A DNA stretch of 64,000 nucleotides from assembly GCA_949130485.1 (NCBI GenBank), contig OX422204.1, forward strand, positions 4,774,015 to 4,838,014, read 5' to 3'. This document shows positions 1 to 64,000 of the stretch, piece after piece. Origin of the DNA: Agelas oroides (lineage: Eukaryota > Porifera > Demospongiae > Agelasida > Agelasidae). Under the pieces are notes generated by a model. That model ran no database searches and was not told the DNA's origin. It saw nothing but the letters and a program-made list of their open reading frames with translations. Every line of letters starts with the position of its first letter. Within the stretch, counting starts at the first letter, position 1. The position numbers were made by a program, and so were the translations under genes.

Positions 1-1484
1 ACCGAGTAAGAAGCCACAAAACGGTACTACATTAGTTGCGCGGATATATCTGCTATCGACCCTAAAGGGTTAAGGAGTTTGCTTGGCCTGCAAATGATTT
101 TATGCATTGCCTACAGCTATACATTTTAAGTGCTGAACCATTTGTTAGTGGTTCACTGGCCCAACTGCCATTGAAAATCACCGCTGTCCTAACGAGTTTA
201 GTTGCAGCTATGCACCTCGCTTGTTCATAGAAGACCGGCAGATGATTGCAGAATGCGCCTAGGCGGATTATGTCGCTGTGATGATTGAAAGGACACACAT
301 AAGTACATGCGTAAACAAATTGCTATTTCAGTCACTCAAAAGTTGTCCTTCTAGTGAGTTACTGCCGACAGAAACTGAACAGCCTGGAGTCAAACCATCT
401 TTCTAAAAATGCATAGAAACATACAGTATATTATATGGTAGTCTATTATAGACATCTTCCTGTCGTATAAGCTTGATGTTCTTCTGACATATTCTCTGCA
501 TACTATTTCACCATCTGTCACCCCACCTGCTGTTTTGCCAACTGCAGTACCTTCTTTCATGGAAATTCGAAGTCAGCTGGCTTACCAAATGCATATATGG
601 ACAGCCAAAAAATTGGATGCAATACTCTGCAAACCATGTACCTACTATGGCTCTGCTTCTGTCCCAAAATGGGCCAGAAGCAACCACAGAGCATTATGCA
701 TGCATATATAGATAGCTGCACGAAGGACAGTTACATGAACAGACGATGCTTTCAAGGAGTTTCCACCAACCTTTTGGATACAGCTAGCCACTTGACTGCA
801 TTCTGTGCATGAGACAGCAGTCCCCATTTCTGGTCACCACAGTGCAGCTGATGAGGCCTGGTATTGGCCGAAACGCATCCTGCACAGTGGATAACATCTA
901 GGCCTATTTTTAAAGGAGATCTGGTTCATTGATTGTTCATAAATACACATAGGACATCCATGTAACCCGGCCCCCTTCTAAAAATCCTAGCTACGGGCAT
1001 GTTTTTTATTTGTTTTTTTTGGCATTACACCCTATCTTGTGTGCATTTGGTATAAAGTGATTGTGACTTAGTTTAGTTATAGTTTTCAGGTTTTATAATT
1101 ATTTCAGTTAGTTCAACAATAGAATAATAACAGGATAGATCTTGGACTTTCACAGTATAGTTGGCAAAAAAATATATATTTTTTGTGCTCTGGTAATCTT
1201 CTTGAGGCTGTGAACTATACTGTGAAAGTCCAAGATCTAGATCTATCCCTGTATATCATAGCACATGGTAACATGATGCTCAAGGAATAGAGATTTATTT
1301 TATTTTTATGTGTACGAATCAATTAGAGTACGTATGTAAATCTTTTCTGGAAAGGGGGTGTACGAATTATTAGAAATGGTACAACATAGAGCATCTGTTG
1401 ACCTGCTATTAAACTGGTTCAAATATTATTCATGAGTTTATCTCCTACTTCATAGTATGTTTGTATGCATACATGTGTATACAG
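1..1484. other. upstream intron or flank, no gene seen
   Basis: No exon matching the missing ACSBG N-terminus could be recognised here. The stretch is AT-rich with one clear hairpin (1133-1248). It is probably intron sequence before exon A. Confidence 0.5.
1133..1248. repeat. short hairpin / foldback repeat
   Basis: GGATAGATCTTGGACTTTCA at the left is matched by its reverse complement at the right, ending CTAGATCTATCC. Arms of about 30-36 bp enclose about 50 bp. This resembles a miniature foldback element. Confidence 0.75.
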
Positions 1485-1605
1485 AGGTCTGCCAGCCGGA
1501 ATCTATGCAACAAATAACTCTGAAGCCTGTCACTTTGTGGCAAACAACTGTAAGGCCAACATCATTGTAGTGGAGAACAAGAGGCAGCTGGACAAAATAC
1601 TTGAC
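1485..1605 (+). CDS. ACSBG: ACSBG exon A
   Basis: The exon follows tatacag and ends before gtaagc. It encodes GLPAGIYATNNSEACHFVAN and the following VVENKRQLDKILD. The leading single base completes a codon from the missing upstream exon. It corresponds to the segment before IWKQLPHLKA in vertebrate ACSBG. Confidence 0.9.
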
Positions 1606-4600
1606 GTAAGCATTGCTATCATAGAGGTGTACTACCAGTGGGTAGAGCTTTGTGTACAAACTGGCATATTAAACACATAGTAGAGTTTAGTGTAGAACCT
1701 GCCTGGCTACCAGTTGCTTACAGTTGCCCCATCATGTATTGACTAAAGACTTGTGTAGCATCTAGGCCTGCCTTCACTACAAAAAAATTAGCCAAGAGTA
1801 GCTACACAGGTTGCAGACAAGCTGAAGAGATGGTGGGTGTTGTTGTGAATAGAGGCTCATTGCATAAGACAACCAGAGAGGAAGTTGATGTAACCATCTT
1901 ACAACCCACTAATACTATACTGAACTTTCCTCAAGGATATCAAGAGCATATAAATTTGCATCATGGAGCAGTTATAGTGACTCCCACATGATGTTCTAAT
2001 GGTTGTTAGAGTGTTCATTGTGGTTATAGGGTGATATGGAAGCTTCGTTTCTGGTTGCTTATAAGTACTTCTCATAACTGCTGTCTTTTCAGCTTGTCTA
2101 CAATTAACTATCCTGTAATTAAAAGAATCAGTCAGTTTTTACAGAATTTGAAATGGAAGGCTGTTGTTACTTTGTTGTTTCTTGATCGTTAAGCTAGTGT
2201 TTGTCAGTTGATGTATTTAACTCCACATCTCCTCTGAAGGTCCGGAATCATCTCCCTCACCTAAAGGCCATTGTGCAATACAAAGGAAAGCTTAGCCAAG
2301 AGTACCCAAATGTCTATGAGGTGAAAAACACACACACATGCAACCTTATAGCAGCTAATTTTAGGTGGTTTTGTCTTGTTGCTGTGTTGCTTGCATATGC
2401 ATTACCAGCTGGGAAATGGACTGATAGGAAGTCTTCTCTTCATATCTCTGGCACAATCTGTGCCATATTCATGTGACTCCCCATCAATGGCTTACATGCT
2501 CCATTTTTTGGCAGTGGGAGGAGTTTCTGAAGCTAGGAGATTGGATACAGACAAGTGTGGTGGAGGAGAAAATTAAGTCTCAAAAGCCAAACCAGTGTGC
2601 CCTGCTTATCTACACTGTGAGTTAATGAGCTGGTACCTGGTTATACTCTCTCTTGCTTCCCTGCATCTTTCCTTTTCTTCCCCTCCTTCCACCTTTCCTA
2701 TTTTCTCACTCTTTCACTCTTTCCCCCTCCTTTTCTCCCACCCTTATTCTCACTACCTCCCTCCCACCACTCCTACTTTTTGCCCCATACATGTTATATA
2801 GTCTGGGACAACTGGCAATCCAAAAGGAGTTATGCTTAGCCATGACAATGTAAGTTTTTAAAAAGAAATTTTTTTCAAAATAAACACAATGAATATCATC
2901 GTGCTTTGGGGTGATTCATATGTACGTATTCCTGGTACTGTTCATTTTAGATCACCTTTACTGCAAGATCTCTTGACAGTACTCATGGACAACTGCAGCA
3001 TGGACAAGACCGTGGAGTTAGCTACCTTCCACTCAGTCACATTGCTGCTCAGGTACCTTGTTTTGATGGATGTTTTGCTCAGGTACGGATTGCATTCCCA
3101 TTAACAGCCATACATTATGAAATGAGGACACCTAGCTATTTTGTAAAGTGGACAGTTTTGTTTGGTCCCTCTAGTAGCTGGACTGTACAAAACTCACTCA
3201 ATAATGCAGACGCTTGCATGCCTCGTATGCAAGGTTGTCCACCACCACTGATACCGATTACATAGGATTGACATTTTCAAAAGCAACAGCTCAGGATTGG
3301 CTTGAGCTATGCATGACCAACATCAAACAATGTCCCAATGGCTGCTCTTTGCAAAACATTGTTGGTCGTCTGAAACTAATTGGTTCTACTACCTGCAGTT
3401 TTTCATTTTCATTCAGTTAAAATGTGTATGGGAAAAATTAAAAACGTGCAACTTCGATATCAGACAACAACCAATGATGATTGTTCGATAGAGCTCACTG
3501 AGAGCTTTCTTCTGATGTATACATATTTGAATTTTGATAATGGCTAGTGCCTGCAGTTTTTTCCAGAAGTTTTGAGTATCCGGAATCACTACCACTGATC
3601 ACTTCAAAAACTGGACATTATAATAGCACTGGTATGCATACTAGCCTCTGGTTGGCCTTTCTCTCTAACATACAGCAAGGGAGAGTTCCTCGGGTCTATT
3701 AAGACATGTCCGTGCAGCACAGTCCGTGCATTAAACCACGCCCAATACTTGGTTAACTGGAAGTACAAAGTTGCCTAGATTCCAAGGTTGCGGGAAAACT
3801 GGCCAATTGTGTTCGCAGTACGACATCCAATTCCCATTCTGGTGCTAATTTGCGGTTTGAGAACGTGTCTGTGAGCTGAAAGCGTTGAAAACAACTTCTC
3901 GTGAGGCAGATGACTTACACTCAGTCCTTAGATGTATCTCTGTTTTAAAACGTGAAGGTAAGCATTGAATCAGCTACTGCCCCGGGGGGAATAATAGCAG
4001 TAGCTTAGTTCAAAAGTTATTCTGTGATTTATGTGCTCAAAAGGTCTATTTAGAGCACAACTAGCCTTAAAATAGTTCTGGCAACCGTTGTATGAACAGT
4101 AGCAAGTTCCCCTTTGGTGATTTTAAAGTAGATTGGTTCCTTTTCTTAGTATATGTGCTGCGCACCGTTTCATGAGTAGGAAGTCATCCACCTTTTGCCA
4201 CCAAAAATTTTTCGTGCATGTTGTTGTTTACACAACACTCATTAGTGTGGGTGTGGTTTTAAGTCATTAAGGATATTAAGCGTGGTGCATTAAACATTCT
4301 CATGAAGTTTCATACACAAAGCAGTATGCCTTAATCATCTGTGAGCAATTTAGTACTTTGTAAGATCTTGGCCAGATCCCAGACTGACGTCCACAACCAC
4401 AGACTATGTAAACAGCTAGTCAGAAGTTCAGTTTTATCATTTTGTTGTACAGATAGTCCTAGCCTGACAAAGGTCCAGATCTGTCCAAAATGTCACAAGT
4501 TGTACTGTTGTTGTGAAATTTATGAATTTTTTTTCAATATATCACTATATTCACTCGATATAGTCACAGTTATGTATATGAAGGCAAAGCAAATAAAGAC

Positions 4601-7600
4601 ATGGTGCAAAGATGAATTCAAAGCGGGAAGACAGACTAGTACTAGGTGTCCCTACAGATGTTTTTACATGTTTGTCTGACTGAGCCAAGTGTCATAAGCA
4701 AACAAGAACTGACCATTTACTCACTCCACCTGGATTGATGTTGTGTTATTTTATTTGTCTTGCCTTGCAGATGACAGATATCTACTTACCATTGCAAGTA
4801 TGTGCAACTGTATACTTTGCACAGCCTGATGCTCTGAATGTGAGTTTATCACTTTGCATATATATATGATGTTGCATTCGTATTCACTCTAATTTATGGA
4901 ACGTTCTAATTATTGGAACACCGAATTTTAATTATTTAATTTGCTCTAATTCATGGGAACGAATGAATTTTTAACTCATTGCATGCAGTAAGCCTAATTA
5001 TTATCCAGTTCATATTTCTACAACAGTATTTTCCTATTCCCGTGCCGTGCAATATCACACGATATTGCCCAGGTGTTATTGCACGGGTGTTATTGCACGG
5101 GCCAGAACTACGTGGTATCCTAACAACCATGATGTGCTTTAATTAGAACCGGTGCGTTTGAACAGCGAGTTACTTGGTTCTTTGTGTGAGTAGAGACACG
5201 CGCTGTTGTGGTAATGGATAATAAACATTTTATTACACTCGTTAGCGTGCATATCGCGGTTATTGCACTCGTGGGCTGCATTTTCATTCGCCTTCGGCTC
5301 GTGAGAATACCACGCCCACTCGTGCAATAACTCGCGATATTGCACGCTAACTCGTGTAATAAGGTATATATATAGGCTTACGTGCTACAACTAGTCCACG
5401 CGGAAAGCCTAATAATAGGCTTGTAAAGTAGAACTCACCGTTTACCGCGAAGCTAACAAGCTCAGTGAATCTCGGGGGTAGGCCCCTTTATATTATGAGG
5501 CTAGACCACACCTTTTGGCTGACATCATCACTCTGGATAGGCAGGAAGAGGCGGTGCTAGTTCGGGGGTGATCACGAGTTCAGCCGGATATGAAGCTTTT
5601 ACTCGAACACAGCGAGCAAACAGCCTCCAGTTTTCACTTGAGGTAGTTCTACCTTCATATAACTTGGAAATCGGCCTATAAGTCAGCTGTAAGTATCCAG
5701 TGGTAGAATCGTGCCGTTTCAAATTGCTAGTCAGCTTTGTTGTATAGCGAGCACAGAATGGCTTCAGAAATACGTGGCATTGATAAGCCACTTAGATAAA
5801 CTAGTCCAGCCTAGTTACACACTGTGTACACAAATCAAGCCACTGACACGGCTCAGGGCTTGCTAGTATGCTTTTCAACTTCGACCTTCAGAATGACAAC
5901 GCTGATTGTGGGCATTTTCCGCATTGCTAAACTGGAACGTGTAAATTACTTCTGCATGCAATGAGTTAACCATCCTAATCGCTCGAACGGGCAAGTTCTA
6001 CTCAGTTTTATTTTCTCCTGCTATAATGTCTCTCACTCGTACTACCAACTTTCTTCTTCCGATGGAGCGTTACATAGCAGGGATTCTTTAATCCGCCTGG
6101 AATGAGTGGAGAGCACTGTCGCCCTCCGCATTCATTTCTCCTCCGTGAGTCAGAAAATGCCAGAGTAAGCGGCTGAATTCACTAGATGGCCAACAGTGGT
6201 ATTGTTGTTATCAACGCTGCATATAACAACGGCCATGGCGAATCTGTCGGTCAACCAGGGCCACGGTTCACAGCTGGTGACAATCTCTTCGATTGCAGCG
6301 AAGGATGTTCATCCCTGGGAGTCTCCACAGTGTAAGCTATAACTTAGGAGAGATTTCTGTGTTATCCGTGGCATTGACATCGTTACAAATCGATCCATCT
6401 CGCTTTTTTCAGTAGCTGTTCAACTGCTTTTGACACGTGAAAAACCACTCTAATTTATTCCAATGTGAAGGGAAATAATTTTTAACACATTCTAATTTTT
6501 AACACGGAACAGTCGCCAATAAAATTATTTTTGGCCGTTCCATAAATACAGTAACTGCTATATATATGCAGAGTAAGTTAGCAATCATCAGGCAACAGGT
6601 ATTATCAACACTCAAGCACAGAGAGAAAACTGTGTAACACTGCAATACTGCAAGACTATAGAAGATGTACGTGGTACCTGGTATACCAAAAATGACACCC
6701 ACACATTGTTTTCTCTTGACCCTAGAAGCAATAAAATGACCGTCCGAGAAAAATCAATACTCAGATAAATGTATCTATCTTCAAACACCATTGTCTGTGC
6801 CTTCTCTGAAGCTACTTTTGAAGAGATTTTAACATAGATACAATGCCCCAAGTCCCCTCCACTTTGCAAACAATTTCATCATGGTAGCTGCTTGGAGCAC
6901 TCAGGTATGTGGCTGAACATGGACCAAGGTTATCCGATCAATAATCAGAGAGCAAACCTTGCTGTGTTGTCTCAAAACAAGTTGAAGTCTCCATAACATT
7001 AGTATCAGTAGAATCTACAGGCCCTTTGCTACATGCTGTTACTTGTCCGATGTTTGTCCATTAAGTAGCTCTCTAGTAGTTCCATGTTTCTTTCATAAAA
7101 GACGCCAGTTGATTTATGTGCAGTATAAACAGCTAAGTTTGAACGATAATTATTATGCAATATCTCGAGAACTACTTAATGTACAACACCAGACAAGTAC
7201 CAGCATGTACCCAAGGGCCTGTAGATTCTACTGATGCTATTATTGTGGAGACTTCAGGGGCATCTGCCTATGTTAAAATGTCTTCAAAAGTAGCTTCAGA
7301 GAAGGCACAGACAATGGTGTTTGAAGATAGATACATTTATCCAAGGATTGATTTTCTCGAACGGTCATTTTATTGCTTTTAGGGTCAAGAGAAAACAAAG
7401 TGTGGCTGTAATTTTTGGTATACCAGGTACTAGTAGCAAATCTCCGCTACAGTCTTGCAGTATCACTGAATGTTTGCACAGTTTTCACTCCGTATTTGAG
7501 TATCTGATTATACCTGGCTTTCAATGATTGCTAACTTAGTCTACGTATATTACTTAACTACAATAAAGAAACATTGTACTCCCACCTTCATTATTGAGGT

Positions 7601-10600
7601 AAAGACCTATTTTCGTATTCAATATTCATTGCTCATCACCAGTCATGTAATCAGAAATCTCATGACATTTTGTGTAGGAAATCAGATTTACAAAACCTGA
7701 TTTCGATAAGCACCTACTGCCTAGTAGTCCTGTTTATGGCTGTAATGATTTCATTACAGGGTTCACTTGTGCAAACATTGCTGGAGGTACAGCCAACCTT
7801 CTTCTTTGGAGTACCAAGGTGTCCATTCACTCCCTTCTTTCCCTTCGGCAATCCTCCTTTCAATATTTCCTTCTCCTTCCTTCTGCCTATCCTCTTCCTC
7901 CAATGTCTCCTTCCTCCTCCTCACTTAAATTCTCTTCTCCCCTTCCTCTCCATCTTCACTCTAGGGTGTATGAGAACATCATGGAGCAACTGCAGGAACG
8001 TGGTACTAGTATCACTGGTTTCAAGAAAGTTATTACCATGTGGGCTAAGAATAAAGGACTCGAAGGAAACATAAACAGACAGTGCAAGTGAGACATTCCC
8101 CACTCTCTCGACAACCCAAATGTTCCCATGCTACTTCATGCTCTGAAGAGTGGTGAAGGAGCATATGACTTCCCATAAAAACCCTTGGTAATGTCAGAGC
8201 AACCATTCCAGGCAGTTCCAGGTAGAAATTGAACAATATTCTGCTGAATATTTTGAATGTGTTACCCTACTTTTAATGAAAGTTCTACCGTTTGTACAGC
8301 ACTTCAAACGCAGTAATGCATTTGATATACTCAGTGGAATAGTATTTAATTTATAGCCAGGACTACCACATATGGCAACCATCCAGTAACTTAAATTCCA
8401 CTACAAAGCCAAGTGTGACAGTGTGTCTTATATTTTGCTGAAACTCTGAATTTACTGACTATTAAGCTGAGTGTAAATCAGGGTATCAACTTTTGGAGTT
8501 CTTTATGGCTAATTGCCAGCACTCAATTTTGATCACACTCTAAATTGATTGCACTTCATTTCTTGCTTCCTTCTATAGCCGTTCGCTGCCAAGAGGGTGG
8601 ACACTTGCAGACAAGCTGCTATTCAAGAAGGTCCATGAGGCCTTAGGCTTTCAACAGTGCAAGATGTTTGTTGTGGGGGCAGCACCAACACGTAGGGAGG
8701 TCCATGACTACTTCATGTCAATCAACATTCCTCTCATGGAGTTGTATGGGATGAGTGAAAGCTCAGGACCCCACACACTGAATCTCATTCAGCAGGATGG
8801 ATGGAGGGTTGGAAGCTGTGGTAAGACCATCAAGGGAGTTCAGCTGAAGATTTCCAAACCAGATGAGAATGGAGAAGGAGAGGTAAGTTGGGTAGGAATC
8901 ATATCAGGTCATGCCTAGTAAGGTGTATACCCATAGCATATGACTGTAAAGGCTGTGTGGTGACATAGCTGATAGACATCTACATGTTTTAATCAGAATT
9001 TAATCAGTGTGCTTGAAGCTCAGAGTTATAACTCTGGATTGAATGCAGGCATTTTAGCGCTCCAAAAGCCTATACAGGCACCAAAAACCAGGCTATACAT
9101 AGTGCTGTTTAGGCCATAGCAGCGCAACTTAACATAAGCTCTTTTGAAACAAAAATCTGTTTACTAAGTACTGTCAAACTCACTGCTTTCAGCAGCTAGT
9201 CTTCTTGCGCAAGTGGTGGCATTTTTCCAGTACTGCTCCAAATCTGGGCATTGCATAAAATTTTGACTAGCGTTCTTTGTAAATCATGACTAACAAAGCC
9301 GTTTTTTATGGTTTGCCTTCAGTTTTTTATTTTGCAAAGCTAAACGTGTCGACCAAGAAAATTTTGTACTGAAGGCTGTGGAATTGTGATTTTCTGCAGC
9401 AAATAAAAGCACTTTACTAAAATATATGCAAAGTTAGTAACGGTAGGAGTGTATTGGATCTGCTAGTATTGAAGATGAATGTCATTATAAAAGCAGTTCT
9501 CTCAACTTGTTCATCGTAACCTTAAGTGTATTGACAATTCAGACAATCCAGACAACAAGCTTTGCTCTCTGCTCCATCCAGATCTGCTTGTATGGCCGCC
9601 ATGTGTTCATGGGATACCTCAATGATGAAGCAAAGACATTAGAAACCATTGACGAAGATGGATGGCTGCACTCAGGAGACATTGGAAAAGTTCAAGTGGG
9701 TATAATTTCTATCTCACAGTAGATGGAAATCTCATATCCAGTTTTCTTACTACAGTATACAAGTACAGGACCAGTGTTTCATACGAATTTTAAGTTGGTA
9801 GGGGCCGGAACAGTGACCCATACTAATACAAATAACTAGGAGGGGTCTAGGGGTGTCCCTCTCTGTAAAAACTACAAAATAATTTACAGGTCATCATAAT
9901 ACAGTATACAAGTACTTTGTACAAGAAAAGAGCAGATGAGAGGCAGAGAAAGTATAAAACAAAAGGATGGAAATTCTGAGAGTAATGCCAACAGTTTAGT
10001 CCACATGAGGTACACGGCCCTCACAGATAACAAGGTCGAGTGGAGTGTCCAAAGGAGGCACGTATCCATGCTTTGAACATGCTCCTCTCACTCACATACT
10101 TGCAGAGCAAAGGAGTGAGAGTGAGAGGCGGGATCGTAGCCATCCCATCACTAGGCAGTATGGCTGCTCCCGCCTGGTGGAGATTAGTGAGGCAAGGCAC
10201 TTATGGTACATGTCTTTAAAAATGACGCTGCGCTTCGGAAACTATTTCCGCTGCTGCGCCGCAAATGCAGCTCCGGAATGCTTAAACGCGGCTCCGGAAG
10301 ACACAAACGCAGCTACGGAAGTCCTAAACGCAGCTCCGGAAGACACAAACGCAGCTCACGAAAGTCTTAAACGCAGCTCACGGAAAACCGTAAACGCAGC
10401 TCCGGAAAACCGAAACGGGATACGTACGTAAATCGGAAAAAAAAAATCGTGAACGTCGGCAGGCTTCCCTACGAACGTTGGAGTCAGCTGAGCGCAAATG
10501 GCGGACGAAAGGTTCCCAACGGTACTCGTTCGATGGGAAGGTAACAATTCGAAGCGATATGACCATATGAAAGAAGAAATCTTCCTGTCCAACATTGTTG

Positions 10601-12959
10601 CTATCAACAAGACGGCAGTCATTGAACCTTCCTTAGATCAGTTAAGTGTTGGAGATCACATCGAGTACGAGTTTGTTGTGAAGAAAGGGAAAGTGCAGCT
10701 GTGGTGTGGAGTAGTTGTTTCCACCGATCCAGACGCGGATCGCCGCGCTGGTTCGGTACCCAACGAGCTGGAAACAACGTCCAAATGAGCGCAATGTCAC
10801 CGTACCACTACCAAAGGAGTGAGTCGTCTGAAAGCTACGGATTCTGATAAGGCCGAATGCCATACTGTTGCATCGTTGTTGTTTGAGAATTTGAGCTCTA
10901 CCAAAGGCAAGCAGCAGAAGCGTCACAGCAGTACGCCACTACCGGGTGCTGGGCCAAAGCGGAAACGTGGTAGGTGGAGCTTCTGTTTGTTCTCTCCGTT
11001 AGCCTTGCTTTACCTCCAAGAAACATGATTTTAGGCTACACAGTTAAATAAAATTTGCTCTCTCTATTTTTAACATTCAAGATGCTGCAGGAAAGATTCT
11101 GTTGGTCAGTGGGAGCAAGATGGATTACGGAGCAAAGTTAGGTACGTAACTGTACATAGATAAGACAAGGCAACACTGACTTAGGGGGGTCTATATAGCC
11201 TTGTATGGCCTGGTAACTTTCAGGAATTAAAACTGTACGACATTTGTGGTGCAATGTCAATAGAGGAATTGCGTTTGATGTCATCACTGCCACACTTTCT
11301 GCATACATGTATTTCCATATGCCATGTTGGAAGGCAGGCAATTGGAGCATAATATAATGGCGAGGCTATTCCACAGGCTTGTTTTGAGGTATGGACGATG
11401 CATTAGTTTCAACTTTAGACCATGCAGAGGGCTAGTATGGACGTTCAACAGACCAGTGCATAAAAGAAAGGTTACTTGTAGAGTGTTGCTAAAGTGGCAA
11501 GTTTGAGGCACTAGTACTGAAATCCCAATGAAAACTGCCTTTGCCTTCCAAGATGGCATGCACTACTTGTATGACGTAATCTAATAAAGTAAAAGCAAAT
11601 CCTCTATTAATCGCACTGTGCTGGGTAGGATGGTAAATTTTGTTGTCCTGTGACTGCTTGCAAGACACACGTCTTTGTTGTGGCCAGCGAGACGGGCACA
11701 TGTGGATGACACCTGTTTTGTCAGTTCAAAAGCTGAATGGCGCTTGCACTCTCACAGTGTCGCATAGCATTGTACCCAGGTAGCCTCATTCCCAGGCTCT
11801 TCCTGCTAATGAGGGGGAGAGCCTGGTACATTTTATCATGTGCGTGACATCAAGAGTAGACACAACGTAATTGCGCATGGGCACACACGAAATCCTGCCC
11901 ACATAGTTCAGAGCTCATGAATGAGGAAAGTACACACGTAGCTACAAAAGTGCTGGCTACAGCAGCCATAAATTGCCAGTGTAGTAGATTCTTAGAGTGT
12001 CAACACGGCACCTGACGGGTTGAATGGCAAGATTTTTTTTGTGTTTTAAGCTAGCGTCGTTATTGTTCGAGTTGTGACTAAAGAAATCGACTAGTTGTAT
12101 GTGAACAACTATATATTGCTGACTGCAAAGACGAAGGTAACACTAAAGCCATATTTACCCCCAAAAAATAAACTGTAGTAGTCTTAAAAACTTTTGTGCT
12201 TGAATGTACGTGCATGGGCGCCCAGCTTAGTCCACTCCCGCATAATTAAGTCGTTGTGTCTAATCTTGACGTCATGCAGTGATAAAGTGTACCCAGGCTT
12301 TCTGCATTACTCCAGTATTTGTTGCACAAATATGCAAGTGCAAAACTGACATAGCAGTTTGTATCCCACCAAACAGATGATTGGCAAAAGCACAACCTAG
12401 TTAGCTGAGCAGGCTGTAGTTTGGAATGCACGTCTGTACTGCCAGCTATGGCATCTTACACTTAGTTGTTTGCTGGTTTTGATGTCTCTGCCCGGATTGC
12501 CCAATTGCACAAGCTAAAACAAAAAAAGCTAATTGTGCCTAATCCAGTGCCTTTGAACTGGTGTTCTTGTACCGTTGATGTACTGGAAGCCTAAACCACA
12601 TAAACATATTCATGTGCTAGTTGCGCGTGGCCAAGACGGTTCAAAGGTGCGTATGCGGTAAGGCTTCCTGTGATTGGCTTGAGCATTTGGAAAGGTCGCG
12701 TTTTGAAAGGTCAATGCAAAACTGCTGTAATCTGATCTTGAGTCAGATATGTTTACATACATGCTAGCATTTAGTAGGAAACCAAGCAGCAGGCCTGGCT
12801 GCACTCTCATGCCTCCAGGAGTCAGTAAATTTTGGTTATTTTATTTTAGGTGTTCTGAAGCGCAGTCAACAGTCCAGTAAGGTTAGACCCAATCAACCAC
12901 AGCGTGGATTGCTTTGAGTAATGTGCACGGGAACGCAGTAATGAAAATGCATTTTATTG

Positions 12960-13000
<41 letters not shown>

Positions 13001-16000
13001 TTGCCCTCTTCAGAGCAAGGAGTTGGAGTGCAACCCTTGATTGCCAGTGAACTGAAGGAGATGAGGCTAACACAGCTTGAACTCAATTGCAAGTTACAAC
13101 AGTCCCTGCAACTACAGGAAATAAAATCGTCACTGCAGTCACTGGAAAGAAGTGTCAAGATTCTGAGTGAAAAGTCTGATAAGAGATCAACAGATGGTGA
13201 TGTGATTGACGTGGACAGCCTTCTGTCATCATTCAGTTCCAATCCACCTAGTGAGTCCTCCTGCACATCAGCTTCCCTACCACCAGCATTTGGTTCTCCA
13301 CCACCGTTTGGTTCACCAGTGTTTGGTTCACCAGTGTTTGGTCCAACTTCACCTAGTTCCAATTTCCAGCCGATGATTCCCTCACTCTCTGGCAAACAGA
13401 TGAGGGCTAGCAGTACTCCACCTACCTATAGGTACTTTCAGCAGGACTGCCGTGGAGGTGCTAGTTGTTGGTCGGGGGATAGGTGCCCTCAGAGTGGTGG
13501 AGTACTGGAGTTGGAAGGCCTAGGGGGAATACCTTCAACCAGGGATGAAACTTTGGCCAGTGATGATGGGGACTACACAGCTGTGAGTTGGAGCGCCACC
13601 ACAGGTAGTCAGCTGTTCAGCCAAGGTGCCACCCCACAACTCGGAGATGGAATGCCAACCCAGGATATGCTTGGTGAGCCGGTGGAGTGTGAACCACCAA
13701 CTCAGGGTGCAAGTCTCATCCCAGCTCGCCTAGTGAACAAGTTTACTCCAATATCACCAACGAAATACAAGTCATCGGATGAAGTGATCACCCTTTACAA
13801 GGATTACAAGAATACGAAGGACATTGGCAAGCTTGCTATCGCTTTGGCCAAATATACTTATTTTGGATCGAGTGTAATGGCCCAGTCTACAGTTACAGGC
13901 AGAGGAGGTACAACTCCACTTGATCCTGTCAAATTACAACATCTAAGAAGCAACATCCGTGCCATCTTTCCACTTATGGATGATGCTGAATTTGACAAGA
14001 TTTGGGACAAGTGCAAGTATTCCATTGCAGGATGCTGCAAGACTTTACGATCTGTGAGTACACACACGTGAGTGGGAGTGCCACCACAGTACTATCTCGC
14101 ACATTAGTGGCTGACTGACATTCAGAGTTAATTTTGATTGCAGAGGTGGTTTGCCACCCTTCAATCTTAGTTGGTTCTGTTTGTAGTTTACTGCTGTTCT
14201 ATATTTAGGTGATTTTGCATGATCTGGGACCACCCACGTTACAACCTCCCACACTAGTGGCTGACTGACAAAGAATTATTAGAGGTGGATTGCCACCCTT
14301 TCTCTCTTGGTTGTTGTTTACTGCTGATCTGCATTAAGACGACTTTGTATTTTGAGTTCATTCTTTCAATCTGCTAAATGTAAATTTTCTTATACCAAAG
14401 CCAATTTTCTGAGAATTTTTTAAGCTTGGAAGGATATGTTGACTTCCTTCTATATAGCATGTAGCTTTGCATGCAATTATCAATGCCCTTAAAATAACCG
14501 TGGCAACCAATAAGATAATTATGACAAACTTCAAGATTAAAAATGCTACAGTGAAGTGAAGTGGCACTATCTAACTCTCCAACAGCAAGGAGGACTCACA
14601 CAATAACAAAAAAAAACAGTCAACACAAAGAGCGGTGGAGGCAGGAAGGCGGCTAATCCTACTCACCCTGGCCTCCACCCCGAGTATCTGCCAGTGACCT
14701 CCTCCCACACTCGGTAGTTCACTTCTTCCTCATCAATAGCTGCTCTAACAGCAGCCCAGTTGATAATCCGGGGAGGAGGTGGGCGGGGTGCAGGAGCTTG
14801 GGGTACATGAGCAGCAGCAGCTTCTCTGCGTGCTGTAAGACAGAATAGAGAGGGAGTCCAATTTGATTTGGTAGCTATGTCAGCAATGCCTCATTCCCAG
14901 GCTCTCCCCCGCGCGCACGTGAGAAACATCATAGGTAGAGAGAACTTAATTAAAAGTGGGCGAATGAATGGACTCGCCCACACTTACGGACAGAATACAG
15001 TCTTGTTCAGTTGCGAAAGCTTTATGACTGACAGAACGGGACTAGGCAGCACTACGCTATATTACCTGGCGGTACGGCAAGCTATGGTGAGCACATACAT
15101 TCGAAAATCACGCTAACTTGCGGCTCGCTTACCTAGGCAAACTGACCGCTGTATACCTCGGAGAATGGCTTTCAAGGCGCTATTAAACGCCAAGGCGGAT
15201 ACCGTCAACGCAGGGCATGACAGAGAGCTTTTTTGGATAGCGTCAGCTGCCGTAAGTGTACAGAAGTTAATAATTGTGCGGTACATGGAGTTTTAGTAGA
15301 AAAAAGCCGGTTTCTCGGGTGATTTTTTAAAAAGCCGCACTCTATAATGTTGCAAATTGTCCATACGCATGGTCCTGGTTGTTTGCAGAAGCTGAATTTG
15401 GCTGGAAAATGGAAGCACGCTTTCGATGCGCTCCATGGCATAGGCGATCAGCTTTCTCTCTTCTATCATCGACATCGTTCACGATCTTCTTCGCACCTAC
15501 TGACTACTGAGCACGCCACATGGTACTTTTATACTGTATTACTTCCGGGGACGTTCCTTGTGTTTACAACCTCTAATGAGGTGGTGTGGTAAGCCCAAAC
15601 CTCACCGGGAGGCGCGCGCGGGGTGGGCAAAAGACTATATAGCTCAAACCATGTTCAAGTAAAACAGAGGGCATTCCACTTCACAACGAGAAATAAATGA
15701 AAACTACTCCTTACCTAACTAAATCATGACACATGAGTGTACCAGGGTCAAAGCATCAGTGTTATATTGAGGGCATTCCACTTCAAACAACACAAAAGAA
15801 CACAAACAAACTAACACAAAAAAAAAACAACTTGATAAACACAACAGTATGCAAATGAGGCACTGTTTCCAGGGGGCACTCCACCTCTAGAAACCAGTAG
15901 CATCCCCATTCAGTTCGACAATACGAGGTAACACCCTCCTGAGATGACCGATGTACCTCCTGCACTTCTGTACGTCCACTGTAGCCCAGAACTCCTGAAT

Positions 16001-19000
16001 TCCTTGGACCAGCTCATCTTTGTTTGCAGGTTTGATGACTCGACGAATGTATTCCTGCAGAATCAAATACAGAGAAGAGCATTATAGTTGACTTATCCAT
16101 TTGCACTTCATATAGTTGTATAGTTGTATATTGCCATGCCTGCAAACACCAGGCAAGCTAGACTAGTTCAGTTAAAGAGAGCAAGGCATGCATGCAATTT
16201 GTAGGATACTGTAGCTATCATGAAAAGACATGTAATGCATATGTAGCTCACTTTAAGTTTCACTGACCTTCAGCTCGTGCCAGAGGTTCTCAATTGGGTT
16301 GGCATCAGGACTCTCTGGGGGGGTGCGCCACCAGTTTACTCCATTCTCAGCAAAAAAGGCTTTTGCCACTCTTGAGGTGTGCTTTGGATCATTGTCCTGC
16401 ATAAAACGGTGACCGTTCTCATACTCTGGGCGTTGAAGGGTAGGCAGGAGAGCTACCTGTAGAATCCTGACGTACATTGCTGCATCCATTATGCAATCAA
16501 AGATGCAGATTTCGGTAGCTCCATGCCATCCGATTCCAGCCCATCATGCACCTTGACGGGATGCTTGGCACGGGGCTTTGGGCGGGGCTGCTCGCCCTTC
16601 TTCCTGCAGCAAAATCTTTTGTGGCACTGTAGCTGTACAGATGATTCATCTGTCCACAAAACATCCTCAAAATTGTCATGAAGGTGAGCACGAGCCCATT
16701 CAAGGCGTTTCTCTTTGTTTGCCTGGCGAATAAGTTGGCAGTACGCAGACCCTCGGTACGTCCAGCCCAGTTTGCGTCGGGCACACAGAATCGTGCTGAG
16801 TGATAGCAGCCTCTGGCCTCGCTGCAGCAAGTAGGAGTGTATTTGAACTGCAGTCGCCTCGTCGTCAGCTTGCATTATGTCTTCAATTGTCTGAAGAAGG
16901 GCACTGGTGCGCAGGGTCGGCCTTCCTGATCCTTGTCGCCTCGCAATGCTGCCAGTCTCGACATAGCATTTGTGGCAACGTCGCACAATCTGCGTTGTAA
17001 CGTAAACCACAGCTCCTTCACGCTTTAGTATTGCTACAACCTCGCGGTTAGTGAAGCCCCTTTCCTTCAAGGAGACAATCCGCTGTTTAGCATATTTAGA
17101 CAGAGCTGCCATGATGTCACAGCTAGCTAAAACTGCATCAAACGAACGTATGTACGCACTAACTAATGCACTCACAGTACGCCCGCAACCATAGCCATAC
17201 TAGTTTTACAGAACCTATGTGCGTACGTACGTACGTACGTACGTACCACTTCTTCCGAAGATGTGGAAGGCTTCTTCAGAAGCTTTCCGCATCTTCGGAA
17301 GGCTTCTTCGGAAGAAGCCTTCTGATTTTCGGAAGAAGCCTTCCGATTTGCTAAAGAAGCCTTCCGATTTGCGGCGAAGCTGCGCTGCAAACGCAAGTCC
17401 GGAAAAACATTCCGAAGGGTGGTGTCATTTTTTAAGACGTGTACCGTATAGGCCACTGTGGAGGCTCTTCCCATCCCTCCAGAGGTGCTGAAAACGAGTG
17501 GAGTGAATAAGCCGTGTTCAATGTCAAGAACACGCTGCTCATAAGCTCTTCGCTTCCCTTATTCATAATGTCTATAACATGAAGACATCTGAAGGTCTCT
17601 GTTGGTGGGTGCATTGGGGTTAAAAACCCGTACATCCAAAAATGCACTCTGTTGTTGCAGACCCCAGAAGTCACATGCCCTGATATCTAAGTGAGCATCA
17701 TCATCTCTGTTGGCAGTGGAGTATGATAGAAACTCTGCGAATAGGGGTTATCGACATATGTCACGTCACACTTCTGACATGAGATTGGCTGTGAGATCCC
17801 GGATCTCATTGTGACGGATGGTTGGAAATCCTCCCATTGGGCAACTCAGGGCATGATCAATAGTGAATGAGCGGCCACAGGCACATGTAGTTGGTAGAAG
17901 GGATGGCTACCAGCCATATCTCAGGCAGAGGGTTGAAAAGCCCCTTTGTGAAGGGAGAACCCATGGTTCTCGATGGGGAATGCTACCAGCTAGAAGAACC
18001 CTTTTCCTTGCCTAATTCTAATGATCATAGATTTGGTGGAAGTTGCAAACAGCAGTGCTCAACTGCTGTTGACTGAGTTGCCTTCTTGTCTCTCCTTACT
18101 TCAGCCCTGTCAATGGAGTAAACCCTTGTGGGTCAACTGGGATTGTGCAGATGTGCCTAGCTTCCCTATCGGTACACTATTACGGATGAGGCTTTCTTGA
18201 AGGAGGTACACATTCAACACCATTTGTGTGAGTCCACTCCTGATGGTCCAGCACATCCCTTTGTTCAAAGAGCAACAAAGCAGATCATTTCTTCATCTAG
18301 TCGATCAAACAATGTAGGATGGGGATGTTGTGGGGAAGCATGAGGATTTGGGAGTGTTTCAGCATCAGCAGGTTGACCTGGCAGATACTTTCAATCAACA
18401 CATCATGAACTGTTGTTTCTGATATTGGTTGTGTAGTGTAAGTAACCAAATACCGACCAAGTTTTGTCCCTGGAGCCATAACTTGAATTCAGAATGGTCT
18501 GAAGCTCCTTTCGCCAAAATGTACTTCAATCTCTCTTGCCAAGAACGCAAGTTGTCTTGTTCTAAAACTTGGTTCCAAACACGAGTAATAATTTCATCTG
18601 CAGCAAAACTTCAATTATCGACTACTAGCACCAATTACCGCCCGACCTTTAATATTCCTATACTCAATTATTGTCGTGAAATACATCTGGCACAGCTTAG
18701 GCAGTAAGAATGTCCAGACATATTGGGCAAGTACTGTCATTCCCTTGATCATCTGCCACACAATCTTCTGCACAATCCTCATGCAACCACCTTCCACAGG
18801 CACATGAAATCCATTCAGTACTAGCACCCCGAAGTAGGTCATCTTCATACCGGACAAAACACGTGCAACAGGTAATAGGGTCAATATCTTCATTGGGCTG
18901 TATCTCCAATTCACTGACTCTGCTCTTCTTTGAGTGAGATGCTGGTATAATTGGTTCCTCCACAGTCTTTCTTTTCACGTGACTCAGCACTGGTTAACAG

Positions 19001-22000
19001 CCTGGCACATGGCAAAAATTTATGTCCAATTCCAGAAGGGGTTGCAGTTTTAGGACACACCAAATATTTCGATATGGTAGTTCTGCCACTGGAACCAGTC
19101 TGTTTGGGAGTGACCACTTCACCATCAGTGATAGTCACAGGAGTCTCAGGTGGGATGTAAGTAAATTCCTCCACTATAGAAGTGGCAACATCATCATTGG
19201 CTGAAGTAAGTGTGTAGCGATCAGGGGGCAATGTTTCAGGGTGGTGCATCTCGAGCCAGCGAACATAGTCTGCATCAACAAAAAGGTCATATTCTTCTTC
19301 TAGGCATTTCTCAAAAAGCTCCAACTGCTCATCCGTGAAAGATGTTCCATTAGTTACTCCACTCTTTGAAACTACACCTCTGAATGAAGCCTCACCACCA
19401 CTAGGAGAGGCTTCTCCATCTGGATCACTATTGGGTGATGCTCCTCCATCTGTACCACAACTGGGTGGTGCTTCAAGGGACACACCTCCATCTTCATTAC
19501 AAGGGGATGATTTCCAACTTTCACGACTAGTGGAAACTCCTTCTGGAATCGAAATAGCTATGGTTATATGGATAGACACGACATTTTCTGAAACCAGCTA
19601 TGACAGGGCCGGCGGAGCCAGTCCGGTTGCTCAGGCCATGGCCGGACCAATTTTTGAGACTTTCCAAGATTTTTCGAGTGACCACATGCTCATGCAGGCT
19701 GGAAATATGCGTGCTTGTCGCCTGCAAGCTAAGTGCCGGCGATGCCAGACTAATGTAGTATAGTTCGGCCCTATAGCTGCAGCATTCGTCGCTTGCCGCG
19801 GCTGCGCGAATAGCATAGTTCAGCCCTGGCTGCAGCGTTTGTCGCTTGCGCGGCTGCGCGAATTTCGTGCTGCCGGGGTCTGGGAACGAGGCCAACACTA
19901 CATGTAGCCACGTGGTTGCATAGCAGACTAATCATGGCATTGTTGAAGTTTTTAGCTCCTAAACGTGCCAGACCTTCCAGATGAGCCTAATCACCCCCCA
20001 TCAACCTTTGTATTTCCAAAGCGTGAGTTTGGTAAAGCGCAAATTGTGAAGCGTTCCTGTCAGCGCCCTAATTTCGTGTTAGTGCAGAAATATACGCGAT
20101 GTTCGAACCAGTAGGCTAGGTGCCAAATTGAATCAGAACCCAGCCTGCCAAGAGCTACAGATAAGGCTGAAGAAGGTTCCAAAAATGGCCTCAGAAGCGC
20201 TCTCAGAGCATCAAATTCAAAAAAATTTTCTTGGGGTGCATGCCTCTGAAGGACCCCCTAGTTGCTGCATGCTTACGCACGCAGTCACGTACTCACGTAC
20301 TCGGCCGGACCAATTCAATTTTGCTTCCGCCGGGCCTGTATGATAATTGCAGGAATCAGAGATTTCAGCCAAGCTTCTGAAAAGAGCTTGTTAAAATTGA
20401 ACTTTGTGATCACCTTCCCAGGGTTTTTCTGGAAGAATTGGTGACAAATTTCTGACCACTTTGCCTTAGGGGGGGGGGCCAAACACACCACAGTCCAATG
20501 GTTGAGACTCATGTGTCGTGTGTGGGGGCAAACATAACATGATAACGCCATGGTCCTTGACAAACCTCACCACCACTGGTTGGTAATGTGTGCTGTGGCC
20601 ATCAAGCAACAACAAAAGAGGATGTCCAGGAACAACATATTCAATAAAATGCTCAATTAGCCATCCTTCAAATAAATCTGTATTGATCTAGCCCTTGTCA
20701 CTCAACCCATATTTTGAGGCCGACACTTCATTTCTTGTCCATGCATGATTCAGGTTCTTTGTGTTAAAAATCACCATTGGTGGAAGTGCTTGCCCTACAG
20801 CACTTGCACAAGCTAGTAACTTGTCCCTTTTTGCCTGACTGCGTATGACGAACCTTTTTAGAACCTGTTTTTGCCACTATATTAGGAATCTTGAAGTCCA
20901 GCGGCATTCCAGTCTCATCAACATTATAGATTCGCTCAGGATTAGCTGCTAAATTGTGCTCATCGAGGACATACTTGAGCAAGGAGAAGTATTGATCTAT
21001 AGTTTCTCTATTGATAGCGTTCATGCGAACGTGGGCTTTACTATCACCACGTCTAAGAGACAAATCTCCTTGGCGCTTAAGAAATTTATTCCACCATCCA
21101 CTCAAGGGCGGTGGTACCTTCACCGTTCGATCGAAAAAGGCTCGCTAAAGTAGTTACAAAGGAAGTTCCAACTTTCCCAGATGGCAGGTGTTCCAGTTGA
21201 TTGTGTTGGGCTTCATGTGCTTTGGGTCTAAGGAGTCAGCTGTGTGTTAGCCTCGTACCCAGGCTGCGTGGGAGGAGAAAGACGGCCTGGTATCAACTGC
21301 TTGCACATGCATGGCCGTTTCCGCTATACTTCTGTAAAATTATAATGTTTACGTAGATTGTCCATGTGCAATAATATGCGGACAAGATATTCGAAAGTAT
21401 TGTACGTACAAAGCAGAAAAAAGGGCTACAACAAAACAATGCAAACTCAGGCCGTTAAATTTGACAATCGTAAGTGACCCCAACGGCGAGACTAACAAGA
21501 TAACGGCATAGCTACCCCGCCCTGTACCTAACTTGCTTTGTTTACGGTCAAGCATGCAAATGACAGCACCTCGTAGCGTACTGATTTACCAAAACTAGTT
21601 GGATGCCGCAAGAAAGCATCTTTGCCTTTGTATACACGGCGATTATCCTCTACATTCATGGAGTTGAAGGTAATTCAACTGGCAAACGGCTGTATCTTTC
21701 GATGATACGGAAATATATCGGACGTATACGTATTGATTTTACCGACAATTTCCAAACGTAAACGGATTCCCAGGTTTTTCTGGGAATGATCGCGCATGCA
21801 CAAGCAGTCGATACCAGGCTCCTCCCACGCGGCCTGGGTACGAGGCTAGCTGTGTGTCTGTTTGGTTGAGTATGGGGTTGGAAGTCGAACTCAGCCACTG
21901 AGTTGCCGAGTGACTTGGTAGCTCAGTTGGTTAGAGCATGACAGGCCATTTGCCAGGTCGCGGGTTCAAGTCCCTTCCTGAGTCACTGCCTTTTTTTGCC

Positions 22001-25000
22001 TCTTTATTTCTCACCTTTCCCTCTGACTTTGACTTAGCAATGGCGGCGGAAGACATTTGATATTGGGGGGGGGCGAACGTATTCTCGCATGCTCCCCCCC
22101 CCTTTGCGGAAGGGGTGTGACGACGCATGCGTGCGTGAGCACATGCTAGGGGGGTCTGGGGGTATGCATCCCCAAGAAAATTTTTCTGAATTAGATGGTC
22201 TAGGGTTGCTTCCGAGGCCATTTTTGGCCCAGTAGAGTAGCACTACGATCTACCTGCAGTTCTTCGCATGTCTGATTCTGCATATTTTAGTTCCTTAGAT
22301 GTTCACATGGAGACTGTCATGTTATCACAGATTGCCTTTGCTGAAAATGGCAGTTCCTTTCCAACTTTCTGAGTTTTAAAATCCAGGTAAAGTCCGTGGG
22401 ATTATCCTGTTGTAGCTATATTCTTGCGCCGGGATCACTGATCTAGCTGTGCGAGATTAGTTGGCCTGGAGAATGCTACCTGACTGCTGTAGTGCCAATT
22501 TGTGTGTGTGGTATCTAATAAAGAGATGGCCATGCCACTCCCATAACTGTGGACGATGGTGGGGGCTATGCCCCATGCCTTGAATTTCGTGGGGGCAAAT
22601 GCCCCCACTGCCCCCCTGGTTCCGCCGCCTATGCTTAGGTTAAGGTTTGACTGTCAGGTCTGGAGCATGTTAAAATCTGAGTCTTCATGCGCTTCGCGCT
22701 CGCCGCCCCCCCCCAAAGATAAAACGAAAGGTTGATTTTTCCATTCATTGAGATTGATTCTAAAGCCTTTTGAGTCTCCACCTTAGGTGTCAAAAAAGGA
22801 AACTAGCAGTTACAATTGGCACAGCTAATCTTCATGCAAGCTCAGGTGGTATTATGCTATGTCAGCAGAAGTTTCAGGAAAGTGTGCTTTGGTTTTGTTA
22901 CACCACAAGATGCACATAAGGATTAATGTAAAGCCATTCATTACATCCCAAAATAGTATTCATATAATAATTACACCCCAAGATGCAAATAAAAGATTCA
23001 TGTAATTAGACCCCAAAATGCGATTCATGTGATATAAATAAATACTAGTAAGATGATATCATCATCGTGGGGCGAGCCTGACCGAGCAATACATTGCTGA
23101 TTTAATGTTTTATCATGGCACACAAACCATGCATAACAGCAGGGGTTGTCACTGTCTGCTGTTCCATGAGCGTGGTAAGCAAAACTTCATGTAGCAAAGC
23201 AGTATAGTTGTCACCAAATATAGATGATCATACGTGCTGACAAATTGCAGTTATTTCTCTGGTCAAGGAAGCTACTACGGCTACACACAAACTTGGACTA
23301 AACTTCACACTGAAGTCGTGAACTGAATCTCTGGCGCTTAATCATGAGTGTCGATTATGCATGGCCCTTACATCAAGCGACCTCAACTATACTGTGCGTA
23401 TAAATTTGTAGCTACCGTCTGTGAGTAGCCTGCCCTTGTCTGTCATGGTCCGCAGTTGCCATGCGTGCATTAACTTAATTGAGTCATCTTCGCTCCGAGT
23501 TTCTTTCACGCCGATGCTGCGTTCTGGCAGTAGTCCTTCACCGACAGCGCACTGGGCACGAGACTATCTCGCCGAGGTTACGTTCATTCAGTCTTCGTGA
23601 AATATTTAAATGCACTCATTTAAAAGTTACGGTATATGGCCACAAGCAAGCAAGCATACACACACACTTCCGCAATGCAGTCACGCTAGTGTGGGGCTCG
23701 CTCAGACTCGTCCCAACAAGTTAATGTACAGGCAAGAGAAAGCGTTGGACATCCAATCTGACTGGATATTTGTTAATGCCATGGTGCACTTACCCAAGGA
23801 ATGAAACTTTGGAATACCAACATGTCTCCCTTCACTGTACCAGAAGGAATTTTTACGCTTATGTGACATCATGCGTTCAATATGCCTACATATAAAATCA
23901 ATGCTATGTGTATTGAGCATGCTACTATGCTTCAGACTAATAATACACACATAACACATGAGTACAAAGCAGGTGAAGGTTTGCCTTGCTATTCACAATT
24001 GATAAACTGATGTCTGGCACTTTCCTTGATGGTAAAGCTGCGGTGCTACAAGCTTGGCTTTCTACTTCAGGTAAATTTGCAGCACAAAACCGTGAACTCT
24101 AATGTCTTCTACTTCAGGAAATCTGCCGCGCAAAACTCTAGTAAAGCATTGTAGCTAAGTAGCAGTGAACTTAGTCTTGTTAAAGCCTACCAACAAAGCT
24201 TTTACCTACATAGCACTAAACTCTAAAGAGTTTGAGCCAAGTTGAACCTACAGCACTAACCTCTTACGTATGAGCATCTTGGAGTGTGGTTATATGCTTG
24301 TAACAATAAATAAGTTAGTATACAGGCCAGAGGAAGCATTGGACACCCAATCTGACTGGCTAAACCCCTAAGTGTTTGAGCCAAGCTAAACCTACACCAC
24401 TATGAGCATCTTGGGGTGCAGTTAGGCTCAATGAATCAATCAATAAATAGATGAAGACATCCAACCTGAGCACATTTTCATAAACACCATCGTATACTTG
24501 CCCCAAGAATAGAACTTGAATTTAGCAACAAGACTCCCTTCACCAGCTAGACCACACTCACTCCTTGCAGCGGTTACCTGGCTCACTGTAACAATAACAT
24601 CCTGTAACGAAAGGCCCACTTGTAGTAATGGTCAAGTAGGAAGGATGTGTCTTGGTCTTCAGGTTGGATCCTACGTGAACCATGTCTGGGTTCATCTGAG
24701 GAGTGTGATAATCTTTTAACTTACTGTTCATAGGCAGTGGAAGACACTTCAGATTGGGGGGGGGGGCACATCTTAGGTGGGTTAAGGCAGGCTCCTAATG
24801 TATTGTTCATACGAAGTATGTGAAGGTATTGCTATAATTCGTGAAAGATGTACTACAATATGCGGAGACTGAATGGCTGCCGTGTGAAGGCTTCTTAGCT
24901 TTGCTAGCAGTGTTATGTAGCCTCGTTCCCAGGCTCTCCCCTCGCCCCAACGAAAAATAAAAACACAGGGGGAGAGCCTGGTATCGATTTGCATGTGATA

Positions 25001-28000
25001 TCGCAGCACGATGCCTTTGCACTAACTATTAAATAACCTGAAACGTCACTCACGTGAAGACCGTGAAGTAGCCGCGAAGTACTCTCAGGTCAGGAGTTTG
25101 TTACTACCACTAGTTTTTTGTTGTGTAGCTATGTTGGAGTTTTAAAATGTGGCTGTAATTTTATTTTGTACACCAGAGTGTAGCGCTAACCAAGTAAAGT
25201 CTTTCTCCATAGCTTCGTGGCAATATTTTTCAAAGCGGACCATGGTAACAGTAAATTGGTAAAGCCTTACTTCCACACTCAGTATTTCTCCACTGTCGCT
25301 GCTGTTTAAACCATGCCAAGGTCTCACCAACGAAGTTGCAGCTCAGTTTTTCAGTAGTACTGTTCAAGTCAACCTATCATGTGGCTACATAATTGCGTCA
25401 CAACATTTGCAATTATTGCTGTGACGTCATCGCGCCATGATATCACGTGCAAATCGATACCAGGCTCTCCCCCTCCTTTTAATTTTTTGTTGGGGCGAGG
25501 GGAGAGCCTGGGAACGAGGCTAAGTGTTATTGCCGTTAGTCTGTACTGTATAGGTTTGTGCTATTGCTGATTGTGAACTAGACATGTCTAACTCGCAGCA
25601 GGGCTATGTATGACTGGAAGAAGATTTTTGTGTTTCTGGAAGCAAGAAACGGGAAAAAGGTTTGAGCCCGTTCATTTAGTAGCCGACTTCAGCAGTCAGC
25701 CCCCCCCCCCCCCCGACACGGTGTCGAATTTCAGAGAACTCGGTGTGTAACACCCGTAAACAGGAACAGCTATCATGCTCCTTCATGATCCAACTGGAGA
25801 GACGGTCCCCACCGCTTCGTAAGAGCAGGAGAGTTAGTAGAATTTATAATTAGATATCATTTTGGTGTATTCCAAGACTTTTTTTTTCGATTTTCTCATG
25901 ACGTGAACTTACCATACCCAATTTTCAGTTCTGAATTCTGTGTGCGAAGAGCATTTGAATGGTACCAAGTTCGCCTAGTTAAAACAAATATTTGGCACTG
26001 CGTTCGCTGAAATACTGTTAAGGCAATCTTAATTAGTGGACGTTGTTTACAAGAGGGTGGGGTGTTTCCATGGAAGCCAATTTGTTTGTTTACATCATCA
26101 ACCACAATACAATAACAGGATACAAAACAAAAACCATTGTGCATTTCTTGTCTGCAAAATACACTTTCTGTGTTGAGTAGTTTCAACAATGCTTGTCCAC
26201 AACCAGAGCCTGCCTTAACCCACCTGAGATGACTACAAGCATGCAGCAGCTAGGGGTGTCGGGGGGCAGTCCCCAGTTAACATTTTCAGAATTAGATGCT
26301 CTGAGATCACTTCTGAGGCCATTTTTGGACCAAAACATCTTCATAACACTAGTTCATACCGCGCTTGATAGTTTGGGACATCAATTTGATCAGCCTCATT
26401 CCCAGGCATCCCGTTTCTTTCATCCTCACTCACCTCATTAGTATTGTCACTGTCCGAATCTAGACTAAAGACAAAGACGCTTGCTAACCGGTGTGTACTT
26501 AAAGAAGCTGACTAGGCCATGTTGCCGCTTCATTGATCACATGATCACAAATGCCTAAATCACGGCAGTGCCTGATTTTGTGGGGGCACTGACCCACTGC
26601 ATAAATCTTTGTGGGGGCACATCCTGCTGGTTCTGATGGCTGTGCTATTAGTGAGTACCTAGCACGAAATTACAATTTTTAGCACTGATCTCTAGGCTCT
26701 GTGAGGATCTTGAAATCCAGTTTAGATTTGTTTTAACACAAAACTACTGGAAGCCTAGTCTGAAATTTTGGGTGGGGGATTTCCTTCTTGAAACCCTGAG
26801 AAGGGGAAGGCCTGGTACAGATTTTATTGAGCATGCACAGTAATCATGCATTGAGCTGTTCATAGCTCATGCATACCATAAAATAATAGGCTCATTTTGG
26901 TGCAGGGTGTGTTTTATTATAGTTTGTCATCTACTTTTCACTGTAGGATGGATTCTTGTACATCACTGGCAGAATCAAGGGTGAGGGTACTACATTAACT
27001 ACTTTGAGGCAAAAGTGGGGAGGGGGCATTTGCTTGAATCATCAATTAGTCCTGTGCGTACACTCCCCAAACCATCCACGATGTTACGTGCGAGATTGAC
27101 AATCACGAAAACTGCTACGACTTTCAGGAAGAACAGATTGGATGCTTCAATGAAAGTATACTACAGAAAATCAGCAGTGCTTGCATTGATACTAACCCGA
27201 AGCAACTTGCATTGTAGTGGTGACAGGGGACAACTTCACGTAAGCTCGTACTGTGAGCAACATAAACCTTGGCAGTGGCCAGCTATAGTGATTTCATCTG
27301 TACATGTTTACAAACACACTTGATGACGGAGCTAAACTAAAAGCTCACTAAAAGCATACTCCGATTTAGAAGAGCCTGGTTGCTATCTACAGTTTGTGCA
27401 TGCACGTAATTTCTTCACTGTTGAGCACATAGTGGGAGGGGAACACATGATATGCATCCATAGTGATAGTGTGACATACATTTCAGCAAGTAGACGTAAC
27501 AAGTGTACCACGTAGCGAAGAGTAAAACAACTACACTAAAACTAGTGTTGCACCGCTCTGATTCACTATATGTTCTTGCTAACTTAAAAACTCTGAAAAA
27601 CATTAACACTTCATATCACACAGACTTACAAGGCAGTAGCTGTATAAGCCCCCAGCAAACATCCAAACTGGAAGCTACCTGTACTATGTTAAGACTCATA
27701 TCAAAAGTACCTACCAATTGAAGGCCATGGGGGGCGCCGGAATACAAATGATCCAAAGAACTCCATTAGTCAGAAAATGTACGGAAGGTGTAGCAGTAAT
27801 TACGTATATGTTACAACGTCATGGCTGTACAGATATGACATGACAGTTCCCAACTTCCAAGATTTCTGCATGCGCAAACAGTGGATACCAGGCTCTCCTT
27901 TTCCCTGCCCACCAAGAGCCTGGGTACAAGAATAGAAAAATATCTATGCAAGAAATTGAGGGGAGGGCATTTGCTTGAAGGGCACATATTTTCAACAGCT

Positions 28001-31000
28001 TAACTTTGAGTTTGAGTCCTCTGTCCCTCCTTTCTCCATCTCTTTCCTTTCCTTCCTATCAACTACTCTCCCTGTCCACTTCCCTCTCACTTGATTCTTC
28101 TCCAGAGCTAATCATCACATCAGATGGTGAGAACATCCATCCGGTACCCATTGAGAGCAAGATCAAGAGTGAGATACCTTTCCTCAGCAACGTGATGGTT
28201 GTCGGTGACAAAAGAAAGTTCCTAACATGCCTCATGACGCTAAAGGTACATTTGTAAATTCACACACATCCACTTAAATCAAAACTGCTTCAAAGACTGA
28301 GTAGTTACGTATGTTTTGTTGACAGACTTTATCCCTCATTTGTATCAACACACTTGAAATATCTTACATACGGTCAATAGCTAAATTGAATCAATGATCT
28401 ACTCACAATGCATCTTTCAAAGAAAGGTTTTCTAATAACTTCGGAAAACTTTTTTACTGATTCGATAGAGGCTCATTGCTATGTTGTCAATTCAGTCGGA
28501 TAGAGATTGGGATTGTTGAGTGATAGATATTATTTACGTGGCATAAAACTGTTACAAGAACAGGACATTTTGAGACCGAAGTCCTTCATCAGCTGTACAA
28601 GACTGCAAATGACCATACCACTGAAAAAATCGTATATATAGTGATAAACGAGGAATGATGTAATGTCTGGTGACATAATGCATAATGAATAATGACATAT
28701 TGAGATGTATTTTATTTGCGGAGTTGAATGATGGCGAAAAAAGACATTGAGATCCTCCGCCAGGATTCGAACCTGGGTCCTCTGAATTCCGGTCAGGTGC
28801 TCTTACCAACTGAGCCACTGGAGCTCTGGCATTGGAGCAGAGGATAGATGGCATTTATCCATAGACACTGTTCGATTCTCAGTGACTGCTGCTATTACCC
28901 GCCTCGCTGGTGGCAGCAAAAGTACCTCGGTACTAACCATGCAGAGTTTCAGAGTTAGCGTAAAGATCCAGCCTGAGAATTGAACAGTGTCTATGGATAA
29001 ATGCCGTCTATCCTCTGCTCCAATGCCAGAGCCCCAGTGGCTCAGTTGGTAAGAGCATCTGACCGGAATTCAGAGGACCCAGGTTCGAATCCTGGCTGGA
29101 TCTCAATGTCTTTTTTCACAATAATGACATAGTCCAGAAGTCATGTGAATGTGCTCCAAATGGAGCTAATCTGTGATCCTTTGTCCAAGTTCATTGAGTT
29201 CTTGGTCTCTGTTGTGCAGTACTTTTTTGACACTTCTCTTGGACCAGTTCTGTTCACATTCTAGCGATTTAAGGCCATTTCGTCTAATCCCATTTCGTCT
29301 AATCCCATTTCGTCTAGCAAAAAGTGTACATGTCCCATTTCGTCTAACAACTTTAGATCTTTTGCCTTGCCTTTTGACTGTCCCAGAATGTACCTAGGGT
29401 CTAAACGTTAGTGTTGACATTGCCATCAGCTTCCCACAAGCCGAGAAGAAGGGATGTTTATTCCACTACTCACAAGCTATCTGGAGGAAGGTGCAGAGTT
29501 TGGGACTCCAGAAACTGTACCAAGAAGATGACGAGTTCAGGGCATTCATCAACTGTTATTGCCTTGGAGTGGCTTGGGTTGAAGGGTGAAGCTCCAGCAT
29601 TTCACAATAGGGACCAATTCTTGGAGTACTTCCAGGACAACTGGATAGAAGGGAACTACCCACTCTGCATGTGGAACATGTACTCCCTTGATGGCCCCCG
29701 CACCAACAACAACACTGAAGGGTGGCACTCAAAGATTCGTAAGCTGGCTGGTAAAGCACACCCAAACATCTACGAGGCTGTTGAGCTCTTCAAAGCTGAG
29801 CAAACAGCTACAGAAGTGAGCTTAATGCAGCTTGCAGCAGGAGGACTACCAGTCAGGGGGAGAAGGAAGTACAGAAGGCATAAAAAGAGACTATTGACTA
29901 TCAAGGAAAAGTATGAGGCGGGCGACATTTTAGTAAGATTATACATTAACCACTCTGATGTATTCTCACTGACCAAAAAAATAAAGAAAAAATTTTAGAC
30001 GAAATGGGACATTTGCACTTTTTGTTAGACGAAATGGGATTAGACGAAATGGGATGACACCATTCTAGCACCTTAGCATTCTCCCATTGGATAATGGGGA
30101 GGATTTGGTTTGCATGTACTGCCATTATTGGGATAATCAAGTCTGACAGCCCTTTTGTGCCCTTTCATTCTTGCCTCCAAAGTTCTAACAATCTCTCCAA
30201 TGTAAGTGTAACCACACTCACAATCAATTTGGCAGACCACACTTTGACTTTGTCCATCGCTGTCTTATTCTTCACATTCATCACATTCATCAATAGGCTC
30301 CTCGTTCTCTTGGATCTGAACACCAATCTGACAATGTCATGACAAGCTTGTTCCAGTTTCTCACTCAATACTCTTATATGTGGGAGACATAAGGTATTTG
30401 TGGGTCCCTTCATCCAGTTGTGTGGTGGTGGTTGGGTTCTTCATTCTCAGGCAGTTTCAGATCAACTGCGGTGGATAGTTGTTCTTGAGCACAAGCTGGA
30501 GGTGTTTGAATCCACTCTTCACCTTCACTTCACTGCATACTGACCAGGCTCGGTAAGCCAGACCAGCCACAACTCTGTGAGGTGGCAGATGGTTGATGGA
30601 GTCAGCTAGGTTCTTCCCTCTAGTGAGTCATCTTGTATGAGTAGTTCTTTGATCACAGCCGTCCATGGCTTCTGGCTGATCCAAAGGAGGAAACAATCAG
30701 TCGGAGTGGGACATTGTTTTTTGTGTACTTTCAGTAGTCCATATAACTGTGGGGGATAGCTGTGTTTTGGAGAGATCCTCTTCCGAAGCTTGTCATCTAT
30801 CTCACCTTCCCTGGTCAGGGTCAGCAGCTTCTCATTAATTGATGTCTCCAGCTTCAAGGTGGGATCCTTATTCACAGGACTGTAAGTCTCATCTTCCAGG
30901 ACATCAAGAATCTTCTGTTGATAGGCGGACTTGTCCATGACAACCATCGAGTTCCCCTTGTCCACAGGTAGGATGACAATGGAGTCATCCTTCCCGAGGC

Positions 31001-33259
31001 TTAATAGCACTTTGAGTTGTTGTCTGGAGAGGTTGGGTTTGCCTGAGTGTTGGTATTTGTCAAGACAGCTCTTAACCTTCTCTTGTAATCGTAGCAGAGT
31101 TTCGCTAGCTTGACTTGGAGACTCTTCTGTTTGTAGGCCATCAATATGCATCGCCCAGAGCATTCTATGACTCTCATTTCTAAATTGTCAATTCAGTCAG
31201 ATAGAGATTGAGATTTTACTGATGTTTGTACTGAATGCCTCAGTCATCATCCAGGGAAAAGTGAAGAAAGTGTGAACAAACACTACTATTTATAGGTATG
31301 CACTATTGGATACATGTCATCAGAGGTCAAAGGTTGTTGAGAATTGCTCCTCCTTCCCTGTCTCCTCGGATGACACTTCAACTGGGATGGAGGAGCAATC
31401 CACACTGACCTTTGACCTCTGGTGACACGTATTCTCAGTAGTACATAGCTATAAATAGTAGTGTTTTTTCATGCTTTCTTCACTATCTTCACATTAGCCC
31501 TTATGACAACTGAAGCATCCAGTTGAAACATTGGAAAAACGGTTTCCTGAACATTAAATTGGTATCAGAGAACCTCCTCAGGTCGGTTAAGGCGGCCCCA
31601 AATGTATTATGCGTGACACGGAAGTATGCGAAATAATTCACAAACGTATTGCCATGGTTTGCGGAGATTGAATGGCTGCTGTGTGTAAGCTTCTTAGCTT
31701 TGCTAGTGTTATTCTCGCAGTTAGTCCGTATTGTTTAGCTTTGTGTTATCCATGGTTGTGAAGTAGGTGGGTCTGACTTACTGAAGGGATGCCATTGAGA
31801 CCGAATGCTGCGTGTTCCTGGGAGCAGGAGAGGGGAATATGCCTTGAGCTACTCGAGCGACGATGACCCATCATCTTTGGCGGTTGACACGGAAGGTCAG
31901 ATGGCTAGATTTGTGACTAAAACTTTGAGAGTGTGTAGTGGACTAGTTGTACTAACGTACTGTACCTAGGGACAGAGGCTGTTGTTGCTGTCACTGCAGA
32001 GGTGAGCTTTCATAATCGAAATGAACACTGATTTGAGGCGTAAAAACACTTATATTTCCTTCTTGGAGCTTCATGTTGTATCTGGTGCAATGTCCCTACC
32101 TAGATTCAGATAGCTAAAGCAAAGAGCCTCCACTCAATATCGATTTCATCGGGATCCAAAGGTGTTTCATGTTCCGAATATAGCAAAATATAAAAACTTT
32201 GACCCCCCAGATTTTGGGATTGTTTGCATGTTGCCATGGTAATGCTTATTTATAATCTATTTGCTACTTGGTTAATCAATGATTGTTAAGTTTGAACATG
32301 TACTTTGTCTTCAATACTTGCTCAAAGTACGAAGGGTAAAGCAAAAATTGAGCTAAAAATCAAAATTGGGGTATGCCTTAACCACCCTGAGTTCTATTCC
32401 ATTCTCTTTTCTTCTTTCACAGTGTGAGATGCACCCAGACACTGGAGAGCCTCAGAATTCCCTCACACCACAAGCACAACAACTGATCCATACTCTTGGC
32501 TCCCACAATACCAAGGTCTCTGAGATTGTGCATCAGGAAGACACAGCTGTTTTCACTGCTATCCAGGAGGGACTAGACAAGACCAATGAGCTGGCCACTT
32601 CCCAAGAACAGTGGGTAAGTCTATACTATAATGCATCAAGTTGAGCTGTGCATCCATGAGTGTTGAGAGACTATCAGAGAGTATTCCAATTTGACCCAAA
32701 ATTTATATCATTTTGGTGCAGGTACAAAGGTGGACTCTTCTTGACTCAGACTTCTCAATACCTGGAGGGGAGCTTGGTATGTATAACAAACGCTTCTTAG
32801 AAGAAAACTCAGCTGGGATTTGAATTCAAGCCAGTAGTTACTAGTGAGCAATGGCAGTAGGTTAGATTCCCAGCTGGAGCCCTTTCAAAGGATGGTGATT
32901 GCATTTGCAGTCATAGTGCACTGATCTCTGGTATGTACAATACGTAAACCATGGGAACAAAGCTCTTTTGTAACCCTGCCCCCAGGAGTCTGTATTTAAG
33001 GCCACTTGCTATCATTGTGCACAGATTACTGATGCACATGAGCAAGCAATGGATATTTGTTCAACCCAGGCACATAAAGCTAAATGTGCAGACTACGACA
33101 TGTAGTATTTCACTATAAAAAGACAAACAAACAAAAACAGAACACGTCATAATAGCTGATGGTGTCTTTTATCTTATAGGCCCTACACTGAAGGTCCGGC
33201 GTTCTGTTGTCCACAAGAAATATGCAGCAACAATTGAGAATATGTATAGCAAATTTTGA
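1485..33259 (+). CDS. ACSBG: ACSBG-type very-long/long-chain acyl-CoA synthetase, 15 exons, 5' end off-window
   Basis: This gene activates long-chain fatty acids to acyl-CoA through an acyl-adenylate (ANL superfamily, bubblegum branch). Fifteen exons encode about 540 residues ending in a TGA. Vertebrate ACSBG proteins are roughly 660-725 residues, so about 120-180 N-terminal residues lie upstream. Visible motifs in order are the ATP/AMP-binding loop SGTTGNPKGVM, SYLPLSHIAAQ, the adenylate motif YGMSESSGPH, GWLHSGDIG, the hinge GRIKELIIT, and the C-terminal GGELGPTLKVRR with the expected lysine. All intron phases agree between neighbouring exons. Introns range from 101 bp to 17.25 kb and are filled with transposons. 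No stop or frameshift was found in the joined exons, so the gene looks functional. Membership of the bubblegum family rather than another FACS subgroup rests on exon-wise similarity to ACSBG1/2. Confidence 0.92.
2240..2320 (+). CDS. ACSBG: ACSBG exon B
   Basis: It encodes VRNHLPHLKAIVQYKGK and on to PNVYE. The acceptor must be the AAG at 2237-2239 to keep phase 0 and the family spacing (ILD then VRNHLPHLKA). AAG is a less common acceptor. The donor is gtgaaa. Confidence 0.85.
2515..2616 (+). CDS. ACSBG: ACSBG exon C
   Basis: Bounded by ttggcag and gtgagt, this encodes 34 residues from WEEFLKLGDWIQ to CALLIYT, the run immediately before the ATP-binding loop. Phase is 0 at both ends. Confidence 0.92.
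2802..2849 (+). CDS. ACSBG: ACSBG exon D, ATP-binding loop
   Basis: This 48-bp exon encodes SGTTGNPKGVMLSHDN, the signature AMP-binding P-loop. It lies between a tatag acceptor, preceded by a CT-rich tract, and a gtaagt donor. Confidence 0.95.
2951..3052 (+). CDS. ACSBG: ACSBG exon E
   Basis: It encodes ITFTARSLDSTHGQ and then GVSYLPLSHIAAQ, the conserved substrate-pocket segment. It starts after cattttag and ends before gtacct. Confidence 0.93.
3053..4770 (+). other. ACSBG intron E, no further feature
   Basis: This 1.7-kb intron shows no coding similarity or obvious paired repeats. Confidence 0.5.
4771..4839 (+). CDS. ACSBG: ACSBG exon F
   Basis: It encodes MTDIYLPLQVCATVYFAQPD and ALN, equivalent to the YDLWTGIQWGAQVCFAEPDALK region of vertebrate ACSBG. 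The acceptor is ccttgcag and the donor gtgagt. Confidence 0.92.
4975..5965. mobile_element. TTAA-flanked element with 14-bp terminal inverted repeats
   Basis: CTCATTGCATGCAG at the left end is perfectly inverted at the right end, and both are abutted by TTAA (4971-4974 and 5966-5969). The TTAA duplication fits piggyBac- or Kolobok-type transposition. Inside is a cluster of TTGCACGGG/GTGCAATAACTC-like palindromes (about 5043-5350) and no recognisable transposase, so it looks non-autonomous. It lies in ACSBG intron F. Confidence 0.7.
6548..7560. mobile_element. about 1-kb foldback element
   Basis: The left part (about 6548-7035, with an unpaired insert near 6846-6990) is complementary to the right part (about 7190-7560). 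Anchors are the pairs ending TTAGCAATCAT/ATGATTGCTAA, CAAAGGC/GCCTTTG-type runs, and ACAGGCCC/GGGCCTGT near the loop. Transcribed through ACSBG it would fold into a long imperfect hairpin. No coding sequence was recognised. Confidence 0.75.
7760..7818 (+). CDS. ACSBG: ACSBG exon G
   Basis: It encodes GSLVQTLLEVQPTFFFGVPR, with the last Arg codon split AG|G into the next exon. It is flanked by tcattacag and gtgtcc. Confidence 0.92.
7965..8087 (+). CDS. ACSBG: ACSBG exon H
   Basis: It encodes VYENIMEQLQERGTS through WAKNKGLEGNINRQC. It begins after a pyrimidine-rich tract ending in ctctag. Its final codon, AA|C, is completed by exon I. Confidence 0.92.
8579..8882 (+). CDS. ACSBG: ACSBG exon I, adenylation motif
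   Basis: This longest exon (304 bp) carries RSLPRGWTLADKLLFKKV, FVVGAAPTRREV and the adenylate-forming motif YGMSESSGPH, ending at DENGEGE before gtaagt. Confidence 0.95.
9582..9695 (+). CDS. ACSBG: ACSBG exon J
   Basis: It encodes ICLYGRHVFMGYLNDEAKT and GWLHSGDIGKVQ. The aspartate in GWLHSGD is the ribose-binding residue of ANL enzymes. The donor gtgggt opens a 17.25-kb intron. Confidence 0.93.
10070..10203 (-). pseudogene. reverse-transcriptase retroelement, C-terminal piece
   Basis: On the minus strand this reads KCLASLISTRREQPYCLVMG then WLRSRLSLSLLCSASM with stops beyond. It continues the ORF that ends in GGMGRASTVAY at 17447. The two pieces were separated by the 7.24-kb Tc1-like insertion. 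Confidence 0.75.
10255..10425. repeat. left subterminal tandem repeat array
   Basis: Imperfect units of about 21-24 bp built on AAACGCAGCTCCGGAAGACA are repeated about seven times just inside the left terminus. Similar arrays bind transposase in other elements. Here that role is only inferred. Confidence 0.8.
11142..12849 (+). other. intron of the BEN gene, one repeat fragment
   Basis: No exon was recognised. At 11783-11834 a half element of the TAGCCTCG family occurs, with arms GGCTCTTCC and GGGGGAGAGCCTGGTA. The rest is unremarkable. Confidence 0.5.
12962..12998. repeat. (CA)n microsatellite at a splice acceptor
   Basis: About 18 CA units end directly in the CAG used as acceptor by the large BEN exon. 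Length polymorphism here could affect splicing. Confidence 0.95.
14095..14350. repeat. diverged tandem duplication
   Basis: Two copies (about 14098-14220 and 14250-14350) share TAGTGGCTGACTGACA, GAGGTGG.TTGCCACCCTT and a GTTTACTGCTG.TCT run. They lie just after the BEN exon and show no coding potential. Confidence 0.7.
14667..15475 (-). CDS. possible small 3-exon gene inside the Tc1-like element
   Basis: On the minus strand, exons 15367-15475, 15133-15246 and 14667-14832 are joined by canonical sites (gtatgg/cggcag, gtaagc/ttacag, final gtgagt), and all phases match. The joined product starts MSMIEERKLIAYAMERIESV, passes through LKAILRGIQRSVCLARRE, and ends INWAAVRAAIDEEEVNYRVW and EEVTGRYSGWRPG before another donor. 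No family is recognised. It lies directly downstream of the transposase on the same strand, so it could be a second accessory gene. A short plus-strand exon-like ORF (MAFKALLNAKADTVNAGHD, 15165-15254, followed by gtaagt) overlaps it and is the main alternative. Confidence 0.3.
15887..17112 (-). pseudogene. Tc1-like DD34E transposase with one spliceosomal intron and one frameshift
   Basis: Read on the minus strand from ATG 17112, it has a paired helix-turn-helix region (MAALSKYAKQRIVSLKERGF, then GSIARRQGSGRPTL). Catalytic segments follow: WTDESS, FMQDNDPKHTS and SPDANPIENLWHELK, with 34 residues between the second D and the E. A single-base frameshift near 16545 separates HPVKVH from WAGIGWHGATEICIFD. 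After HELK the reading leaves the frame at a gtcagt donor (16262-16267) and resumes after ctgcag at 16054 with EYIRRVIKPANKDELVQGIQ, giving a 213-bp intron. The stop is at 15887-15889. Tc1 enzymes cut and paste at TA. This copy is presumably inactive unless the frameshift is a sequencing error. Confidence 0.88.
17218..17246. repeat. (GTAC)n microsatellite
   Basis: About seven GTAC/ACGT units lie at the inner edge of the right subterminal array. A short ACGTACGTA also occurs at the inner edge of the left array. Confidence 0.9.
17247..17420. repeat. right subterminal repeat array
   Basis: About 20-bp units built on GGAAGAAGCCTTCCGATTTG repeat with inversions, ending near AAACGCAAGTCCGGAAAAAC beside the right terminus. 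It mirrors the CGGAA-rich array at the left end. Confidence 0.8.
17447..18690 (-). pseudogene. reverse-transcriptase retroelement fragment
   Basis: Minus-strand frames give DRLDEEMICFVAL, TKGCAGPSGVDSHKW and CTSFKKASS (the start of an RT domain). After a gap come LPIE-like and FSLHKGAFQ, LRYGW.PSLLPTTCACGRS, HALSCPMGGFPTIRHNEIRD, and AFLDVRVFNPNAPTNRD to GGMGRASTVAY. This is the RT-plus-C-terminal-domain layout of an abundant retroelement ORF seen in aquatic invertebrates. I cannot name its superfamily. Several stops, frameshifts and an internal deletion are present. The ORF continues at 10203 across the Tc1-like insertion. Confidence 0.7.
18697..21160 (-). pseudogene. pogo-like (CENP-B/jerky type) transposase with C-terminal PHD-like finger
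   Basis: Minus-strand segments in order are SGWWNKFLKRQGDLSLRRG, IYNVDETGMPLD (first catalytic D), LLLLLDGHSTHYQP (second D), and PPHTTHESQPLD (third D, 35 residues after the second). Then come FQKNPGKVITKFNF and AIIIAGFRKCRVYPYN, an acidic linker, DLFVDADYVRWLEMHHPE, and a C4HC3-like finger (CCTCFVRYEDD, ISCACGRWLHEDC, CPICLD). The DNA-binding N-terminus is missing. Frameshifts occur near 20770 and 19575, and a TGA/TAG interrupts after LSDKG. A 735-bp element at 19604-20338 splits PAIII from AGF. The finger is the unusual part of this subfamily. Confidence 0.85.
19604..20338. mobile_element. 735-bp non-autonomous element, 5-bp TSD (family C copy 1)
   Basis: It starts CAGGGCCGGCGGAGCCAG and ends in the inverse of CAGGCCCGGCGGAAGCA, flanked by TATGA on both sides. 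Removing it and one TATGA restores I-I-I-A-G-F in the pogo transposase. An internal motif (TTTTCTTGGGG, GGCCATTTTTGG-like) is shared with 22038-22633 and 24729-26644. The CA-start and 5-bp duplication suggest a hAT-type element. Confidence 0.85.
21248..21848. mobile_element. 601-bp TAGCCTCG-family inverted-repeat element (family B copy 1)
   Basis: It begins TAGCCTCGTACCCAGGC and ends with the inverse. Arms of about 60 bp include CGTGGGAGGAG and CCTGGTATC. GCTGTGTGT occurs on both sides (21239-21247 and 21849-21857), fitting a 9-bp duplication. There is no coding sequence. Confidence 0.85.
21910..21986 (+). ncRNA. tRNA-like sequence (probable SINE head or tRNA pseudogene)
   Basis: A box TAGCTCAGTTGG and B box GGTTCAAGTCC are present, GTGACTT pairs with GAGTCAC, and a T-run follows at 21992. 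The anticodon arm and T stem do not fold cleanly, so a working tRNA is unlikely. Confidence 0.55.
22038..22633. mobile_element. 596-bp non-autonomous element, 5-bp TSD (family C copy 2)
   Basis: It starts CAATGGCGGCGGAAGACA and ends in the inverse of CATAGGCGGCGGAACCA. CTTAG flanks both ends (22033-22037, 22634-22638). Subterminal G/C tracts (GGGGGGGGG; TGCCCCC) and the CCAAGAAAATTTTTCTGAAT motif are shared with the other family C copies. Confidence 0.85.
22640..23700. other. repeat-rich intron, no gene
   Basis: The only structure is a run of related pieces with CACCCCAAGATGCAAATAA at 22890-23035, also found inverted at 44764-44900. No coding similarity was recognised. Confidence 0.5.
23700..24560. 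repeat. about 600-bp tandemly arranged repeat (family D copy 1)
   Basis: A segment of about 120-240 bp with TACAGGC, TTGGACATCCAATCTGACTGG and CCAAGGAATGAAACTTTGG recurs about 604 bp later (24322 onward) in the same orientation. On the minus strand it reads VGIPKFHSLGKCTMALTNIQ SDWMSNA. The same unit occurs inverted at 43979-44720. Confidence 0.65.
24772..26228. mobile_element. family A inverted-repeat element, copy 1
   Basis: GGTGGGTTAAGGCAGGCTC at the left is perfectly inverted at the right (GAGCCTGCCTTAACCCACC), with the outermost bases CTTAG/CTCAG. AT flanks both ends. It inserted into family C copy 3 and was itself split by family B copy 2. No transposase was seen. Confidence 0.8.
24918..25522. 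mobile_element. 605-bp TAGCCTCG-family element (family B copy 2)
   Basis: It starts TAGCCTCGTTCCCAGGCTCT, with arms of about 85 bp including GGGGCGAGGGGAGAGCC and ATCGATTTGCA. It ends in the inverse. The flanks are AGTGTTATG and AGTGTTATT. The related sequence at about 31705 (GCTAGTGTTATTCTCGCAG) lacks the insert. Confidence 0.85.
26947..26980 (+). CDS. ACSBG: ACSBG exon K (34 bp)
   Basis: This tiny exon encodes DGFLYITGRIK, the hinge motif, plus one base of the next Glu codon. It is bounded by cactgtag and gtgagg. It lies after more than 17 kb of transposon-rich intron, so a gene finder could easily miss it. Confidence 0.88.
27000..28105 (+). other. ACSBG intron K, mostly featureless
   Basis: The only recognisable item is a TAGCCTCG-family remnant near 27884-27934 (GATACCAGGCTCTCC and AGAGCCTGGGTAC). 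A CT-rich tract precedes exon L. Confidence 0.5.
28106..28245 (+). CDS. ACSBG: ACSBG exon L
   Basis: It encodes ELIITSDGENIHPVPIESK through GDKRKFLTCLMTLK, continuing GRIK from exon K. A CT-rich tract and ctccag precede it. The donor is gtacat. Confidence 0.93.
28470..28660 (-). repeat. Penelope-like terminal repeat with hammerhead-like motif
   Basis: TTGTCAATTCAGTC.GATAGAG here recurs at 31186-31215, bracketing the Penelope coding remnants. On the minus strand, CTGATGA (28586-28592) is followed by GGAC-TTCG-GTCT and CAAAATGTC, close to a hammerhead ribozyme core (the canonical box is GAAA). Penelope terminal repeats are known to carry hammerheads. Confidence 0.45.
28755..28832 (-). ncRNA. 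tRNA-like unit, left arm
   Basis: On the minus strand, GCTCCAG, TGGCTCAGTTGGTAAGAGCA, a CTGA/TCAG anticodon stem with a CCGGAAT loop, and CCAGGTTCGAATCCTGG form most of a cloverleaf. U33 is replaced by C, so it is probably not a functional tRNA. Confidence 0.55.
29030..29103 (+). ncRNA. tRNA-like unit, right arm
   Basis: This is the mirror copy of the left arm. TCTGA/TCAGA pair perfectly around CCGGAAT, and CCAGG/CCTGG form the T stem. Both pol III boxes are intact. Confidence 0.55.
29275..30053 (+). pseudogene. MULE-type transposase remnant between CATTTCGTCTAATCC inverted repeats
   Basis: Three CATTTCGTCTAATCC-type units at 29275-29350 are mirrored by TTAGACGAAATGGGA units at 29995-30053. 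Between them, one frame reads AISFPQAEKKGCLFHYSQAI and LYQEDDEFRAFINCY. A shifted frame from about 29560 reads LEYFQDNWIEGNYPLCMWNM, GPRTNNNTEGWHSKIRK and a basic tail. These are the C-terminal blocks of Mutator-like transposases. The catalytic N-terminal half is absent, so this is an internally deleted copy. Confidence 0.75.
30122..31163 (-). pseudogene. Penelope-like retroelement, RT N-terminus and GIY-YIG end
   Basis: The minus strand reads ILPVDKGNSMVVMDKSAYQQ, YPPQLYGLLKVHKKQCPTPT (start of a Penelope RT), then after a break a decayed stretch and CQIDCECGYTYIGEIVRTLE ARMKGHKRAV, a GIY-YIG endonuclease motif. The RT core including the catalytic YADD region is deleted. The order RT then GIY-YIG is diagnostic of Penelope-like elements. 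Terminal repeats appear at about 28483 and 31186. Confidence 0.8.
31265..31490. repeat. imperfect palindrome of about 225 bp
   Basis: GAACAAACACTACTATTTATA and CAGAGGTCAAAGGTTG on the left are mirrored by TGACCTTTGACCTCTGG and ATAAATAGTAGTGTTTTTTC on the right. It abuts the Penelope-like terminal repeat. Confidence 0.7.
31577..32391. mobile_element. family A inverted-repeat element, copy 2
   Basis: It starts CTCAGGTCGGTTAAGGC and ends in the inverse of CTCAGGGTGGTTAAGGC. Its internal sequence aligns with copy 1 near 24840-25560 and shows the empty site for family B copy 2. Its right end is about 30 bp from the acceptor of ACSBG exon M. Confidence 0.75.
32423..32614 (+). CDS. ACSBG: ACSBG exon M
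   Basis: It encodes CEMHPDTGEPQNSLTPQAQQ through LATSQEQW, corresponding to the CTLDPDTSDQTDNLTEQA region of human ACSBG1. The acceptor ttcacag is only about 30 bp downstream of the right terminus of an inserted element (31577-32391). Confidence 0.92.
32722..32776 (+). CDS. ACSBG: ACSBG exon N
   Basis: It encodes VQRWTLLDSDFSIPGGELG, the conserved run before the C-terminal lysine motif. It is flanked by tggtgcag and gtatgt. Confidence 0.92.
33180..33259 (+). CDS. ACSBG: ACSBG terminal exon O
   Basis: It encodes PTLKVRRSVVHKKYAATIEN and MYSKF, then TGA. It completes the GGELGPTLK motif after a cttatag acceptor and ends a little shorter than vertebrate homologues. Confidence 0.92.
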
Positions 33260-33508
33260 AAGGTCAGATGCTCTATTGTGCACAAGAAATATGAGCGCAT
33301 GTACCATAAATCTCCAGTGACACAACTGTGATCATACATGTAAGTACAGTATATCGTGTTTAGGTTAGGAAACTATGACTTGCATACCCGATTAAAGAAG
33401 TGACTTATAGTGCTGTTAAAAATGTATTTGCACAACAATTCACAAATTTTGAATGTGTTGATTACCAAGCTGCTTTGCATATGATAACCATTTGCTTGTT
33501 TGATGGAA

Positions 33509-33514
33509 AATAAA
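33509..33514 (+). promoter_or_regulatory. candidate polyadenylation signal
   Basis: An AATAAA hexamer lies 250 bp after the ACSBG stop. It is the first good match seen downstream. Assignment is by position only. Confidence 0.4.
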
Positions 33515-33819
33515 ATTTTATTACAGCTCCAAAAAACTGCAATGTGTACAGCAGTGCATGGTTTCAATATAACAAGCCCTAGTGTTAGTAACGAGAATGA
33601 AGGAACACAGTAAGTACATACAAATTAAGAGAATTGCCAGCTAGAAAAGACCCAGTGAAACCTCTCTCCTTGTCTCTTGGGAATATTTACCTACTAGTGA
33701 GACTGTGAGAGTCTCTCTGGCCTTGGCTTTCAGCATTGACAACAACTGCTCAATGCCAATAAACCTGTGGAAAAACACTACCTTTTCATACCCATCTTCC
33801 TATAAACCTCTTCTATTAT

Positions 33820-34420
33820 AACAAACCGTTTTTTGTTGTTGTAGTTTTTTTTTTCGAGCTTAACCACACCTCTAGTAGAAAGAAAACATTGACTGGGGTG
33901 CAGGTTATAAATGCATTCCAAGTGCAAAGTATCAGGTGTAGGTAGCAGGCCATTTCGTCCTGCCCGTAACAGACCAGAGGCACACACTTTCAGACGGTGA
34001 GCAAGTATATAGCAAGAGCACAAACTTTGACTAACAGAAAGGCCATAAGGTATGAAGGGTGTGGTAAGCAAGGGTAAAACACAGAGGGTTAAACGAAGAC
34101 ATAGTCCTACTGACAACAAAGGTTGTGCCAACTGGTGAAATCAGCCACAGTATGTTAGCTGTTATCTAGTAATAAGTGGTTAAGTGCTAAATGTGTTCTT
34201 CACAGTCATGTACGGTGATATATACACTAACTGGGTATTAAAACTGCACATGGAGCTTAGGTATATGTCACTCCACTATCTATGGTCTAAGTATTCCACT
34301 GGGTGCTAATTGGTGGTAATTGAACCCATATAGAGGCAAGAAAGCCAGCCAACTTCAGATGTATGACTGTAGGGCAGGCCCCATTAATTGTTGACCAGCT
34401 GGGCAGAAGATGCCCACGCT
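33820..34420. repeat. diverged direct repeat, unit 1
   Basis: It shares long runs with 35085-35815, such as GACTGGGGTGCAGG, GGTGAGCAAG, AGAAAGGCCATA and TGCTAATTGGT. There is no recognisable protein. It lies downstream of ACSBG. Confidence 0.65.
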
Positions 34421-35084
34421 GCTAATTTGTGCATCTATATCTGAGTTGTGTAGGAGCTAAAAACACCGCACAAAGCCTTTTGAGAGACGTTGGTTGGTGT
34501 TGTAAAGAATTGTCGTTGCCATCAAAAGCATTGTGGAGGCATGGGATGTGCTGTAGTGCAGCAAGCCTGTAGCAAAGTGCGCACTTCACTTAAGTATCAA
34601 AGTGACTTGTAGCTCAGTGTGGCTGTGCTGTATCGGTAGTCTGCTACCAGGAAGTTGTAGCCAATAGACCTAGCTTGTTAGCAGTGGACCTACCTTAGTT
34701 ATTATACAAGGCTTCAGAGCTGCAAGTCAGGATGAAGTTTAGTGTGGTCACTGAAGTGTCAACATTTTTTGATCATAACTCAGGTTAGCAGTGGTTTAAA
34801 ACCCCCCCGTATATTCTCATTTTTAGCAAATGTAAGTAGTACCAGGCACTGTAAAATCCTGTGTCACCATAGGTCCCATTTCATGATGGCAAATGTTTGG
34901 CCCTGTATAGTCTCCATGGATTACCTCTCAGGCTTAGTACTTTAACTGAAGATTCTTCAATGATAACTGTATCCAGCTGTGCTGTCAAACTTCAGTAAGT
35001 CCTCTCAGGCTTGGAAAGACAGGCTACAACATTGGGCATACACATGCACTTTTGTGGCTTTTCATTCATTCATTACTATAATTT
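34421..35084. other. no feature recognised
   Basis: This is non-repetitive sequence between the two diverged direct repeats. I see no gene in it. Confidence 0.5.
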
Positions 35085-35815
35085 TTTTTCTTTCCACTTG
35101 TGGTGTAATGTAATTTCGAGCATAACCGCACCCCAAGTGGGAAGCAAAGGGTGACTGGGGTGCAGGCAGTAACTGGATCTGAAGTGCACAGTTAGTATCG
35201 GGTGTAGGTGGTAGGCCGTTTCATACTGTGCATAACAGGAGATCCAATAGAGACACTTCCAGGTGGTAGGCCATTTCGTACTGCGCATAACAGGAGATCC
35301 AATAGAGGCACACACTTCCAGGTGGTGAGCAAGCAGCAAGAGCACAAACTTTGACTATAAGAGAAAGGCCATAGGTATGAAGGGTGTGGTAAGCAATGGT
35401 GAAAGACAGAGGGTTAAATGAAGACAAGTCCTACTGACAACAAAGGCACTGAGGAACAGGGGTAAAAATGAGGTGCAGTATCCAGCCGTTAACAGTATGC
35501 ATGACTGGATGCATGAGTTGTGGTATATCAGTGTGCATGAAGCTCCTTGTTCGCAGAAGAACATCTTGTCATAAGAGTGCTGTGATAGAAGCTCAAACTG
35601 TTCTCGTGGGACAAAAGTGTAGGTAGCCAAGATGTTTCTAAGTAAAGCTACTTGACTTGACAGTGTATGTCAAAAAAAAATTGGGTCTACTCAAAATGAC
35701 TACTCAGGTGCTAATTGGTAGCAATTAACACATAGAGGTGAGATAGACAAGCCAACTTCTATATGTGGCTATAGCTGCCTGTGTAATGTTGACTGGCTGA
35801 GCAGATGACCATGCC
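35085..35815. repeat. diverged direct repeat, unit 2 with internal 63-bp duplication
   Basis: It is the second copy of 33820-34420. Within it, a 63-bp block containing GCATAACAGGAGATCCAATA is tandemly duplicated (about 35206-35330). Confidence 0.7.
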
Positions 35816-36008
35816 AATCTACCCTAGTGCTGGATAAATCCCGCTTGGGTGGAATGACTCCCACGGAACAAGTGAAACCCAGAATCCAGTGACTTCCTAT
35901 GCATTTAATGCCCAATCTGAGCTGCCAGCATGCACTGGCAGAAGAAAACAGTGATTGAATGCTCATGGACAGCCCAGCTTAGCTAACTATACTGTGCCAC
36001 ACAGTAAC

Positions 36009-36311
36009 TAGTCTAGCGGGCACACCCCGTTCTGCAAGAGAGGGAAGGGGTCTGGTAACTTCTACAGTGCGGGACCAATCACAGCACAGTATTCTGTCAC
36101 ATGAGTGCTACTATCATAACTTCAATAGGAAATTACAAGGTGTATTAAAATCAACTGTGAAACCACAAGCAGCTGCTTTGTCTGTCTTCGCAAGATAATT
36201 ATGCAGCCCGCAATGTGAGTAAATGAAATTTCTGTGCAACGAGATGCTGCAACGGAAGTTACCACACCCTCTCCCCTCTCTTGCGGAACGGGGTGTGGCC
36301 ACGCGAGACTA
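36009..36311. mobile_element. 303-bp MITE with 9-bp TSD, MULE-like
   Basis: Ends TAGTCTAGCGGGCACACCCC and the inverse of TAGTCTCGCGTGGCCACACC are flanked by CACAGTAAC (36000-36008, 36312-36320). Longer subterminal pairing includes CTTGC.GAACGGGGTGTG. A 9-bp duplication suggests Mutator-type mobilisation. Confidence 0.85.
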
Positions 36312-36837
36312 CACAGTAACATAGATATTACGTTAGCACCACGTAAGATGCACTAAGTTTGATGGCATACTTACCAGCTCAGTAAGCGAGCAAGTGTGCC
36401 TGGTTCAATTTCACGTACCAACACAATACAAGCCATGTTAATCACATGAGTGGTCACGTGACAACTACCGCACCCACCAGTGTCAAAGTGAAATGCCGTG
36501 TCAGTGCGGGTCATTAACCTTCGGCGCGCATGCGCGAGGGTTACAGTAGTTGTCCTGTGTGTCCATGTGTGTGTCCGTTTTCTCTAATCTGCCTTCTCGC
36601 GCTTTTAGTCGTCCAACGAGAGGTATCAGCGGCTACAGCGCGAAAAATGCAGTAAATCTAAAAAGCCGTTTTCTCTAAAACTGCTTAGTTCAAAAGTTAG
36701 AAGCGTTATAAACTTAATACCGCGACTAAGTCAGCCATTTTCTTCACGTGCAATGTTTCCGTATACCTCTCCGTGACTTGGAGCACGCGGTATTGTGGTT
36801 TTTCCGTCGAACTTAGACGTTTGTGACTGTCTTTTAC

Positions 36838-37168
36838 GAGAGGTTCAGAAAGGTATGCCCACAGTGTAATACCGTAGTGCACGTGAAGAGGTCAGTTTGT
36901 GACTGTGGCCATGCCTTAGCATTGAAGAAAAGGAAAGCACGGTGTACCTGCTGTTGGGGAGCCTGAGAACGCAATGAAACGTAGAAAAGCCTTACTGTCT
37001 GAGGAAGAGTTATTAGTGAGGAAAGAGAGAGACAAAGTCCGCAAAGCAAGTAAGAGAGCTTCTGAAACACGTGAGCAGACTTTGCACAGGCAAGAACAGA
37101 ACCGAACACATATGGCAAGCATGAGAGCTTCTGAAACATTTGAACAGACTAATCACTTAAACCAATAA
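36838..37168 (+). pseudogene. Helitron-like N-terminal fragment
   Basis: One frame gives a C2C2-like finger (CPQCNTVVHVKRSVCDCGHA) ending at TGA near 36964. A shifted frame from 36974 gives MKRRKALLSEEELL and two RASET.EQT repeats (KASKRASETREQTLHRQEQN, MASMRASETFEQT). Such fingers and RASET-type repeats precede the Rep/helicase part of Helitron proteins, which is absent here. The assignment is by motif memory only. Confidence 0.5.
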
Positions 37169-37240
37169 TTAATGATAGGCATAAACACTTATCATCTAGC
37201 TTGCACCGAGGGTTCTGCACTTCAGCGCTGTTCATTGTAA

Positions 37241-37315
37241 AAGCTGGACTCTGGACTCTGGACTGGACTCGTGGACTGGACTATGGACTGGACTATGGAC
37301 TGAGTTTTGGACTGA
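37241..37315. repeat. GGACT/GGACTATGGACT simple repeat
   Basis: Irregular tandem copies of CTGGACTGGACTATGGA. A similar GGACTGGACTGGTGGACT tract occurs at 46769-46815. Confidence 0.85.
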
Positions 37316-37969
37316 GGCGCTTGATGTTACCTGATGAAATAGCTAAAACTGTTGTTTAAAGTGCCCCGGACATTGGCAAAGGCATCTTAGACCATGTGAC
37401 AATATCAATATATGCATGCAGCAAGAGAGTGGCTATATATGTGGATCAGCATTGCAAGGTCCGTTGGTACGTCTACTTTGGCCAAGGCACATTTGACATT
37501 GATGTCATGCAACAACAGAGTGGCTGTGGGTGTGGCTCAGGCCCAAGACATTTGCTCAAGAGCATTGTAGGTTATGGTTGTAAACACACAACAGCATTCT
37601 TATAGCTATCTTGAAGGTGGTCATGATTGGTTCATTGCTGCACAGTTTAGCCTCACCATCAGCCCATAGAAATCAACCCATGTCCTCAGAGATTGTGACA
37701 AATGTTTGTACTACCTCTGCCCTCGTAAAATACCAAGGATACTCATGCATGTTTATACTCACTCTACCCTCTTGAACCATTCTTGGAACAGAACCCAAGT
37801 CTCAGCTAACCGGTTGTCAATTCAAAAGCACATTTACATTATGCAGGACTTTAGGACAAGCAATCAGTGCAACATGTTTTGTGAACGTTTATGTGAACAC
37901 AACTTCTACTCGTTCCTAGATTGAGTTTCCAACTTGCAGTCTGGGAACGAAACATACTCCACCGTGGCC

Positions 37970-40503
37970 ATGGCGGAACCACTCCCGAAGAAGCCGAGAT
38001 GCAGTTTGCTACCGGACTTGGAATCGATGGCTGCCCAGCGAAGTTCCGACAAGCAGGCGATCGGCGTTGTGAAGAAGAAGCATGAGGAAATGAAGCGTGT
38101 TAATCTGGATGTCATGAGCCGGAAGAGATTGGAGGAATTGGATGATGAAGTTAAAATGTCTTGGCTGATAGCTAAGAAGCTACAGGGTGATGGCTTGTCT
38201 CAAGGTGAAGGTTGCCATGAAAACAGCTTCAGCATCACTAACGGAAGGGCAGGCCTGCAAGTATGTATGCAGCATGGTTGAGGATGAAGTAACAAGAGGT
38301 GATGCAGCGGCTTAAGTTCCTGTTAAACTATTGTGCAAGTTCTATATTGGAACAAGTCGAATCATGTTAGAATGGAAAGAAGGGTGTTGGGGCCTCCAGC
38401 CATAAAGTGTTACGGTTGCAGTAGGAGGCTTGTGTCCTACCTCACTACAAATGTGAAGCTCTACACATGTGAGGGTGTGAAAGGAAGGGAAAAAGTTGCT
38501 TTGCAGTGTTTGCAAAGAATGCAATTTGATCTACAGTCCAACACAATTTGGCAACAAACACACACTTGGATTTCAAGCAGCAACCAGTTGTTGAAGTCAC
38601 TGACGCAGTTTATTTTGAGAGGAATTTGCTGGAATGGCAGTTCTGTCTGGCGTAAGTATACAGACTAAAGCCGACAAAGATCCAGGGTTGGTTTATGCAT
38701 GCTTGGTTGATCAAAGAGCAAGTGACCGTTACGTTAATCCTATTGTGAGTATCTGGCATTGACAAGGCAACTTGCTTATCACATCAGTCACTTACTGTGA
38801 TTATTCTATAATAGAACAGTAGGAAATCAAATCTCGCTTTTTTCAAGAGTTATGATATTTCTCTCGAAAATATGCCCACCTCACACGCAGTTAGTGTAGC
38901 TACCCCTATAGCTCTCTTGTCATGCACTTGCTTATGCAATAACAGCCTGCTTTCATTTGTTAGTCCCTCCTCTCGCACAGTAGTGCTTTGTTTGGTGCTT
39001 CTTGCTTAACATAACAGCATGTACTACAGCATAAATAATGACATACTTTCGAGAGAAAAGTACCCTTTGCAATAACTTCATTCAAAAAAGGAGGCTTATT
39101 TTCAAGGGTGGGCCTATTTTTGGGAGATTACGATACTAATGTTTTTACACACCGTAAAATATGCCTCAACAGCTGCATTAACCATTAAGGTAGGCACTAG
39201 ACTAATGTTGACTCAAACCTAGCTAAATTGTTTGTGTGGAAACTTGTAGCTACCTTCATATAGCTAGGGTTATGCCTACAGTGCCATGGTGATGGTTCTG
39301 CCAACTCTGACCTACTCTGCTCTTATTTTGTAGCAACCACTCATGGGTTTCTTTCCAGGGATTTGCAGAGGCATACAATGATACCTTCATGTTACCCAAG
39401 GAAACAGGTAAGGTTTATGTACATTTCAGAAATGTGGATCGATATGACTTAGTTTTTTTGTTGCTGGTTTCAATGCAGAACTGAGTCCAAAAGTGGTTGC
39501 AACGGCGTTTTGGAGAGGGGAAGTAGAGAGTGAGCTTCGAAGAGTTGGGATGTGTGATTTCAAATTTAAGGCTGACACTGACTATGACAGGTGTATGTCA
39601 GTGATTGCACTGATGACTGCAAGAAGAGAGGTTAGTAAAAATAATATCATGTACACCCTTTCATTTGATTGTATTGTTTACTAGTCTAAACTGCATCCAA
39701 GATGCTCCCAAGTTACACGAGAGTTTAGTGCTACAGGTAGTGACTGCTTAGCTAGAAGGCTGCCACATAGGGTTCAAGGGTGGTGCCAAACACGGTCGAC
39801 CATGAAGAGAAGTAAGACATGCTTTCACACAATAGTAAGGTGGCGTCAACACTAGTGTCAAGCCTGGGAACAAGGCTAGGTGTCACTAGCACAAAATCAC
39901 TGCCTATGCTAACAAACGCAGGAATAAACAGTAACATCACTTTGTTGCTAAACAGCATATGATTCAAGCAAGACCACATGACCATGACACCACTCAGTTC
40001 TCATCAGCACCTGTATTCAATTGAACCCTTTATTACATGTTGAGGTGTTCAGTGTAATATATGGTATTTGTGTTTGGTATTCAGCTGCAGTGCACAGCAG
40101 GGAGCTTGTGGTTATAGGGGCCATTGCAGCCCTTGATCTAATTAAATTCCGTATATTGTATCCTGTAACCATAAACTCTGAAATTGACAGTTCACACTTA
40201 CCAGGAGTTAGCTGTGGGTTACAGATGGGCTGTGGAAGTTGAACTTTTCCCACTGCATGTACCAAGTCCAGGTGCGCCCTTTATTTTTTCTTCGATTATT
40301 TCTGATTGAGAAGAGTGCCTAAATCTACAGCACACAGTGGAAGGTTTGCCAGTGTTGAATCTCCCAGATGTATGTACCGAACCCCCTCCCCTGCTCATGG
40401 TCAGGCCTTCTGTCATGAGCATTATGAGTTCCTACAGCAACAAGCTCCAGATGTTCCCACTGGTTTGCGTGACTTCCTGAGGTTCTGTGGAGCTCTAAAT
40501 GAT
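37970..40503 (+). pseudogene. KDZ-type transposase gene, 5' exons, decayed
   Basis: Exon 1 (37970-38260) starts MAEPLPKKPRCSLLPD and ends before gtatgt. Exon 2 (about 38336-38647) encodes RRVLGPPAIKCYGCSRRLVS and, after frameshifts, CVCKECNLIYSPTQFGNKHT and VYFERNLLEWQFCLA. This is the cysteine cluster (CxC type) associated with Kyakuja-Dileera-Zisupton transposases. Exons 39334-39407 (NHSWVSFQGFAEAYNDTF) and 39479-39630 (VVATAFWRGEVESELRRVG) follow in phase. A C/H-rich stretch at 40306-40503 (GQAFCHEHYEFLQQQ) precedes a gtaagt donor. At least two frameshifts lie in exon 2. The catalytic domain is missing, and minisatellite follows. Confidence 0.7.
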
Positions 40504-40797
40504 GGTAAGTACTTGATTGTAAAAGTGTACAGTGGTTTTTTGTACTTGTTCTTAGTATTGTAGCTTTGCTTGTCTCTTTTGTTTGGCTTTCTTGTTCTAA
40601 ATGTCTGTTGATTAATCTCTGTTTACCCTGTCTGAGTGATTGATTTATGTCTCATCATACACTTTGTTTACAAGAATGGTTTGTTCAACTAAATCAGAGA
40701 GTGCTCAAAGAAAGGAATTAGTATTATGGACACTGCACACCCAAGGGGGGGTGGCTAGCCACCCAATCCACCCCCCCGGATCAGCCCCTGCTACTGT

Positions 40798-41228
40798 CTC
40801 TACAGTCTCCACTGTCACCACTGTCTACTGTCACTACTGTCTCCACTGTCACTACTGTCACTACTGTCACTACTGTCACTACTGTCACTACTGTCACTAC
40901 TGTCACTACTGTCACAACTGTCACTACTGTCACTACTGTCTCTACAGTTTCCACTGTCACCACTGTCTACTGTCACTACTGTCTCCACTGTCACTACTGT
41001 CACTACTGTCTCCACTGTCACTACTGTCTCCACTGTCTCAACTGTCACTACTGTCACTACTGTCACTACTGTCACTACTGTCACTGCTGTCTCCACTGTC
41101 ACCACTGTCACTGCTGTCACTACTGTCTCCACTGTCACTACTGTCTCCACTGTAATTACTGTCACTACTGTCTCCACTGTCACTACTGTCTCCACTGTAA
41201 TTACTGTCACTACTGTCACTACTGAGCA
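40798..41228. repeat. 9-bp minisatellite, block 1
   Basis: Tandem TCACTACTG and TCTCCACTG units run for 430 bp, about 48 copies, in pyrimidine-richer orientation on the plus strand. It is open in several frames, but I regard that as non-coding. Confidence 0.95.
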
Positions 41229-41364
41229 AGTAGCAAATTGCATTTATAATGCCCACAAGCAGGACTGTACCTATTTTTTTTCTGTCGAGGGGCTATGTTA
41301 TTAGCTGAAGTAGAGACTATGGGCAACTGGAAAACACGGGATCAATGGAAATGAGAATGTGATG

Positions 41365-43880
41365 CCAAAAAAAGTGACAGTAGAGACAGTGGAGACAGTA
41401 GTGACAGTGACAGTAGTGACAGAAGTTACATTGGAGACAGCAGTGATGAGTGACAGTGGAGACAGCAGAGACGGTAGTGACAGTGGAGACAGTAGTGACA
41501 GTGGAGAGTATAACGACAGTAGTGACACTGGAGACAGTAGTGACAGTAGTGACAGTAGTGACAGTGGAGACAGTACTGACAGTAGTGACAGTAGTGACAG
41601 AAGTGACATTGGACACAGCAGTGATGAGTGACAGTGGAGACAGCGGAGACAGTAGTGACAGTGGAGACAGTAGTGACAGTGGAGACAATAGTGACAGTAG
41701 TGACAGTAGTGACAGTAGTGACAGCAGAGACAGTAGTGACAAGTGACAGTGGAGACTGCGGAGACAGTAGTGACAGTAGTGACAAGTGACAGTTGTGATA
41801 GTGGAAACAGTATAGTGACAGCGGTGACAGTAGTGACAGTGGAGACAATATTGACGGTAGTGACAGTAGTGACAGAAGTGACAGTAGTGACAGTGGAGAC
41901 AGCAGTGACAGTAGTGACAGTAGTGACAGTAATGACAGTGGATACAGTATATAGTGACGAGTGACAGTGGAGACAGTAGTGATAGTAGTGACAGTAGTGA
42001 CAGCAGTGACAGTGGAGACAGTAGTGACAGTAGTGACAGTGGAGACAGTAAAGACAGTGGTGACAGTAGTGACAGTAGTGACAGTAGTGACAGTAGTGAC
42101 AGTGGAGACAGTAGGGACAGTGGTGACAGTAGTGACAGTAGTGACAGTGGAGACAGTAGTGACAGTAGTAACAGCAGAGACAGTAGTGACGAGTGACGGA
42201 GACTGCGGAGACAGTAGTGACGAGTGACAGTGGAGACTGCGGAGACAGTAGTGACAGTAGTGACAAGTGACAGTTGTGATAGTGGAAACAGTATAGTGAC
42301 AGTGGAGACAATATTGACGGTAGTGACAGTAGTGACAGAAGTGACAGTAGTGACAGTAGTGACAGCAGAGACAGTAGTGACAGCAGAGACAGTAGTGACG
42401 AGTGACAGTGGAGACTGTGGAGACAGTTGTGACAGTAGTGACAAGTGACAGTTGTGATAGTGGAAACAGTATAGTGACAGTAGTGACAGTGGAGACAGTA
42501 GGGACAGTGGTGACAGTAGGACAGTAGTGACAGTGGAGACAGTATAGTGACAGTAGTGACAGTAGTGACAGCAGAGACAGCAGAGACAGTGACGAGTGAC
42601 AGTGGAGACTGCGGAGACAGTAGTGACAGTGGAGACAATATTGACGGTAGTGACAGTAGTGACAGAAGTGACAGTAGTGACAGTAGTGACAGCAGAGACA
42701 GTAGTGACAGCAGAGACAGTAGTGACGAGTGACAGTGGAGACTGTGGAGACAGTTGTGACAGTAGTGACAAGTGACAGTTGTGATAGTGGAAACAGTATA
42801 GTGACAGTAGTGACAGTGGAGACAGTAGGGACAGTGGTGACAGTAGGACAGTAGTGACAGTGGAGACAGTATAGTGACAGTAGTGACAGTAGTGACAGCA
42901 GAGACAGTAGTGACGAGTGACAGTGGAGACTGCGGAGACAGTAGTGACATTAGTGACAAGTGACAGTTGTGATAGTGGAAACAGTGTAGTGACAGTAGTG
43001 ACAGTAGTGACAGTGGAGACAATATTGACGGTAGTGACAGTAGTGACAGTAGTGACAGTAGTGACAGTGGAGACAGTAGTGACAGTAGTGACAGTGGATA
43101 CAGTAATGACGAGTGACAGTGGAGACAGTAGTGAGAGTGGAGACAGTAGTGACAGTAGTGACAGTGGAGACAATAGTGACAGTAGTGACAGCAGAGACAG
43201 TAGTGACAGTAGTGACAGCAGAGACAGTAGTGACGAGTGACAGTGGAGACTGCGGAGACAGTAGTGACAGTAGTGACAAGTGACAGTTGCGATAGTGGAA
43301 ACAGTATAGTGACAGCGGTGACAGTAGTGACAGTGGAGACAATATGACGGTAGTGACAGTAGTGACAGAAGTGACAGTAGTGACAGTGGAGACAGTAGTG
43401 ACAGTAGTGACAGCAGAGATAGTAGTGACGAGTGATAGTGGAGACTGTGGAGACAGTTGTGACAGTAGTGACAAGTGACAGTTGTGAAAGTGGAAACAGT
43501 ATAGTGACAGTAGTGACAGTAGTGACAGTGGAGACAGTAGGGACAGTGGTGACAGTAGGACAGTAGTGACAGTGGAGACAGTATAGTGACAGTAGTGACA
43601 GTAGTGACAGCAGAGACAGCAGAGACAGTGACGAGTGACAGTGGAGACTGCGGAGACAGTAGTGACATTAGTGACAAGTGACAGTTGTGATGGTGGAAAC
43701 AGTATAGTGACAGTAGTGACAGTGGAGACAATATTGACAGTGGAGACAGTAGTGACAGTAGTGACAGTAGTGACAGTGGAGACAGTAGTGACAGTGGAGA
43801 CAATATTGACAGTAGTGACAGTAGTGACAGTGGAGACAGTAGTGACAGTGGTGACAGTAGTCACAGTAGTGATAGTAGTG
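41365..43880. repeat. 9-bp minisatellite, block 2, inverted, with higher-order units
   Basis: About 2.5 kb of GTGACAGTA and GTGGAGACA units are in inverse orientation to block 1. Landmark variants GTGACAAGTGACAGTTGTGA and GGAGACTGCGGAGACAG recur at irregular intervals of roughly 180-480 bp (near 41783, 42262, 42768, 42956, 43277, 43463, 43674), giving higher-order units of mixed length. Confidence 0.95.
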
Positions 43881-43978
43881 TTGGTATTTAGAGTAGTATA
43901 AAGTTATAATACAACTTAGCACTATGAATAATTATAATTCGTGCTTGCAATACGATGTACCTGCCGGAAAAACTGCTT

Positions 43979-44720
43979 CCGGAGTCGCTGTGAGGGGTGA
44001 CGGTGGTGTAGCTGGTGAAGGGAGAGTTGTTGGTATACCAAAGTTTCATTCGCGGGGTAAGTGCACCATGACATTAACGAATATCAATTCAGATTGGATG
44101 TCCAACGCTTCCTCTGGCCTGTGAATTGTTTATTAATTTATTAACGAGCAAAGTAACCGCACCCTCACGGGAGGTTAGTGCTGCAGGTTTACCTTGGCTC
44201 GAACACTTTAGAGTTCAGTGCTATACGTAGGTTAAATCTTTGTTAGCAGGCTTTAGGGAAGAAAGTTCACAGCTACTTAGCCACAAGACCTGAAGTTGAA
44301 GGTTTTAGAGATCAGGGTTTTGTGCTGCAAATTTACCTGGAGTAGAAAGCCTTAGAGTTCAGAGTTTTGTGGCTTCTTAAAAAAGCATTACCCTCAAGGG
44401 AGAAGCCAGACATCAGTTTATCAATCGTGAATAGCGAGGCACGCCTTCGCCTGCATGCTTCATACTCGCGCGTTAAGCGCATAATATTGGCCCAAAGCAC
44501 GCGGTAGCGCGCTCAATACACGCAATGATTTTATACGTAGTATATTGAACGTGTGACGTCACGTAAGCGCTTCGGGAGTCGCTGTGAGGGGTGACGGCGG
44601 TGTAGCTGGCGAAGGGAGAGTTGTTGGTATACCAAAGTTTCATTCGCGGGGTAAGTGCACCATCCATTAACGAATATCAACTCAGATTGAATGTCCAACG
44701 CTTCCTCTGGCCTGTGTATT
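43979..44720. repeat. family D copy 2, about 594-bp tandem unit
   Basis: A 145-bp segment (GGAGTCGCTGTGAGGGGTGA through TGGATGTCCAACGCTTCCTC) occurs at 43979 and again at 44573 in direct orientation, nearly identical. It is the inverse of the repeat at 23700-24560 and begins about 100 bp after the minisatellite. Confidence 0.8.
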
Positions 44721-44763
44721 ATTTATTTATTCATTTGTTGAATTATTTATTTAATTATTTATT

Positions 44764-44900
44764 TATTTACGCGGGTCCTTTAAGTTACATCTTGGGGTGT
44801 AATTAATTAATTTATCTATTTACGCGGGTCCTTGACGTTGCATCTTGTGGTGTAATTTACGCAGGTCCTTTAAGTTGCATCTTGGGGTGTTACTTTGTTC
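44764..44900. repeat. short tandem repeat with CATCTTGGGGTGT
   Basis: Three copies of an approximately 45-60 bp unit carry CGCGGGTCCTTTAAGTT and GCATCTTGGGGTGT. The same motif occurs inverted at 22890-23035. Confidence 0.8.
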
Positions 44901-45695
44901 AGACCACTGTTCAACAACGATATCTCGCAAACGGTTTAAGTACTCACCGTCATTTTAGCACGAAACTGATGCTTATCACAGCGCGGAGCTCTACGACTAC
45001 TCAGCGTCTTCATAGCTTCAAATTGACGGTCAACAAAAGCCATTCACAACACTGAGACTGCTTAGGACGCCAGTTTCTAAGTGTGTACGCATGCGCACAC
45101 GAAGTCTTGTTCCCAGACCAAAGACCACGGTCATTGGTCTGGAAGCGAGACTAGTACACAAGCGAAATCGCGGGCAATACGCATGTCTGTCACTGTCTTT
45201 TCCCCCCCGCCGGCATTGGGCAAGGCTTATGAACACCACGTAGATAAGGCGCTGCATTCAGCTGCCTACTTGTAGCCACACTAAAAATAGCCTACTCACA
45301 GCTTTATTGAACTGTAAAGCGAGGATGGTCACTTGTCAGTATGATAGTAGTTTCTGGCTGCAGCTGGTCAGTCGTCATGTGATTGACAACTGAAATTGGT
45401 TTCACAAAGTTTGGTAGGGAGAGTGGTTGGCCCTTCATCAGGTTCTAGCTGGCTGTATTACACAATTATTACATGCCTGGAACCACTACTAAACTGTCAA
45501 CGCCGTTTCTGTTCTGGTGTTGTGATTACACTTGAAATAGGCTTGGGTCTAACTGTAACTGAGATTAACATCAAAAAAGTACAGAAACAAGACTTAGCTA
45601 AAACATTAAAAAACGTACAAAGATGTAGGAATGGCATGCCAAAAAGTGTGCAAACAAGGTAGGGATAATGCATGAAAGCAAAGGGCCGTCTACAA

Positions 45696-46759
45696 CTCAG
45701 TGCAGTTAAGGCTGGCTCAGTTTTTTTTTGCGAATCTGTACAAGTGTGCGCACGCCTCTACGCGCGCCTCTGCGTTTATCTAATTACCTAACCACTTAAT
45801 TCAATTATATTTGCAATTAGTGTAGAAGCCTTAGGTGTTGGTTCTGTGTTTGCCGCGTAGATCGTGCGAAGTAGGCTGTGTAACGTATCAGTGTAAGCTG
45901 TGGCGTCGCCATAGCTAGCTTCAGCGAGTGTCTCGTGTGTAAATCTAAATGCCTGGAGTACAGTGAAAAGGATGACATGCACGTGGCGGTAGCTATTTTT
46001 TTTGTGCTACTATCTATATGCTAGCGATGGTACAGAGTCCAACTACTATCCTGTAACAGGTCTGACAGCCTGAAGATCGACGAGCTGACCTCGTACCCTC
46101 TCTCTCGGCTTGATCCAGCACTGAATTTCCTGAAGTGGACCTAAGAGCTCGCTAATAGTTCACTATTGGCGTACTCAGGCAGCTTTAGGCATAATTAGAT
46201 TCATATGCGAGACGCACAGAGCCGGCTGGTAGTGAACAGTGCAACTATGTGTCATTTTGCGGAAGGTAGAATAAAGCTATTTTGAGCTGAAATTTTCAAA
46301 AATTTCTCTGCAGTAGTTGTTGTACTAGAATCCGGTTGGAAACAGCGCATAGATAAATCGCACAAGCGAAGGTAAGTGGTAATGCGCAAGTGTTTGTCCG
46401 TTTTAGCCTAAAAATCGGCACTTTTCGGCTTTTATTTAGTTTATGAAAGGTGCTGTACCCAGTTTCCAGGCACATTCGTGTTCTTCAGATGGTAAGCTTT
46501 CCCACGGTGCCAAAATTGCTGCAATTTACTTGGGTTTACAATCCGCAAACGGTGTGCAATAATTATTGTTTTGTTTACAGTGGGCGGGTTGTTGCCATGG
46601 AAACGGAGTGTTTGCGGTTACTCTTTGGGGTATGTAGGACACAAACATTACCTTTGCTAGACCGAGGGGTGTAGTTGTTAGCAATCAGAATGGCAAAACA
46701 CCATGCATGCACACTTTTTGAACAAGAAAAAAAGTTGAGCCAGCCTTAACCTCACTGAG
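45696..46759. mobile_element. family A inverted-repeat element, copy 3
   Basis: The left end CTCAGTGCAGTTAAGGCTGG CTCA plus a T-run is mirrored at the right by an A-run plus TGAGCCAGCCTTAACCTCAC TGAG. AA flanks both sides. The interior shares no obvious coding sequence. Confidence 0.75.
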
Positions 46760-46768
46760 AATCACTGG

Positions 46769-46815
46769 GACTGGACTACACTGTAGTGGACTGGACTGGT
46801 GGACTGGACTGGTGA
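46769..46815. repeat. GGACTGGACT simple repeat
   Basis: GGACTGGACTACACTG and GTGGACTGGACTGGTGGACT form a short tandem tract just outside family A copy 3. Confidence 0.8.
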
Positions 46816-47309
46816 ACTGACAATAAAAATCATTTTTATGCTTTCCAATGACACTCACTCACCTGTGGTGTTGTGTGGAAGCCCTGCAGCTTTGTTTCTA
46901 GCTACATACATGGTCCCAGTGCAAATAAATCACTACGCCTACAGTATTCGTGATGATATTTGTACCCAATGTGTAATGGATTTCTCCCCTATGATGTAGT
47001 GTAGACAATTGCAACCCGACTTCAGTTCCTAGGACTTCAGATGAGGTTTGGTAGTTTGGTAAATGTTTTAGTTGTCATTATACCATACTGTACATTGTAA
47101 CACTTAAAGTGTATAATATATACAATAAGCAATCTGAGCGCATGCTTGGTGTAATACTTGTTCCTTTGTACAAGTATCACCTACACTACCAAATGTCAGT
47201 CGTCCTGTGAGGACCAACAGCATGTTGCTTCCTCAAATCTTTAACTAACCGTTAGTTTACTTTTGTTCCTCCCCTATCCTGTTATTGGTGCTACGTTTCC
47301 TTTCATGTA

Positions 47310-47700
47310 CACAAAAGTATCACTGTTTGCTGAAGTCATATATCAATCCTAAACCAATGTGAAATACAATCCCTGCACCACTTGATATTGGATCATCAAC
47401 ATAAGGTCTTGGGTTCACACCATAAGATATCTTTTTCCTTCAACTATAAAGTTTGAGATATTAGAACCAACCTTGATCAATGGATTAAGAAACAGAACCC
47501 ACACGTTACTGCCACGACATTCCCAACTATCAATGGAACACTCCACTTCTCCCTGCATGTACTTCTCCAACAGTCTGTAGTTACTGTGGGTGATCACTGA
47601 ATCCTGAATACGTGAAGTATCCCATAGATTAATGCACAGCAGACCAATTTGAGTGCTATTGGTGATGAATAGGAGGCTCAGTTTGGCATTTAACCCTTCA
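47310..47700 (-). pseudogene. beta-helix-like surface-protein fragment
   Basis: The minus strand reads LLCINLWDTSRIQDSVITHS, NYRLLEKYMQGEVECSIDSW, and VWVLFLNPLIKVGSNISNFI. The same blocks, more decayed, occur at 59140-59340, and the downstream CCTGTTATTGGTGC block matches 58140. It is a detached piece of the family at 57401-59839. Confidence 0.5.
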
Positions 47701-47767
47701 GTTACATGCAGTGTGAAATATACCCCCCTGGCATGAAAGCCTCTGCCTACATCTATGTAGAGGGGTT

Positions 47768-48035
47768 GCTGGTGGCCTATTGGTTAAAGCACTGGACTGT
47801 GGATCGAAAGATCCAGGGTTCCAGTCCCACTAGGAGCAGAGATTTATAGATTTTAATATTCTCTTCTGGGTGCACTCAGCCCTGCCTCAAAAATTGAGTA
47901 GAAGGTTTTCCTTCGCGTCCTTCGGAGGGGACGTTAAGCTGTCGGTCTCGGGGAACCCCTTAAGTTAAAATTAGCCTAAGTGCTATTGGGGATTTCCTCG
48001 TTAACTGGGTAATCCCAGGGAAAGCATTAAAAAAA
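47768..48035 (+). mobile_element. tRNA-derived SINE
   Basis: The head has an A box (TGGCCTATTGG) and B box (GGTTCCAGTCC) in a cloverleaf-like GCTGGTGG...CCCACTAGGAGC. The body contains CCTTCGGAGGGGACGTTAAG, a block I remember from widespread invertebrate SINEs, and the tail is AAAAAAAA. No clear duplication was found. Confidence 0.8.
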
Positions 48036-48189
48036 ATACATAAACAGTATTAAACTTGACTGTGGAGTTCATGAGACAATCACAAAAGCAGTCTATAGAT
48101 TACTTAATGTATCTGTTTCCCAATGTTTATTACCGTAGCGTCCCGCAAATACGTCCTACCTCGCGTTTAGCGCAAACTCTTGCAGAGGT

Positions 48190-48710
48190 ATTTTTATGGT
48201 TCCTGTTAGGTACAGGCCGAATGCCGCATCCGGTGGGTGGAGCTATGGGCGTGACCTTGTGTCACTGCCGTGAAAGGGGATACACCTAGCCTCGTTCCCA
48301 GGCCTTCCCCGGCTCCAGTTTTTGATCGCTTGCAGTATGCAAAAACGGACATACTGCAAGCGATCAAAAACTGGAGCCAGGGAAGGCCTGGGAACGAGGC
48401 TAGATACACCCGCTTTGAAACGGTTACATCATCTCATTAAATATTCATAAGACAACTTCGCGCTGGTATTGGCATGGCTGTTGTACATTGACCTCGACTG
48501 CTGACTTTTGCTTGCTTGGCAAGGCACCCAGCCAACTGTTCTACAGCTCTTCCTAAGGTATTCAGTAGAGATTTACAAGTGTGCCAATGCATCAGAACTC
48601 ATAAGTTGATGTAAAACCTGGCAGGAGTCATGTGGGTTACATAAATTATGGCCTACTCTGGTTACATGTACGTGGACTCTCCATCCTGGGGCGACAGGCC
48701 TGTGTTGGAG
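48190..48710. repeat. left arm of a 4.5-kb inverted-repeat structure
   Basis: Excluding the hairpin inserted at 48287, this is the inverse of 52275-52675, from GGTTCCTGTTAGGTACAGGC through GGCAGGAGTCATGTG to CCATCCTGGGGCGACAGGC. The arms are diverged at about the ten-percent level by eye. Confidence 0.8.
48287..48402. mobile_element. 116-bp perfect-hairpin TAGCCTCG-family element (family B copy 3)
   Basis: Two 53-bp arms, TAGCCTCGTTCCCAGGCCTT onward, pair with one mismatch around a 10-base loop (CAAAAACGGA). GATACACC flanks both sides (48279-48286, 48403-48410). The inverted copy at about 52575 retains the empty site GGGGATACACCCGC. Confidence 0.95.
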
Positions 48711-49529
48711 TGGCATGTGTATTCTAAAAGTTGGTTGAAGACATTGATAACGTTTGCATCTCCACAACCAGGTTACTGAGATTTCACCCACTTGATACTT
48801 CAAAAACAACAACCTGTCATCTACATTTCGGTCATTTTTACCGTAGTACAAGCACCCAACTTTGTGAGACATATGCTAATGGTTAGCTGGGCACCTTGCC
48901 AAGTTTGTTGAGGTCAAAATGCACTGCAGCACTCAAACCTGCCAGACAAAATCCGCTATGAAAAAGACTGGGTTCTAGCCACCAACTGTGCTGATGAAAA
49001 CACTCAGCCACTGCCTGGAAACAACTTAGTGTCCTGACTGATGAATGTACGTTCTAAACAAACTACACTGTCAAAGTGGACATGATGATACACCAAAGGG
49101 TTGAGCACTTGTACTATGGTAAATGCCTCCCCATCCAGCCTGGATAGTTACTTGTATGCACAGAAAACGTACCAATACAGCGCCACTAGAAGAAAGTTGA
49201 GGAGTGTCAGGCTGTTGGGTAAAACGCGTGGGGAAACTGACTTTTAGACCTACATTTTACCAGTCAGGAAAATGCTCTTGTCAAACTTAAAACAGTTAGC
49301 TACCCTGCAAGATAGGTACTTCAAACCCATGTGCATGATCACAACTATATACAGCTAATCTACTCGAATTTAGTCCGGGAACAAGAACACACATAAGATG
49401 AGCATAAATAGCACCAAGTTGGGCAAGTCGGCTGAAAAAAAAATCCGGCCATGGTCTGACCAGCCATAACAGTTCCAGTGCCCACATTATAATATAGCAC
49501 TGCATAACAAAGGATAACTTTAGGTACGC

Positions 49530-51130
49530 TAGCCTTGTTCTCAGGTCACCCTCAGATTTACAGATGCACTCTCGCTACTCATGGCCATTATTAATAGCAT
49601 TTGAAGGGAAGTTTGATCAAAGTTCCATTCAGAAACCTGTACTGTACCATTGCGTAAATCATTTTTTATGCAGAAATGGTATTTCCTTGTGAAATTTTGC
49701 CATCACAGTCGTTCCGCCAATGGAAAAGTCATGTGAATTTATTTGCAGAGTGACGTCATATTTTGAGCGTAATGGCGGTACCGGAGGGAATGTGGGTGAG
49801 AGCTACAAACGGGAGCACAGGCAAGTAGTGGTTGGAGAAAACGGGAAGTAAACGGTTTCTGCGAGCTATGGATTCCCTGTTACATGAACGGAAGGGGTCA
49901 AAAGAGCAAATCTGGCGCGTTTGCTGAAGCAAGGGTGAGTTGAACTTACCAAACGCAATCATGTTGTGAAATTTATAAAACTAGCTGCTACTCTGTGGTG
50001 GAATGTCAGAACAAGCTGATTTTTGAGCATATGTTTGGTAAGCTTGTAGGCATACTCCACAGCAAAATTGGTACGTGTAGCATTGTTGCAAAATGGTTTC
50101 CTCACTGCAATAAATGGACTACTGCATGGATACGTTTCTTGTAATCACAATAAATAGCTTCATTTAGGCTCTAAGCCATTTCCAAGTTCATTGTCATCAT
50201 CTTCCACAATTGCAGTGTCCTCATCAGCTCCCACAACTTAGTCTATAAGCTCATATGTGTCTATATCTAGTTATGTAGTGTCTGTTGTTACCAGCTAGGT
50301 CTATAGATGGTTTTCATGGGGCGTGGCTTCACTTCCGGAGGGCAAAAGTCGGGGTCTTGGTTTTGTGCAGCTGTGTACCAAATACAGGCTAGTAAGTGCT
50401 ACATCGAGTCCTTACCATTAGTACCGAAAGGTAAAAGAAGCTGCTTCTCTCAAAGTGAAAGTTCCGCTGTACAGCTGCCTCTCGATCGCGCGTTTGCCCT
50501 CCGGAAGTAGGACGCTTAATTGACATTTGGAAACCATCTGTATGTTCTCTCCCTTCAGTTGTGGGAATGTTCAAGCAGCTGATATGTCCTACAGAGCATT
50601 GTGTGTTCCTTTTGGTCACGCAACCTGCAACACACTTGCGTCCAGTCATGTAAGTGAACCCTCTGTTTGCATGTGCATTTCCCAGAGAACAGTCAGCTCG
50701 TTATCGACTGTCAAGCTGTACTCGGTGATTAACTTGAGAACCATGTTGTAGCCTTGTCCTCAGGCCAATGCATCATCCAGTTTTTGATGGCTTAGACATG
50801 TTGATGAGGGCTTGGCCTGTTCTTTGTTCTTGATCTGACCTGCTACGTGCCTACCAGTTGTCAGTTTCATACCTTTGTCACACTTGATCTGTATCAGAGA
50901 GTCGGTATACTCTCTATGTAGGGATGGTGCAGATGCGCAATATATTTAGAATTTAAAATACTATTGCATTAGCCTGTAGCTCACCTCTGTGGGTGTACTC
51001 TGCTGAGTCGTCTCCTGCGCTCTGAATCGAATCCACACTCTTGAGTTTTATAATTCAGACACATATTTGAATTTGTATAGAAATGTATGTATATACCGAA
51101 AAGGTGGGGAAGAGCCTGAGAACAAGGCTA
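49530..51130. mobile_element. possible 1.6-kb TAGCCTTG-ended element (family B related)
   Basis: CTAGCCTTGTTCTCAGG at the left and its inverse at the right (CCTGAGAACAAGGCTAG) bracket 1.6 kb containing another TAGCCTTGTCCTCAGG half near 50751. No duplication was found at the ends, so it could be two independent insertions. Confidence 0.45.
50331..50508. mobile_element. 178-bp MITE with 16-bp perfect inverted repeats
   Basis: ACTTCCGGAGGGCAAA is inverted exactly at the right end (TTTGCCCTCCGGAAGT). No target duplication is evident. Confidence 0.7.
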
Positions 51131-52190
51131 GCAATTAACTACATAACGATCACTGCTCATAGTTGAACCCTTGCTGGTATTCTTTCTCCATCCAGGTGTA
51201 TAACTAGGGTTGGCTAATGCCCTTGTCACATCATGCCTACACTGACAACATACCAGACACGCCAAGGGAACACCTAAAGACAGCACGTGTATGAGCGTGC
51301 TCGTTCTTCCATTCTGCTGGTGGTGACAGATAACTGTGGCAACACTGGCAGTGACTGCAGATACTGGTAGAACCACTACCTGAAAATGACAGTTCTCTTG
51401 TCCATGTAGTATTCGGTTCTGTAGTACAGTTCATGATGGTGCATGTTTATGCGCTCTTTTATATTGTATCAAACCATTTCTGCAACACCCATAATCCACA
51501 CTTACTTGCTACACTCACTCCTACTGGCTTGGAAAGCACAGGAACAAAGTGTGCTGCTTAGGGAGCTACTGTACGCCTCATAAATTTTACGTAATAATAT
51601 TCATGATTTTTGCGAGTCCATATCTCGGTAACTATACATGGGAACAGCTTCATTTTTTTTTGCTAAGCTAGGACCAGGAGTCTATTCATAGCTCAAAAAG
51701 TTTCAAATTTACCGGGCAATGGCAAAATAGTTTCCTCACTCGTTTTACGGCACCACTGCGAGTATACATTGGTTAGTATTGGCGGCTCTGGAGCTCTGCT
51801 GCAGTACGATTACTACTTGTAACTTGATAAATTGAAAGTACGATGTTCATTCTCCCTGCAACTTGAAAAGTTTTAGCACTGCTCTTACAGAGAAAAAAAT
51901 ATAGGTGTATGAATATATAATTAGATAGATCACATTTAGCGGTTACTGAGCGGAAGTAGCGCTTCCGTTGCAAATAAATTTAGACGGCGCGTAGTTACTT
52001 CCGTTCTGTTGGCGGGACGACTGATCATAAATAGGATTATCTGCCATCACCAAAAAGGAAGCCATCACTGGACAGACACCATTCCTATACTGACAAAAGT
52101 CAAAGTTTTTATAAGGATTTTGCACTATTTACAGCCATTTCAGTTCACTCCATAGGCAAAATTCCTTCACTGTGATAAAGACAAAGATCC
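51131..52190. other. no gene recognised
   Basis: This AT-rich stretch has short ORFs only. Nothing coding or paired was identified before the right inverted arm. Confidence 0.5.
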
Positions 52191-52274
52191 AACATGTTGC
52201 CGATAATGCTGGCCAACACATTTCCATCTCTCAATGTCACCAACCAAACCTTTTCAAAATGAAACAGGCTTGTC

Positions 52275-52675
52275 GCCCCAGGATGGAGAGTCTAAAGAAC
52301 TTCAGTAGCTATGTGTACATGACACCAGAGTAGGCCATAATTTATGCAAACCACATGACTCCTGCCAGGTTTTACATCAACTTGTGAGTTCTGATGCATT
52401 GGCACACTTGTAAATCTCTACTGAATACCTTAGGAAGAGCTGTAGAACAGTTGGCTGGGAGCCTTGCCAAGCAAGCAAAAGTCAGCAGACGAGGTCAAAG
52501 TACTCCATGCAAATACCAGCGCGAAGTTGTCTTATGAATATTTAATAAGATGATGTAACCGTTTCAAAGCGGGTGTATCCCCTTTTCACGGCAGTGACAC
52601 AAGGTCACGCCCATAGCTCCACCCACCGGATGCGGCATTCGGCCTGTACCTAACAGGAACCTATTTTTATCCCGC
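52275..52675. repeat. right arm of the 4.5-kb inverted-repeat structure
   Basis: It is the inverse of 48190-48710 and lacks the hairpin insertion. It ends near CCTAACAGGAACC, and an irregular array of TACCGCGCTGAAAT-like units follows at 52720-52890. Confidence 0.8.
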
Positions 52676-52719
52676 GCATAAGCCCCCCCCCATGGCATAC
52701 CGTTTGTTTCAAAACTACA

Positions 52720-52890
52720 AAACATTACTACCGCGCTCAAAAGAAGGTCAAAGCACCGCGATAACAACTACTGCGCTGAAATCTACCGCGTTAAAATCTT
52801 CCGCGGTAAATGCTTGCCGCGCTGAAATTTACCGCGCTGGTAGTTACAGTGCTGCCGAGCTAATATTCACCGTGCTAACTTCTGCGCCGA
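52720..52890. repeat. CCGCG-containing irregular tandem repeat
   Basis: About ten degenerate copies of TACCGCGCTGAAATC, spaced 15-18 bp, lie directly upstream of the integrase-like pseudogene. Confidence 0.7.
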
Positions 52891-52957
52891 AAGCTCAATG
52901 AGCGCACGCGTCTAACTATGACGTAATCAAATTTGACATGGATGAAGTGAGGCTATC

Positions 52958-54181
52958 TTGCAGCAGTGCTGCATAGAATGGGCTTGTACCACTCTAGAAG
53001 GTGCTGATCGCATGGTATTCAGGCTAGAAGAATGTCAGGACTGCCTGACAACTATGCTAAACAATACTGTAGTTATTACCTCCTCTAGTATTGAGGTGAA
53101 CAGACTCTTGGAGTTGCATTCTATCATAGGCCAGCTTCTTCTTATGTGGGAATCTAATCTGGAACGACTGGATGGGACTGCAAGTGGCGGTCGACCACGG
53201 AAGTATGTTAACATCCCCCTGGTATAAGCATGCAGTGTTACTTGATTTTAGAGTGTAAAACCATATGGTAAAACAGAGCAGTATAGCTATTAAATTATTT
53301 CCTTTTGCTGAATTCAGGTGGAATTCTTACGTGAATTAGCTTACACTTGGGAAGAAATTGCTGATGTTTTGATATCAAGAACAACTCTATGGAGGAGAAT
53401 GAGAGAGCTTGGAATAACCACTGGCTGATACAGTGATGTTTCTGATGCAGAGCTCGACAGTATCATCACAACATTGGTGAGAAATTTTCCCAACAGTGGG
53501 ATCACTATGATGTGGGGGCACCTTAGGAGTATGAGTGTTCATGTTCCTCAAAGAAGAGTTAGCAAGTCCCTTTATCGTGTTAACCCAGCAGCTGTTAGAG
53601 CTCGCCAGTGTACGACTGTCAGTCTGCCCCAAACTCATTGTGGCATATTGATGGTCTTCATTGCCTTATAAGGTGGCGATTTGTCAATCATGGTGGAATT
53701 GATGGCTTTTCACAACGTATTGTGGCTGGCCATCCAGAGTACGTTCTGATCGAGGGGGAGAGAATGTTGGTGTTGCTACTGCTATGGTGACAGGGTGGAA
53801 GGGGAAGCCACATAGCAGGTGGAAGTGTCCACAACCAGAGGATTGAGTGATTATGACGTGATACTTTCCATTGTGTTTGTCACCAATACTATTCCCTCTT
53901 CTATGAAATGCAAGAAAGTGGCCTTCTTGATCCTTCCAATGAAACAGACATATTTTGCCTTCATCATGTTTATTTACGGAATTGATTTGGATGAGATTGG
54001 TCCCAACCCCTTTGACTGTGGCCATGGGTCAGTGGAGGTTCCTGAATGTCAGGTACACTTAAGCAGGCAGCAGCTAGATGCCCTTACTGCTGCTCATGAC
54101 ATTCTAGCTCCTAGCAACTACAATGGACTAGATATTTATGTTCAAGTTCGACAAACTGTATTTGATATAACACAACAGTGA
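52958..54181 (+). pseudogene. rve-integrase-like DDE protein, two exons, decayed
   Basis: Exon 1 (52958-53221) carries ESNLERLDGTASGGRPRKYV and joins in phase to exon 2 (53318 on): VEFLRELAYTWEEIADVLIS, an HTH-like RTTLWRRM, SDVSDAELDSIITTLVRNFP, GITMMWGHLRSMSVHVPQRR. A second frame gives NSLWHIDGLHCLIRWRFVNH GGIDGFS (first catalytic D). Later frames give RSDRGGENVGVA, GGSVHNQRIE and CLHHVYL. The end, VEVPECQVHLSRQQLDALTA, stops at 54181. This is the integrase-core family widespread in metazoans. An in-frame TGA at about 53430 and several frameshifts mark it as dead. Confidence 0.8.
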
Positions 54182-54304
54182 CTGCATTCCCGCATTATAA
54201 CAATCACTTGTATGTGGCAACTGCAGGTGAAGTTTTGAATGCAGCACAACTAAAGTTAAGTGGTTGTAGAATATGTCAATGACAAATGTTTGCATGATAA
54301 AAAG

Positions 54305-55950
54305 CTACACTGAACCAAATCCATGGGCACAAATGACTGCCATGTCCATGTTTCTTTTGAAGTCTTCATAGTCTGCCAGTTGTAGGGGAAGAAACAGGGA
54401 GGGTATACAGGTAGAGGCTGTGGGGAGAAACCGTGACTCCTCTGAGATAAACTGAATAATGGGTGTGCTAGGAGATCCCAATGGGGGTATGTGGTCACCT
54501 CCAGTCGCAAATGTCAGAACAGTTTCTAAATCAATGGTAAATGGTGAACCCTCATCATCCTCACGAGGTATCTCTCGGCCACCTACAGAAGCAAATGTGT
54601 ATGTCACTGCTTAAGGTTTATAGTTAGCAGTCACTCAAAGCATTATAGGTTAAACACCTCTTTAAAAATCCAAAAGAGGTCCATGGGCTTATTTTCAAAT
54701 TAGATGTATTATATAACCGGTACCTTGCTTCTCATCCAGATAAGTTGTCCAATTCAGTATGATTAACTCCTCCTTCTCACGTTGATTTGACCCACCAGAC
54801 AGGCTGAAACAGCTTCAACATCTGTGATGGTGTTAATAGAGGCTTTGTTGTTGACTGCAGTAGCGGCCTGAAAAGTTGAGGATGTTGCTGCATCAGCTGA
54901 AGTATTCCAAGGGTCTTCAACCCATCCATATAAGTTGATCTATCTCAGCCCGGTTAGCATAAATCAAGTAATGCAGGCTCAGGGTCCTCACTATGTTGAC
55001 TTTGTCTGCCAAGCGAAATGAAAATTCCTCAGTATCAAGTAGAATGCAGAGTTGTTCAGTTGTCTGAACTTTGCCAACCTGCAGCAGACAGACATAGTAA
55101 CGTATCTTGAACATCTGTCCTCTAAATTTTAACGTTAAAAGAATGTGTTTTGTTACTACTTTCTACTGCTGCTACTCCAGTATTGTTTCAATGAGTAGAT
55201 TAGTATATACGCATGGTACACCCTATCCTTTTCAATCTTCTCCCTGACTTCATAATCGGGAACATCTAGCTCACAGGAGTGGTAACTGGCTCATTGCACA
55301 GATACCTCACAATGGTTTCACACAGGAAGTGGGGTCCAGCGCCACCATAGGAGATAGAAAGGGCTATGCACTTCCCAACAAAGAAGTATTCATTTCGCTG
55401 CAAAGCCAAAAGGTTATGTGTTGGAGTCCTCCTACCTTCTGGACCACAAAAGAGGCTAGTATCTTTTCCAACTTCAAGCATGAGGAGGCGAAAGAATTCA
55501 CGAAGGGGACCACCATCATCAACAGCTGGTTCACCAATGAACGTGATTGACAAGCCCTTCCTATCTTGAAACACAACCCGGCTAAGTGCTCGCTTAGTAT
55601 CATTCCATATGTGCTTCCTCCTCACTTGAATCTTCTCCCTGTCATCTGGGTCATCAGCAATGTTCAGGCATGAAGCATGCTGAGATAGCACAGCCTCCAA
55701 TGGTAGTGTGTTGTCAGATGTGCTTTAAGAAAGAAATAGATAGTATATATCATGGAAATGCATACAACCCCCTCTAAGCTCACAAAAATGTAAAAGTGGA
55801 TACATCATGAAGTCAGTAGGCATCCTAAAACAGCATACACAAATAAATTACCTCTGCACAGTTTGGATGATTGCTTGTATTGCCTTTTGCATAGCAGGTT
55901 CATCAACCATGTCCGAATCATCACTGTCACTGATAATGCTAACAAAGGCT
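54305..55950 (-). CDS. HECT E3 ubiquitin ligase (G2E3-like), 3' exons, with apparent frameshifts
   Basis: The enzyme accepts ubiquitin on a cysteine and passes it to substrates. Minus-strand exons are 55852-55950 (SIISDSDDSDMVDEPAM), 55275-55722 (VRRKHIWNDTKRALSR, ITFIGEPAVDDGGPLREFFR, YFFVGKCIALSISYGGAGPH: HECT N-lobe), 54724-55078 (CILLDTEEFSFRLADKVNIV, LKTLGILQLMQQHPQLFRPL) and 54305-54582 (LTFATGGDHIPPLGS, FLPTASTCIPSLFLP: C-lobe with the active-site Cys). Phases agree at the first junction. Frameshifts are seen near 54925 (before MDGLKTLG) and 54790 (before SGGSNQREKEEL) and perhaps near 55270 (DVPDYEVREKIEK out of frame). The gene is either a recent pseudogene or affected by consensus errors. 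Upstream exons were not found. Confidence 0.8.
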
Positions 55951-56288
55951 CTACATAGAGAAAAAAAAAAGAAGTGGAAGTGCAAGTTAAGTTTCTTATC
56001 AAGGGGATGGTGTGTCCACTCCCCTAACCAGCTTTCAACAATGAAATTGGTTGTGGGAGCAGTCACTGAGTATTTTAGAGTGGAGCAAAGTTTATATCGT
56101 ACTCTCTGAAAACATGCCAATGGGCTATGATCTTAAGTGCCTCCTCAAAGCAGGGATGGATGTTTTTCAAGGGTTGATAGTTTGCCCAAAAGTATGCCCC
56201 TATATTAGAGGCTATTGTAATAACTTCATCCAAAAAGGGGTATCGGCTTTTTAGGGTGAGCCTATTCTCAGGAAGTTATGATACTGTT

Positions 56289-56670
56289 ACTCAGAGCATC
56301 TTGCCTTACGCTTGAAATAAATAAATTTAGATGTTATGAGGTGAAAATAGAGGAAAGTGAAAAGGCTGGCAGTCACCGGGAGTCAACCCAGGACACCTCT
56401 GGCTTGAGCTGCCAGTGCTCTGCCACTGAGCCACAACAGCCGGACAAACACCAGTGGCTACCAGGTGTGCGACTGAGGCATTCTGTACCACCTGTGCAGT
56501 ACATACAGGGGATTGTGAGGGCTGGTGGTTGTCCGGCTGTTGTGGATCAGTGGCAGAGCACTGGCAGAGCACTGGCAGCTCAAGCCAGAGGTGTCTTGGG
56601 TTTGACTCCCGGTGACTGCCGGCTTTTTCACTTTCCTCTATTTTCACCTCATAACATCTAAATTCATTTA
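56289..56670. mobile_element. second inverted dimer of tRNA-like sequences, 13-bp TSD
   Basis: Arms about 56332-56450 and 56525-56664 are inverted copies around about 75 bp. Each has an outward tRNA-like unit (GTGG.TCAGTGGCAGAGCA; GGTTTGACTCCCGG) followed by a shared tail CTTTCCTCTATTTTCACCTC. TTATGATACTGTT flanks the unit (56276-56288, 56671-56683). The sequence is unrelated to the dimer at 28700, but the architecture is the same. Confidence 0.8.
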
Positions 56671-56683
56671 TTATGATACTGTT

Positions 56684-57400
56684 GTTGGTTGCTGCCAGCA
56701 GTTTAAGCTATTTAGTCAAGCAAATCAGTCTACATAGCTATAATTACAGTTGGATAAGCATGAGAGCAATCATTAAAGGCACATAGTGCTGATTACATAA
56801 TCTTCAGCCAATCAGGTGTCAACAGACTGTTTGATCACATAATGTACACTCGAACACAGTAAGGCCTTGGTCAGCACTGGCTGGGCCCTTTTAGCACAAA
56901 TGGCCAAAGATACCACTCCTTTGCCCTTGTAGAACTATGAACACTCACAAATGAGTGGGCATGGTCAAGGTCATGAACCCCAGTACTGCCAGTTGAAAAT
57001 AACACACACACACACACACACACTGTTTGCAATATTAGTACTCATAGAATATGTGCCGGCATGAGTATGGTGTCATCAACAGTTACTGCATACTAAGCAA
57101 TGCTACCTAGCCAATCTGAGTCATCTAAGCTTGACCAATTCAACTAATCACTGCAGTGGTCTTCACACACTCCACACCCAAAACCTAGTCATATGTGCAC
57201 ACTCTTGCACGCAATGAATCTGGTCTGCTATGACTAGCTGGCATTAATTGGACGTAGAATATGCTGATAATGGTGTATGCTATAGTTTTTTGTTGCTCTA
57301 TAAAATGGATCCTGCTTCCACATGCACTGTGGTTGAAGAGTGACCACAGTGCAAATAGTATCATCTTGCTATTCAGTGCAGTCTCATGAAGATTCACTAG
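56684..57400. other. no gene; (CA)n at 57001-57022
   Basis: The stretch contains a short CA microsatellite and no recognised coding sequence or paired repeats. Confidence 0.5.
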
Positions 57401-59839
57401 CTACACTCCACCATATGAAAGAAGGGCCAAAGGAGGAGCAGTCACACCCTCAATTAAAGCACTGAGTCTTGGGTCATGCTTTGCATCGGCAGTTAGTGCA
57501 ATAAATAATATGACTCTTATAACCAACATCAATCCACACAGAGCCTGATCCGGTGAATCTCTGAGTGTTGATGTCACATTGCACAGAGACTTACTGCAAC
57601 ATTTGATGGCACTTACATTCAAATTGCTGTAGGACAACGCCTACAGCACACTTTAGGGTGGTAAGGTTCAAGATACTTTATAACACTAAAGTATGGTCTT
57701 TGTACAGTTAGCTCCACAAAAATCCCAGATAGGTTCTCAGGAGCAAGCATTGTGTAGTTGAGTGGTTCACATTCATTTCCTAGTTGTTGAAGTTCAGGGA
57801 AGATGTCATATTTGCCATTGATCCTACTCCTAACAACTGCTGGTGAAATTCCAACGCCCATTCCTGCTGACAGGATAATGATTGTTTGTCCAGGGTAGAC
57901 ACAAATACTTGGCACCACAGTTGCATCGCACATAAGCCCTGACTCTTGATATAGCAATAACAGATTGTGTCATGGTAAGAACTTACTTGATACAAGGAGC
58001 TGAATGTGATGTTCAGAAATTTCACATGTGCAAAAATAGCACGTAATATGCTAACCAGATTTTTACCATAATAAATCACTTGCTGTGTGGAAGTGATCTG
58101 AGTAATACAGTTTATGACTGATCCAGCATGTGTTGCATACCCTGTTATTGGTGCTGTGTTTCCTTCCAGATCATGTACACAAAAGTATTTTGTTGTTAAG
58201 AATGTCAAGATCCATTTTTTGATAGAAGCATACATCAAATATATACTTCAGGAACTGAACCATCATCCACACATATTCCTCTCCATACTTGCGTGCTGTG
58301 TTATCTACAATGTAGACCTGAGTACCTCGGTGTAAGTACATTTGACTCTATTCTGAGGACAAGTGCACCTCCACATTCTCTTCCTGAGTTGTTTTTGAAA
58401 ACATTGACTCTGTGGACATGAAGGTCACTATTATAACTAAGCACTGCAGGTATGTTGTTATTGAAAATTTCAGTCTGTTTAAAGAGCACTTCGATCAGTA
58501 TTCAACAGTAATATGGCACACAGTTGAATCAAATTCAAATGTTTTGTGTTTCCTTTTGTTTGTATCAAGAACAACAAGCACATCATTACTTATCTCAACT
58601 GATTCTAGGGAAGTACACACACCATGAAATTTTTCACAGGTGCTTCAAAGCGAACAATATAACAAATTGCCTTGATGAAAGGAAATTGTGTACTACAGCA
58701 ATTCCTTTCAGTTTCAGTTGGATGTTACCTTGAGGAAGCTTTGAAAGAACGGAAACATGTGCAACCCATCTCCAACATTCTCAGCTATGTGAACTTCATA
58801 ACAATCTCTACATCAAGTGCAGCTCAATTACCAGACTCATCCCTATACTCAACACTGGTGTAAATGGCTAACGTTCCAATGTCAGGTTGAACTGCAGGTA
58901 CTAGTTCCAGTGGGTTACCTTCTGTTATTCTGTTTGCATAATAGTACAGCTAATGAAAATGCCAAGATATAAATGGGCAGCATATTGATTACAATACAAC
59001 ACATGATACATACGTCATATCCCTTTCCTGATTGAAGTTAAACGTAACTTCTGAACCATTGAAAATGAACTAGCTTTTGATCTCAAATCACAACTATGTG
59101 ATATCATCATCCATTCAACTTTAAAGTTATAGTAACATTAACAGCAATCTCAAAAAATGTTAACACAAAGAGAAACTGCCACAATGTTCCCAAATGTCCA
59201 CAGAACACTCCACGTTTCCCTGCATGTACTTCTCCAACAATCCATAGTTACTGTGAGTGATCACTGAGTCATATATACCTGAAGTAGATTAAGGCACAGC
59301 AGCCTAACTTGAATACTGTTGGGAAGGAATAAGAAGTTAAGGTTGGCATTGAACCTCAGAGCTTGAAATATGATCCCTCAAGTATTAGCTATGCAAAATG
59401 TAATAATAGAATTTGCAAGTTTCAGACTGTTCCCTAAGCCTCCCTTTACTCCCTACATTCCAAATCAATCGCTGTTGTTCTAGAGAGAGAATAGTCTGTT
59501 ACATCTGCGAACCAAATTCCACCCTCTTTGTGTTCACAGTTAATGACCACATGATACTTCCTTGCACTACCATTCCATTCAGACCTAGCTACTTCCATAT
59601 ATGGAGAGCAACACTACACCAGACACTGCAACATATTCATGGAGCCTGTATTCCCCATGCAGCATGGTGTGAGAGGTGAAGTACTGTAAGGGATCTGCCA
59701 GACACTGTGACCACGTGAGACATGATGGGCTCCGGCAATCAGGTGTGGATGAAGGGACAATGGTGCATGCTGTGTGGCCACTAGTACCAACTTGTGACTC
59801 ACTCACCACAGAAATGGTGATGACAGGCCAGTAGAGCAT
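57401..59839 (-). pseudogene. beta-helix-like surface protein, fragmented
   Basis: In minus-strand order: CLTWSQCLADPLQYFTSHT and VAVSGVVLLSIYGSS (59585-59839, N-terminal side), FKNNSGRECGGALVLRIES (58301-58489), CVHDLEGNTAPITGYATHAG (about 58130-58190), PGQTIIILSAGMGVGISP and NCEPLNYTMLAPENLSGIF-like text (57650-57940). A hydrophobic LCGLMLVIRVILFIALTA follows near 57500. The NNSG.ECGGAL and N-T-A-x-x-GS patterns resemble repeat turns of right-handed beta-helix extracellular proteins that are abundant in sponges. Frame changes are frequent, so exons or pseudogenization cannot be separated here. Confidence 0.5.
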
Positions 59840-60197
59840 ATTGGTTTGAGGACTGTGCAGATTGCGAATTCAGAGTATAGTGTTATCTGCTGCAGTCTTC
59901 TCTTTCTCACCAAGATCATTCACTTCAAGACTCTAATTACCCCGTCTATCATAGCATAACTGAGTCAAATTGACACATAATAAGCCTATACTTCTCACGA
60001 TAAAATTATATAACTGTGTAATAATATGAAAGAACTTAGATTTGTCCTTTCAGCAAAAAAAAAAACCTACCTGGAGGCTGGGTATTCATGTTGATGTGGA
60101 AAAGCCACTGGCCAAACAGTGGCCATCAATGAAGAACTCCTAGGTACAAAGATTTTCAAAATGCAAGCAATTTCCTTCAGTACAACTGCATACTTTC

Positions 60198-61165
60198 TCA
60201 CTCACATACAATTGTAGCATTACAATATATACACACACTCACTGTAGAGCCCATTTGTATCACTAGGGAGGCAGCTGTAATGCATCCATTTCCCACAGTG
60301 CACCGAATCCATTCCTTTTTCCAGCACACCATCAACAATACCGTATCTTCTTCGTATCCTCCCAAGCAGGTGGCACATTCATTTTGTAAACCATCATCAG
60401 CAGTGCTAACTTGCAGCTTGCCACTTCTAGTATGCTTCTCCTTTTCACCTGCCTGCTTCTGTTCAAGTTCCACCTTCTTTTTGTTCGCAGCTTCCCTTTG
60501 TTTGGCTCTTCATTTCTTCCCAAGTTCTCTTACTTCAGCTTTCCTTTTCTTTCAGCTTCTCTCTTTCCTGCTCTTTGTTCTTTGCACTCTTTTTTCCACA
60601 ACTCTTTCACGCGTGCTCCTTAACCTACGAAACTTAACATTTCATATGATCATGCATGGCAACTTCATGGCATGTTGTCTAGTAGTGCGATGATTATCCA
60701 TCAACCAGGTCACATAATCTGTGTCTGTATGCAAGTCATATCCATTTTCGTACTGACACTAAAAACACTCAGGGTGTGAAGTGTGATTCCTCAAGCATGG
60801 ACACATCTTCTCCAGACCTGTCATTGTCACCTGGCCTATGGAAGGATCATCTGTGGCTGAAGGATCATCACATTACCTTTCATTGTGAAGATCACCATCC
60901 CCAATCTTCATCACTGACTCTGCCTTCACCTACGCCAGAAGGAAGTAAAACAAGTTTGTCTTCCTCTACGCCAGTGTGCTACTTTCCCTGAAAGTCTGTC
61001 TTTGAGTCTCAATCTAGATACACTAAATTCATTAGTTGCTTTGTTTACGCCCATCAAACCATCTGCAACAGCTTTCATGGCACCTGTCATCGATTCTTCA
61101 CTCCATTTCTTGGGTCGATTGCATGGCTCTTGCTCCTGCTGGGCCTTCCTTTTTGCTTTCTTTGC
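60198..61165 (-). pseudogene. internally deleted pogo-like transposase with PHD-like finger
   Basis: The minus strand starts AKRKAQQEQEPCNRPKKWSE ESMTGAMKAVADGLMGVNKA, a Pipsqueak-type HTH, followed by RLRLKDRLSGKVAH. It then jumps to YDLHTDTDYVTWLMDNH, a Lys/Glu-rich coil, and CATCLGGYEEDT with EWIRC and GKWMH-like text, the finger. The whole DDE domain is missing. The C-terminal order matches the pogo copy at 18697-21160. Confidence 0.75.
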
Positions 61166-61654
61166 CCCATCATTTTATACTTAATTCATGGGCATTTCCA
61201 GAGTCTCAGCCCTTGAACTCAAGTGGCTGACTCATAATTTTATGACAAGAACACCTACTGACATAGATGTCTTTCAAAAATCTTTTAAAGGACAAGCCAC
61301 ACATCATATACAACAGAGAGAACACTGCACTTTTGTATGAACTCAGCTTTCTATTCAACTATCTTTAATCTGGTATTAAGCATGCAATACCTAGGAGTAT
61401 AAGTCTTCGCCAGCTCTTTTAAAAACCTCTGGTGCACCTCTACTTTACAGTGCACAAAATTTTTCCTGCTGGAGCAGAGTCAAGAACTCGGTACATTGAC
61501 AAATTGTACTAGGGACTCAACACCCCCCGAAAGTGGATCAAAGTTGAGGTTCATTAGACAACACCCAGTCACGCATGCACAGTTTGCCAGTTTGAACCCT
61601 GTGCACGCACAGACTCTAAGTTCGAAAAAGGATGTGTCAGATGGAATTCACAAC

Positions 61655-61695
61655 TGGGTTGGGTGGGGGGGAGGGGGGGGGTGGGGTGGGGGGAG
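61655..61695 (+). other. G-rich tract with quadruplex potential
   Basis: Runs of four to nine G separated by T or A (GGGTGGGGGGGAGGGGGGGG and GTGGGGTGGGGGG) occur within 40 bp. Confidence 0.8.
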
Positions 61696-61979
61696 TATGC
61701 ACAAGACTGGGCAAATGCCCTCTCCCCACTTGTGCATCAAAGTAGTATGTCGAAAAGACGGTGTATTTTGGAAGATTAAGGTACTGTTACTTGCTCTGTA
61801 TACTAAAGTAACTGTTACAGTTCATGGTTTTCCAAGTGAGACTTTCACTGGCAATGAAAAACTCTTTGGGAATATTATGGAAACATCCTTTACATACAGA
61901 TCAAATGTTTTTCTCACACTGCATGTGTATTTCCATTTTTGGAAATGTTTACATATTATTTTACATACCTACTTGCTTG

Positions 61980-62410
61980 TTAGAGGTAGTTACAGCCTTA
62001 CAGTGCTTCATCTCTCACACCACTGTCACCCTGCTACCACAGGTGCAAAAGACCTACTCTTGACAATATATTTTACTAGCTAATTTTCCATAATTAATTC
62101 TACTTATATTTTATGTTGATCAATCCGATGGAATCTTGCTGGAACAGTTGTACTATGTGTTCCATAGCGCAGTCTTGCTGCCACGATTGTGCTATGTGGC
62201 CGACACAATTTCACTGGTAAAGTTATGCTCCATGGCCCACAGATTCTTACTGGTAAGATTGTGCCACTGGGACTATGCATGACAGTTAATGAAGGTAATC
62301 TAGTGTGACAGTGCAGGTACACTTTCTTAAGACACCCTTGTTCCCGACTCTTTGCCACCTGTGGTAGCAGGATGACAGTGGTGCGAAAAATGAAGCACTG
62401 TGAGGCTCTT
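61980..62410. repeat. inverted repeat pair, about 80-bp arms
   Basis: CAGTGCTTCATCTCTCACAC and CACCCTGCTACCACAGGTG (61995-62045) are inverted at 62330-62405 (CACCTGTGGTAGCAGGATGA and GAAGCACTGTGAGG). Both match a block of the beta-helix family N-terminus. Confidence 0.65.
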
Positions 62411-62545
62411 GAATGCTGAACACTGGGCAACTGAGATGTCACATGATGCAAACTACAACCATTGCAGTTGCTAATTAGCTACATATTACATCTAAAAGGT
62501 TATATGCTTTGAAAAGGTCACACAAAGTTAATCATCAACCTTTAT

Positions 62546-62953
62546 ATGGAAGATTGTTCTGCTTCAAAAGATGGTTTCATACTACTGGCCTGTCATCATT
62601 GTCCTCAGCATTTCAGTTGTCAGTGTGGTGACAAGTTGGTACTGCATGGTGACCCTCACAGCATCCACCCTTGTCCCTTTACTCACATCTCATTGTTAGA
62701 GCCATCATGTCTCACATGGTCACAGTGTCCGGCAGAGCCTTCACAGTGCTTCACCTCTCACACCACTGTCACCATGCTAGGTGGGGAGTACATCCTCCAC
62801 ACTACATGTTACAGTGGTCTTGTGTAATGTCACTCTCCATATATGGAAGTAGGTCTGAAGTAAATGGTAGTGCAAGGGAGAATCATGTGATCAATATAGA
62901 GAGGGAGGAATTGGGTTCACAGCTGTGGCAGACTTTTCTCTCTCTGGAATAAC
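62546..62953 (+). pseudogene. beta-helix family N-terminal fragment, plus strand
   Basis: The plus strand gives PSCLTWSQCPAEPSQCFTSH, then in a shifted frame LSIYGSRSEVNGSARENHVI and NIEREELGSQLWQTF. It is the inverse of 59500-59860 and extends further into the conserved LSIYG / VNGSAREN region. Frameshifts suggest a broken copy. Confidence 0.5.
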
Positions 62954-63805
62954 ATTGGTCAAGTGTGGAGTGCAGGGAATAAAAGGAGGCTTAAAGTGAC
63001 TGAGACAATAGTTGCACTTTCTGTATTTCCTATTGTATGTATTTGTAGTCAGCTTTTATTCATCAACAACAACACTCAAAATTGAGCTGCCTTACATTAA
63101 TGTAAGAAGTATGTCAGCTATTCAAGACTCAGTGATCATCCATAGTAACTAGGAATACGCATGCGCAGAGTATGCCTCGCGCAGAAGAATATCCGGAAAT
63201 ATGCAAGTAGATATCCGTTGTAACCACGTGTAGCGTGTAGGTGCTAGGTGCTGGAGACGAGATAGAGCGATGAAGATGGCAAAGCGGTCGTCTGAAGAGT
63301 TTCAGGAAGTGAGCGTAGTGTCATGCGAGTATCTGTCAGACTCTTTCTCCTTTGCCTTACTCTCTTCTGATGCAGTGTCCCTTTGTTTCCGTCTTCGCTC
63401 TCTAGCACGATCACGCTTTGACTGCTTCTGCTCCATTTCGGCTCTCGGACGATCTTTTTCACACGTCGATCGCCTCCTGCTCCCACCAGTACCATGTGGC
63501 CCCTGCTCCGTTTCGGCTCTCGCACGCGCACGATCTTTCGATCGCCTCCTGGTCGGACCAGTACCACGTGGCTAGTAGTCTGGGGACGAGACCACAGAAA
63601 CCGCGCCCACGTAATCAAAGTGTGACGGATATACATACATACAAACGCGAGCTGACTACGCTGCACGATTAGTAGCCTCGCGCTAAGGCGCTCGGCAATT
63701 CCAGACTGTTGGACTGTAACCTCAATGGCAGAGTTTCATAATGTTAAATTAGAAAACCAGAACATACGGTCAAGGGGTCATGGGCATTAATTAGATTAAT
63801 GCGGT

Positions 63806-63946
63806 TTGGGTTCGAGATGAATACACTTAGTGAAGCCACTACATTGCGTAGCAAAAAGGATAGGCGTTCCACTACTAGCGGTTGGTTTCGAGATGAATAC
63901 ACTTGGTGAAGCCACTACATTGCGCAGCAAAAGGTGTAGGCGTTCC
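63806..63946. repeat. tandem duplication of about 74 bp
   Basis: GTTCGAGATGAATACACTTA and GTGAAGCCACTACATTGCG recur at 63888 with minor changes, ending AGGCGTTCC in both copies. It lies at the window end, so more copies may follow. Confidence 0.85.
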
Positions 63947-64000
63947 CTTAAAGAGGAAGACATCCCTGGGGCTTCCTTAAACGGGAGGGATCCAGGGTGT

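Follow-up and report, generated by a model that had tools for sequence, protein, structure and literature searches.

The textbook case of a transposon that gets by with a single protein is the Tc1/mariner element, and the ORF1 product of PIF/Harbinger elements is Myb-like. Movement of PIF/Harbinger elements is reported to need both element-encoded proteins, ORF1 and the transposase (PMC2836001), and by functional comparison only this resembles the elements described here, with two element-encoded proteins of which the second is a putative DNA-binding protein; the PIF/Harbinger transposase is of another superfamily, and its target is given as 3 bp (PMC2213677) rather than TA. The initial annotation of our locus took canonical Tc1/mariner elements to be 1–2.5 kb long with one gene, and although this is the usual form it is not a defining one, as the ciliate TBE and Tec elements are Tc1/mariner elements reported to have three open reading frames, with a zinc finger protein in TBE, one Tec frame in the complement, and purifying selection on the TBE frames (PMC7325037). 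Because multi-gene Tc1/mariner elements are already known, only the BEN gene is unusual here. The elements we describe share with TBE and Tec a Tc1/mariner DD34E transposase accompanied by further coding capacity (PMC7325037), but the second gene is BEN rather than a zinc finger or recombinase gene, nothing points to a role in programmed DNA elimination, and the open reading frames of our locus include two recognised genes, with no third recognised gene and no zinc finger or recombinase frame among them. A BEN-like fold that reads transposon ends is described for DBD1 of the bacterial Tn3 transposase TnpA (PMC9579193), although that is a domain of the transposase whereas BEN here is a separate protein, and the likeness is one of description. 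The initial annotation knew of no BEN cargo in this superfamily, and we likewise found no Tc1/mariner element with a BEN gene described in the part of the literature searched, which comprised titles and the starts of abstracts outside Repbase entries.

The window, a 64,000-nucleotide stretch of contig OX422204.1 of the sponge Agelas oroides, contains an element with termini TGGTACATGTCTTTAAAAATGAC at 10204–10226 (plus strand) and CGGTACACGTCTTAAAAAATGAC at 17424–17446 (minus strand), with TA immediately outside both. The left, BEN-side terminal inverted repeat (10204–10250, plus strand) is about 46 nt long and 80% identical to the other end, with which it pairs (the right, transposase-side repeat at 17400–17446, minus strand); the left target TA (10202–10203) precedes the BEN-side end in all subfamily copies seen, and the right one (17447–17448) is evident from the sequence and from the subfamily copies. 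Terminal inverted repeats are 80–97% identical over 45–66 nt in all six elements compared. A 23-nt terminus consensus has two matches in the window, the two ends themselves, and none in 100 shuffles, although it was built from these same ends and its window matches are partly circular. An independent test is provided by a 25-nt terminus pattern that matches 42 places in the whole genome and none with a backward-read control. The 7.24 kb at 10204–17446 moved as a single TA-flanked unit, because a related empty site at C22:4060291–4060551 aligns with the joined window flanks at 86% identity over positions 1–255 and is gap-free across the junction. This empty site has TT where the target TA is expected, one mismatch within a paralogue of 86% identity. 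The inverted termini and the large Tc1-type element with a BEN gene inside, both proposed initially, are thus upheld, the latter also by the five complete copies of the subfamily, all of which have both genes.

The transposase had been read as DD34E and placed at one end, which its sequence bears out. It is predicted to be split by an intron, an arrangement that differs from Tc1/DD34E elements, with exon 1 at 16268–17112 (minus strand) containing the helix-turn-helix (HTH) region and the DD34E catalytic core, and exon 2 at 15887–16054 (minus strand; EYIRRVIKP...NGDATGF followed by a stop), which is matched at C22:4789904–4790089. The second open reading frame piece on the minus strand matches DDE_3 (E 2.7e-10), and the second D and the E are spaced by 34 residues in all seven family members examined. 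DDE_3 and HTH_32 (best E 1.3e-8) were each found in six of six members and HTH_Tnp_Tc3_2 in five of six (best E 5.1e-7), while the HTH matches of the window's own transposase are weak and below the cut-off. Sleeping Beauty SB100X is the only solved relative of the transposase (E 2.4e-39), and the elements share with Tc1/DD34E the DD34E core, the HTH region, the TA target and inverted repeats of about 45–66 nt. In the related subfamilies most ends start with CAGT, as in Tc1/DD34E, and those of the window subfamily mostly with YGGT. The difference from Tc1/DD34E lies in the addition of a second, convergent BEN gene with several predicted exons.

This BEN gene lies opposite to the transposase, as had been annotated, and its multi-exon structure is a model from splice sites, with exon 1 predicted at 10498–10969, exon 2 at 11082–11141 with GT/AG joins that keep the frame, and exon 3 at 12999–14071 up to the stop (all plus strand). 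The exon 3 protein has a glutamine-rich heptad-like stretch, then a proline-rich linker and then the putative BEN domain (approximately 13770–14062). The assignment to BEN rests on weak scores. Pfam BEN gives E 0.0013 and 19.3 bits on the window's 394-residue frame, and E 9.1e-5 and 23.0 bits on the domain alone (cut-off 23.2); in a genome search the window domain with its neighbours passes the cut-off at 23.3 bits, as do some copies. Nine of the 13 family members match (best E 1.5e-5), single proteins remaining below the cut-off. A search of solved structures with a 13-sequence BEN alignment returned top matches that are all BEND3 (E 0.003–0.005), and with a nine-sequence alignment BEND3 appears at E 0.12–0.33 only; hhalign against a C20 BEN of the same genome gives a probability of 41%. 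The predicted protein resembles BEND3, insensitive and viral BEN proteins in the C-terminal placement of its BEN domain, but differs in being transposon-encoded and weakly similar in sequence.

In the 259-Mb assembly there are four further copies of the window element with both ends, TA on either side and differing flanks. In all five complete subfamily copies the ends enclose a DD34E transposase together with a BEN gene convergent with it; no closer inverted repeats with TA were seen around the transposase alone in the subfamily copies, whose transposase-side terminus is the shared outer end. Transposases 46–52% identical to that of the window lie in elements that begin TA|CAGTA and also have a convergent BEN gene, and eight further complete pairs with a CAGTA-type end bracket both genes among the pairs listed; one of these, at C5:6240702, retains only a truncated BEN remnant. 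Of the 16 listed terminus pairs that hold a transposase, 13 also hold BEN, in a tally that drew on 100 of 155 terminus places plus the five window-subfamily pairs and a C17 pair, and that placed transposase and BEN matches only. These 13 elements with both genes span 2.5–10.2 kb, compared to the usual single-gene Tc1 length. The three listed pairs without BEN are at C2:13806365, C2:14090058 and C5:476216–477466, the last of which was examined over its full length. The two C2 sites, each examined over 3.5 kb, look like one duplicated locus.

Genome-wide, 35 of the 52 BEN loci found have such a transposase no more than 10 kb away, against 0.35 expected, and 29 of these 35 are convergent with it. 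Because transposon BEN proteins served as two of the three queries, the set of 52 leans toward such BEN; when only the unbiased Pfam BEN query is counted, 11 of 15 loci are near a transposase, five of them window-subfamily copies. About 14 transposase matches adjoining another listed match of the same locus were excluded from the count, and we give no p-value for co-location because the copies are not independent. One explanation would be that two unrelated elements, or an element and a host BEN gene, are adjacent by chance or by nesting, but the only point found in its favor is how large the window copy is. The gap-free empty site rules out chance neighbours and the nesting of two units where the window copy is concerned, the repeated terminus pairs (13 independent pairs with both genes among those listed) and the convergent layout also argue against them, and we regard this explanation as exceedingly improbable. 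BEN recurs as a second gene under selection in a diverse Tc1 lineage, down to elements of 2.5–4.3 kb, and the BEN domains of other subfamilies are only about 26–38% identical to that of the window. The initial description of BEN as cargo is correct in that it is carried between the ends, and we add that it is no one-off of one large element. Searches of viral_contigs and genome_contigs with the transposase alignment, and of viral_contigs and the phages collection with the BEN protein, returned no relative, although these collections contain few eukaryotes and are silent on the spread among animals.

Purifying selection has acted on BEN exon 3. Comparison of the window with three copies gives pN/pS ratios of 0.18, 0.18 and 0.21 (Fisher p 8.9e-8, 1.6e-6 and 3.9e-7), with weaker values among the three closest copies (0.36–0.39, p 0.04–0.06), and the exon 3 frame is open in four of the five complete copies. 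Ratios for transposase exon 1 range from 0.32 to 0.95 and are mostly not significant (p 0.045–0.67). A shared history of BEN and transposase is supported by the correlation of their distances across 11 elements (r 0.757; p 0.0005 by permutation), a correlation absent among the six closest subfamilies (r 0.229, p 0.28). A model in which the lineage acquired BEN a single time and has since copied it with the transposase, as a passenger or degenerate relic, could account for the elements where BEN is truncated or was not found despite ends and transposase (the three listed pairs and the L083 remnant). However, the ratios near 0.2 with p about 1e-7 indicate that BEN is not a passenger, and the open exon 3 frames and the presence of BEN in subfamilies with such divergent domains speak against it too, making the model very improbable.

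The CGGAA-rich subterminal arrays noted at the outset are present at both ends. On the BEN side a 21-nt unit, AAACGCAGCTCCGGAAGACAT, is repeated 6.8 times at 10263–10407 (plus strand), and Tandem Repeats Finder (TRF) identifies this array in all three copies of the window subfamily examined; on the transposase side CGGAAG/CTTCCG repeats occupy 17252–17374 (minus strand), with a 21-nt unit repeated 3.1 times (17309–17374) and a 24-nt inverted repeat (17252–17301). Counting both strands, CGGAA occurs eight times in 227 nt and nine times in 197 nt at the two ends (35 and 46 per kb), against three times in 6819 nt inside the element (0.4 per kb) and 52 times in the 56757 nt of the window outside the element (0.9 per kb). 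Per 300 nt, it is raised at both ends (BEN/transposase) in the window element (9/9), L081 (2/4), L083 (6/3) and L060 (4/6), at the transposase end alone in L082 (1/6), and at neither end in L058 (1/1), where CGTAA-type 6-mers occur instead; interiors of the four elements computed have 0.0–1.1 per kb. BEN-side tandem arrays of 19–22 nt are present in the window subfamily, L081, L060 and L083, and among the elements compared were not found in L082 or L058. Host ETS sites as a source of the arrays are not supported, as CCGGAAGT, which we take to be the ETS core, occurs zero times at both ends.

That these elements carry BEN, and that BEN has been under selection, are direct observations. We favor, with a probability of roughly 45%, an old Tc1 lineage in which the element is served by its BEN protein, which probably binds the CGGAA-rich subterminal ends. 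The BEN gene, convergent with the transposase, would have been in the lineage since before the subfamilies split, and the transposase would act on the TA-flanked ends by cut-and-paste, as Tc1 transposases usually do. BEN would be a second element-encoded DNA-binding protein recognising the subterminal repeats, and may assist in loading the ends, in pairing them or in setting element expression, in a two-protein logic perhaps resembling that of PIF/Harbinger. Binding of arrays by BEN does not in this form apply to every subfamily, because no BEN-side arrays were found in L082 or L058 and CGGAA is not raised in L058, and the motif could equally be a target of the transposase or of a host factor.

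A different function is suggested by the position of the best array (10263–10407) just upstream of the predicted BEN exon 1 start at 10498. BEN could be an element-encoded transcriptional repressor that acts on a promoter-proximal array, damps expression of BEN and transposase and limits copy number, with selection on self-regulation and not on cut-and-paste. Published BEN proteins are described mostly as repressors (PMC5704228, PMC12367297), and complete copies are few (five in the window subfamily), although this may merely reflect age or host silencing, and CGGAA is equally dense at the transposase end; we find this role somewhat doubtful. BEN could alternatively act on the host, as a chromatin factor that counters silencing or steers insertion, much as viral BEN proteins are presumed to affect host chromatin, viral BEN genes being reported in bracoviruses and chordopoxviruses (PMC5704228). 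Purifying selection on BEN would fit, but no sequence feature points to a host target and the motif enrichment sits in the element itself, and we judge this unlikely.

Under the favored reading, in which BEN serves the element, the family suggests that transposons that usually have one gene have gained their own helper or regulator. A stronger version, which we advance speculatively, is a two-protein Tc1/mariner system in which BEN would be an obligate partner of the transposase, binding subterminal repeats at both ends, with the two genes diversified together over many subfamilies and the end motif changing in step with BEN (from CGGAA to CGTAA in the case of L058); if so, transposons would be a source of metazoan BEN genes. 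A Tc1 lineage that keeps a selected second, putatively DNA-binding gene offers a natural test of what the transposase lacks in some hosts, candidates being end pairing, regulation and escape from silencing. Since so many of the BEN loci adjoin such a transposase, counts of BEN host genes in similar genomes may be inflated, and host recruitment of transposon BEN genes becomes testable, which bears on the origin of the many BEN genes in some genomes.

The window copy itself has apparently decayed. The initial annotation missed both an in-frame TGA in BEN exon 1 (10786–10788) and a frame shift in transposase exon 1 near 16540, and BEN exon 1 is open, with 158 residues, in the copy at C1:10272135.

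The element at 10204..17446 of the window is bounded by inverted termini, TGGTACATGTCTTTAAAAATGAC at 10204 on the BEN side (+ strand) and CGGTACACGTCTTAAAAAATGAC at 17446 on the transposase side (other strand), each with a TA just outside, and the inverted repeat spans ~46 nt at 80% or 74 nt at 70% in two comparisons. Splice models place the BEN exons at 10498-10969, 11082-11141, and 12999-14071 (+ strand) and those of the transposase at 17112-16268 and 16054-15887 (- strand), a convergent arrangement in which both genes start near the termini and have their 3' ends toward the middle; the introns and gene content of the window are eukaryotic. In a search of the assembly (259 Mb, 141 contigs), where the window is C22:4774015-4838014, the window flanks fused at one TA align with C22:4060291-4060551, on the same contig, over 255 of 255 letters at 86%, with a gap-free junction; opposite the target TA the paralogue reads TT, one mismatch. 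The joined flanks also align across the junction at ~70% with other loci (e.g. C23:2864815 and C3:7687998). We conclude from these alignments that the entire stretch, both genes included, came in as one unit.

A 25-nt pattern of the element ends matches the whole genome 42 times (control, 0) and yields five complete pairs: the window copy on C22 (7247 bp counting the TAs), C1:10262001-10272159, C2:12774373-12781374, C2:13203322-13212392, and C2:15082961-15089208. A transposase match and BEN matches lie inside all five, and the flanking DNA is different for each copy. A sixth copy, C1:10505496-10511805, retains both genes with a degraded right end, and at C1:27382932 and C2:5460891 a right end accompanies a transposase with no paired left end. 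At C2:12779618-12782870 (L003) unrelated sequence breaks BEN exon 1, and its translation resembles, by eye, the helix-turn-helix part of another transposase. A small related element on C3 accounts for 14 of the 42 matches, its near-identical ends all lying on one strand over 2.5 Mb (C3:13944997-16481291; L011-L014 and L016-L020); since the flanks are also almost identical across the nine fetched loci, these ends were multiplied by duplication of some larger unit and not by transposition.

The wider lineage, with TA|CAGTA ends, holds transposases 46-52% identical to that of the window. L081 (C3:2164561-2168897) is a complete element of 4337 bp whose termini match at 97% over 61 nt, with BEN and a two-exon transposase on opposite strands. 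Three further elements were completed with fetched far ends, on C7 (L082 with L085, 4345 bp), C17 (L058 with L086, 4116 bp), and C3 (L060 with L087, 3097 bp), and in L083 (C5, 2482 bp) the BEN gene is reduced to a remnant of ~80 residues. Among the terminus pairs listed, drawn from 100 of 155 places together with the five subfamily pairs and the C17 pair, 16 contain a transposase and 13 of these also BEN; the other three are C5:476216 (a 1251-bp deletion element) and C2:13806365 and C2:14090058, which look like one duplicated locus. Thirteen short pairs among the matches listed (139-1021 bp, 11 of them 582-629 bp) have neither gene inside and look like non-autonomous derivatives. The 582-629 bp pairs, formed by CAGTA-type ends, at C1:2986667, C1:25712193, C2:13805336, C2:23953571, C8:7769933, C8:10173306, and elsewhere, are MITE-like, most with the end TACAGTAGCGGTCAAAATAAAGTT. 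Directly outside the transposase-side end of L082, positions 1-3000 of that locus (C7:6572500-6575470) hold a long minisatellite in which repeated proline-rich words make up an open frame.

Genome-wide, three BEN searches, two of them with transposon BEN proteins to which the locus counts therefore lean, gave 52 loci once merged, and the searches for transposase gave 85. Thirty-five BEN loci have a transposase no more than 10 kb away (0.35 expected), 29 convergent, three divergent, and three on the same strand; the Pfam BEN query by itself places 11 of 15 matches within this distance. Seen from the transposase side, 40 of the 85 loci have BEN at most 10 kb away. The remaining 45 include many fragments but also some long open frames with no BEN nearby (e.g. 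a 340-aa family, found at C1:4204291 and C3:15496339), which makes BEN a trait of one lineage and not of every Tc1 element in this genome. At C20:4500121-4503950 and C19:4881073-4884317, more distant Tc1-like transposases (34-36% identical) are followed 2.6-3.1 kb downstream, on the same strand, by a BEN match, that on C20 being the top Pfam BEN match in the genome; these may represent a second association that arose independently, or host genes.

Among solved structures the transposase aligns with Sleeping Beauty SB100X (E 2.4e-39), and DD34E spacing is present in all seven members examined. The BEN domain is, as judged from sequence, a divergent one: single proteins score at or below the Pfam BEN cut-off, nine of 13 members match Pfam BEN, and each other family matches at most one of them. 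With a profile of 13 sequences, the top matches are four BEND3 chain sequences (E 0.003-0.005; next match, 0.91), and a nine-sequence profile finds BEND3 at E 0.12-0.33.

The BEN gene has evolved under purifying selection, as measured in exon 3. Comparing this exon of the window copy with each of three others gives 20.5-24.5 synonymous against 12.5-16.5 non-synonymous changes (pN/pS 0.18-0.21, Fisher p <=1.6e-6), the three closest copies give 0.36-0.39 among themselves (p 0.04-0.06), and the frame is open for 394-421 codons in four of five complete copies, being broken in that on C1. For transposase exon 1, pN/pS is 0.32-0.95, and just one comparison of six reaches p <0.05. Distances between BEN genes correlate with those between transposases across 11 elements (r 0.757, p 0.0005) and across the eight inner ones (r 0.871, p 0.015), with no correlation among the six closest (r 0.229, p 0.28); the two trees agree at the level of their main groups. 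The window copy itself looks decayed. In its BEN exon 1, positions 10786-10788 read TGA, against CGA in C2:13203322, C1:10272135, and C2:15089208 and CAA in C1:10511781; of these, C1:10272135 keeps the frame open throughout exon 1, and C2:13203322 has a different stop just before this position. The window transposase frame is lost near 16540, and two relatives (L043 and L045) read through to the intron.

CGGAA counts per 300 nt at the two ends are 9/9 in the window, 2/4 in L081, 6/3 in L083, 4/6 in L060, 1/6 in L082, and 1/1 in L058, compared with 0.0-1.1 per kb across the interiors of the four elements counted. The window subfamily, L081, L060, and L083 have tandem arrays (19-22 nt) on their BEN side, and such arrays were absent from that side in L082 and L058 among the elements compared for repeats. 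The L058 ends carry CGTAA-type words in place of CGGAA, which is either evidence against a common binding site or a specificity switch. The transposase would cut and paste at TA, as follows from its family, and the BEN protein may be its end-binding partner. We consider this the most likely role because BEN is under selection, CGGAA is dense at the ends and rare between them, and there are precedents: a BEN-like fold in Tn3 TnpA is described as reading transposon ends (PMC9579193), and PIF/Harbinger elements as requiring a second protein (PMC2836001). That the BEN protein instead represses its own element, or works on host chromatin, are both live alternatives.

Multi-gene Tc1/mariner elements are already known, as the ciliate TBE and Tec elements are described with three ORFs, TBE encoding a zinc finger protein (PMC7325037) where the extra gene here encodes a BEN protein. 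We found no report of BEN in Tc1/mariner in the literature searched, which is not proof of absence, and within that literature BEN as the second gene is the new part.

Elsewhere in the window are two 9-nt satellite arrays, CTACTGTCA x49 at 40791-41224 and AGTGACAGT x283 at 41373-43880, the latter with strong GC skew (0.48 over 42001-44000), and predicted genes for tRNA-Ser(gga) at 29031-29104 and tRNA-Glu(ctc) at 56367-56441.
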